From Bryobacteraceae bacterium (GTDB lineage: Bacteria > Acidobacteriota > Terriglobia > Bryobacterales > Bryobacteraceae), in the NCBI GenBank assembly GCA_023384675.1, contig JAHDVK010000038.1:1-35860 (forward strand): a DNA stretch of 35,860 bases. The letters are read 5' to 3'. Numbering within the stretch: the first letter of the stretch is position 1; each line of letters opens with the position of its first letter. Below are positions 1-35,860 of this stretch, one piece after another. The notes below the pieces were generated by a model. The model had not been told where the DNA came from, made no database searches, and saw nothing but the letters and a program-made list of their open reading frames with translations. Made by a program: the position numbers and the translations under genes.

Positions 1-54
1 CTTCGTGCTGCTTTCACTGCCTATGCGTCTCACCTGCAGCGAGGACTGCCTGGG
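1..54. other. Probable flanking (host) DNA left of the phage end
   Basis: These bases lie outside the inferred left terminus (TG at 55-56). No gene can be recognised in so short a stretch. The five bases next to the terminus, CTGGG, fit the target preference known for Mu (CY[G/C]RG). They are not identical to the five bases beyond the right terminus (GTGAG), so the two flanks need not come from the same insertion site. Confidence 0.5.
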
Positions 55-95
55 TGTTGCGGCGTGCAATAACTCGCGCCGCGAGGTGGGATAAC
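55..95 (+). repeat. Left transposition end with two 22-bp-spaced transposase sites
   Basis: The end starts with TG. It carries GTGCAATAAC at 64-73 and GTGGGATAAC at 86-95, whose starts are 22 bases apart. The right end read inward has the same two sites, in the opposite order, at the same distances from its own TG (offsets 10 and 32). The first 22 bases of the two ends match at 16 positions without a gap. MuA-family transposases bind tandem sites of about 22 bp at TG...CA ends, so this is read as the left end. The exact terminal base is inferred from the alignment. Confidence 0.7.
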
Positions 96-135
96 GGCTT
101 CTGAATTTGCGTTGCGCCCAGAGCAACAGAGCCGT
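94..135. repeat. Subterminal dyad, left copy (GTTGC-N7-GCAAC)
   Basis: GTTGC (111-115) and GCAAC (123-127) form a dyad with a 7-base centre. It lies inside an outer pair, ACGGCT (94-99) and AGCCGT (130-135). The preceding 15-mer GAATTTGCGTTGCGC (103-117) is found unchanged, in the same orientation, at 35677-35691 near the other end, again followed by a 7-base centre and GCAAC. It may be an accessory site for transposase, repressor or a host factor. A terminator is unlikely because no T run follows it on either strand. Confidence 0.5.
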
Positions 136-147
136 CGAAAAAAGTAG

Positions 148-390
148 CTACTTGTTGCGCTCAGCGGAACAGTCCGGAGCCTGGCGCGGCGGTCTGGGTA
201 CCTGCCTCTTCTTCCAATAGGCAATCCCCCCACCCACCGCGCCGGCCATGGCTATACCTGCCAGCGCCTGGGGGTTCAGTAGTCCCTGAGCGGCGGCCTC
301 GGCGCTACCGGCCAGGCCACCCACGGCGGCCGCTCCGGCCGTCCCGGCGACCGCTACTCCAGCCGCCTTCAATCCTTTCTTCCAGTTCAT
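148..390 (-). CDS. Small glycine/alanine-rich membrane protein, candidate holin
   Basis: This 80-residue protein is the last gene of the late operon, 34 bases after the endolysin gene. The ATG at 390 was chosen because GGAGAT lies seven bases upstream; a longer open frame exists but has no such site. A basic start (MNWKKGLK) is followed by a hydrophobic Ala/Gly/Val stretch at about residues 10-28. A second hydrophobic Gly/Ala stretch spans about 42-60, and the C-terminus is charged and Pro/Arg-rich. Two membrane segments, small size and the position next to a muralytic enzyme fit a holin that releases the enzyme through the inner membrane. No holin family is recognised by sequence, so the role rests on context. 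A 12-bp palindrome with a T run on the minus strand (142-153) follows the stop and may help end transcription. Confidence 0.6.
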   Translation of the reverse strand: MNWKKGLKAAGVAVAGTAGAAAVGGLAGSAEAAAQGLLNPQALAGIAMAGAVGGGIAYWKKRQVPRPPRQAPDCSAERNK

Positions 391-424
391 ATTGATCTCC
401 TGAACCGATCCAGATCGCCCATCA

Positions 425-958
425 TCAGCCACGGGCCCGCTCTGTCTCGCACGCCTCAAGCACGTTGCGCTGATTGATGATCGTCCACAGGAGGTTGCCG
501 TAGTTCGGGTCCGTCGCGTAGACCCGGGCGACACCCCGAACATACACCGCGAAGTCGTTGTCGCCTTTGAATCGCTGAAAGTGCGCCCGGTAGTCGCCGA
601 GGCTACTCACCAAGTAGGCATGATCCAGGATGCCAGCCATGACATTCAAGTAGCCCGCGAATTCCTGCCGGAGTATAACGTCGAGTTTCCCGTCGCTCCT
701 GGGCGTGACAGTTATAATCAGATCCTTCTTGATCCGGTTGATCTGGGCCTGGGTGAGAACCTCGCGAGTCACCTTCCACTCGCTGCGTTTGTGGCGAATC
801 GCCTTCTTGATACCGAAGAAGTTCGTGCCGATTGGCGACCTGCCCCAACCGGTCTCGATCGCGGCCTGGGACACAATCATCTCAGCCGGAACCCCGTAGT
901 GATCCTCTGCCGCAACCGCTCCGGGGATGATTCGGGCAAAGAATTCTTGTCTCGTCAT
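425..958 (-). CDS. Endolysin, FlgJ/LytF-like N-acetylglucosaminidase domain
   Basis: The 177-residue product resembles the glucosaminidase family (PF01832), which cleaves the glycan strand of peptidoglycan. Diagnostic features are an early VSQAAIETGWGRS segment (about residues 29-41), containing the family's catalytic glutamate in the order Q-A-A-I-E-T-G-W-G, then NFFGIK (about 46-51). A YATDPNYG segment near the C-terminus is also typical. There is no signal peptide, so export would need the neighbouring holin-like protein. The start at 958 has GGAGAT just upstream; the upstream extension of the frame has no ribosome site. The gene lies at the distal end of the late operon, as expected for host lysis at the end of the cycle. 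Family assignment is by motif and is strong. Confidence 0.85.
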   Translation of the reverse strand: MTRQEFFARIIPGAVAAEDHYGVPAEMIVSQAAIETGWGRSPIGTNFFGIKKAIRHKRSEWKVTREVLTQAQINRIKKDLIITVTPRSDGKLDVILRQEFAGYLNVMAGILDHAYLVSSLGDYRAHFQRFKGDNDFAVYVRGVARVYATDPNYGNLLWTIINQRNVLEACETERARG

Positions 959-1057
959 ACGTATATCTCCTTTGACTCCACTGGCCGACCAAGGACTTGC
1001 ACCTGGCCGGCCAGTGCGCACAGGCGGTTGGCTCACTCGGCAGACCAAGCCCTCTGA

Positions 1058-1498
1058 CTAGGCATAGAGCGAGGAAATCGCCTGGTTGACCGGTTCGCGG
1101 GTCAGGTGAAAGCGTTCGATCTCTGCCTGGCTTGCGCCGCAGCCTGCATAGACAGACTCGAAGGCTTCTCGCGGCGACCTCATCCACAATGCGGCCAGGG
1201 CGGCGGCATTGGCAGTGTAAGGGGCGGCCGCCACCTGGCCGATGTTCGCGTTGATCCGCAACCGCAGGACGAGCGGCCGGTCATGATTGGCGATATTGTC
1301 ATTGAGCCACTTTTCCGGATAGTCCTCGCCGCTAAAGCTTCCGGCGGGGGCCCCTTGAATCTCGATCGTTGAGCCGCGCGGCAGCTTCTCCAGGAGAACC
1401 CCCCGAAGTAACTTCGCTTCAGCGAGGCTGATGCAGTGCTCTGGAGGGACCGCGAGAATCCGCTCACTGTGGTCCGGCCGCGTGATGGTCTTAAACAT
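1058..1498 (-). CDS. Hypothetical protein of the fibre/lysis region
   Basis: The product has 146 residues and I do not recognise its family. It starts with ATG at 1498 behind a good AAAGGAG site and overlaps the end of the preceding 74-residue gene by eight bases, so it belongs to the same transcript. The sequence is soluble-looking and mixed alpha/beta, with no membrane segment. It contains a central GEDYPEKWLND stretch and an Ala-rich helix near residues 95-115. The position between tail-fibre genes and the endolysin suggests a virion accessory or fibre-related role, but nothing in the sequence fixes it. Confidence 0.6.
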   Translation of the reverse strand: MFKTITRPDHSERILAVPPEHCISLAEAKLLRGVLLEKLPRGSTIEIQGAPAGSFSGEDYPEKWLNDNIANHDRPLVLRLRINANIGQVAAAPYTANAAALAALWMRSPREAFESVYAGCGASQAEIERFHLTREPVNQAISSLYA

Positions 1499-1715
1499 TC
1501 GAATCTCCTTTGTCTGTGGGTTGAGTGTGGTTGGGATCGTCGGCGGCTTGGTCTATGACGGCTATGCCAGACAGGTCTGGGGTGATTTCCACCCTTTTAT
1601 TTGTCAGTTTGAGCGCGTACAGATAGCCCGCGACGATATTCTGCTTGGTCAGTTCGAGTTGGCGCAGGTGTTCGGCCATGGCCTCAGGGAAAGGAATAAA
1701 GGTGGGCTGGCTCAT
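1491..1715 (-). CDS. Small hypothetical protein
   Basis: This 74-residue product overlaps its upstream neighbour by four bases (ATGA at 1712-1715) and its downstream neighbour by eight, so it is translationally coupled on both sides. The first half is predicted helical (residues 8-40, rich in Leu and Ala) and the last 20 residues are polar and probably disordered. No family is recognised. Conservation of the overlaps is the main reason to believe it is real. Confidence 0.55.
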   Translation of the reverse strand: MSQPTFIPFPEAMAEHLRQLELTKQNIVAGYLYALKLTNKRVEITPDLSGIAVIDQAADDPNHTQPTDKGDSNV

Positions 1716-2062
1716 CGATCCTCCCCACTCGGCTTCACTGGATCAATGGGCACAAACGGCTGCACCGCGGCCGCGGCGATGATCCGGGCTGCCTCCTGCT
1801 GGAGAACCGCGGCCTGGGCCAGCTTGCGTTGGGCATCCTCGGGCGGCGGATCCGGGAAGCGATCGAGCACCGGCTTCAGGATGCGGTAGTAGCATTCCTT
1901 GGTGAACCAGTCAGCCTTGCCGGCGTAGGCGGGGCCGCCCAGCACCGGGTTGGCGTTGCGTTCGGCGATGAAGGCGTCCATCTTCTCGGCCACGGCGGCC
2001 GGGATACGGAAGCCGATTTGCTCGTCGCCTTCTTCCTGAAACGTGATGGTGATGTCGGGCAT
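1712..2062 (-). CDS. Small tail-region protein, paralogue of the product at 4654-5007
   Basis: The product has 116 residues. The ATG at 2062 was chosen because it sits next to the end of the upstream gene and because the protein then aligns from residue 1 with the product at 4654-5007. Both begin MxxITITFxExGDE, continue with FxIPA and an Ala-rich helix, and share a central F...C...ILKPxL block. The last third differs. Each copy follows a large tail tip or fibre-type gene, so an assembly factor or fibre attachment protein is a reasonable guess. No named family is recognised. Confidence 0.65.
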   Translation of the reverse strand: MPDITITFQEEGDEQIGFRIPAAVAEKMDAFIAERNANPVLGGPAYAGKADWFTKECYYRILKPVLDRFPDPPPEDAQRKLAQAAVLQQEAARIIAAAAVQPFVPIDPVKPSGEDR

Positions 2063-2064
2063 GG

Positions 2065-2790
2065 TTATTCTCCTTCGGTGACCGTGATGAGGAACACCCC
2101 GCCCGTGTCCGTCGTGATGGAAAGGTACGGGTTGGTGCTGGGGTAGTTGTTCCCCGACTCGATGTAGAACTGACTCGTCCAGGTACCGGCTGAATAGTTC
2201 AGCGGCGGGTGAGGCAACTGGAAACGGACGTTGGTGAAACCGGTTTTGTTGATCTGAGAAAAGGCGCCCGAGCCGATCGTGCAAGTTTTGTATCCGGTCC
2301 CGCTCAGATTGGCGGCAGTGATCGTGCAGAGCACTGAGCCGCCGTTGTAATCGGTGGTGTTCACGCCGGGCGGCCAGTTGGTGATGGTATAGGCGGTGAG
2401 CGTCGGCGTACCGGACAGCGAGACGCTGGAGGCATAGAAGTGCAGGCTGGCGGCGGTGATGGTGGCTCCTGCTCCAATCGTGGACGTGTCGAAGCGCATG
2501 AAGGACTTGCGCTTATCCACATCCGTCTTCCAACCCGTCTCCCCGCCCACGAAGGTATTCGTGTAGCTGTAGCGGACATGGAAGGCCGCCCAGAGGTTCG
2601 GAACGTTGATGCCGTAGTAGGCCAAATTGGACACACTGGCGTCGAACGTGCTGAAGTACATCGGCTGGGTGTAGAAGTCGGTATACGTGGCACTGGCCAG
2701 TCCATCGTAATTGTTCGACGAGCCGTTGGCGAGGAAGAAGGAGGTCTGCGCCGCGAGGGGCAGGGCCAGCAGGATCAACAAAAGGCGCAT
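2065..2790 (-). CDS. Secreted-type, beta-rich fibre-associated protein
   Basis: The 241-residue product starts with a clear Sec signal peptide: an Arg at position 2, a Leu/Ile/Ala core to about residue 13, and an AAQ cleavage region. The mature part is beta-rich, full of Ser/Thr/Tyr/Gly, and has an RFDTSTIGAGATITAASLHFY segment. That segment recalls the DNRLRE-type beta-sandwich domains of extracellular proteins, but the match is by eye only. Exactly two cysteines, about 16 residues apart, could form a disulfide. The start ATG overlaps the stop of the fibre gene upstream (ATGA), so the two are made together. A signal peptide on a gene inside a tail operon is unusual, because tails are built in the cytoplasm. 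Confidence 0.65.
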   Translation of the reverse strand: MRLLLILLALPLAAQTSFFLANGSSNNYDGLASATYTDFYTQPMYFSTFDASVSNLAYYGINVPNLWAAFHVRYSYTNTFVGGETGWKTDVDKRKSFMRFDTSTIGAGATITAASLHFYASSVSLSGTPTLTAYTITNWPPGVNTTDYNGGSVLCTITAANLSGTGYKTCTIGSGAFSQINKTGFTNVRFQLPHPPLNYSAGTWTSQFYIESGNNYPSTNPYLSITTDTGGVFLITVTEGE

Positions 2791-4187
2791 CAGTAACTCC
2801 TCGTGTACTTGATCGAGACGGAGAGGTTCTTCACGGTGGAGGCCGAGGCGGTGACGAAGCCGAGACCCTGGCCCATGGCGACGCCCGGCGTGGTGATCGT
2901 CGATGTCGAGGCTCCCGTAGCGGAGCAGGTTAGCGCCGAGTGCATATTGGTGCCGTCGCTGCGCCGGATGGTGAGGGAGACGGTCCCGGCGTCGGTCCAG
3001 CAGGCGACCTCGGTGACGGTGGCGGAGTGGGCATGCGCCCGCCAGACGTTGTTGAAAGTGGTGTTGGGGATGACCGTGGCTGGATCACCACCGAAGCCGA
3101 AGTTGATCTGAGCGGGCAGAGCAGTGGTGAGGATTTCGCTCCAGGGGGTGGTATCCGACCCATTCGTCTTCCTTGCCCAAAATCTCTGATCGAAGAACGA
3201 ACCGGCGAACTGCATCGCATAGTTGTTCTCGGGGTTGTTGTGCCGAGTCGTCAGGAGGTGCCACCAGCTGGTGGCACCGGCCGGCCAGTTTGAATCCGGT
3301 TCGCTTGCTTGATAAAAGCCGCTGGGGAGACTGTTGGGGCTGGTGGTGTGGCCGACCAGGAGGGCATACTGCATCCAGAGTGGCCGGTTGCTGATCTTCG
3401 ACCAGTCGAGGGACGACAACCAGGCCGGATTCACGTAGCTGCCAGTGGAGTGGAGCACGGTGCCGGGCAGATCCTGGGCGGTGAGGCTGCGGAATCCAGG
3501 AGCAGCGGGCGATCCCGAAGTTGGGCCAGCGAGCACAGTGTTCGCATTCTGCGGCAGCCAGTCCATGGTCAGGATGCCCGATGCAGTGATGGGCGAACCG
3601 AGGACGGTGAACTGAGCCGGGGCCGACAATCCGATACTGGTGACCGTCCCGCCTTCTCCGCCTCCGCCATCTGGGACGAAACATCCGGTGGCATTGCCCT
3701 GTGTGTCGATGCCCCGCGAGGCCTGGCCCGTGGGACAATCCGTGCCATCCTGAGCCAGGGCCTCGGCGGCGGGAACCGGCCCGCTGATCTTCTCGCCGGC
3801 CAACGATGCCAGCCAGGCGGGGTTGGAATAGGTGCCGGTGGAGTAGAGTACCGTTGCCGGCAGATCCACTGCCAAGTGCGAGTGGACCGAGGGCGGGAAT
3901 GTGGCCGGCTTGTCTACGATTGACCCCCAGGGTAATTGCGTCACCCCCTGCTGCGTCCAGGTATTCGTACTGGTGCAGACATGGAGCCACTTCGTCAGCG
4001 GGGCGGTCGTCAAGTACACCGACTGACCGTAGATGCAAGTCTCCGGCAAGGTGGTCACCAGCCGGATTGGGGACGTCCACAGGGCGTTCGAGGCATCCAG
4101 CCGCCCATCGATATCAAGGCTACTGGGGACGCGCTGTGCCAGAAGTGCCCCGGCGGACAGCGAAAAAAGCAAAACGAGTCTTCCCAT
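2790..4187 (-). CDS. Tail fibre-like protein with signal peptide and pyocin-knob-like domain
   Basis: This is a protein of 465 residues from the ATG at 4187, which has GAGGAG upstream; a TTG two codons earlier is less likely. Residues 1-18 form a Sec signal (MGRLVLLFSLSAG, cleavage near LLAQ). The middle holds the common phage-fibre pattern GTVTSIGLSAPAQFTV followed by NTVLAGPTSG and a DLP motif. A unit of about 30 residues is present twice (DLPATVLYSTGTYSNPAWL and DLPGTVLHSTGSYVNPAWL). The WMQYALLVGH...SGFYQ...WSEIL region resembles the pyocin-knob domain of receptor-binding fibres. Six cysteines, an even number, fit an exported protein. Its likely role is host recognition, or display on the host surface if the signal is used. 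Confidence 0.75.
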   Translation of the reverse strand: MGRLVLLFSLSAGALLAQRVPSSLDIDGRLDASNALWTSPIRLVTTLPETCIYGQSVYLTTAPLTKWLHVCTSTNTWTQQGVTQLPWGSIVDKPATFPPSVHSHLAVDLPATVLYSTGTYSNPAWLASLAGEKISGPVPAAEALAQDGTDCPTGQASRGIDTQGNATGCFVPDGGGGEGGTVTSIGLSAPAQFTVLGSPITASGILTMDWLPQNANTVLAGPTSGSPAAPGFRSLTAQDLPGTVLHSTGSYVNPAWLSSLDWSKISNRPLWMQYALLVGHTTSPNSLPSGFYQASEPDSNWPAGATSWWHLLTTRHNNPENNYAMQFAGSFFDQRFWARKTNGSDTTPWSEILTTALPAQINFGFGGDPATVIPNTTFNNVWRAHAHSATVTEVACWTDAGTVSLTIRRSDGTNMHSALTCSATGASTSTITTPGVAMGQGLGFVTASASTVKNLSVSIKYTRSY

Positions 4188-4189
4188 AC

Positions 4190-4483
4190 TCAACTCCTCA
4201 CTACGACACGCCCGGTGAATGGGACCAAAAACGAGGCACTGATGCTGGCCGCATCCACAAGGGCGAAATCCACGATGGCGGCCCGCCCGGAGGAATCCCA
4301 GGCCTGCGCCACCACGTCCTGCGTGCCGAGATTGTGAGTGATTGTCACTGTCCCGGTGGCTGCATTCAGATTCTCAACGTGCTTGCCGCCCGCCGCGGCG
4401 TTGAGAGCGGCGAAGTTCGCATTGATGACGGCGCGGGCATCCTTGGGCGTGTCAGTCCCCTGAATGACGACGATGTTAGCCAT
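4190..4483 (-). CDS. Short tail fibre-like protein
   Basis: The 97-residue product resembles the C-terminal units of phage fibres. Near residue 45 it has the TITHNLGTQDVVAQAWD pattern, followed by a hydrophobic beta-strand pattern ending in FTGRVVV. The start ATG at 4483 follows immediately on the stop of the 57-residue gene upstream, and the gene ends three bases before the ATG of the large fibre gene. The N-terminal part, with IQGTDTPKDAR, could attach to the tail tip or to the neighbouring fibre. It has no signal peptide, unlike the next two genes. Confidence 0.65.
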   Translation of the reverse strand: MANIVVIQGTDTPKDARAVINANFAALNAAAGGKHVENLNAATGTVTITHNLGTQDVVAQAWDSSGRAAIVDFALVDAASISASFLVPFTGRVVVRS

Positions 4484-4657
4484 CTACCTGCCCCCCGGCG
4501 TGCCTATCCCCACAGGCCTGTTCGTCTCTGACGGCGGAACCTTCACACCCTGATACGTCTGCTGCGGCTCCCATGGGAAACTGGCCTCATCCCAGGTGAA
4601 GACCGCTTGCTCCCACGTCCCCTCATGCCAGATCGCCTTCATCTGTTCCAGATTCAC
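4484..4657 (-). CDS. Small Trp-rich protein between tail tip and fibre genes
   Basis: This 57-residue frame uses a GTG start that overlaps the previous stop (GTGA at 4654-4657) and ends directly before the next ATG. That fills the only gap in this part of the operon. The product begins MNLEQMKAIWHEGTWEQAVF, has four Trp residues within the first 30, and has a Pro/Gly-rich end. Very small proteins of this position and composition occur in tail-fibre cassettes, but I cannot name a family. Its reality rests on the coupled start and the fit into the gap. Confidence 0.55.
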   Translation of the reverse strand: MNLEQMKAIWHEGTWEQAVFTWDEASFPWEPQQTYQGVKVPPSETNRPVGIGTPGGR

Positions 4658-5007
4658 CGCCGCCCCTCCTCAACCCGGACGAGCGCGGAGCGCTCGATGG
4701 CCTGCTTGATCTGCCGCTCGATATCTTCCTGGTGGGCGCGAAGCTGCGCGATGGCTGGCATCGCCTGCGCGTGTTGCAGTAGGATCGGCTTCAGGATCTG
4801 CTCGTTGCAGACATGGAGGAAGAACTTGGCCTTCGATCCTTCGAAGGGGTTCTCCTGATGGGCGACGACCTGGTTGTTTTCGACCCGCATTTCCCGCCGC
4901 GTCAGACCATCGACGTGCGCCTGGATCGCGGCTGCGGCTTCGGCGGGGATGACGAACTGGACAGGCTCGTCGCCGTCCTCGTGAAACGTGATCGTGATCT
5001 TAGCCAT
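4654..5007 (-). CDS. Small tail-region protein, paralogue of the product at 1712-2062
   Basis: The product has 117 residues and an N-terminus, MAKITITFHEDGDE, that matches the product of 1712-2062 (MPDITITFQEEGDE). The FxIPAE block and a central F...C...ILKP.L block are also shared. The C-terminal third is a probable helix with many Gln, Glu and Arg. It lies three bases downstream of the giant tail tip gene and overlaps the 57-residue gene below. A duplicated tail accessory or fibre-assembly factor is the simplest reading. The function is not known. Confidence 0.65.
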   Translation of the reverse strand: MAKITITFHEDGDEPVQFVIPAEAAAAIQAHVDGLTRREMRVENNQVVAHQENPFEGSKAKFFLHVCNEQILKPILLQHAQAMPAIAQLRAHQEDIERQIKQAIERSALVRVEEGRR

Positions 5008-5010
5008 GTC

Positions 5011-8000
5011 TTAAATCCCTGCCGTGTTGAGTCGTTGCAGAATGTCATCCAGGGCACTGGCGACGTGGGGATGGCTCCAGTTGCCATACGTCACCTGCCA
5101 CGCGTTGGTGTTCTCGCCGGGCGGTCCTTGCGGTCCCTGCGGGCCTTGAGGGCCTTGGGGCCCTTCCGGGCCGGCCGGGCCTTGGGTGCCCTCCTGCACA
5201 GTAACGTCGCCAAACTGCCCATTCACCGACCGGACGAGGCCGGACACTGTGCCTCCGACGACGTTGATCCCCTGCTGGACCAACAGCGGAACGTGAGTCG
5301 TCACGCCGCCTTGGCCTGCCGAAAACTGCGCATTCCCGGATGTGAATACCGCCAGGGCACCCAGCGCGGAAATCGAGGTGAACTGCAGAATATTCCCCAC
5401 AATGCCATTGCTGCCGATGCTGACGGTCTGCCCGCCGCCGGTCAGATTGATCGCGCTGGGGCTGATATCGACCTGGTTCGACCCGTTCACGGCCACGAGG
5501 CCACTGACGCCCACGGTGAGACTCCCGCCGCTTCCTGCGCCCGCGAAAACCGCATTCCCGCTAAACAGGGCGGTCCCCGCCAGAAGCTTATTCACCGCGA
5601 TGCCGTTGACCGCCAGCAGATCCCCGTTGTGCGTGAATTCCGGACCCAGGTTGTAGGCCTTGGCCAAATCGACAGCGGCCTGGGTGAGCTTCCCGTCTTG
5701 GCCAACGATGAAGTCGGGGCCGACTTTGGGCTGGAACTTCCCGGCCACGATCTCAAAGCCGAGCACCTTCGTGGCGTCCATCTGAGTCAAGTCGAGGCCA
5801 GTGGAGGCAGGCAGAGTGAAGTTGACCGTGACCGTATCGGTCTCGACCACATTTCCGCGCCAGTCCACCGGGCGGAACCGCCAGGTGAGGTATTCGGTTG
5901 CGGCGGGCAGCTTGATCTTCTCGATCACGAAGCTCGTCCGTTCGCCGAAGTCGCCGTGCTTTTCGTAGGTTTCGCCGGGGACCGGATCGAAGTTCGCGTT
6001 CAGTCGCCAGATGCGGCCCACCTTCGTGTACCAGTAGTCGGGCGAGGAGGGCGGCGTGAAGTTGACGGCGATGTCGATGTACTTTGCGCCGTCGATGGTG
6101 CGCTGATTTTGGATCGAGACCGAGGGATTGACGACAGGGCCGGGCGAGCCCCAGGGCGCCAGGTCCACCCACTTGATGGGCGCCGCCGCATCCACCGGCC
6201 TCCAAACGCCGGACACCTGGTTGGCGGCGGTCAAAGCGATGAAGACGCGGGCGCCGTCCCTCGGGCGGCGGCGCCAGGTCTGGAAGTTCGTGCCGGTGGA
6301 CGAGGTTAGGCCGGTAAACTCGGCGATACCGGGGGTGGGTGTGTGGCCGTGCGGCCGCTCGCAGATATAGGCCGTCACGATGTCCGCGCCCTGCGGCAAT
6401 GTGAAGGCGACGGAGACGTTGCCGTAAGGCTCGCCGTCCTCGCCGTTCGTATAGCCGTCGACGTTCACGTTGAAAGATCCGGAATCCACAGGCGGGATGA
6501 CCTGATCGACCGGCAACGAAACCTGGACCGTGACATCGTTCGTCTGAATGCGGTTGTTCGGGTCGGCCTTCGAATAGGCCCAGCCGCGCACTTTGTACTC
6601 CCGAGACTCGCCCGGCTGGATTTTCCACCAGTCGCCATCCTCAACCGGCGCGTGCGGTTTGCCCGCGGTATGGGACTGAAAGGCGTATGACCACGAGGCC
6701 GTCTCCAGATCCTGAAGATCGAAAACAGTCCCGCCATAGGCGCCGCCCGCGGGCACGTTCGAGAGGCTGATATTGAGCCGCCACTCCTTGGCGATCGAGC
6801 CGGGAATGGGCCGGTAAACGGCCGTCACGGACTGGATCGTGGGCGCGGCGAGCTCGAGGGACTGCTCGGTGACCGTGGCGGCGGAGATGGCGTACTGGCC
6901 ATGCACCGTGGGTACGCCGTCGTGAAGCACCTTCTTGAACTTCTGCCGGTCCCGCGGCGAGTAGCTCATCATGTGCAGGTACACCGTCGCGGGCAGCGAG
7001 GCGGGCTTTGGCAGCGTGACTCGAACGTGGTCCACGTTCTCGCCGGGCGCTTCCCAATTCGCCGTGTAGGGGTGGCGGCCGCGATCGAGGACCGTTCCGT
7101 CTGCCAGTTCGGCGACCACTTCCACGCCTTCGAAGTCGCCGATCGTGAAGAAGTCCCCCACTCCGTGGTAGGGCGGAATGTAGCCTTGCTCGATTTCGAC
7201 GCCCGCCGCGCCTTGTCCGATCACCGGGTTGCCAACCAGCGTCACCGACCCCAGTTCGTCGCCCACGATCCCGGCCAGGTAGTCGGTGAAGTCCAGCGTG
7301 ACCCGGACCGACGGCGTGTGATTCACGGGCAGATTCACGCCCGTATGCCGTACGAACGCGTTGGCATAGCCCCACGTCCGCGAGAGCGCGTACAGCGTCC
7401 AGGTCACCTTCGGGGTGGCGAGACTCTCCAGGTATTCACGCGGCGGCACGGGCAGGTCCAGCGGAGCGATCCAGATCCGCGCGTCCCCCGGCTCGCTCGG
7501 CTCGCTGTAGTGCCAGCCCTGCGGGTAGAGCTGGCCCGGATAGGCGGGATTTTCCGGGTCGGGATCGTCCTCTTTCGGGATCTCCACGAAGGCGTAGCAT
7601 CCGGCGAAGATGCTGTGCTCCGGAGCCGTGCCCTGTAGGCCGATGAGTACCCGGCCATCCTTGATCTCAACTGGCGCCTGCAGGTTCGTCACGCTGCCGA
7701 CCTCGGGCTGTTGCCCCGGCAGGACCGGCCGGAAGACGCCCGGCACGCCCACAGTGGCCTGGGGAGCCGAATCGTCGTAAATGCCGAGTGCGTAGAGCTG
7801 CCCGGTGATCGTGACCTCGTCATCCGGTTCGAAGCCGATCTCAATTACCCGGAACGGAACGTTTTTCAGTCCATGCTCCCCCGAGGAGACGGTGATGATG
7901 TCGCCGATCTCCAGTGGGGACGCGCCGATGTTGGAACGAAAACTAACGAAGCGCCCCAGATCCCGCGCCTTCGCCCTCGCCCATTGGCCAATCCGCCAGG

Positions 8001-9954
8001 CCTGGAAGTAGGAGTCGATCATCGCGCCATCGACTTCCTCGTTATTGACCCGGTGCACCTGTGCCTGGTGCTCGTAATCGTTCACCCAGACCTCGCGCGC
8101 CTCGAAGCCCGCCGGCGCGTCGACGTACTTTACCGTCACCCTGTTCGTGGAGGCCTGCCGGTCTGAGAGCGGATAGGCGATCTTGCCAATGGTGTTCGAG
8201 TCGTCGAACGCCTTGTGAATGAAGTGGACCTGTTCGCCGGCGGCATGCGCCTCCGCCAGCGGTACTGCAAAATGCAGTACGCCGGCCCCAACCTGGCTGA
8301 CCTGGCGAACCTCGGCGGCCGCCGTCAAGGCCCCGATCAGCACCCAGTCGCCGGCGGCGAATTCGGCGCTCTCCTGTACCGTGAGCTGCGTGGCCTCGGC
8401 GCTCGACGGAGCGGCGATCGCCGTGTTCGCGACGGGCCGCTCCGTCCGGATCTGGAGTTTCCCCTCCTTGGAGAATGTAACGTAACCCCGGAACGAAGGC
8501 AGCAGTTTCTTGAAGAGCACATCGGCGGCTTTCTCGGCCCTGCCGATCACGCCGTTCATCGTGAAGCGCTTGACCATGACCACCGGCGGGGTCACATTCG
8601 TGTCGTCATCCACGCCCGGAATATAGTCGTCGTAAGGGCCATCCACCAGCGGGTCTTGTCCATAGACGCCCGTCGACTGAAACCGCTGGTAATCGGCGCC
8701 CACCTCCATCGATCCTGGGAGATTCGGCGGGGCGAAGATCTTTTGATCGTTCGTCGGGTCTGCGATCAGCTCATCGCAGTACGCGGCGGTCTCCGCGCAG
8801 ACGCCGAAGTCGATCCAGCTTTCCGGGAATCCCATGCCACCCTGCGCGAGGCTGAGCCGGAGGAACCAGAGCGTGAGCCAGACCGGATTGTCCGTCCAGC
8901 CGAATCCCGTCCATTGGCCTGAGGTGTCGTAAAAGTCAGTGATCGCCCCGAGCAGAACGCAATCGATGACCGGCGCGGGATCTTCGTCGCGCACGTCGCT
9001 CGGTACGGTGACGCCAACATAACAGAGCAGGTTGTAGGGGTAGCCTTGCGGGAAGCGCGGATCCACGAGTTGGGAGCCGGTACCGCCGAGCTGCCCCAGG
9101 TGGCCTGTGGCCGAGGCCACCAGTTGGCCGTTGGCCCTGATGTAGGTGATGTTCGAGCAGGCTCCCACGGCCAGCGCCGCCAGGATCTTGGTTTCCCCGC
9201 CCTCGTCCACATACTGAATCGGGATGCCGGCGATCTGGGCCCGGCCCATCACCAGGGGGATTGGCACTTCATACGGGGTGTCATCCACAGCGTTGAAGGC
9301 CGTCGTCTTGGTGACCGTCTTCTTCCTGCTAAACAGCAGCATGAAGCGCTTGCTCTCGACTTCCTGGTACTGGAAGGTTCCTGAGTGAGGGACGAATCGG
9401 AAGCCCCCGAAGCGGTTCGTGTTGCCGAGTTCCGAGCACCGCGCCCAGCTCTTGTTGCACTCACTCTCCGCGCCGGCGTAGCCGCATTCGTAGCTCTTGA
9501 ATTGCCAGGGGCAAAAGGTGGTGAACCGCCGTGACGGCACTTCGTGATCGAGCGAGCCGAGCAACTGCACGGCGGTGATCGTCGCCGACCCTTCGTCGAT
9601 TTCCGACGGCCGCTCCATCACACCGTTGAACAGGACGAGCGAATCGTTGCTGACGTCCCGGTCCACCTTCCGGATCACCAGCCGGCGGCCCTCGATGCCG
9701 TTGTGGAGGAGCAACTCGGCGATCGAGGTGTCCACGTTCGAGAACGTCACCTGAACCTGGTCAAACTGCCCTCCGTCATAACGGCGGATCGCGGACCGCG
9801 AAAGCACATACGGGAGGTAGTTATTCCCGCCCCAGGAGATGGCCTGGTCGGAGAAATAAAGCGTCTGGCTGTCCAGATACAACTCGTACAGATCCACCGG
9901 CTGGTTCGCCGTCGCACCCAGCGCCGCCCGCAACTCTGGAGAGAGTTGGATCAA
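5011..9954 (-). CDS. Giant tail tip protein: gpL-like N-terminus fused to gpJ-like body with collagen-like tail
   Basis: The product has 1647 residues. Residues 1 to about 235 resemble the lambda gpL/DUF2163 type of tail tip protein. Four cysteines at 148, 157, 166 and 173 precede an RFGGFRF motif, the arrangement expected for the iron-sulfur ligands of gpL. The body continues as a gpJ-like central tail protein, with the MNGVIGRAEKAADVLFKKLL region near residue 480 and fibronectin-like beta repeats to about 1400. A beta-repeat region with many Gly/Ser/Val follows. Nine Gly-X-Y triplets (about residues 1589-1615) come next, then a short 32-residue cap. In lambda these are separate genes (L, K, I, J). 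The start overlaps the stop of the gpM-like gene (ATGA). The protein should form the tail tip hub, contact the tape measure and extend to the receptor. Confidence 0.8.
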   Translation of the reverse strand: MIQLSPELRAALGATANQPVDLYELYLDSQTLYFSDQAISWGGNNYLPYVLSRSAIRRYDGGQFDQVQVTFSNVDTSIAELLLHNGIEGRRLVIRKVDRDVSNDSLVLFNGVMERPSEIDEGSATITAVQLLGSLDHEVPSRRFTTFCPWQFKSYECGYAGAESECNKSWARCSELGNTNRFGGFRFVPHSGTFQYQEVESKRFMLLFSRKKTVTKTTAFNAVDDTPYEVPIPLVMGRAQIAGIPIQYVDEGGETKILAALAVGACSNITYIRANGQLVASATGHLGQLGGTGSQLVDPRFPQGYPYNLLCYVGVTVPSDVRDEDPAPVIDCVLLGAITDFYDTSGQWTGFGWTDNPVWLTLWFLRLSLAQGGMGFPESWIDFGVCAETAAYCDELIADPTNDQKIFAPPNLPGSMEVGADYQRFQSTGVYGQDPLVDGPYDDYIPGVDDDTNVTPPVVMVKRFTMNGVIGRAEKAADVLFKKLLPSFRGYVTFSKEGKLQIRTERPVANTAIAAPSSAEATQLTVQESAEFAAGDWVLIGALTAAAEVRQVSQVGAGVLHFAVPLAEAHAAGEQVHFIHKAFDDSNTIGKIAYPLSDRQASTNRVTVKYVDAPAGFEAREVWVNDYEHQAQVHRVNNEEVDGAMIDSYFQAWRIGQWARAKARDLGRFVSFRSNIGASPLEIGDIITVSSGEHGLKNVPFRVIEIGFEPDDEVTITGQLYALGIYDDSAPQATVGVPGVFRPVLPGQQPEVGSVTNLQAPVEIKDGRVLIGLQGTAPEHSIFAGCYAFVEIPKEDDPDPENPAYPGQLYPQGWHYSEPSEPGDARIWIAPLDLPVPPREYLESLATPKVTWTLYALSRTWGYANAFVRHTGVNLPVNHTPSVRVTLDFTDYLAGIVGDELGSVTLVGNPVIGQGAAGVEIEQGYIPPYHGVGDFFTIGDFEGVEVVAELADGTVLDRGRHPYTANWEAPGENVDHVRVTLPKPASLPATVYLHMMSYSPRDRQKFKKVLHDGVPTVHGQYAISAATVTEQSLELAAPTIQSVTAVYRPIPGSIAKEWRLNISLSNVPAGGAYGGTVFDLQDLETASWSYAFQSHTAGKPHAPVEDGDWWKIQPGESREYKVRGWAYSKADPNNRIQTNDVTVQVSLPVDQVIPPVDSGSFNVNVDGYTNGEDGEPYGNVSVAFTLPQGADIVTAYICERPHGHTPTPGIAEFTGLTSSTGTNFQTWRRRPRDGARVFIALTAANQVSGVWRPVDAAAPIKWVDLAPWGSPGPVVNPSVSIQNQRTIDGAKYIDIAVNFTPPSSPDYWYTKVGRIWRLNANFDPVPGETYEKHGDFGERTSFVIEKIKLPAATEYLTWRFRPVDWRGNVVETDTVTVNFTLPASTGLDLTQMDATKVLGFEIVAGKFQPKVGPDFIVGQDGKLTQAAVDLAKAYNLGPEFTHNGDLLAVNGIAVNKLLAGTALFSGNAVFAGAGSGGSLTVGVSGLVAVNGSNQVDISPSAINLTGGGQTVSIGSNGIVGNILQFTSISALGALAVFTSGNAQFSAGQGGVTTHVPLLVQQGINVVGGTVSGLVRSVNGQFGDVTVQEGTQGPAGPEGPQGPQGPQGPQGPPGENTNAWQVTYGNWSHPHVASALDDILQRLNTAGI

Positions 9955-10310
9955 GAGGACACCTCTTCAAAGACCACGCGGCCCTCATAGGCGTCGTAGC
10001 CGACGTGGGTGAACTCCGGGGCCTCGCCATAGCGGACCGTGATCGTCTCTGAGGTCCTTTCCGGATGCTGCCACTGGAAGGCGTTGAGCTTGCCTTTCTC
10101 GTCGGCGTAATGGCTGAGAATCGCCTGGCGCTCGGCGTTGGTGATGGGGAGCGAACTGCCGAAGTTGAGGGTGAACTGGCGGCCCTTGCCCGCGGCTTTC
10201 AGCCGCCGCTGCTCGGAGCCGTCGCGATGCTGGCTCACGAGCACATCAGGCTCGGCCGCCCGCTCCTCAATCGGGTAACTCGGCCGCGGACTGGAGGGAA
10301 AGTTCGCCAT
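9951..10310 (-). CDS. gpM-like minor tail protein
   Basis: The 119-residue product is read from the ATG at 10310, which overlaps the tape measure stop as ATGA; a longer frame runs back into the tape measure gene and is rejected. It has the features of small tail tip proteins: a short Pro-rich start, an RQFTLNFG beta segment near residue 45, and a NAERQAILSHY helix. A C-terminal beta region ends in VVFEEVSS. Position is the strongest evidence: it lies between the tape measure and the gpL/gpJ-like gene, exactly where lambda gpM lies. It probably joins the tail tip around the tape measure C-terminus. Confidence 0.65.
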   Translation of the reverse strand: MANFPSSPRPSYPIEERAAEPDVLVSQHRDGSEQRRLKAAGKGRQFTLNFGSSLPITNAERQAILSHYADEKGKLNAFQWQHPERTSETITVRYGEAPEFTHVGYDAYEGRVVFEEVSS

Positions 10311-12796
10311 CAGGCCGACGCCCCTTGAATCACCGTCCGTAGCTCGCCGTTGCTCTTGATATTGCGCGAGACCTCGCGCACGATGACGCCCGGCTCGTGG
10401 CGGATCGAGAGTTCCACCCGTTGGACGGCGGGCGCCGCGGCGGCCGCCCCGGGCGACTGAGCGCCGCCGGGAGCGCCGACCTGGATCACCTGGACCTGCG
10501 GGCTCGACGTCGGCCGCGCCACGTTCTGCTGGAAGCTGCCGCCAGCGCCGGCGTCTCGGGTCTGGGCGAGATTCGCGGAGATGCCGGTAAGAATGCCACC
10601 AAGCGAGCCAAGCGCTGCTGCAGCGGCAAAGTGGCGAGCCGCGCGCGCCCACATGCCGAATGCCGCGTACGCGATACCCATGGCCGTCTGCTCGACGGCC
10701 ATCACCATCAGCCTCTGAGCCACAATATTGATAAGTCCGGCAATGAGCTTCTTGCCGGCGTTTTCCTGCCCACTGACTAGATCGGCCCAGAAGGCGCCCC
10801 ACGCCTGAGTGACCTCGCGGCCAATGGTGAGCATGTTGTCTCGGAAATGCTGCAGCGTCGCATGGAAGGGACTGAGATCAACCTGGTTTAGCCTCTCCAT
10901 CTGGATGAGAAGCTCCGTGTATGGCTTCAGCCATTCCGGCGTGTTCCGATCGAGCATGGCGCGCAGATCTTCCTGGATCCGGCGCTGCTCCTCCCGCCTG
11001 CGCAGCTCGAGCTCGCGAACCTCGCGATAGCCAGGATCGTCGGCCAGGTTTCGGATTTCCCGCGTCATCGCCGGGGGCGGGGGCAGCTTCGTCACGTCGG
11101 ACATCGACCGCGCCAGCGCGGATAGGAGTTCCGCTTGCTCCTTCGCGGCCTCATACTCCCGGTCGAACGCGGCCCGCTGGATCTCCACCATCTCGGCAAC
11201 CCAGTTCTTGTAGGCCGCCCGGCGCAACATGTTCTTCTTCTCCTCGCTGATCAGGGTGAGCGCTTCGATTTTCTGCAGCGTCTCCGCCCAGCGCGAGATG
11301 GCCTCCATTTCGGGAGTCGCGTAGCGTCTGGCGAGTTGATCCCGAATGGAGTTGAACTCCTTCAGCTGATCGGCCAGCTTCTTGACGTCCGCGGCGGCCC
11401 GATCGGCGCTTGGTCCGAAAGCATCGGTACCGCCCTTTCCGGTGACGACGGCTTTGGCGTACTTTTGCAGTTCAGCCTCGGTCAGCCGCAGCCACTCGGC
11501 AAACTTCCTCAACGCCTCCGCGTTGTCGCCGACGCCGTCAAAAGCTTTGAATGTGTCTCGCAGTGCGAGCCGGGCGAACTCCTCGCTCGCCTCCACCATG
11601 CGCCGCATCGATGCGACCTGCTCCCTCGCCGCCTTCCCCATCTCGCCGGGCAACATCGCAATCAGTTCCATTAAGCGCCCCAGCATTTTCGCGCCGGCCG
11701 AGGAGAGCGCGGCGATCGCCGCCAATTGAGCGTTCACGCTGACTTTCACGACACCCCAAAGGGCGTCCCAGGCATAGCTCAGGAGTTCCAGCACCTCGAT
11801 GGCGGCCGCCGCGCCCCGGATAAGGGCCAGAACGAAGCGGTTCGTCGCCAGAGTGATCGCATCGAGATCGTCCTTCGACTTGACGAACTCGTTCAATTCC
11901 TTCATCAGCTTGCGGAAGAGCTCGAGCATCACCCCGCTTCTCGACGCCGCTTCGGCGATATCCCGCTGGTAGTCCTGCCAGGCCTTGGCGACCCGGCCGA
12001 CCATGTCGGCGTACGAAACGAAATCCTCCGGCAGCCGGGCGACGGCAACGCGGGTCTGCTCCAGCATTTCGTTGTAGAACGCCTGCGCTTTCGCGGCATT
12101 CTCCACTTCGGTGGCCTTCTGGCCCGTGGCGGCCGCCATCTCGGAGATGGCGTCCTTGACGTTGATCATGAGTCCGACCGCCTGGAGGCTGCGGGCATTG
12201 CCCTTGATCAGCGATTCGGTTAGGGCATTCAGCGCCTGGGCGCCATCGACCCGGGCCGACTTCGCCAGGCGGTTCACGTTTCCGGCCAGCTCGACATACT
12301 GCTCGCTGGTGAGGCGCACGCCCGCCTGCATGACCTTGTTCGCGTTCCGGAGCAGCTCGGCGTCCTGCACCAGGCCGTCGGTCGCATTGCGCAGCCGGTA
12401 GAACGTGTCCGCGGACCAGTTCACCGATTTTGCCAGGCCCTCATAGGCCAGGCGCAGTTCGGTCACGCCCGAGGCGTCCCTCATCAGCCTGTGGATGTAG
12501 GCGCCCAGACCGACGACAGCGCCTGCGGCGGCGAGCCCGAGGGTCAGCAGGTGGCCCTTCATGGCGCCGAGCGTGGAGTTCGAGGACTGCTCCGCGCCCT
12601 TCAGTTCGCGGATGTAATCGCGTGCGGCCGAAATCACCTTCACGAAGGAATCCACACCGGCACTTGCGAACGCGGAAAGCGACGCGCCCATCTGGCGCAT
12701 CTGAGACTGCATCGCGGCCTTGGTCCGCTCGACGCCGGCGCTGATGCGGTCGGTATAGCTGCTCGTCAGTTTCGCTTCAACGGTGTTCTGTGCCAT
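10310..12796 (-). CDS. Tail tape measure protein
   Basis: The product has 828 residues, mostly long helices and coiled coils rich in Ala, Glu and Arg. Residues 75-105 hold a hydrophobic LGLAAAGAVVGLGAYI segment. A second long Ala/Gly/Met-rich hydrophobic region near residues 690-760 probably corresponds to the part that is ejected into the host envelope. Size, composition and position (after the tail chaperone frames, before the tail tip genes) identify it. In lambda-like tails, length scales with this protein, so a tail of roughly 120-130 nm is inferred. The ATG at 12796 has GGAGAG upstream. The gene ends in an ATGA overlap with the gpM-like gene. Confidence 0.9.
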   Translation of the reverse strand: MAQNTVEAKLTSSYTDRISAGVERTKAAMQSQMRQMGASLSAFASAGVDSFVKVISAARDYIRELKGAEQSSNSTLGAMKGHLLTLGLAAAGAVVGLGAYIHRLMRDASGVTELRLAYEGLAKSVNWSADTFYRLRNATDGLVQDAELLRNANKVMQAGVRLTSEQYVELAGNVNRLAKSARVDGAQALNALTESLIKGNARSLQAVGLMINVKDAISEMAAATGQKATEVENAAKAQAFYNEMLEQTRVAVARLPEDFVSYADMVGRVAKAWQDYQRDIAEAASRSGVMLELFRKLMKELNEFVKSKDDLDAITLATNRFVLALIRGAAAAIEVLELLSYAWDALWGVVKVSVNAQLAAIAALSSAGAKMLGRLMELIAMLPGEMGKAAREQVASMRRMVEASEEFARLALRDTFKAFDGVGDNAEALRKFAEWLRLTEAELQKYAKAVVTGKGGTDAFGPSADRAAADVKKLADQLKEFNSIRDQLARRYATPEMEAISRWAETLQKIEALTLISEEKKNMLRRAAYKNWVAEMVEIQRAAFDREYEAAKEQAELLSALARSMSDVTKLPPPPAMTREIRNLADDPGYREVRELELRRREEQRRIQEDLRAMLDRNTPEWLKPYTELLIQMERLNQVDLSPFHATLQHFRDNMLTIGREVTQAWGAFWADLVSGQENAGKKLIAGLINIVAQRLMVMAVEQTAMGIAYAAFGMWARAARHFAAAAALGSLGGILTGISANLAQTRDAGAGGSFQQNVARPTSSPQVQVIQVGAPGGAQSPGAAAAAPAVQRVELSIRHEPGVIVREVSRNIKSNGELRTVIQGASA

Positions 12797-12830
12797 TGTT
12801 TCTCTCCGCGTAACGCTTCATAATGAAGGC

Positions 12831-13019
12831 GTGATCACGATCCTCATCCTGTGGATGTTTGCCGCGCTGTTCGTCTGGGCGGGCATCGAACTGTTGTTCA
12901 TGGCCTGGCGCGCCGTTCTGTGGATCTGTATCGCTGCGCTCTCGATCCTCATCTGGATCGCGGAAACGGCAATTGCCCCATTTGCGCCTCGACGTCCCGA
13001 ACCTCGAACCAGCGAGTGA
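12831..13019 (+). CDS. Possible small membrane protein on the opposite strand
   Basis: A 62-codon plus-strand frame starts at GTG 12831. It encodes two very hydrophobic stretches, about residues 2-17 and 26-45, rich in Ile, Leu, Trp and Phe, and a short Pro/Arg tail. Its first half covers the 152-base space on the minus strand between the second chaperone frame and the tape measure; its second half is antisense to the chaperone frame. A GAAGG motif abuts the GTG too closely to be a good ribosome site. It could be a lysogen-expressed membrane protein, or only a chance reading of antisense DNA. Nothing else supports it. Confidence 0.25.
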   Translation: MITILILWMFAALFVWAGIELLFMAWRAVLWICIAALSILIWIAETAIAPFAPRRPEPRTSE

Positions 13020-13287
13020 TCAAGGCGAGCGCATCCCACTGCTCCGCGCTTAATTCTTCCGTAATCCCGTAACCGGCCCTCCGCCAGTTGTGGAGCCGGA
13101 TGAGATCCCCCACCCAGGCGCGAAACTCCGCCGGGTAGAGGGCGTCGTAGCGCCGCATCGGGCAGACCGGACAGTAACCCTCCTCGTCGAGGTCTCCGGT
13201 CCGCCGCGATGGGCATTCTCTGCATTCATCCTCCCGCTTGGCGATGTCGCTCTCCAGGTACTCGCGGACCCGGGCGGTCAGTTTCCC
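12949..13287 (-). CDS. Tail assembly chaperone, T-like frame reached by -1 frameshift
   Basis: This open frame lies in the -1 frame relative to the chaperone gene above and overlaps its end. It has no convincing start of its own. Read through the heptamer at 13281-13287, it would add 111 residues (beginning KLTARVREYLES) to the first 134 residues of the upstream protein, giving a fusion of about 245 residues. The added part contains CRECP and CPVCP pairs, a likely zinc-binding cluster, and a Trp-rich C-terminal helical region. In lambda and many siphophages such a G-T fusion is made at a few percent of the G level and loads the tape measure for tail assembly. It is the last frame before the tape measure, as expected. 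Confidence 0.7.
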   Translation of the reverse strand, partial: GKLTARVREYLESDIAKREDECRECPSRRTGDLDEEGYCPVCPMRRYDALYPAEFRAWVGDLIRLHNWRRAGYGITEELSAEQWDALALITRWFEVRDVEAQMGQLPFPRSR

Positions 13288-13685
13288 TCCCCGTCCTCGT
13301 CGTCCGGGGCGGCGTCCTCGAACCTCATGGCGACGGCCGAGAACCAAGAGTCGGGGATCAGATCGAGCCAGGACTCGACCTGGCGGCCGAGCAGCGCGCT
13401 GGCGTGCCTCAGATCTTCCTCACTGAGCACGGATTGAGCATTGAGCGGCCGGATTTCCCCGCCGGCCGATTCGTACTGGGCGTTCTCGACGTCCAGCAGA
13501 ATCTTGCGCACGAACTCGGGCCGGGCCTCGTAGAGGCGGCTCTTGATCTTGTTCCGCTTGGTCTCGAAGCGCTGCGAGAGAAATATGGAGACCTCCTTCG
13601 CGGTAGGCTGGCGGCAGATCATGGTCACCGTCTCGCCTCCGACGGAGATCGGAATCCGCTGTTTCGAAGATAGTGCGAGGGCCAT
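13278..13685 (-). CDS. Tail assembly chaperone, G-like frame
   Basis: The 135-residue product lies between the tail tube and tape measure genes, the fixed position of the tail assembly chaperone in siphophages. The N-terminus is a small beta domain (PISVGGETVTMICRQPTAKE), followed by a helical region and an acidic end (DDEDGEGN). The last codons carry the G GGA AAC slippery sequence directly before TGA, so some ribosomes would continue into the next frame. No family is recognised directly from sequence; position plus frameshift signal decide the call. Confidence 0.75.
   Translation of the reverse strand: MALALSSKQRIPISVGGETVTMICRQPTAKEVSIFLSQRFETKRNKIKSRLYEARPEFVRKILLDVENAQYESAGGEIRPLNAQSVLSEEDLRHASALLGRQVESWLDLIPDSWFSAVAMRFEDAAPDDEDGEGN
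13281..13287 (-). promoter_or_regulatory. Programmed -1 ribosomal frameshift site (GGGAAAC)
   Basis: On the minus strand the codons are GAG GGA AAC TGA, so the heptamer reads G GGA AAC in the zero frame. It fits the canonical X XXY YYZ slippery rule and differs from the lambda G-T site (G GGA AAG) only in the last base. The zero-frame stop follows at once. The -1 frame then stays open for 110 further codons. A downstream structure was not evaluated. Confidence 0.75.
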
Positions 13686-13696
13686 TGTTTCCTTCC

Positions 13697-14710
13697 TTAG
13701 GCTGCGACAGCCAGGTAGCTTGGCTGGCGCTGGTTGATGACGTTGAGGATCAGGCCGCCGTGAACGGGATCCGCCATGACGGCAAATTTCGCGGCGACCA
13801 CGAGCGTGCCTTCATCGACGCCCTTCTTGGCCTCGGCGTAGGCCACCCGCGGCAGGATCGCCTCGATGGTGTAGTTCGCGATGCCGTCGGCCACGCCGCC
13901 GATGATCGGGATCGACATCACATATTCGTTGCCCGCCAGCAGCGCGGCCCGGTGCGTGGAATCCTCGATTTCGAGCGTTGCCTCGAAGTCCACCTCGTAC
14001 ATGCTGCCGCGCCGCAAGCTGCCGACGTTGCCCGAGGGGTCGCCGAACAGATACGCCCCCCGGCCGTTGTTCTTGAAGCCGAGCGAGAAGCGCACCAGCG
14101 GCGCGGAGAGATCGTCGCCGCCGGTGATCACCTCCCCGTCGAACGTGCCGCCGCGCGTCAGCTTGGCGTCTCCATAGATCAGGTAGCTCTCATCGACGCG
14201 GGCGGGTTTGGCCGTCGCGTCGGCCACCTCGTGGCCGCTGCCGATGAGATCGGCCTCGAACTCGACGAACTGGCCGCGCTCGGCGCTGAGCGTGAAGGCG
14301 CTGCAGGCGACGCCCCGGAACCGGTTCTGGACATGACCGTCGTTCTCGACCATCGTGCGCGTGGGCAGCTCGACGACGGTCTTGTCGATCTCGATCTTGT
14401 GGCGGTAGGCCTGAGTCGCGCCTACCTGGGTGACGGTGTCCTTGCCCATCGCCATCGAGGCGAACAGGGCCACCAGGTGGGGATGCGCCTTGCCCTTGTG
14501 CTTGCCCGCGAACTTCTTCGTGATGAGGCGCTTCGCCGTCGGCAGCAGTTCGCCGGTGATCTCCTCGGTGTTCACATAGAAGTTCTCAGGCTCCGGCTCC
14601 ATGGGCTCGCCCTCGAAATACAGGAGGGTGTCCACGGCGGCGGGGGTCGCGAGTGCGGACTGCACCTGGAGCGAGAAGCCGCGCCAGGCGCCGGTGATGT
14701 TCTTCGGCAT
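13697..14710 (-). CDS. Major tail tube protein
   Basis: The product has 337 residues and is largely beta structure, with an N-terminal MPKNITGAWRGFSLQVQ and repeated strand-turn patterns. The middle holds an Ig-like region (FSLGFKNNGRGAYLF, VDFEATLEIED). Phage tail tube proteins of this type often start with a request for a modified sample-like N-terminus of similar pattern. The position between the terminator/connector genes and the chaperone frames is that of the tube protein. The start overlaps the stop of the 60-residue gene (TAATG). It is expected to polymerise in rings around the tape measure. Its size is larger than lambda gpV (246 residues), which leaves room for an extra surface domain. 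Confidence 0.75.
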   Translation of the reverse strand: MPKNITGAWRGFSLQVQSALATPAAVDTLLYFEGEPMEPEPENFYVNTEEITGELLPTAKRLITKKFAGKHKGKAHPHLVALFASMAMGKDTVTQVGATQAYRHKIEIDKTVVELPTRTMVENDGHVQNRFRGVACSAFTLSAERGQFVEFEADLIGSGHEVADATAKPARVDESYLIYGDAKLTRGGTFDGEVITGGDDLSAPLVRFSLGFKNNGRGAYLFGDPSGNVGSLRRGSMYEVDFEATLEIEDSTHRAALLAGNEYVMSIPIIGGVADGIANYTIEAILPRVAYAEAKKGVDEGTLVVAAKFAVMADPVHGGLILNVINQRQPSYLAVAA

Positions 14711-14892
14711 TATTCAGGCTCACTTTCTCCGGCCTTGGCCGGTTTGGACGGCTTCTCCACCGCCCGGAAATACTCGGGGTAACGTTCGGCCAGGCGGCGC
14801 GCGGCCGCGCCGTCGATAACCTGGCCCGCCCGATAGACTCCGGCGAGGCCTTCGTCGTAGATCTGCACTGGAACGCTGCAAATTGCTTTCAT
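14710..14892 (-). CDS. Small protein of the tail operon
   Basis: This 60-residue product lies between the tail terminator-like gene and the tail tube gene and overlaps both. It starts MKAICSVPVQIYDEG and has a QVIDGAAARRLAERYPEYF helix in the middle and a charged Lys/Pro/Glu end. Small proteins with this layout occur between terminator and sheath or tube genes in Mu-like phages (the DUF2635 position), but the resemblance is positional only. Confidence 0.6.
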   Translation of the reverse strand: MKAICSVPVQIYDEGLAGVYRAGQVIDGAAARRLAERYPEYFRAVEKPSKPAKAGESEPE

Positions 14893-15362
14893 AGCTCGAC
14901 CACCTTCGTCACCTCCACCGCGATACTGGCGACCGCGAAGCAGAGGGGTTTCTGCTCTACCACCACGAAGCTGCTCACCACTTCGCCCGTGACAAACGTG
15001 TTCGGGCCAAGCAACTCGTCCGACCGGCGCGCGCCGTGGATCGCCGCCTCGGCCGCGCGCGCCAGGCCGAGCGCTTCCGCCCGCGCATCGCGGCCCTTCT
15101 GCGCCCGCGTCACAATCAAAACCTGCGCGGGGATCTTGTACTGGATCTGCCCGGTGGTGAATGGAGAGGAACGTGAGGGATCGAGGGCCGCCGTGATCAT
15201 GACGGCCGGCAGTTCTTCGCCGCGGAAACCCTTACTCAGCGCTTCGCCAGTAAATAGCACCTCGCGCACCTCGGTCTCCCAGACGCGCACGCCCGTCAGG
15301 CCCGGCGCGACTTGCAGGATCGCGAGCAGGCCGGATTCGATCTGCGCGTAGAAGTCGATCAC
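14889..15362 (-). CDS. Tail terminator / tail completion-like protein
   Basis: The 157-residue product begins with a helix (MIDFYAQIESGLLAILQ), continues with WETEVREVLFTGE, and ends in alternating beta strands (FVVVEQKPLCFAVASIAVEV). This pattern and length fit the tail terminator family that caps the growing tail, and the gene sits between the HK97 gp10-like gene and the tail tube. It overlaps the gene above and the gene below by four bases each. The call rests on fold pattern and position rather than on a clear motif. Confidence 0.55.
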   Translation of the reverse strand: MIDFYAQIESGLLAILQVAPGLTGVRVWETEVREVLFTGEALSKGFRGEELPAVMITAALDPSRSSPFTTGQIQYKIPAQVLIVTRAQKGRDARAEALGLARAAEAAIHGARRSDELLGPNTFVTGEVVSSFVVVEQKPLCFAVASIAVEVTKVVEL

Positions 15363-15850
15363 GCCTGTGCCTCCCGCGCCAACTCCTGCCGGATGATCTC
15401 CTCATATCGGGGCAGGAAGTCGCGCACGGCCTGCCCGAACATCGCCCGCGGCTTCATCCCCTGGATCTTGACCGAGCGGCGGATGATCGGGTTGCCCTTT
15501 GCGTCGTAGGCGCCCCAGAAAAGCCCGCGCTTTTGCTTGGCGGAGATCAGAATCGGCCGGCGCTCTGGTCCGTAAATCCCGGTGCCAAATTCCACGAATG
15601 GCGCATAGGCCATATGAGTACCGACGACAGCCGTGGCCGAGCCATCGGCATTACGGTCGACGCGGAATCCGATTGAACGCACCAGCGTACTGGTCCGTTT
15701 GGGAGTGAGCGCCATCACGCGCGCCTGAAGTTCGGGTGCGGCGCGGCGCACGGCGCGCTCGGGAATCCGCTCGAATTTCGCAGCCCGCTCCTCCAGCATC
15801 TTCGTGAGCTGGTCGAGCAGCTTCGCCGGGTTGTCCCACTCGAATCTCAC
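15359..15850 (-). CDS. HK97 gp10-like head-tail joining / neck protein
   Basis: The product has 163 residues and the usual gp10 pattern: an N-terminal helix (LLDQLTKMLEERAAKFER), then an LQARVMALTPKRTSTLVRSI segment. HMAYAPFVEFGTG is the family's most recognisable block (about residues 80-92). The C-terminal helix includes MFGQAVRDFLPRYEEII. The family (PF04883) acts at the neck between connector and tail terminator. ATGA overlaps join it to both neighbours. Confidence 0.8.
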   Translation of the reverse strand: MRFEWDNPAKLLDQLTKMLEERAAKFERIPERAVRRAAPELQARVMALTPKRTSTLVRSIGFRVDRNADGSATAVVGTHMAYAPFVEFGTGIYGPERRPILISAKQKRGLFWGAYDAKGNPIIRRSVKIQGMKPRAMFGQAVRDFLPRYEEIIRQELAREAQA

Positions 15851-16722
15851 GCGCTCACCCCCATCCGCGGCCGGCGCCAGCGGTTACAGGCCGCCCGGAC
15901 CGCCGGGGCCAGTTGAGCCTGGGCGTAGTTGATCGTGACCCCGGATTGCTGGTTGGTTTCGCTCACTAGTCCCTGCTTGGTGGCCGTGTTCGCCAGGTGC
16001 ATCACCTGTAACATGCAGGCGCCGCTGACCTCGGCGGGGACCTCCTCGTACCCTGCCCTGTAGGTGACCTCGATATTCTGGAGGCCGTGCGGAAAGATCC
16101 GGCCAGCGGCTCTGAGCCGGGCATCGTAGCCGGTACCGCCTCCGAACCGGATCCAGTTCTTGTAGATCAGGACTTCACCGGTGGGGACATCGAAGCCGTT
16201 GATTTTCAGCGCAAGCACTTCGACGATCGGAGTGTGACGAAGTTCCAGCGTGGAGGTGGAGTCCCCGTCGTATTTTTCGGTGTACTCCTCCACCGTGAAT
16301 CCCCGGCCGCAATAGGCGATGATCTGCGCCGAGGCGATCCGGATCTGCGATCGCAATTTCGCATCGTCAAACGTTTCGCTCGGAGAAACACCCAACAGTT
16401 CCTTGAGCGCCCCGGCGGAGCAGAGTTCCACCGGCGCCTGCACCGCCGGGGATGCCAGTATCGTGAGAGCCACCTGGTTACTGGGTCCCTCGTCCGGATT
16501 GACGACACTGACCAGGAGCGTACCAGCCAGACCGGAGAGCAGATTTGGCACCACGCTGGTAGCCTCATCGTTCCCGGCAAGGACGGCGTTCGGGTCCTCC
16601 ACCGAGACTCCTGGCGCCGCATAGACCACGATCAGGCCAGGTTCGAAGGCCTCGCCATAAAGGGTGATCGTATCCCCAGGCCGGGCGGTGGATGGATCGA
16701 CGCTGTGCAGGAGCGCGCTCAT
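15847..16722 (-). CDS. Head-tail connector (gp6-like) with N-terminal IPT/TIG-like domain
   Basis: The 291-residue product has two parts. Residues 1-90 look like an IPT/TIG beta-sandwich: VDPSTARPGDTITLYGEAF, then VVPNLLSGLAGTLLVSVVNPDEGPSNQ, a typical TIG strand order. Residues 95-291 look like a gp6-type head completion adaptor. That part has an N-terminal helix bundle (LKELLGVSPSETFDDAKLRSQI), a YCGRGFTVEEYTE region, and beta strands LELRHTPIVEVLALKING. A C-terminal helix carries MLQVMHLANTATKQG. Connector proteins of this kind usually have only the second part, so the first is an addition, perhaps exposed at the neck. The ATG at 16722 has AAGGA upstream, slightly far away. Confidence 0.65.
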   Translation of the reverse strand: MSALLHSVDPSTARPGDTITLYGEAFEPGLIVVYAAPGVSVEDPNAVLAGNDEATSVVPNLLSGLAGTLLVSVVNPDEGPSNQVALTILASPAVQAPVELCSAGALKELLGVSPSETFDDAKLRSQIRIASAQIIAYCGRGFTVEEYTEKYDGDSTSTLELRHTPIVEVLALKINGFDVPTGEVLIYKNWIRFGGGTGYDARLRAAGRIFPHGLQNIEVTYRAGYEEVPAEVSGACMLQVMHLANTATKQGLVSETNQQSGVTINYAQAQLAPAVRAACNRWRRPRMGVSA

Positions 16723-16743
16723 CGAGAAAAGATTCCTTCAAGA

Positions 16744-16763
16744 GGGGGCGCCGCGGCGCCCCC
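16744..16763. repeat. GC-rich perfect palindrome before the connector gene
   Basis: GGGGGCGCC (16744-16752), a two-base centre and GGCGCCCCC (16755-16763) form a perfect dyad. It lies in the 133-base space between the 81-residue gene and the connector gene. On the minus strand it is not followed by a T run, so it is a weak terminator at best. It could be an attenuator that lowers tail gene transcript relative to capsid, or a 3-prime end stabiliser. Confidence 0.4.
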
Positions 16764-16855
16764 CGGTCCAATCGTTGGTCTTGCCTTTGTCCGCCAGTCG
16801 AACCCGCGGTTCGCGGCGAGACAATGCTTATCTCGGTTCAGGGGGGATATGCCGG

Positions 16856-17101
16856 TCACTCCTGCTGCGGCGCCGAAGCTTTCGAGGCCCCGGCGCGCAG
16901 CGCACGCACTTCCGCTTCGGCGTCCTCGCGCGTGGCGAAGAATTTCACGGGCGTAGTCCGCGGGCAGGCGAGATCCTTGACCCAGGCCGGGACCTGCTGG
17001 ATCTCGAACGGCATGAACTTATGCTCGCCGAGCACCAGGCTGCCCATCGCCAGCATGAAGACGGCGAAGAGCGATTTCGAATTCGTTGGCGATTTGCTCA
17101 T
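16856..17101 (-). CDS. Small protein after the capsid gene
   Basis: This 81-residue product begins 26 bases after the capsid stop. Residues 9-24 are hydrophobic (SLFAVFMLAMGSLVLG) and could be a membrane anchor or signal-like segment. The rest contains MPFEIQQVPAWVKDL and TPVKFFATREDAEAEVRALRAG, a short beta-helix unit. A virion decoration or head-associated role is possible by position. No family is recognised. Confidence 0.55.
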   Translation of the reverse strand: MSKSPTNSKSLFAVFMLAMGSLVLGEHKFMPFEIQQVPAWVKDLACPRTTPVKFFATREDAEAEVRALRAGASKASAPQQE

Positions 17102-17126
17102 AGACGTGTCTCCCTCGGGGGACCGC

Positions 17127-18713
17127 TTAGGCCGCCTTCACCTGCGCGTGATCGTAGATCACGATGGCGTCCGGGTTTTCGACCTGCACGTCGCCGCGCA
17201 TCGTCAGCACGAAGTCGGTCGCCCGTTTGCGCGCATTGCGCTGGGTCTCGATCCGGATCTGCCGCTGCAGCCCGATGATCAGGTTCCGCAGGTCGGTCAG
17301 CATGACGATGGTGCCGTTGGTGTATTCCACGGCCGGTTCGCCGTAGTTGAACACCATGTCGGTCTTCAATAGGGGCACCTGGACGTTCTGGATGCCGCGC
17401 AGCGGCACGTCCCGGATCCCGGTGATGGACGCGAACGCTTCGCTGTAGCCTTTCGTGGCCAGCTCGTCGTTGTAGTCCAGATACGCGTCCGGATGCAGGA
17501 TCCAGCCGAGCGTCCGCGTGTCCTGCCGGTACTTGGTCGGTAGGGACTTGAGCACCCGCGTCGCCTTCGCGCCGTTCGCGCCGGGCCAGTAGCGGTCCGC
17601 GTCGGCCATCGCCTCGATGCGGTGGCAGCCGCCGGTGATGGCCTTCTTGTAGAAGCCGTTCCACCGGTCGAGCAGGAAGTCGTCGGCCACCGCGGTGTCG
17701 CCGTGGATCGCAGCCTGCTCGATTTCATTCGCCGCCGCGCGGGTGATCATGCCCAACAGCGTCTGCAGGAAGGCGTCGCCTTCGATGTTGTCTTCGAGCG
17801 TGTCGTCGCCGACCGAAACGATCCCGATGATCTCCTTGGTGACCAGCTGGATCTGGGTCGGCCCGGAGAGGCTGACGGTGTCGCCCGGATCGACGCCCGG
17901 CGTGGCCTTCACCAGCACTTTGCTGCCGAGGCCGATCTTGTCGATGTTCTTCGTCGGCGAGTTCATGAACTCGGTGCGGATCCGCTTGAGCAGGGTGGAC
18001 TCGTCGACGATGTACTGGAGGAACTTCGTGGCTTCGTCGACCGACAGGCCGTACTGCCAGTTCTGGGCGGTGATGACCGCCTTCGAGAGCCGCTGCCCCG
18101 GCGTCATCTGTTCCAGGAAGGACTTGAAGGCGGGGAACTTCGCCCCGTCGTTCGGGTTCGCCGACGCGGCCGTCTTCATGACCTTGCTTCCGACGCTGGA
18201 TTTCTCCACCGCCGCCAGCCGCTCGTCGATGCTGGCGACGCTTTTCACCAGCGGTTCGACGGCCTTGGTCACCACCTCGGCCAGATCGGAGGCCGGGGCG
18301 GGATTCTGGGGCTGGGCCGAGGCCGAGGCCGAGGCCGCGGCCGGTTTCGCCGGCGCGGATTCGGTCTTTTCGACCTCCGTTGCGTCGGTGATGACGATGG
18401 TCGTGGATCCGCCGGTGGCGTCTTCCTGCCCGTCATCGATGGTTTCGCGGGACGTCGATTGCGAGACATGATTGTACTTGCTGACTCTGACGGTCTGTGC
18501 CTTGGTGCCGAGCACGGTTTTCACCGCTTCGGCCACCTGGGAGGCCAGCGACTTCTTGGCCGCCGCGGCCTTGGTTTTCTCATCCATTTGGGACTCCTTC
18601 TTGGTGGGTTCAGCCTTGTACGCCAAGGCCACGGCGCCGGGGTTCGCGGGCCGCAGCTCGCTGCCCCGGACAATCGAAAACTCTTCCAGTACGAGGTTCT
18701 TGGTCTTAGCCAT
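17127..18713 (-). CDS. Major capsid protein, HK97-like, with long N-terminal extension
   Basis: The product has 528 residues. The ATG at 18713 follows GAGGAAGG; an upstream start five codons earlier is possible. Residues 1 to about 170 are low-complexity, Ala/Lys-rich and helical, ending in a coiled part (DLAEVVTKAVEPLVKSVASI). This may serve as a scaffold or delta domain. The remainder looks like an HK97-fold capsid: LQYIVDESTLLKRIRTEFM near residue 235, then EIIGIVSVGDDTLEDN, and the spine helix region MITRAAANEIEQAAIHGD. WILHPDAYLDYND and the C-terminal TDFVLTMRGDVQVENPDA follow. It overlaps the XkdF-like protease gene, which probably trims the N-terminal extension during maturation. Confidence 0.8.
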   Translation of the reverse strand: MAKTKNLVLEEFSIVRGSELRPANPGAVALAYKAEPTKKESQMDEKTKAAAAKKSLASQVAEAVKTVLGTKAQTVRVSKYNHVSQSTSRETIDDGQEDATGGSTTIVITDATEVEKTESAPAKPAAASASASAQPQNPAPASDLAEVVTKAVEPLVKSVASIDERLAAVEKSSVGSKVMKTAASANPNDGAKFPAFKSFLEQMTPGQRLSKAVITAQNWQYGLSVDEATKFLQYIVDESTLLKRIRTEFMNSPTKNIDKIGLGSKVLVKATPGVDPGDTVSLSGPTQIQLVTKEIIGIVSVGDDTLEDNIEGDAFLQTLLGMITRAAANEIEQAAIHGDTAVADDFLLDRWNGFYKKAITGGCHRIEAMADADRYWPGANGAKATRVLKSLPTKYRQDTRTLGWILHPDAYLDYNDELATKGYSEAFASITGIRDVPLRGIQNVQVPLLKTDMVFNYGEPAVEYTNGTIVMLTDLRNLIIGLQRQIRIETQRNARKRATDFVLTMRGDVQVENPDAIVIYDHAQVKAA

Positions 18714-19083
18714 TTGCGCCTTCCTCATCCGGCTGATACCAGCCGCCGATCGAAAACCCGCTGATTTCGCCTCTGGCCGCCGCCTCGCGCAGCTCGGGAT
18801 CGTGCAGCTTCACACCGACAAACCAGGCTACGTGCGTGCCGATGAAATGGAACGTGGACTCGACCAGGGTCGCCTTCGCGGCCTGCTCGTGGTTCTCCTT
18901 GATCACCGCCTGGCCGGAGTAGTAGTCCTCCATGAACTGGTAGACCGCCTTGACCAGTTCCTCCTGGGGCACCACGTCGCCCTGGTCGTCGAGCAGGTCG
19001 GCGACCGAGGCGTAACCCCAGATGATGCCCAGTTCCTGGCTGGATTTCTCCACCCGGATCGACAACTTCACTTCGCGTCTCAT
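18706..19083 (-). CDS. XkdF-like putative prohead protease
   Basis: The 125-residue product matches the XkdF pattern (PF14550, putative serine protease): an early beta part with GYASVADLLDDQGDVV, a helix VKAVYQFMEDYYSG, then ENHEQ. VESTFHFIGTHVAWFVGVKLHD and the closing GEISGFSIGGWY follow. The conserved His (ENHEQ) and Ser (VESTF) fit a His/Ser protease active site. The gene immediately precedes and overlaps the capsid gene, as expected for an enzyme that matures the procapsid. Unlike its neighbours it starts after a 112-base noncoding stretch. Confidence 0.75.
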   Translation of the reverse strand: MRREVKLSIRVEKSSQELGIIWGYASVADLLDDQGDVVPQEELVKAVYQFMEDYYSGQAVIKENHEQAAKATLVESTFHFIGTHVAWFVGVKLHDPELREAAARGEISGFSIGGWYQPDEEGANG

Positions 19084-19105
19084 CCAGGCACCCCGCTACC
19101 GGCCC

Positions 19106-19150
19106 GGAACCCTGTCCCAAATCGTTTTGGGACACTCGGGGCATGGTTCC
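19106..19150. repeat. Hairpin-forming intergenic sequence after the dockerin gene
   Basis: The 112-base space 19084-19195 holds TGTCCCAAA (19113-19121), a TCGT loop and TTTGGGACA (19126-19134), a perfect nine-base stem. An outer pair, GGAACC (19106-19111) and GGTTCC (19145-19150), surrounds it. No T run follows on the minus strand. It resembles REP-type palindromes or a transcript-end stabiliser. It marks the only real gap in the head gene cluster, directly behind the unusual cohesin/dockerin gene. Confidence 0.5.
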
Positions 19151-19195
19151 CTATCCCCCCGGCTTCCGGGACGCGCCAGAATCGATTTACGCGGC

Positions 19196-19801
19196 TCATT
19201 GGTCGAGCGCCCCCCTCACGACCAGCAGCACATCCAGCAGGTCGCAGCGGCCGTCGCCGTTCTGGTCGTCGCTACAAGGCGACCGCCCGAATACCTGGTC
19301 GAGTATCAGCTGGAGATCCGCCATGTTCGTGACGCCGTCGCCGTTGAGGTCCGACCGCGCGAGCACGCGGATTTCGTAGACGGGGCCGGATGCGATCGAC
19401 TGAACCACGGCTTGCGCACTGGCGGCCATCAGGCCGGACAGCGGGATTTGATACAGCCCCTTCGCTGCGGTGGAGGGCACGGTGACCGTGTATTTCCCGA
19501 CTTCGCCCGGCGCCATCGTCGTTTGGTTCAAGGCCACCAGGAGACAGAGCGTGGCCTGCTCCGAACAGTAAAGGGTCTTTTCGGCGGCCACCGCCGCGGC
19601 TCCGGCCTGCGCCGCCGCCGTCGCGCCCGCGGGCAGCTCGAGAGTCCACTGCAAGCCCGCCGGCCTCGGACCAGGCGCGGCCAGGGACAGTACCAGATCG
19701 ATACTTTGCCCCGGCCGCGCCGTTGCGGGGCCGGAAAGGGTTAGCGTGGTCTGCGCCGCGAGGGCGGCGGACAGACTGATCAACAAGAGCAGTGTCTTCA
19801 T
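19196..19801 (-). CDS. Secreted cohesin-like/dockerin protein inside the head operon
   Basis: The product has 201 residues from the ATG at 19801, behind GGGAGGG. Residues 1-17 form a Sec signal (MKTLLLLISLSAALAAQ). Residues 18-145 are a beta-rich domain with the TLTLSGPATARPGQSIDLVL start and GLQWTLELP segment typical of cohesin-like folds. Residues 151-190 hold two complete calcium-binding dockerin loops, DLNGDGVTNMAD and DQNGDGRCDLLD, with Asp/Asn at positions 1, 3, 5, 9 and 12. Four cysteines occur as two pairs. Dockerins bind cohesins to assemble extracellular complexes. The start overlaps the minor head stop as ATGA, so it is translated with virion genes. Cargo for the lysogen, a cell-surface factor or a virion decoration are all possible. 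Confidence 0.8.
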   Translation of the reverse strand: MKTLLLLISLSAALAAQTTLTLSGPATARPGQSIDLVLSLAAPGPRPAGLQWTLELPAGATAAAQAGAAAVAAEKTLYCSEQATLCLLVALNQTTMAPGEVGKYTVTVPSTAAKGLYQIPLSGLMAASAQAVVQSIASGPVYEIRVLARSDLNGDGVTNMADLQLILDQVFGRSPCSDDQNGDGRCDLLDVLLVVRGALDQ

Positions 19802-20715
19802 TGTCCCTCCCAAATTCTTTCCGGGTCGATCTGAAACTCGTCGTTCACTACCGGCGACATCCAACAGCGGCAGTTGATCAGCTCGTGCGGCGGCAGACTT
19901 GGATCGCTCGGCGAATCGGCGAGGTACGTGTTGCCGTCGTCGCTGGCCAGCGCGAACTTCTCATCGATCCCCGCCTCGGCGCCGTCCATCGCCTGGTGCG
20001 ACGGCCGGGTGTTCTGGCCCAGCGCATTCCATTTCTTGCGCTGCACGCCGTTGCGCCGGAACGTCTCCAGTTGCGCCAACTCGGCCGCGATCGCCGTCTC
20101 GGTCAGCGCGAAGCGCTTCGCTTGCGCCATCGTCACGTCCCCCAACTGCTGGCGCAGATCGGCCAGGAAGCGCCGGTCATACGGGTTGCGGCCCAACTCG
20201 TAGAATTGCCGCACCATGGACTCCATCACGCCGGCGATGTTGTTCCGGGTGGCGAAGATCTCGGCCGATACCCGTTCGAGCAAGGCCGCGCGGATCGTTT
20301 CGTTACGCAGGGAGAAATCCGCGGCGGCGATGCCAAGCTGCCGCAAGGCGAATTTTGCGGCTTCCTCAAAGGTCTCCTGCCTCGTGGCCTCCACGATCGC
20401 CGCGGCCACTGTCTCGACGTCGTCGTAATAGCTGAAGCCGGCCAGCAGGTCGATAATCAGTTGCCGGTCCTTTTCCGTGAGCGCCTTCTCCACCCGAGCC
20501 GCGTCGACGGCGTCTCCCTGGACATGGCGCGCCAGCCGGTCCCACCCCTTCGTGTGCTGGAGATGCGTAAACAGCGCGTCGATTCCGCCGCTCCAGTACG
20601 TCAGCACCTCGCGGTAGAGCTTGCGGGACGCGCGGACGCGATCGAAGCGGCGCGCGCGCCTCACCCTCCTGAGAAGGCGGGCCGTGCCGGTCAGTATGGC
20701 CGCAGCGGCGATCAT
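19798..20715 (-). CDS. Minor head protein, SPP1 gp7 / Mu gpF-like
   Basis: The 305-residue product is mainly helical and ends with the family signature. RRNGVQRKKWNALGQNTRPSHQAMDG (about residues 222-247) is followed by LPPHELINCRCW, the Cys-Arg-Cys block of the phage head morphogenesis family (PF04233). Such proteins associate with the portal and enter the procapsid, in some phages to help DNA ejection. The position right behind the portal gene (ATGA overlap) is the rule for the family. The N-terminus contains an Arg-rich amphipathic stretch. Confidence 0.85.
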   Translation of the reverse strand: MIAAAAILTGTARLLRRVRRARRFDRVRASRKLYREVLTYWSGGIDALFTHLQHTKGWDRLARHVQGDAVDAARVEKALTEKDRQLIIDLLAGFSYYDDVETVAAAIVEATRQETFEEAAKFALRQLGIAAADFSLRNETIRAALLERVSAEIFATRNNIAGVMESMVRQFYELGRNPYDRRFLADLRQQLGDVTMAQAKRFALTETAIAAELAQLETFRRNGVQRKKWNALGQNTRPSHQAMDGAEAGIDEKFALASDDGNTYLADSPSDPSLPPHELINCRCWMSPVVNDEFQIDPERIWEGQ

Positions 20716-22103
20716 AGTTGTACCGCCTTGCGGACTTCCCGCTGGATCTCTTCAATGGCGGCCTCGAACGCCGCGGCCCCACCCAGGGGGAGATCCCCAT
20801 CTGACAACGGATCCAGATCCGGGAATCGCTCCCGCCGGACCTCGTTCGGGACCAGCACGCCCCGGTCGAGATAGGTAGCGTCGACGCGGGAATTCGCCTC
20901 GCGGTCATCGAGATCCCAGGCCTCGAATTCGAACCACAGGTCGCTTACCTTGAACCCGCGCTCGATGATTTCGCTTAACACCGAGACAACCATTTCCTGG
21001 CCCGGCGTAACGATCGAGTTCTTGTACTCTTCGATCTGCTCGGTCGCCAAGTTGCCGCCGAGTTTTCCCGATTCGACGATGCCCACCTTCTGCGGCGGCA
21101 CACCATGGGCGTGGAGCAGCTCGTCGCGGCAGTCCTGCCGCAGCAGCCGGAAACTCGCCTCGCGCGCTGAATCCGAGGTGAGCTTCTCGAACCGGATCTT
21201 CGATCCGTTCGGCGCTTCAAGCACCAAGGTCTTGTGCGCCTGCCCCTTCAGGTGCGTCCGGAAGTACTCCTGGATGACCTCGACGGCATCCTCGGCCGCT
21301 TCGCCCTCTATGACCACCGCATAGTCGGGGATGGCGTTGTTGTTGAAGAACTGGAGGTTATATTCGGCCACCAGCGTCCATAGGGCCACCGCGTTCCACG
21401 CCGGCATGATGGCCGGAACTCCGTAAAACGGACTCCAGGGGCTGTAGCGGCTGAAGTGCGTCAGGAATGTGCCCGACCATTTGGCCTTCAGAGGGTCCTT
21501 CTCCGGCAGATCCGCGTAGTGCTCCTCCTCGACGAAGTAGTCCCGGAAATGCGCGTAGCGGCCCTGCTTGTGCTGCACATAACCGAGACCATCCAACCGG
21601 ACCCAGATCTCCGGCGCCGGGGCATGGGCCAGCTCGGCCGGCTGGCCGGTCCGATCCGGGATGATTTCGAGGAATCCGTTGCCGATAGCCTCGTAATCTG
21701 TCCAAACGCAGCCCATGCCTTGAGCGAAGCTGCGCTTGCCGAACGCCTTCCGGAAGAACCGTTCGATCTCCAGACGCTTTCCCTCGGGACCTTCACCCGC
21801 TATACGCCAGGGCCGCCCGGTGATGTCTTTCGCCTTCGCGCGCACCGCCCGGGCATGGTAGGTGTTCACCACGAGAGCATAGGCGAACAGAGTCAGATCA
21901 AAGGGCCGGACCGCGCAGTTCACGCCGTCCAGGCTCACCCCGACGTCCGTGGGCACCTGGGCGCTGCCATCCGACGCCTGCATCGCCTTCAGCGTGTGCT
22001 GCCAGCGAGCGGACTCGTAGCGGGCATCGAGCAGCAGCGGGGCGTCGAGATTAACTACGCGCCCGGCGTGCGAATCGAACAGATAGGCCTTCACTCCGCT
22101 CAT
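20712..22103 (-). CDS. Portal protein, PBSX/HK97-like
   Basis: The 463-residue product has the portal pattern of PBSX-type phages: HARAVRAKAKDITGRPW near residue 95, then DYEAIGNGFLEIIPD. GVPAIMPAWNAVALWTLVAEYN, FFNNNAIPDYAVV, and an IVTPGQEMVVSVLSEIIERGF helix near residue 345 follow. It forms the dodecameric channel at the capsid vertex for DNA packaging and exit. It overlaps terminase by four bases and the minor head gene by four bases. It is not the DUF935 portal found in Mu itself, which is evidence that the head module is not Mu-derived. Confidence 0.85.
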   Translation of the reverse strand: MSGVKAYLFDSHAGRVVNLDAPLLLDARYESARWQHTLKAMQASDGSAQVPTDVGVSLDGVNCAVRPFDLTLFAYALVVNTYHARAVRAKAKDITGRPWRIAGEGPEGKRLEIERFFRKAFGKRSFAQGMGCVWTDYEAIGNGFLEIIPDRTGQPAELAHAPAPEIWVRLDGLGYVQHKQGRYAHFRDYFVEEEHYADLPEKDPLKAKWSGTFLTHFSRYSPWSPFYGVPAIMPAWNAVALWTLVAEYNLQFFNNNAIPDYAVVIEGEAAEDAVEVIQEYFRTHLKGQAHKTLVLEAPNGSKIRFEKLTSDSAREASFRLLRQDCRDELLHAHGVPPQKVGIVESGKLGGNLATEQIEEYKNSIVTPGQEMVVSVLSEIIERGFKVSDLWFEFEAWDLDDREANSRVDATYLDRGVLVPNEVRRERFPDLDPLSDGDLPLGGAAAFEAAIEEIQREVRKAVQL

Positions 22104-23575
22104 AGCAGCCTCGCCCTCACTTTCCGCAACGCGCGGCCGCGCAGCAGAGAAACGGCACGCTCGACAGCGTCGGGGCCGTCATCGTGGGAATTCGCCGACA
22201 CGCCCAGCGCTTCGAACTGCTCCAGGCACTTCTCGACATCCGGACTCCAGTAGGCGCTCTTGGGGCTGGGAAACAACAGCAGCCCTTGCTCGGCCAGCGG
22301 CGCAAGGCGGCCGATGCGCCGAATTTTGTCGCTGGAGATGTCATCCACCGCCACCGCCGGAACCTGGAGATTCGCCTTGCGGGATTCCTCCTCCACCATC
22401 TGCTTCAGCGCATCCTGATATGCGACTGTCTCGAAGCCGAACTTGAGCAGACCCGGCTCCTCGCGGCACGTCGAAAGCACCAGATCCACCTGCTGCTGGA
22501 TCTTCAGTTTCTTCAGGCGGATTTTCGTCACGTAGTAGCGGCCGTCATGGCCGCCTACGACCGCCAGGCCGGTGTCGTCGTTCTTTTGCTTCAGCCCGAT
22601 GGCCGGATCGATCGCGGCAACCTTGTCCATCCGCAGGCCGGCCACATCGGCATCCTCGAATCGCCGCCAGCTATTGGGAGAGAAAATGGCGTCCTCTTCG
22701 TTGGCCGAGTCGTTCATGAATTCGGTCGCGAAGTGGCGCGCGCCGAGTTCGATCTTCTTCGCTTCCAGCCGCTTCAGCGGCCAGCGCGAGGGCCAGAGAG
22801 GTTTGCCGTTATCCTGGATCGCCCGCCAGACGCGCGTCTGGAATACGTCGCTGCGCTTCAGGAATCGCACCAGGACGCTGTCGTGGTGGATCACGGTCCC
22901 GATCATGAAGAAGCTGCCCGCGGGTCCGATCGCGCCGAGCACCGCCCTCAGAATCCAGCGCTCCAGCTTGTCCCGTTGCACGCGCGAATCCACGCTCTCG
23001 TCGTCTTCGAGGTCATCGGCAATCACCAGGTCGGGCCGGTATTGCTTGTAGCGCAACCCGCGCATGGTCTGGCCGCGGCCGCGCCCGAGCACCTTCACGC
23101 CGTTCGAGGTGACAAATTCGCCTTCCGCCCACTTCCTGCTGCCGATGAGATCGCCAAAGTCCTCCAGGATGCGCTCATTCGATTCCAGCTCTTGCCGGAT
23201 GTCGTCCAGGGCCTGGCGGGCCACTTCGTTGGAATCACGGATCAGGATGATGAAGCGCCTGAGCTTGTAAACAATCGTATGGATGGGCTTGCCGAAACTC
23301 ACCACCGTCGATTTGGCATGCTCCCTCGGCGCAGCCCCGATGAAGCGCTCCCGGTCGGCCAGCTCGCTCAACTCCCGATGGAATTCAGCCGGCTCGGAGA
23401 AGAAGTAGTCCCCCAGGTAGTAGCGGCAAAACCACTGAAAGTCCTGACGGCCGCGCGCCACCCGCTCGGCCTTGGTCATCTGATCGCCCGGCCTGGCGCC
23501 GCGCAGGATGCGCTCGGCGCGCGCCCCCAATTCCCCTGGCGTCACATTCGCGGTGCGCTTCCGGGTGGCCGCCAT
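22100..23575 (-). CDS. Terminase large subunit
   Basis: The 491-residue product has a Walker A-like motif at residues 80-91 (GAAPREHAKSTV) and a Walker B motif at about 183-190 (LVIADDLEDD) for packaging ATPase. An RNase H-like nuclease half follows, with VAAIDPAIGLK (Asp near 323), a FETVAYQDAL segment and a final HDDGPDAVERAV containing conserved Asp residues. It cuts and pumps phage DNA into the procapsid. In a transposing phage it should act headful-style, cutting host DNA beyond the ends. ATGA overlaps link it to the small subunit above and portal below. Confidence 0.9.
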   Translation of the reverse strand: MAATRKRTANVTPGELGARAERILRGARPGDQMTKAERVARGRQDFQWFCRYYLGDYFFSEPAEFHRELSELADRERFIGAAPREHAKSTVVSFGKPIHTIVYKLRRFIILIRDSNEVARQALDDIRQELESNERILEDFGDLIGSRKWAEGEFVTSNGVKVLGRGRGQTMRGLRYKQYRPDLVIADDLEDDESVDSRVQRDKLERWILRAVLGAIGPAGSFFMIGTVIHHDSVLVRFLKRSDVFQTRVWRAIQDNGKPLWPSRWPLKRLEAKKIELGARHFATEFMNDSANEEDAIFSPNSWRRFEDADVAGLRMDKVAAIDPAIGLKQKNDDTGLAVVGGHDGRYYVTKIRLKKLKIQQQVDLVLSTCREEPGLLKFGFETVAYQDALKQMVEEESRKANLQVPAVAVDDISSDKIRRIGRLAPLAEQGLLLFPSPKSAYWSPDVEKCLEQFEALGVSANSHDDGPDAVERAVSLLRGRALRKVRARLL

Positions 23576-24102
23576 CAGCGGAGCGCCTCCGCGCCAAACT
23601 CGACGCCGATCTTCTCAACCAGTTGGCCCACGTCGCCGGCGCGCGATTCCAGAGGCTTCGCCAGGCCGTCGATCTCCCGCAGTCCGGCCAGGAACTTCTC
23701 GAACGCCGCCCGCAGCGTTTCCATCGCCACGCGAGCCGGGTCCTGACCGGCCAGATGCTGCCGCGCGAGATCCGAGATCTGCTTCGTGACGCTCGTGAAG
23801 GCGTAGACCGTCTGGTTGTCGAACTTCCCGCCCTGGATCTGGTTGTAGAGCTGCTGCCGGATCTCGTTGAGTTCGAGCATCAGGGCACGCGCTGTGTCCC
23901 GGCACTGGTCGTTGAAATCGGCCAGCTTCGCGTCACTCTTGGCGCGCCTCTGCTTCCAGTCGAAGCGCCGCTCCCAGTCATCCCAAGTCGCACCACTGAA
24001 GCCCGGATACACCTTCCGGATCTCGCGGAGGGCTTTCTCCTTGGAAAGTCCCTGCGCGTAGAACCCGAAGGCGAATTCGCGAGCTTTGGCGTCGTAGGCC
24101 AC
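23575..24102 (-). CDS. Terminase small subunit-like DNA-binding protein
   Basis: The product has 175 residues and lies directly before the large terminase (overlapping start and stop). The N-terminal half looks like a helix-turn-helix: ALREIRKVYPGFSGATWDDWERRFDWKQRR (about residues 24-53). The C-terminal half is a long helical region, probably the oligomerisation domain. Mu-like phages carry a DUF1804-type protein (Mu gp27) with this layout in this position; the resemblance is moderate. It should recognise the packaging start near the phage end and bring DNA to the large subunit. Confidence 0.7.
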   Translation of the reverse strand: MAYDAKAREFAFGFYAQGLSKEKALREIRKVYPGFSGATWDDWERRFDWKQRRAKSDAKLADFNDQCRDTARALMLELNEIRQQLYNQIQGGKFDNQTVYAFTSVTKQISDLARQHLAGQDPARVAMETLRAAFEKFLAGLREIDGLAKPLESRAGDVGQLVEKIGVEFGAEALR

Positions 24103-24234
24103 TTAGTTCTCCCGGACCATCTCCAACAGCCGCAACTCACCGTCGAGCCGCATCAGGGCCATCCGCCGGCGCAGGCGGGCGCAGCGCACTGCCAGCACTT
24201 GCTGACGGAACCACTTAACGATTTGCTCGACCAT
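24103..24234 (-). CDS. Very small basic helical protein
   Basis: A 43-codon frame starts with ATG at 24234, overlaps the gene above by 20 bases and ends one base before the terminase small subunit start. The product (MVEQIVKWFRQQVLAV...) is an Arg-rich amphipathic helix. A spanin-type lipoprotein is not supported because no lipobox Cys is seen. The fit between neighbours is the only evidence. Confidence 0.45.
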   Translation of the reverse strand: MVEQIVKWFRQQVLAVRCARLRRRMALMRLDGELRLLEMVREN

Positions 24235-24430
24235 GCATCGCCTCCAGCAGCATCTTTCCGTACATCTCGCCCCTGGCCTCCAGCAGTTGTTCGATTCGCT
24301 GATATAGCCGTCTGTTCTCGCGCCACAGGGCCACGATGACCAGCGCCAACGCTGGTATGGCCACCAGCAGTATTGCCACCGCCATCCCGTGGCCCTGCGC
24401 GAGTCGTTCCAGGTCGTTGAGTCCGGGCAC
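24215..24430 (-). CDS. Single-span membrane protein with coiled-coil tail
   Basis: The 71-residue product uses a GTG start at 24430, four bases after the previous gene. Residues 16-36 (MAVAILLVAIPALALVIVALW) form one clear membrane segment, followed by a charged helix ENRRLYQRIEQLLEARGEMYGK. The topology resembles small holin or i-spanin-like proteins; Mu-like phages keep lysis genes just upstream of the terminase genes. A second holin-like gene lies at 148-390, so the division of labour is open. Confidence 0.6.
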   Translation of the reverse strand: MPGLNDLERLAQGHGMAVAILLVAIPALALVIVALWRENRRLYQRIEQLLEARGEMYGKMLLEAMHGRANR

Positions 24431-24434
24431 CGCG

Positions 24435-24686
24435 TCACTTCCCCGTCTGAATCAATTCCCCATTTCGCATGCCCATCCTGTACGACCTGCACAATTCGAG
24501 CAGTTCGTACGCCACGGCCGGCTCATCCTTCCGCCCGCGTTCCTCTCGGAGCAACAGGTCCAGGAAGTTATCGCCGAACTCGATCATCAGCTTTTGCCGA
24601 TGAGTCAGGGTTTCGGGATCCGCGGTGCGGATCTCGTCCAGGTAGGCGCGCATCGCGCTCTTCAGTTGTTCACCTTTCAGGGGCAC
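24435..24686 (-). CDS. First gene of the late region, small helical protein
   Basis: The 83-residue product starts with GTG at 24686, behind AAGGAG. It is charged and helical (MPLKGEQLKSAMRAYLDEIR, then GDNFLDLLLREERGRK), with no membrane segment. It is the first gene downstream of the terminator at 24707-24743, which leaves only 20 bases for a leader. The function is unknown. Confidence 0.6.
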   Translation of the reverse strand: MPLKGEQLKSAMRAYLDEIRTADPETLTHRQKLMIEFGDNFLDLLLREERGRKDEPAVAYELLELCRSYRMGMRNGELIQTGK

Positions 24687-24706
24687 TGTGCTCCTTTCGC
24701 GGGTCC

Positions 24707-24743
24707 AAAAAACCGGGGAGGCTCGGAGGAGGCGCCTCCCCGG
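24707..24743 (-). terminator. Intrinsic terminator between the early/middle and late regions
   Basis: On the minus strand a perfect ten-base stem GCCGGGGAGGC-like pairing (24734-24743 with 24713-24722, loop of 11) is followed by six T residues (24707-24712). It ends transcripts from the excisionase/GemA side. Only 20 bases separate its T run from the next gene's start, so there is no room for a late promoter between them. Confidence 0.8.
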
Positions 24744-24840
24744 CAGTCATGGCCCGTCCTAACGCATGCCCCAGCGTCGCCCGATCCAGGCGACAAGGCT
24801 AGACGGTTTTCAGGTTGTGTTTGGTTTGTGGGATTGGGTG

Positions 24841-24888
24841 CCGCCCGGCCAGGTCATCCTCCCCCGAGGCGTTTTGCTGGCCGGGCGG
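24841..24888. promoter_or_regulatory. 11-bp inverted repeat in the intergenic region
   Basis: CCGCCCGGCCA (24841-24851) and TGGCCGGGCGG (24878-24888) are perfectly complementary with a 26-base centre. They lie in the 226-base space 24687-24912, the largest gap inside the phage, just below the excisionase-like gene. No T run follows. This could be a regulator binding site or an RNA structure. No clear -35/-10 pair was seen next to it. Confidence 0.4.
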
Positions 24889-24912
24889 GTCGGCTTGCGC
24901 CGAACTCAAGAT

Positions 24913-25131
24913 CTACTCAGCGACGTCGCGCTGCAATGCATCCAGCCATCGAATAAACTGTACCCTGTGGATGCGCCACCGGCCCACCAGCTTGTACGCG
25001 GGCAGCTTGCCGGTGTCACACCAACGCCGGATGGTCTCCTCGCTCACCTTCGCAATCCGGGCGGCGGTGGAGGTGTCCACGGTTTCGCGGAGACGGAACA
25101 TAAAGGGGAGTTTCAGTTGGGAGTCATCCAT
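24913..25131 (-). CDS. Excisionase-type (MerR-like) helix-turn-helix protein
   Basis: The 72-residue product contains the compact winged helix of the PF12728 type: VDTSTAARIAKVSEETIRRWCDTG, then KLPAYKLVGRWRIHRVQFIRWL. This fold binds DNA in phage excisionases and small regulators. It is the last gene before the terminator. In Mu, the middle-operon activator Mor sits near here, but this protein is not Mor-like. It may be the functional substitute that switches on late genes, although that is only inference from position. Confidence 0.75.
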   Translation of the reverse strand: MDDSQLKLPFMFRLRETVDTSTAARIAKVSEETIRRWCDTGKLPAYKLVGRWRIHRVQFIRWLDALQRDVAE

Positions 25132-25134
25132 GGC

Positions 25135-25632
25135 CTATTCCTTCGGGGTTTCTGCTCGGGGCCTGTCGTATTTGCCGGTCAACCCGTCCCGCCGATTCAT
25201 GGCCTTGATCGCCCAGAACACCTTGTTGAAGTCCTTCATCGTGCGGATCTGCCGCCCGTGCAACTGGCGGCGGATGAACGTGTCCAGGGTCTCCCGGCTC
25301 CATCCGCGCAGGCCCGCCGCGTCGCTCAGCATCTCCAGTTCCCGCGCAGCGACCATGTACTCGCCAGGGCTGTCATCGTTGCGTCGGCGGCCCGCCACCG
25401 CCATCGCGTAGCCGCGATCGCTGTGCTTGTGCCCCGACACACCGTGATTCGTGCGGCGCTTCTTCCCCCTGATCCCATCGAGGATCGTCCGGGCCTCGTC
25501 ATTGGTCAGATCCCGCAGTGAGACCTTCTGAAAGCCCACCATCGCGGCGTCGTTCAGGTCCTCCTTCGTGAGGCCGTGTTCCCGGGCCGCGCCGAACATC
25601 GCCCGCAGGTACTTTGTGTCAGGCATGCTCAT
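25135..25632 (-). CDS. gemA: GemA-like protein (Mu gp16 family)
   Basis: The 165-residue product has the DUF1018/GemA pattern of transposable phages: a helical start (YLRAMFGAAREHGLTKEDL), then VSLRDLTNDEARTILDGIRG. It ends with MLSDAAGLRGWSRETLDTFIRRQLHG and TMKDFNKVFWAIKAMNRR. In Mu, GemA modulates host gene expression and DNA supercoiling. Two in-frame ATGs lie six bases apart and either may be used. The gene overlaps the one upstream by 14 bases. Confidence 0.8.
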   Translation of the reverse strand: MSMPDTKYLRAMFGAAREHGLTKEDLNDAAMVGFQKVSLRDLTNDEARTILDGIRGKKRRTNHGVSGHKHSDRGYAMAVAGRRRNDDSPGEYMVAARELEMLSDAAGLRGWSRETLDTFIRRQLHGRQIRTMKDFNKVFWAIKAMNRRDGLTGKYDRPRAETPKE

Positions 25633-25933
25633 TCCTCGTCAGGTGGTACACGCACTCGTCGCGGAATCCCTGTTTTTCCAGCCACAGATCCCGGATCTCG
25701 GTCGCGCATTGGAACAGCCGGTCGCGGATCGTCTCCATGCTGCTGTAGCCTTCCAATTCGAGTTGATCGGTGTAATTGAGGGCGTCGGCGAGTTCGCCGT
25801 ACAGTTCCTCCAGTGGATCGCCCACGAACACAGGGCCGTGCTCGGCTCGCCCCAGATTCCACTTCCGCTGGCAGGCGCGGATAACCGGCAACTCCAATAG
25901 ACTGCCCAGTTCGTCCTCATTCACAGCGCGCAT
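25619..25933 (-). CDS. Hypothetical early/middle protein
   Basis: The product has 104 residues and a good GGAGG site before ATG 25933. It contains helical segments such as PLEELYGELADALNYTDQLE and METIRDRLFQCATEIRDLWLE. It is acidic and soluble, and no family is recognised. It overlaps both the DUF5131 gene and gemA, so it is coupled to the middle operon. Confidence 0.6.
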   Translation of the reverse strand: MRAVNEDELGSLLELPVIRACQRKWNLGRAEHGPVFVGDPLEELYGELADALNYTDQLELEGYSSMETIRDRLFQCATEIRDLWLEKQGFRDECVYHLTRNEHA

Positions 25934-26756
25934 TGAAACCTCCTTCGGGGCCTGACCCTACAAACGGGGACTCGCGGACTCTCAGCGGCAGAAGCCATTC
26001 ATCGGGATTGCCGCCCTTCGCGTCGCAGAGCAAGGGATGAGACCCCATCTGCTTCACAAAGCACGGAACACCCGCGCTCCGGCATTGCTCGATGATCCCC
26101 TCGATCCAGCGCGCATCGCAGGTTCTCGCTCCAGGCCCGCTCTCGCCCCCCACGATCACCCAGCCCACATTCCCCTCGCAGTACTTCAGGTGCCAACTGA
26201 GGTCGATCTCACCCAACAGTGGCTCCAGGCTCAGAAACCGCCGCGCCGGAGTCAAGAAATGCAGAAACGTGATTCTCTCTTCCAGCCGGCGCTGGTCTTC
26301 CGCCGAGATCCCGAGCCACACATTCCGCGGCCATCTATGGTGAATGGAGATCCACCAGCTAACAAACTGCCACATCCGCCGCGCCCGCTTGGTCAGGATC
26401 AAAAACGTGTGCTGGTTGGCGTGCTTCGCCACGCGCACGATCTCACAGATTTCGTCGAACGGCACCGACTCATGAAAGGTGTCGCTCATGGAGTTCACAA
26501 AGATTCTGAGTGGCTTACGCCAGCCGAGCGGCTCAGTTAGCTTCGACTCGACCAACTCAACTCGGCCTGTCCAGGCCGGACCGGCCTTGCCCATAACGGC
26601 AAACGGTTCGCCGGTCGTGGGCGACTTCAAGCCCGGTAAACCCCGCGCCGCCATCCGCTCCGCATAGCAGTTCATGCAGCCGGAACTGATCCGCGTGCAG
26701 CCCCGGAGGGGGTTCCAAGTCGCATCGGCCCATTCGATATCCGTCATCCTCGCCAT
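25917..26756 (-). CDS. Phage Gp37/Gp68 family (DUF5131) radical-SAM-like protein
   Basis: The 279-residue product shows the family signature: an N-terminal WADATWNPLRGC, then three cysteines at residues 20, 27 and 30 followed by YAERM. This is a probable iron-sulfur cluster as in radical SAM enzymes, with a CX6CX2C spacing. Further blocks are VNSMSDTFHESVPF, TFLILTKRARRM, VWLGISAEDQ, RRFLSLEPLLGEI and the GGESGPGARTC segment. Proteins of this family occur in many phages and some bacteria; the substrate is unknown. A modification of phage or host nucleic acid is a guess. The gene is one base away from its upstream neighbour. Confidence 0.85.
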   Translation of the reverse strand: MARMTDIEWADATWNPLRGCTRISSGCMNCYAERMAARGLPGLKSPTTGEPFAVMGKAGPAWTGRVELVESKLTEPLGWRKPLRIFVNSMSDTFHESVPFDEICEIVRVAKHANQHTFLILTKRARRMWQFVSWWISIHHRWPRNVWLGISAEDQRRLEERITFLHFLTPARRFLSLEPLLGEIDLSWHLKYCEGNVGWVIVGGESGPGARTCDARWIEGIIEQCRSAGVPCFVKQMGSHPLLCDAKGGNPDEWLLPLRVRESPFVGSGPEGGFNARCE

Positions 26757-27194
26757 TCAGTCCTCCAGGCTCAACTGCCCCAGGAACTCCCGCAGAAGCC
26801 CCGGCTGCTCCAGCACGCGCAGACGCCTCCACATCGCCAGGATCTGGGCCTTATACGGGCCCACGGCGGCCGCCAGATCCTCCGCGTCCCGGATGACGAA
26901 ATACCCGGCTGGCTCCTCGCGCCGCCCGCCGATCTTCAGCTTGTGCGACACCACGAGCTGCTCCACCACGCCCTTGATCTGCCGCTCCGACAGCTTTGTC
27001 ATCTCCTTCAGGCGCGCGATCGATATCGGGTTGTTCCGGCCCTTGTGCTTCCAGATCACGGAGCCGATCAGCACTTCTTCCATCGTCGGGTCGATCTGGG
27101 AGTGGGCGAACGGCCCCTCGTCCATGTCGAACAAGGGGCCGTGAACGCGTGGAATCCCCACGCGTTCCATGTCTTCCTCGGCGCGGCGTCTCAT
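26757..27194 (-). CDS. Winged-helix DNA-binding-like protein
   Basis: The 145-residue product is read from the ATG at 27194; a longer frame extends into the Gam gene and is rejected. Residues 45-95 form a probable winged helix: IWKHKGRNNPISIARLKEMTKLSERQIKGVVEQLVVSHKL, with a GRREEPAGYFVI wing. A C-terminal helical part may dimerise. It resembles replication-initiator or transcription-regulator wings in phage early regions, without a definite family. It starts directly after the nuclease inhibitor gene. Confidence 0.65.
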   Translation of the reverse strand: MRRRAEEDMERVGIPRVHGPLFDMDEGPFAHSQIDPTMEEVLIGSVIWKHKGRNNPISIARLKEMTKLSERQIKGVVEQLVVSHKLKIGGRREEPAGYFVIRDAEDLAAAVGPYKAQILAMWRRLRVLEQPGLLREFLGQLSLED

Positions 27195-27196
27195 AA

Positions 27197-27715
27197 TCAA
27201 GCCGCCGGACGCGACTCCTCCACCTTCTCGGGGAACGTCTCGTAGTAGAACTCGTCCTCCTGCTTCACCTTCAGCCCGACGAGCGCCAGTTTCTCCTCGT
27301 CCAGCCTGCTCTTGCAGCCCTCCTTGTTCACCGACTCCTTCGTGGTGACCAGGGACTCCAACAGGTCCTTGTTCTTCGACCAGCGCTCCTTGATCGCGTA
27401 GAGCACGCGCTCCCACTTCCAGCCCTTCGCCAGCGCCAGCGTCGGCTTGCCCTTCCGCATACCGAGCCGCCCGAAAAACAGGTCGATCGAGCGCCGCCCG
27501 TCGGCCTCCACCTTCTTGCGGTTCGCCTTGTAGAAGGCCTCCAGTTCGGTGACCAGCTCACCCTTCTTCGCCACCAGGTGGGCCGTCTCCCGCTTGTACG
27601 CTTCCTCCACCACCAGCAGCGATTCCTGCCGGCGGCCCGAGGCCTCGCCGAGCACCACATCGATCACCGCGATCTCTCGCAGCGTTTCATCCGCGTCTTT
27701 CCATTCGTTCAGCAT
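27197..27715 (-). CDS. gam: Host-nuclease inhibitor, Mu Gam-like
   Basis: The 172-residue product matches the Mu Gam family (PF07352). It has an N-terminal helix pair (LREIAVIDVVLGE, then ETAHLVAKKGELVTELEAFYKANRKKV), and a RRSIDLFFGRLGMRKGKPTLALAKGWKW strand-turn. It ends in a long charged helical region. Gam binds the ends of linear double-stranded DNA as a dimer, like Ku, and protects it from RecBCD. It overlaps the preceding gene by seven bases and lies downstream of A and B as in Mu. Confidence 0.85.
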   Translation of the reverse strand: MLNEWKDADETLREIAVIDVVLGEASGRRQESLLVVEEAYKRETAHLVAKKGELVTELEAFYKANRKKVEADGRRSIDLFFGRLGMRKGKPTLALAKGWKWERVLYAIKERWSKNKDLLESLVTTKESVNKEGCKSRLDEEKLALVGLKVKQEDEFYYETFPEKVEESRPAA

Positions 27716-27960
27716 GACTCTCCTTTATTGGCTTCCAGCCTGCACAGCTTGGAATAGATGTTCGTCTTCAATCTCAGGTCCCTGACCGTCACGGTTGGAA
27801 TGCAGTTCACCAGCCGCTTCCAGGCGGGGATCTCCTCAGGCAGCAACTTCATGCGGCTCGAAATTCCTGGCTCAATCCGGACGAACGGCTTGTGCCAATC
27901 GATGAAGTCCCGCAGCAGCCTGAACTGCGGGGCCGTCAGCTTCAACGTCGGTACCGCCAT
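27709..27960 (-). CDS. Small early protein between B and gam
   Basis: The 83-residue product starts with ATG at 27960 and ends inside the start of gam. It is rich in aromatic and basic residues: PQFRLLRDFIDWHKPFVRIE, then EIPAWKRLVNCIPTVTVRDL. No family is recognised. In Mu the corresponding interval holds several small semi-essential early genes of unknown role. Confidence 0.6.
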   Translation of the reverse strand: MAVPTLKLTAPQFRLLRDFIDWHKPFVRIEPGISSRMKLLPEEIPAWKRLVNCIPTVTVRDLRLKTNIYSKLCRLEANKGESC

Positions 27961-27971
27961 CGTTGCCTCCC

Positions 27972-29096
27972 TCACGCCGCCCGCGGCGTCTGAATCACCG
28001 AGCCGCTCGGCAGCAAGTCCACGATTTCGCGCGAGATCCGTTCGCCCGGCTGAGGCCCGCTCTCGTGGAGCTTGCACATCGCCCGGATCACCGTCGCGTT
28101 GATCACTAGCGGCCACCCCAGGGCGTTGCGCCTCGGCGCGCGGAAACGCGCCAGGAACGCTTCCAGCCCCTGCGGGTCGAACAACTTCTCCAGCGAGCTG
28201 CCAGCCCGGCGCAGCTTGTGCTCCAGGTAATCCTTCACCGGCACCGGCGGCACTTCGCACAGCCGGATCCGGTTGCCTATCTCCGGGAACCGCTGCAGCT
28301 TCTCCTTCAGCGGCGGCAGCCCGATCAGCACGATCGCCATCAGCCGGTACCGCCCCACCTTCTCCTCGAAGAAGGTCTTCAACTGCCGCAGCACCGACGT
28401 GCCGCAGTAATGCGCGTCGTCGATCACCAGCACCACGCGGCGGTCCACCACGCCATTTCGCGCCTGCATCAGCGCCCGCGAAAGCTGGCGGCCGCGCTTC
28501 TCGGCATTGCCCGCGATCACCGCTTCCTCGCCGAGCAGGCCGTAGATCATCGCATGCACCAGGTGCTCCGGCGTCAGCAGTTCCTTGTTCTTCAGCGCCG
28601 GGCGGCAAAACACCACGTCCTCGCGGCCGTGCGCGTCCGCCTCCACCGTGTCCCAGATCGTCGTCTTCCCCGCGCCACTGGGCGCGATCACCGCCAGGAA
28701 GGCGCGCTCTTCGATCGTCTCGCGGATCGCATCGACGATCGCCGTGTGCCCCTTCCAGGCGAACACGTCATCGTCGGTCTCCACATCGTTCAGAAAAGGG
28801 TTGCGTTTCAGGCCATAGTGCCCGAGCACCGCTCGGTCCAGTTGCATAAGTTCGATCTCCTCGGTTCGGACGGGTTGATGGTTGACAGGCATGCGCTCCG
28901 GCCACTCGACCGCCCCAATCACGCCTCGTGATTCGAGCAGACCGAGCAGCTGCGCCCGGAAATCCGCGCGGTCTCTCCGCGCGGGATACTCTCCATTTGC
29001 GACCAGGCGCGACATCGCCGACTTCGAGATCCCGCAGGCGGCGCCCGCGGCTCTCAAACTCAGCCCAGCCTCGCCGATCGCCTCGCGTAGGGTCAT
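27972..29096 (-). CDS. B: Transposition target-capture ATPase, MuB/TnsC-like
   Basis: The 374-residue product has an N-terminal XRE-like helix-turn-helix (LRAAGAACGISKSAMSRLV, residues 14-32), as in MuB. An AAA ATPase core follows, with Walker A at residues 138-146 (APSGAGKTT) and Walker B at 221-227 (VVLVIDD). An ExeA/TnsC-like region contains IRLCEVPPVPVKDYLEHKL and the FLARFRAPRRNALGWPLVINA sensor part. MuB polymerises on target DNA with ATP, brings it to the transposase complex and gives target immunity. The start ATG overlaps the transposase stop as ATGA, so the pair is made together, as in Mu. Confidence 0.85.
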   Translation of the reverse strand: MTLREAIGEAGLSLRAAGAACGISKSAMSRLVANGEYPARRDRADFRAQLLGLLESRGVIGAVEWPERMPVNHQPVRTEEIELMQLDRAVLGHYGLKRNPFLNDVETDDDVFAWKGHTAIVDAIRETIEERAFLAVIAPSGAGKTTIWDTVEADAHGREDVVFCRPALKNKELLTPEHLVHAMIYGLLGEEAVIAGNAEKRGRQLSRALMQARNGVVDRRVVLVIDDAHYCGTSVLRQLKTFFEEKVGRYRLMAIVLIGLPPLKEKLQRFPEIGNRIRLCEVPPVPVKDYLEHKLRRAGSSLEKLFDPQGLEAFLARFRAPRRNALGWPLVINATVIRAMCKLHESGPQPGERISREIVDLLPSGSVIQTPRAA

Positions 29097-30790
29097 AGGC
29101 TTCCTCCGGCCTTCGGAAATGACAGGACTCGCGCCGCCAGGCCCTGCTCAATCTGTTCGATTGCGGCGTCGATCTCCGCCCCCGTCACCACCGCCCCAAA
29201 CACGCTATTCAGGTACTCGGCTTCGGCCTTCGTGAACGGTCGTGCGATCGCCGCCAGAACTTCCTCGCGCGCCCGCACCTTCGAGATCCCCGGCGCCGCC
29301 GGTGCGGCCGTCTCGATCTCCTGTTCGGCACTCTTGATCCCGCTCGCCTCCACCCGCTCCAGGTGATAGCCACGCGTCTGGAGCCGCTCACCGGTACCGC
29401 GCTGATAGTCCTTCAACCAGGTCTCCGCCCCGGCCACCATCCGCCGCCGCTCAGTGTGCTCGTGGCTCCGGTACTCCTGCCCGATCACCACGCCATCGCG
29501 CGGGAACCCGAACTCATCCAGCTCGATCGGCTCGCAAAGGAAGCCCGGCGCATCGGCCTGCTCCCATGCCCGCACCGTCACCTTCGGAAACTCGAACGGG
29601 CTGTACTGCACTGCCACGTACCGCGCCTCAATGAGTTGCGCGGGCACCCGGTATTTCTGTGAGCGGAACATAACCACGCCGGATCCGCTCACCCGGCACC
29701 GCTGCGGCTCGCTCATCGCAATCCTCGTGAAGGTCTCGAAGTCGATGTTCAGCATCCGCAGCTGCGTCTCGAAACTCCGGTTCAGGTGAAACTCCCACTT
29801 CGCCCGCCTGGTCGCGCCTGTCCGCGAGTGAACTTCCTTCGAACACAGCCACGCCGCGAACTCCACCGCCTCCTCGTTCAGCCGCTCGATCGACTCCAGC
29901 GGCTGCAAGCGGAAGCGCGACTCGAACCGCTGCTCCCACCACCACATCAGGCTCTCCACCTGCCCCTTCGACCGTGAACCCTTGCAGATGTTGAGCGTCA
30001 CCCCAAGCCGCTCCATCAGGTCCCCGGTGATACCCGCCTTCATCCCCGGCCCCTTGTCCACCATCAGGATGCGCGGCACGCCCCGGAACGGATACTGGCC
30101 CTGAATCGGCTGGCCGCCCAGTTCCTTCACCGACCAGCCCCGGTAGATCCCCTCCAGGAAAAGCTTCAGACTCTCGCCCGGCGAAATCGCGTAGTGCGGA
30201 AAGAAGTACCCCGTCGCGTGATCCACCAGCATGAACCGCCAGATCCGCGGCACGCCCGCCGGCGGAAGCTTGTTTTTGTACACCCAGTGCTCGTACACAA
30301 TCTGGTGCTTCTCGACCTTCCAGTTGATCGAGAGCGAGAAATCCGCCTGGTGAACGTGCTGCGGTCCCAGGCTGACTAGGTCAACGTGCGGTTCCGGCGT
30401 GTCCACCTCGGCGCGCGAAAAACCCTGGGCCCGCAGCCAGGCGTTGAAGTAGTTCGGCGTCACCGCGCCCTCGGGGATCAGGCCGTTCTTCTCCGCGATG
30501 TCGATCACATCCTTCGCGGGCATCTGCACGCCATGCTTCAGCGTCCGGCCTGTTTGCTGCAGCCTGAACAGCTCCTTCAGCTTCTCCTCATCCACCTGCA
30601 CCCGCCGTTCACCCTGATCCGACCGCTCACGCACCCGCAAGCCCGCCGCCCGGCACCACCGCGATAACGTGGACAGAGACACTCCAAACAGCGCCGCGAT
30701 CTCCCGCCGGCGCGCCGGGCCATCGCCCGGGCCAAGGTCTCTCAGTTCCTCCAGGAACTCCACGAATCGCGGTGGATACATGGCTGTCAT
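29093..30790 (-). CDS. A: DDE transposase, Mu A-like
   Basis: The product has about 565 residues; a GTG one codon earlier is also possible. An N-terminal helix-turn-helix spans about residues 27-55 (REIAALFGVSLSTLSRWC). The catalytic core contains D151 (HQADFS), LVDHATGYFFPHY, D246 (ILMVDKGPGM) and E280 (KGQVESL), a DDE triad with about 34 residues between the last two. The remaining part is the beta-barrel and C-terminal region that contacts the B protein. This enzyme joins the phage ends to target DNA for integration and replicative transposition. It is shorter than MuA (663 residues) because the N-terminal end-binding part is reduced. Its own binding sites are the 22-bp-spaced repeats at the ends. 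Confidence 0.9.
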   Translation of the reverse strand: MTAMYPPRFVEFLEELRDLGPGDGPARRREIAALFGVSLSTLSRWCRAAGLRVRERSDQGERRVQVDEEKLKELFRLQQTGRTLKHGVQMPAKDVIDIAEKNGLIPEGAVTPNYFNAWLRAQGFSRAEVDTPEPHVDLVSLGPQHVHQADFSLSINWKVEKHQIVYEHWVYKNKLPPAGVPRIWRFMLVDHATGYFFPHYAISPGESLKLFLEGIYRGWSVKELGGQPIQGQYPFRGVPRILMVDKGPGMKAGITGDLMERLGVTLNICKGSRSKGQVESLMWWWEQRFESRFRLQPLESIERLNEEAVEFAAWLCSKEVHSRTGATRRAKWEFHLNRSFETQLRMLNIDFETFTRIAMSEPQRCRVSGSGVVMFRSQKYRVPAQLIEARYVAVQYSPFEFPKVTVRAWEQADAPGFLCEPIELDEFGFPRDGVVIGQEYRSHEHTERRRMVAGAETWLKDYQRGTGERLQTRGYHLERVEASGIKSAEQEIETAAPAAPGISKVRAREEVLAAIARPFTKAEAEYLNSVFGAVVTGAEIDAAIEQIEQGLAARVLSFPKAGGSL

Positions 30791-30798
30791 CACGCCCC

Positions 30799-31656
30799 CT
30801 ATTGCGGCCGCTTCTTCGCCAACTGCTCAGCTTCGTACTCGCTGATCAGGTCTCGCCCCTCTGCGAGTGACATCGGGAACGCGCTCCAGTCCCGGCCGGA
30901 AACGGCAGCGAGCGTCTTGAAGGACCACTCGACCAGGCCGTCAACCATCCCTTGGTCCACGTCGTCGAGTTCCTTCTGGGTCACCGGCGTGATCAGCAGC
31001 ACCGCGTCCCAGATCTTCGATTGCGCCTTCAGCAGCCGCCGCTGGTTCTCGGTCGCGTCCGCGAACAGTTCCTGCTCCTTCCGCTTCTTGGCCTGGATCT
31101 CCTCGCGCGCCGCCTCGGCCGCCTTCCGCGCGTTGTCCCGCTCCTCGCGGGTCTTCGTCAGCGCGCCCTGGGTGTGTGTGAGCTTGTCCTGGGTCGAGGC
31201 GTGCGCAGCAACCATCTCCCTGATGAAGTCCCGAATCCGATCCGCGTTCTGTTTCGTGATCGAGACCTTCTCGTCGCCCAGGTCGATCTCTCCCTCGTCG
31301 GTGACGTGCCCGGCGATCATGCGGAATTTCTCGCGGGATATCTTCACCACCCGATTCAGGTTGAAGTAGACTGGACCGAACTCCTCGTATGTGGCGATCG
31401 TCTTATCGACCTGCATACGGGACATGTTCAAATAGGTGGTGCAGAAGCGGTCCCGGTCAATCCCGAATGCCTGATGTGCCTTGCTATCCCGAAGTTGTTT
31501 GAGTATCGCTGCCCAAGCGCTCGACACCAAACCATTCACGATGCCCAGCGCATCATGCCGGCCGATCTGGCGGAAGACCTCTTCTCGAAGCGTTGGGCCT
31601 TGCTGTTCCTGATTGATGGCCTCCCCGGCGATAATCAGGTCGTCTCCTTGTTTCAT
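30799..31656 (-). CDS. Coiled-coil protein, first gene of the transposition operon
   Basis: The 285-residue product uses the ATG at 31656; a TTG start six codons earlier would lie inside a palindrome and is rejected. Residues 45-110 are helical with a putative DNA-binding segment (YLNMSRMQVDKTIATYEEFGP, then VVKISREKFRMIAGHV). Residues 140-205 are a long charged coiled coil rich in Ala, Lys, Glu and Arg. The rest is helical with no known motif. KfrA-type coiled-coil DNA-binding proteins look similar in outline, but the match is only architectural. It precedes the transposase gene by eight bases and follows the paired palindromes, so it is likely produced early. Confidence 0.65.
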   Translation of the reverse strand: MKQGDDLIIAGEAINQEQQGPTLREEVFRQIGRHDALGIVNGLVSSAWAAILKQLRDSKAHQAFGIDRDRFCTTYLNMSRMQVDKTIATYEEFGPVYFNLNRVVKISREKFRMIAGHVTDEGEIDLGDEKVSITKQNADRIRDFIREMVAAHASTQDKLTHTQGALTKTREERDNARKAAEAAREEIQAKKRKEQELFADATENQRRLLKAQSKIWDAVLLITPVTQKELDDVDQGMVDGLVEWSFKTLAAVSGRDWSAFPMSLAEGRDLISEYEAEQLAKKRPQ

Positions 31657-31668
31657 CCTTGGCAAATT

Positions 31669-31749
31669 CCGCAACTTTGTTGCGGCTCCTTTCTTGTAAG
31701 TCTTTTGTTTTCAGTGGCCCGGTCTCGAAAAGCCGCAACAAAGTTGCGG
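31669..31749. promoter_or_regulatory. Pair of reciprocal palindromes before the transposition operon
   Basis: CCGCAACTTTGTTGCGG (31669-31685) and CCGCAACAAAGTTGCGG (31733-31749) are each seven-base-arm palindromes with a three-base centre, and each is the exact complement of the other. They lie in the 94-base space between the winged-helix gene and the 285-residue gene. In the leftward transcript the upstream copy is a stem followed by four U residues; the other copy lies 13-29 bases before the start codon. They could be operators, a terminator plus leader hairpin, or two halves of a 17-bp long-range helix. Confidence 0.65.
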
Positions 31750-31750
31750 C

Positions 31751-31984
31751 TCACGGTCTCAGGTCCACCCCAAACTCCAGCGCCTTCCGCCCCAGGACAT
31801 ACCTGGGATGCTCTCCGCCCAGACGCACATTCTCCAGCCAGCCCGCCTCGGCCATGGCCTTCAGGTAGCGAGACGCCGACGCCTTGTTCCAGCCCTCGAT
31901 CTTGGCCACTCCGGCGACTGTGATGATCGAATGCTCCCGGATCAATTCCAGGATCTGGAGCGTCTTCGTAACCCCCTCTATCAC
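31751..31984 (-). CDS. Winged-helix regulator, IclR-type N-terminal domain
   Basis: The 77-residue product starts at GTG 31984, which overlaps the stop upstream (GTGA). It is a single small winged helix: TKTLQILELIREHSIITVAGVAKIEGWNKASASRYLKAM, then the wing segment GWLENVRLGGEHPRYVLG. Its stop touches the first of the paired palindromes, so it may bind them and control the transposition operon, in the role of Mu Ner. This last point is inference from position. Confidence 0.7.
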   Translation of the reverse strand: MIEGVTKTLQILELIREHSIITVAGVAKIEGWNKASASRYLKAMAEAGWLENVRLGGEHPRYVLGRKALEFGVDLRP

Positions 31985-32115
31985 CGCAGCCCCCCGAACA
32001 GCGTCAGCAGCACACAGCCCGTCGCCCCCGCCAGCGCCATCAACCGCCAGAAAACGACCTGTCCGCGCAGGTGCGCCACCTTCTCGGCGTGCTTCAACCA
32101 GGTGTTATCGTCCAT
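31981..32115 (-). CDS. Very small single-span membrane protein
   Basis: A 44-codon frame starts with ATG 32115, inside the end of the zinc-ribbon gene, and ends at the overlapping start of the winged-helix gene. The product begins MDDNTWLKHAEKVAHLRGQ and has one hydrophobic stretch (about residues 21-40, VVFWRLMALAGATGCVLLTLF). Coupled overlaps on both sides and a clean membrane segment support it. An envelope-related early function, such as superinfection exclusion, is possible but unproven. Confidence 0.55.
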   Translation of the reverse strand: MDDNTWLKHAEKVAHLRGQVVFWRLMALAGATGCVLLTLFGGLR

Positions 32116-32746
32116 GAGTGCTCCTCATATAACTGCCCGCGGCGGATCGCCTTGGTGGCGCGGGCAAATGCTGCCGGTACCAGCAACTGCCCCGGTGCCG
32201 GATACACCTGCCGCACGGGCACGTCATCCGGGCTAGGTGTTCCGGGTTGTTCGCCGCTACTTGCGCCGCCCAATTCATCGCCGTCGAGACCTTGACGCCG
32301 AGATGCCGGGCCGCATCGGCCACCGGCGTACCCTCCAGCAGCAGCCGCGCGAAATCCGGCTTCTTGGAGGCGGAAGGATGATTGATCCCGCCCCGCCAGA
32401 CCCGGTCCAACACAAAGCTGCTCTGGCACTCGATGTTCAGGCATTGCCAGGTTCGCTTCCCCGCCGAGTTCCGGCCTCGGCGGTGCGTCTTTCCGCCGCA
32501 GTGAGGGCAGGCCGGATTGGACACCGACAGAGCGTGGCGCGCGCTCCGAAAGATCATCTCGAACAGGGCATTCACGAGGTGGTCCCTCGCTTCCGCCTCA
32601 TCCCGGGCCCAGACGATCAGCGTCCCGGCGGCATCCGGGGCGCGCATCTCGAATCGCGCCGCACCCTTATATCTCCGGTTCAGCGTGTGCGTCGCCTTCA
32701 CTGGCATCTGATCCGGATTCAGATCGAGGTTGAAATAGCCGCTCAT
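32105..32746 (-). CDS. Zinc-ribbon and helix-turn-helix protein of the early region
   Basis: The 213-residue product is read from ATG 32746, which overlaps the stop upstream as ATGA. The first 80 residues are an unassigned alpha/beta part (MSGYFNLDLNPDQMPVK). Next comes a zinc ribbon (CPHCGGKTHRRGRNSAGKRTWQC, then CQSSF) like the N-terminal part of IS1 InsA and similar transposase-derived DNA-binding proteins. A helix-turn-helix (ARLLLEGTPVADAARHLGVKVSTAMNW) and a final CPCGRC cluster follow. No catalytic transposase domain is present. It may be a DNA-binding regulator made from transposon parts. Confidence 0.65.
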   Translation of the reverse strand: MSGYFNLDLNPDQMPVKATHTLNRRYKGAARFEMRAPDAAGTLIVWARDEAEARDHLVNALFEMIFRSARHALSVSNPACPHCGGKTHRRGRNSAGKRTWQCLNIECQSSFVLDRVWRGGINHPSASKKPDFARLLLEGTPVADAARHLGVKVSTAMNWAAQVAANNPEHLARMTCPCGRCIRHRGSCWYRQHLPAPPRRSAAGSYMRSTHGR

Positions 32747-32961
32747 TTCGCCCTCCGGATCACATCCGACAGCAGCCGCATCCCGTCCACGGCGCACTCC
32801 GCGGACACGTACATGGGCGGCGAGGATACCAGCGGCCGCGCCGGCTCCCCTTCCTGCTTGAGCACGATGTGCCCCATCCAGCGGCCGTCCTCGGCCGAAG
32901 CCGCGTAGTCCACTTCCCGCTCGCGGATCAGCCGGATCGTTGTGTCGCTCAGCCCTGTCAT
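32743..32961 (-). CDS. Small early protein
   Basis: The product has 72 residues: MTGLSDTTIRLIREREVDY, then a DGRWMGHIVLKQEGEP beta part and a helix DGMRLLSDVIRRAK. It overlaps both neighbours by four bases. No family is recognised. It is soluble and slightly basic at the C-terminus. Confidence 0.55.
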   Translation of the reverse strand: MTGLSDTTIRLIREREVDYAASAEDGRWMGHIVLKQEGEPARPLVSSPPMYVSAECAVDGMRLLSDVIRRAK

Positions 32962-33140
32962 GCGTACTTCACCAGGGCTTCCCGGATTTCCTTCATTTCC
33001 GGGGCTTTATTGATGTAGATATCCCAACAGGCGTCGCCGTGCCAGGAGTGGATCACTTCCACGGCGGCCTTCAATGCGCTTCGGAGTTCGATCACGGCCT
33101 TGGCCGCGTCGGTGATTTCGGGTTCGTAAGGATGGTCCAT
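32958..33140 (-). CDS. Small early protein
   Basis: This 60-residue, acidic, helical product (MDHPYEPEITDAAKAVIELR, then KAAVEVIHSWHGDACWDIYI) overlaps the next gene by four bases and has a GGAGA site before its ATG. No family is recognised. Confidence 0.5.
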   Translation of the reverse strand: MDHPYEPEITDAAKAVIELRSALKAAVEVIHSWHGDACWDIYINKAPEMKEIREALVKYA

Positions 33141-33152
33141 GAGCGTCTCCTC

Positions 33153-33599
33153 TTAGAACAGGTCGGACTGATGGAAGTCCTTCACCGTCCGGCGCAACGA
33201 GGCCACCTCGCACAGATGCCGGTGCAGGTCCCGTTCGATCTCCGGGATCTTCGCCCGGTCCGGATCGCTGAAGAATTCCAAAACCTTCGCCATTACGGCG
33301 TTGAAATTTTTCTGGATTTCGTTAACGACTTGGGGGTCCTTCTTCTTCAACCGGCCCACCCGCGGCAGGCTCGTCGTCACCCGCCCGCACCTGGCGTTCA
33401 GGTGATCCAGGATGCGGTGATCCCCCGTCGCCTGGATCAGAGGCAGTAATAAATCAAGGGGAAAGCGGCATCCGCTCTCCCCTTCAAGGCACGCCCGGTA
33501 CAGGTACGAAGCCGAGATGCCCATCGAATCCGCCAGCTGCTCCACGGTCTTCTCCGAGCCGTGGACGGTCAGGTAGAGCACGGTTTTTAAGTCCCGCAT
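33153..33599 (-). CDS. Phage regulatory protein CII-like (CP76 family)
   Basis: The 148-residue product has the pattern of PF06892: MRDLKTVLYLTVHGSEKTVEQLADSMGISASYLYRA, a helix-turn-helix that starts close to the N-terminus, and LLLPLIQATGDHRILDHLNARCG. A long helical, lysine-rich region follows. Proteins of this family act as transcription regulators in P2-like and Mu-like phages. It is the second gene of the leftward early operon, behind the Cro-like gene. A cytoplasmic DNA-binding oligomer is expected. Confidence 0.75.
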   Translation of the reverse strand: MRDLKTVLYLTVHGSEKTVEQLADSMGISASYLYRACLEGESGCRFPLDLLLPLIQATGDHRILDHLNARCGRVTTSLPRVGRLKKKDPQVVNEIQKNFNAVMAKVLEFFSDPDRAKIPEIERDLHRHLCEVASLRRTVKDFHQSDLF

Positions 33600-33639
33600 G
33601 GCTGCTCCTGAGAAACATTCCCGAACGTTTTCATGGACA

Positions 33640-33655
33640 GCCTGGCGGGCCAGGC
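33640..33655. repeat. Short palindrome between Cro-like and CII-like genes
   Basis: GCCTGGC and GCCAGGC with a two-base centre form a compact dyad in the 73-base space between the two regulator genes. No T run follows. It could be a binding site or a weak hairpin in the leader. Confidence 0.3.
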
Positions 33656-33672
33656 CGCATTCTGGAGCTGCA

Positions 33673-33933
33673 TCAGGCAGCCCTTTGCTGCTTGGCGCCG
33701 GGCCGGACGCCCAGCTCGACCGGCATATCTTGGGCTCCGGGCAGTTCGACCAGATCCACCGGCATACCTAGATCCACGAGCTGCTCGCGGATGTGGACGG
33801 CTGGCCGCTGGCCGCGCAGGATCATCGTCAGGTAGGGGTTGCTAATGCCGAGCTGGCGGGCGATTTCCCTCTGAGTGAGGTCGTTCATCGCTAGCCAAAT
33901 TCGGATGCCTCGGAGTCTCGTCTTCAGGTCCAT
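33673..33933 (-). CDS. Cro-like XRE regulator
   Basis: The 86-residue product has a clean XRE helix-turn-helix: LAMNDLTQREIARQLGISNPYLTMILRGQRP (about residues 14-44), followed by a Val/Pro-rich tail. It is the first gene of the leftward early operon and is divergent from the repressor, so it is placed like Cro or Ner, which turn down repressor and early transcription. The ATG at 33933 has AGGAT upstream. Confidence 0.75.
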   Translation of the reverse strand: MDLKTRLRGIRIWLAMNDLTQREIARQLGISNPYLTMILRGQRPAVHIREQLVDLGMPVDLVELPGAQDMPVELGVRPGAKQQRAA

Positions 33934-33978
33934 GTAGTATCCTTCTCGTGAACGCGGTTAGCTTTCATGTTTACGTCT

Positions 33979-34007
33979 ATTCTTACTCACGCAGATTTCT
34001 GAGTCAA
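33979..34007 (-). promoter_or_regulatory. Early leftward promoter with overlapping operator dyad
   Basis: On the minus strand TTGACT (34002-34007) and AAGAAT (33979-33984) are 17 bases apart, a good sigma70-type pair. ACTCA (33985-33989) and TGAGT (34000-34004) form a 20-base dyad with a 10-base centre that fills the spacer. It sits in the 91-base interval between the divergent repressor and Cro-like genes, so repressor binding would shut off the early operon. Confidence 0.65.
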
Positions 34008-34024
34008 GTAGATTCGAGACTTTT

Positions 34025-34756
34025 GTGCCCACTCTCGCTGAAACAATTCGCTCGATCAGGAAGCGGCGGGGCGAAACCATGGTCAAGTTCGCCGAAAGGC
34101 TCGGTCTGACAAACCCTGCGATAAGCCGCTACGAAGCGGGCAAGCTTCAGCCCAGCAGGTCAATCCTTCTCCTCCTCCTACAGCTCGCGGAAGGCGACGA
34201 GCGCGAGCCGATTCTTGAGGCGCTCGGCGAAGTCCCAAGCGAGATGCAACTTTGGGAGTCGGACCTCAACCGCCGCGTGGACGAGGCGCGGAAGGAACTC
34301 GGCGAATTCTTCTCCAAGATTGAAAGCGGCCAGCGGGCGCGCGAGCGATTCTTCGACCTGGCGATGGAGATTGCCAAAAGCAACCGGACGCCCCTGCCGT
34401 TGATCCGCGCTTTGGAACTCTGGCGTGATCACGCAGGCAGCAGCGCCGCGCGCGAGGTATATGAGGAAGCCATCATGGCCCTGGCCACCGACCTTGACCG
34501 CGTCGAACGCGGCCTTGCCCCGGTCGGCAAGAAACTGGCCGCCAGACAGTCAGACAGTCAGACAGTCAGGAAGGCCGACCGGGAACTGCCCATCATGTCT
34601 CTATGCCCAACCCACAAGAAGTGGTTCAGCACCGGCGCGACCATGACCAGGTCCGGCTTCCAGGTTTTCGATTTCGGGAAGGATTGGCAGGTGAACTGCC
34701 CTCACTGCGGAATGCCCCACTACTTCAGAAAAGAGTTTGCCAAACTGGGTGATTGA
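34025..34756 (+). CDS. XRE-family repressor with C-terminal zinc-binding segment
   Basis: The 243-residue product has an N-terminal XRE helix-turn-helix (residues 4-60: LAETIRSIRKRRGETMVKFAERLGLTNPAISRYE...). The helical middle probably dimerises. The C-terminus holds LCPTHKKWFSTG, then VNCPHCGMPHYF, a likely Cys/His metal site. It uses a GTG start at 34025. Transcription is divergent from the early operon, as for lysogeny repressors. It has no peptidase S24 domain, so induction is not by the lambda-type self-cleavage route. It contains three exact copies of an 8-bp repeat between middle and C-terminal parts. Confidence 0.75.
   Translation: MPTLAETIRSIRKRRGETMVKFAERLGLTNPAISRYEAGKLQPSRSILLLLLQLAEGDEREPILEALGEVPSEMQLWESDLNRRVDEARKELGEFFSKIESGQRARERFFDLAMEIAKSNRTPLPLIRALELWRDHAGSSAAREVYEEAIMALATDLDRVERGLAPVGKKLAARQSDSQTVRKADRELPIMSLCPTHKKWFSTGATMTRSGFQVFDFGKDWQVNCPHCGMPHYFRKEFAKLGD
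34543..34569 (+). repeat. 8-bp tandem repeat inside the repressor gene
   Basis: CAGACAGT is present three times in a row (34543-34566), followed by a partial unit CAG. The unit length is not a multiple of three, so gain or loss of one copy would shift the reading frame before the cysteine-rich C-terminus. Confidence 0.8.
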
Positions 34757-34766
34757 AGGAGGTGTG

Positions 34767-35255
34767 ATGCGTACATTTGTTCTGTCCTGCCTGGTCCTCG
34801 CGCAGCTCGCCGGCGCGGCCGAGAAGAAAGGCCATACCACCAGGGAAACCGAAGCCGTGAGGATCACCGTCTCGACAAAGCGCGTCGGCACGTACACTGC
34901 CGGGTGCAACCCGAATTACTGTGCCGTCTACGCGAAGGTCGAGAACCTGTCCGACCAGGCGTTGCCTCTTGATCTGAGCACTGTAGTTCTGCGAACAGCG
35001 GAGGGACGGGCGCTTCAGATGCTCGATGAGGTGGCCGCGACGCGGGCGATGAGTGGTCTGTTTGGGTCCTTTCTGTCGCGCGAACTGGGACCGGATCATG
35101 TCAGACAAAACCTGCTGCAATCTGGGTCGATACCGCCGAAATCGTTTATGGAAGGAATCCTCTGTTTCCAGGGCCCCGGCGCCAGCCGGAAACCCCCGCA
35201 AGAGATCGTCATGACCACGCTTCTGCCAGAGCCGATTCCTCTCGCCTGGAAATAA
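34767..35255 (+). CDS. Secreted or periplasmic protein co-expressed with the repressor
   Basis: The product has 162 residues from the ATG at 34767, which has GGAGG just upstream. Residues 1-18 form a Sec signal (MRTFVLSCLVLAQLAGAA). The mature domain is beta-rich, with a cysteine pair in GCNPNYCAVYAKVENLSDQ. It follows the repressor by ten bases and is therefore likely expressed in lysogens. A lysogenic conversion role, such as a surface change or exclusion of related phages, is possible. No family is recognised. Confidence 0.65.
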   Translation: MRTFVLSCLVLAQLAGAAEKKGHTTRETEAVRITVSTKRVGTYTAGCNPNYCAVYAKVENLSDQALPLDLSTVVLRTAEGRALQMLDEVAATRAMSGLFGSFLSRELGPDHVRQNLLQSGSIPPKSFMEGILCFQGPGASRKPPQEIVMTTLLPEPIPLAWK

Positions 35256-35258
35256 CTG

Positions 35259-35618
35259 TCAACCTTTCGCCAGGTTCGCCTCGACTTCCCCGATCAGATC
35301 CCAACGGAAGGAATCTGGCGAGGCCGAGAGGCGCAGATCGTGGACCAACCCGAGTTCTTCACAGTGCCGAACCGTGACGACGATGGTCCCCACGACCGGA
35401 CGGCCCCCGACCAGGCGCGGCCGGACGCCATGAAACGGTAGCAGCCGGGCGAGCCTCGCCACCGCCTCCAGTTCCGCAGCCCGGAAAGTCACGACTGCCT
35501 CGGCCTCGGGTGCGTGGCCGGCACACGAGCCGACCGACCGGATACCCGGTATGGCGTTCAGCAGCCGGACCAGTCTTCGGACCTCCACATCGATCTCTTC
35601 GTAGGGGATTACTGACAC
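35259..35618 (-). CDS. Conserved-looking GSCAGH-motif protein near the right end
   Basis: The 119-residue product starts MSVIPYEEIDVEVRRLVRLL and then has LNAIPGIRSVGSCAGH, reminiscent of the SSCSGR-type motif of TYW3-like folds. A helix (AAELEAVARLARLLPFHG) and beta strands (VGTIVVTVRHCEEL) follow. It is convergent with the secreted-protein gene (three bases between stops) and is the last gene before the right end. A nucleic-acid-related activity is possible, but no family is certain. Confidence 0.5.
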   Translation of the reverse strand: MSVIPYEEIDVEVRRLVRLLNAIPGIRSVGSCAGHAPEAEAVVTFRAAELEAVARLARLLPFHGVRPRLVGGRPVVGTIVVTVRHCEELGLVHDLRLSASPDSFRWDLIGEVEANLAKG

Positions 35619-35676
35619 TCTTCACGCTCCAAAATCGTCCACGCCCCGGACCGGATGGCAGCGCCCCGGAAGCGTC

Positions 35677-35701
35677 GAATTTGCGTTGCGCTAACAGCAA
35701 C
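35677..35701. repeat. Subterminal dyad, right copy (GTTGC-N7-GCAAC)
   Basis: GAATTTGCGTTGCGC (35677-35691) repeats the left copy exactly and is followed by a 7-base centre and GCAAC (35697-35701). It lies in the 242-base gene-free right end (35619-35860), about 106 bases inside the terminus. The left copy lies about 48 bases inside its own. Both copies have the same orientation, in contrast to the inverted end sites. Confidence 0.5.
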
Positions 35702-35766
35702 AAGACCACCGGTCAACCAGGATTCTCACCCGGTAAAATCCCAGAAACGAACACCTGACCCCCAGA

Positions 35767-35807
35767 GTTATTGCACACTTGGCGCCGAGTTATCCCACCC
35801 CCCGTCA
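35767..35807 (-). repeat. Right transposition end with two 22-bp-spaced transposase sites
   Basis: Read inward on the minus strand, the end starts TG at 35807-35806. It carries GTGGGATAAC (35798-35789) and GTGCAATAAC (35776-35767), 22 bases start to start. The layout mirrors the left end with the two site variants swapped. The rest of the right-end region contains no gene. Confidence 0.7.
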
Positions 35808-35860
35808 GTGAGCCGGCGCCACGTGTGGACAACGATCCGAACAGCAGAATCCTGCAGGCG
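35808..35860. other. Probable flanking (host) DNA right of the phage end
   Basis: The first five bases, GTGAG, fit the looser Mu target rule NY[G/C]RN but differ from the left flank's CTGGG. No gene or repeat is visible in this short stretch. Confidence 0.5.

Follow-up and report, generated by a model that had tools for sequence, protein, structure and literature searches.

A recurrent phage-borne gene for a small protein with cohesin-like and dockerin domains and a Sec-like signal

Why should a Mu-like prophage carry, among its head genes, a gene for a small protein with a cohesin-like domain, a dockerin domain and a Sec-like signal? Cohesin-dockerin pairs rank among the strongest non-covalent protein links. 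Non-cellulosomal cohesin and dockerin proteins occur in bacteria and archaea, and their function is described as largely open (Peer et al. 2009, as cited in PMC9012536). We analyzed one such gene, its protein and its relatives in phages and host genomes.

The P0001 gene and its surroundings

The DNA analyzed here, referred to as the window, is the entire contig C20 (35,860 bases) of a Bryobacteraceae assembly. We read it as a Mu-like prophage whose genes are on the minus strand: a transposase and transposition genes, terminase, portal and MuF genes, a protease-like gene and tail genes; we take its virion structural gene as the capsid gene. A first-pass annotation, made from the sequence alone, had placed a protein of 201 residues at 19196–19801, and both coordinates and length were correct. 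The gene lies on the minus strand, from 19801 to 19196 (stop codon, 19196–19198), and the plus-strand frame over the same positions is interrupted by an internal stop. We refer to its protein as P0001 (201 aa) and studied it with Pfam, AlphaFold2 and Foldseek. A 50% identical copy (residues 7–200) is present in another prophage of the same genome, indicating that the gene is not a chance frame.

The ATG of the gene overlaps the stop codon of the MuF-like minor head gene (19798–20715, minus strand; Pfam Phage_Mu_F and PHROG head morphogenesis) as ATGA (junction GGGACAATGAAG), a coupling that had already been annotated. The portal gene (20712–22103, minus strand) was identified by PHROG and Pfam. 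The next gene past P0001 (18706–19083, minus strand) is head maturation protease-like by its matches to PHROG protease families (E 9.6e-10 and 1.6e-6); its best PHROG match is labelled DNA methyltransferase (E 2.7e-15). Sec-like signals were called using crude rule-based scans, not SignalP. Such a signal, which the first-pass annotation had also proposed, was found at the start of P0001 (MKTLLLLISLSAALAAQ; residues ~1–15; 19757–19801, minus strand), with cleavage estimated at residue 15 or 23 depending on the scan.

A MuF search over 237 genomes of the family gave two matches at E ≤ 1e-10, the genome of the window and a second genome, G208. The G208 prophage is collinear with the window from the transposase through the tail. 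There, a 126-base spacer separates MuF from the protease-like gene; the gene order is unchanged and a cohesin-dockerin gene is lacking. The DNA similarity between the two prophages ends at window position 19805 and picks up again at 19125. By this sequence comparison, the P0001 gene is an insertion between MuF and the protease-like gene. A TTGGGACA stretch was found in the window spacer and also in the G208 spacer. The window spacer contains a perfect 9-bp hairpin (TGTCCCAAA/TTTGGGACA; 19113–19134) ahead of the protease-like gene. A repeat-borne cassette was considered and is unsupported because this hairpin occurs at a single place in the genome, allowing up to two mismatches.

Phage morons, such as lom and bor of lambda, are exported accessory genes among late genes. 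The P0001 gene likewise encodes a Sec-like signal, lies among late genes and is an extra gene missing in a close relative (G208), whereas it differs from lom and bor in its cohesin-dockerin content and in that its own promoter and terminator were not found. No promoter-like site was detected in 18900–20800 by a scan for sigma-70 types, and the sole terminator-like site was on the opposite strand, with 1.3 expected. The gene had originally been described as part of a virion operon. Its position within the head operon was confirmed, and the reading of P0001 as a virion structural protein was rejected, as P0001 has a Sec-like signal, no counterpart in the G208 module and homologues elsewhere in other phages.

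Dockerin and cohesin assignment

The dockerin domain corresponds to residues ~148–201 (19199–19360, minus strand; C176 and C186). It contains the two complete calcium loops noticed earlier, DLNGDGVTNMAD at residues 151–162 (19316–19351, minus strand) and DQNGDGRCDLLD at residues 179–190 (19232–19267, minus strand). Pfam Dockerin_1 (PF00404) matched P0001 with E 7.2e-5 and 23.3 bits, a marginal pass of the curated cut-off of 22.9. The copy on C47, the second prophage of the same genome, scored 25.7 bits and that of the virus contig L082 scored 15.7 bits, below the cut-off. A profile of three phage copies matched the PDB dockerin 2y3n_B (E 1e-5). In the model described below, each loop is followed by a helix (residues 160–170 and 188–198), as in type I dockerins. 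When the whole genome was searched in six frames with PF00404, no match was obtained at E ≤ 0.001, and thus the P0001 gene itself was missed by this search.

The N-terminal beta domain corresponds to residues ~18–147 (19361–19750, minus strand; C79 and C86). P0001 did not match Pfam Cohesin (PF00963) up to E 10, nor did the C47 and L082 copies up to E 0.1. Among relatives of this domain, 33 of 46 in one set and 9 of 14 in another matched Pfam Cohesin. The profile of three phage copies found no cohesin in the PDB up to E 0.1, and cohesin matches required host relatives; a 14-row profile matched solved cohesins in the PDB with E 2.2e-9, and a 46-row profile, in which P0001 is not included, did so with E 8.9e-13.

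Structure prediction had been proposed as a check in the first-pass annotation. An initial model on a three-row alignment reached a pLDDT of only 42.5. Using an input of eight rows, six of them different, the best AlphaFold2 model of P0001 had a pLDDT of 88.4 and a pTM of 0.78, and the other four models had pLDDT values of 86.3, 83.1, 83.1 and 56.2. When the model was compared with the PDB using Foldseek, the nine best matches were cohesins (E 3.9e-8 to 3.6e-5), including non-cellulosomal ones of Clostridium perfringens and Archaeoglobus. Twelve of the best 50 PDB matches listed were cohesins, and the rest were mostly integrins and antibodies. The model and these matches agree with a cohesin beta-sandwich fold. 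Judging from its relatives, the profile matches to solved cohesins and the predicted model, the N-terminal domain is cohesin-like, which bears out the beta domain of the first-pass annotation. A structural search of BFVD gave 15 matches at E ≤ 0.001, none of them named cohesin or dockerin. One viral protein that already bears a dockerin label, A0A8S5M688 ('Dockerin type 1 [Myoviridae sp. ctCL221]'; 211 aa), came at rank 21 and matched the P0001 model weakly (E 2.1e-3, TM 0.24).

P0001 shares the cohesin fold and the dockerin loops with the cellulosome cohesins and type I dockerins of Clostridium and Ruminococcus (PDB 2vn5, 5n5p and 2y3n), but it has neither an enzyme domain nor a multi-cohesin scaffoldin, with one of each domain per chain. 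With the non-cellulosomal proteins it has the same two domain families outside the cellulosome in common; here, they form a phage-borne, stand-alone, two-domain protein of ~200 aa.

Homologues in other phages and the history of the gene

We found stand-alone cohesin-dockerin homologues in six further phage or provirus contexts, namely C47, L082/L083, L125/L126, L127, L128 (contig C35 of genome G199) and L130. The phage copies are open frames with 24–50% identity to P0001, and all seven have a Sec-like start. Some of the homologues adjoin tail-fibre-like genes, others are close to integrases, and one is again situated between MuF and a head protease-like gene. As to the survey of related prophages suggested earlier, the sole related Mu-like prophage found, that of G208, does not carry the gene, and the homologues lie in these six other contexts.

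The terminase and portal of C47 differ from those of the window, and the distal tail module is common to both. The C47 copy, 50% identical to P0001, is located between a tail fibre gene and its Sec-signalled neighbour, again with start/stop overlaps; the gene is missing from this junction in the three others examined (the window, contig C26 and virus contig L037). Scans of IMG/VR yielded the copies of L082/L083, L125/L126, L127, L128 and L130. As these scans reach only contigs with matching short patterns, the number of copies is a lower bound. The virus contigs carrying copies are presumably from soil. L083 is nearly identical to L082 (20,573 of 20,591 positions), and L128 and the G199 contig do not differ over 12,167 bases, so that the latter two are not independent. 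L125 and L126 have only 2.2 kb in common, at 94%, and both keep the gene. In L125, MuF and a protease-like gene again flank the cohesin-dockerin gene, which shares this interval with a connector gene and is encoded on the strand opposite to MuF. Terminase, portal, integrase or connector genes show the phage nature of the window, C47, L082, L125 and L127. The case is weaker for L128, with integrase, exonuclease and DarB-like genes, and for L130, an IMG/VR record with a PHROG match to an RNA-binding protein and with fibre-like genes that bear signals but match no PHROG.

The first-loop aspartates are present in all seven phage copies. Two loops with intact aspartates are found in four of them (the window, C47, L082 and L128, the last with T at position 3 of its first loop), and L125, L127 and L130 have a single loop, the second being missing. 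The four cysteines are invariant in five of the seven and are not all retained in L127 and L130. Among 50,697 phage records, no match was obtained with P0001 (E ≤ 0.01), the L082 protein (E ≤ 1) or a host cohesin-dockerin protein (E ≤ 0.1). A profile scan of genome contigs gave four distant loci that, by eye, have dockerins but no such cohesin, and obvious phage genes were seen by eye around none of six other short-frame cohesin matches.

Phylogenetic analysis was performed on 52 rows, including seven phage rows; L050 was left out as a duplicate of L128. A nine-row group (support 95/88) comprised the seven phage copies and two chromosomal genes, and chromosomal members of the family are L003 and L049. 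In this tree the phage rows need three changes, and a test of a single clade (p-AU 0.076) neither demonstrates nor rejects a common origin of all the phage copies. A smaller tree had three phage rows, which formed one group (93/82); it counted G199:C35 (L050) as host, whereas the 52-row tree counts G199:C35 as phage. The window, C47 and L082 copies form a firm group (100/99), yet they occupy three different gene positions and the best terminase PHROGs of their phages differ, indicating that the gene has moved between or within phages. The cohesin-like domain was found in 63 of 237 host-family genomes (two-copy profile, E ≤ 1e-6), mostly in longer frames, and in a wider draw 7 of 396 genomes matched the three-copy profile at E ≤ 1e-10.

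Neither cohesins and dockerins nor accessory genes of phages are new. Gene 40 of vibriophage VvAW1 is reported to resemble dockerin type I proteins by blastp (PMC3558961), so a dockerin-like phage gene is already in print; the passage on gene 40 does not mention a cohesin, a signal or such surroundings. Passages in other papers describe a coliphage protein with a dockerin-linked carbohydrate-binding module (PMC5967307) and a type VI effector with a dockerin repeat (PMC5955473). In the literature searched, we found no report of a dockerin, a cohesin and an export signal together with repeated insertion among phage genes.

Several neighbouring observations were made by eye. In L129, a dockerin is accompanied by an Fn3-like part in place of the cohesin; this apparent Fn3-dockerin protein (L129:9800–10306), on a 102-kb virus contig, has a layout like that of the dockerin protein at the host C8 locus described below. 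The C47 copy (L031:11331–11500) has ~35 extra residues between the signal and the cohesin, and then what looks like the remnant of a second signal, which might reflect recombination between signal-coding ends. The gene upstream of the cohesin-dockerin gene on G199:C35 (L116:9986–10855) contains INTNFAALDAS, which resembles INANFAALNAA of window 4190–4483. Its C-terminal part matches phrog_1454, which we take to resemble Acb2/Tad1-type proteins.

Candidate partners, fibre-like genes and possible roles

From these sequence comparisons, the P0001 gene is real, mobile and phage-borne, and its product is probably exported and acts at the host surface. We tentatively favour, at a little under an even chance, a phage accessory gene for a minimal exported adaptor that docks with host cohesin/dockerin surface proteins. 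Sequence and model give the domains, the signal, the insertion, the recurrence and the candidate partners; we infer export, late timing, calcium binding, docking and a benefit. Such an adaptor would consist of a signal peptide, one cohesin socket and one dockerin plug. It would be made along with the late head genes and exported by Sec, and would bind calcium and fold outside the cytoplasm. Its dockerin may bind cohesins carried by host surface proteins, or a host dockerin protein may be captured by its cohesin, and the host surface scaffold would thereby be capped or extended. Most plausibly, the benefit would be that receptors are hidden from further phages or that adhesion is altered before release.

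The 14-row profile matched five places in the own genome at E ≤ 0.01, two phage copies and three places on contig C8, where two cohesin proteins and one dockerin protein are encoded within 4 kb. One C8 cohesin is 38% identical to P0001, with the LQW, LYC and CLLV motifs in common, and a long repeat-rich protein seems to be the continuation of one C8 cohesin protein beyond a stretch of 100 N. Neighbouring small genes for a cohesin and a dockerin were also seen by eye in other genomes (L119 and L121). The C8 proteins and this arrangement suggest that plausible docking partners exist, to which P0001 may bind. A cellulosome was rejected as an explanation, since the own genome gives just these five places, two of them phage copies. 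Against the adaptor stand the marginal dockerin score, the still lower score of the L082 copy, the single loop of three of the seven phage copies, the failure of Pfam Cohesin to match P0001 and the C47 and L082 copies, and a background of 19 in 113 for the signal scan. The late operon also suggests export only shortly before lysis, leaving little time to remodel the surface.

As a rival reading, which we consider rather unlikely, the gene could be lysogenic conversion cargo, the prophage providing its host with an additional cohesin-dockerin protein that would serve in adhesion or extracellular assembly. The carrier elements have a transposase and transposition genes or integrases, the family has chromosomal members (L003 and L049), and hosts have the neighbouring small genes of L119 and L121, all of which would suit such cargo; it fits poorly with the overlap of the gene with the late gene MuF and with the result of the sigma-70-type promoter scan of 18900–20800.

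In the window, a Sec-like signal was called at the first start in 3 of 34 listed genes, P0001, a tail fibre and its neighbour, and in one more at an inner start. The tail-fibre-like gene (2790–4193, minus strand) has a C47 homologue that matches tail PHROGs, including tail fibre and minor tail protein. The C47 cohesin-dockerin gene lies between the counterparts of this gene and of the neighbour (2065–2790, minus strand), whose protein matched CBM96 with 19.5 bits, below the cut-off of 26; the C47 homologue of the latter had no CBM96 match. A fibre query gathered 11 virus contigs, mostly via a short match, two of which (L045 and L046) carry the same genes. All 11 had a signal-like start upstream of the match, and in nine this start fell no more than 60 codons into the frame. 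As background, the scan called a signal in 19 of 113 ORFs of these loci at the first start and in 27 of 113 when 60 codons were allowed; some of these ORFs belong to the same cassettes. When four fibre-query proteins were scanned, one (L045) matched tail-fibre PHROGs and three matched no PHROG, which speaks against regarding every one of them as a tail fibre. Fibre-like genes with Sec-like signals were seen in window 2065–4193, L031, L037–L047, L082 and L130, frequently with two or three such genes in a row.

In three of seven contexts (C47, L082 and L130), the gene is part of a run of Sec-signalled fibre-like genes or directly follows one. P0001 could thus be a virion accessory, released at lysis with exported fibre-like proteins, that sticks to virions or fibres and helps to hold the host surface matrix. 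We consider this unlikely. Tail assembly in the cytoplasm is at odds with exported fibres: the fibre-like and cohesin-dockerin proteins would sit outside the cytoplasm, whereas virions assemble inside. The Sec-like signals of the fibre and its neighbour in the window and the sister prophage make a virion part less likely than an exported protein. Moreover, Pfam found no cohesin or dockerin in the fibre-like proteins scanned (window 2790–4193, L031:9814–11328 and three of L082), and G208 does not carry the gene. More speculatively, a mobile family of minimal scaffoldins in phages of these soil bacteria may hijack the host cohesin-dockerin surface network and, with Sec-exported fibre-like proteins, form a phage-made layer on the infected cell that masks receptors or tethers progeny, a scheme that we regard as rather unlikely. 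A captured host gene without a selected role in the phage would explain the variable position, the absence from G208 and the loss of the second loop in three of seven copies, but is improbable given open frames in seven contexts, the first-loop aspartates and Sec-like start kept in every copy, and the retention of the gene in L125 and L126.

If the exported adaptor is correct, whole adaptors found repeatedly in phages would provide a selective setting in which to test the purpose of cohesins and dockerins outside cellulosomes. The locus also points to phage proteins, including fibre-like ones, that may leave the infected cell by export and are not simply packed in virions.

Two further features of the tail cassette were observed. 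Small proteins encoded at window 4654–5007 and ~1712–2100 (minus strand) are alike at their starts (ITITFHEDGDEPVQF and ITITFQEEGDEQIGF) and bracket the Sec-signalled cassette; the 4654–5007 protein is 31% identical to the C47 counterpart of the ~1712–2100 protein, and the two are possibly fibre assembly helpers. A third prophage carrying this tail cassette appears to be split between the end of contig C26 and the start of contig C13 of the same genome (G000).
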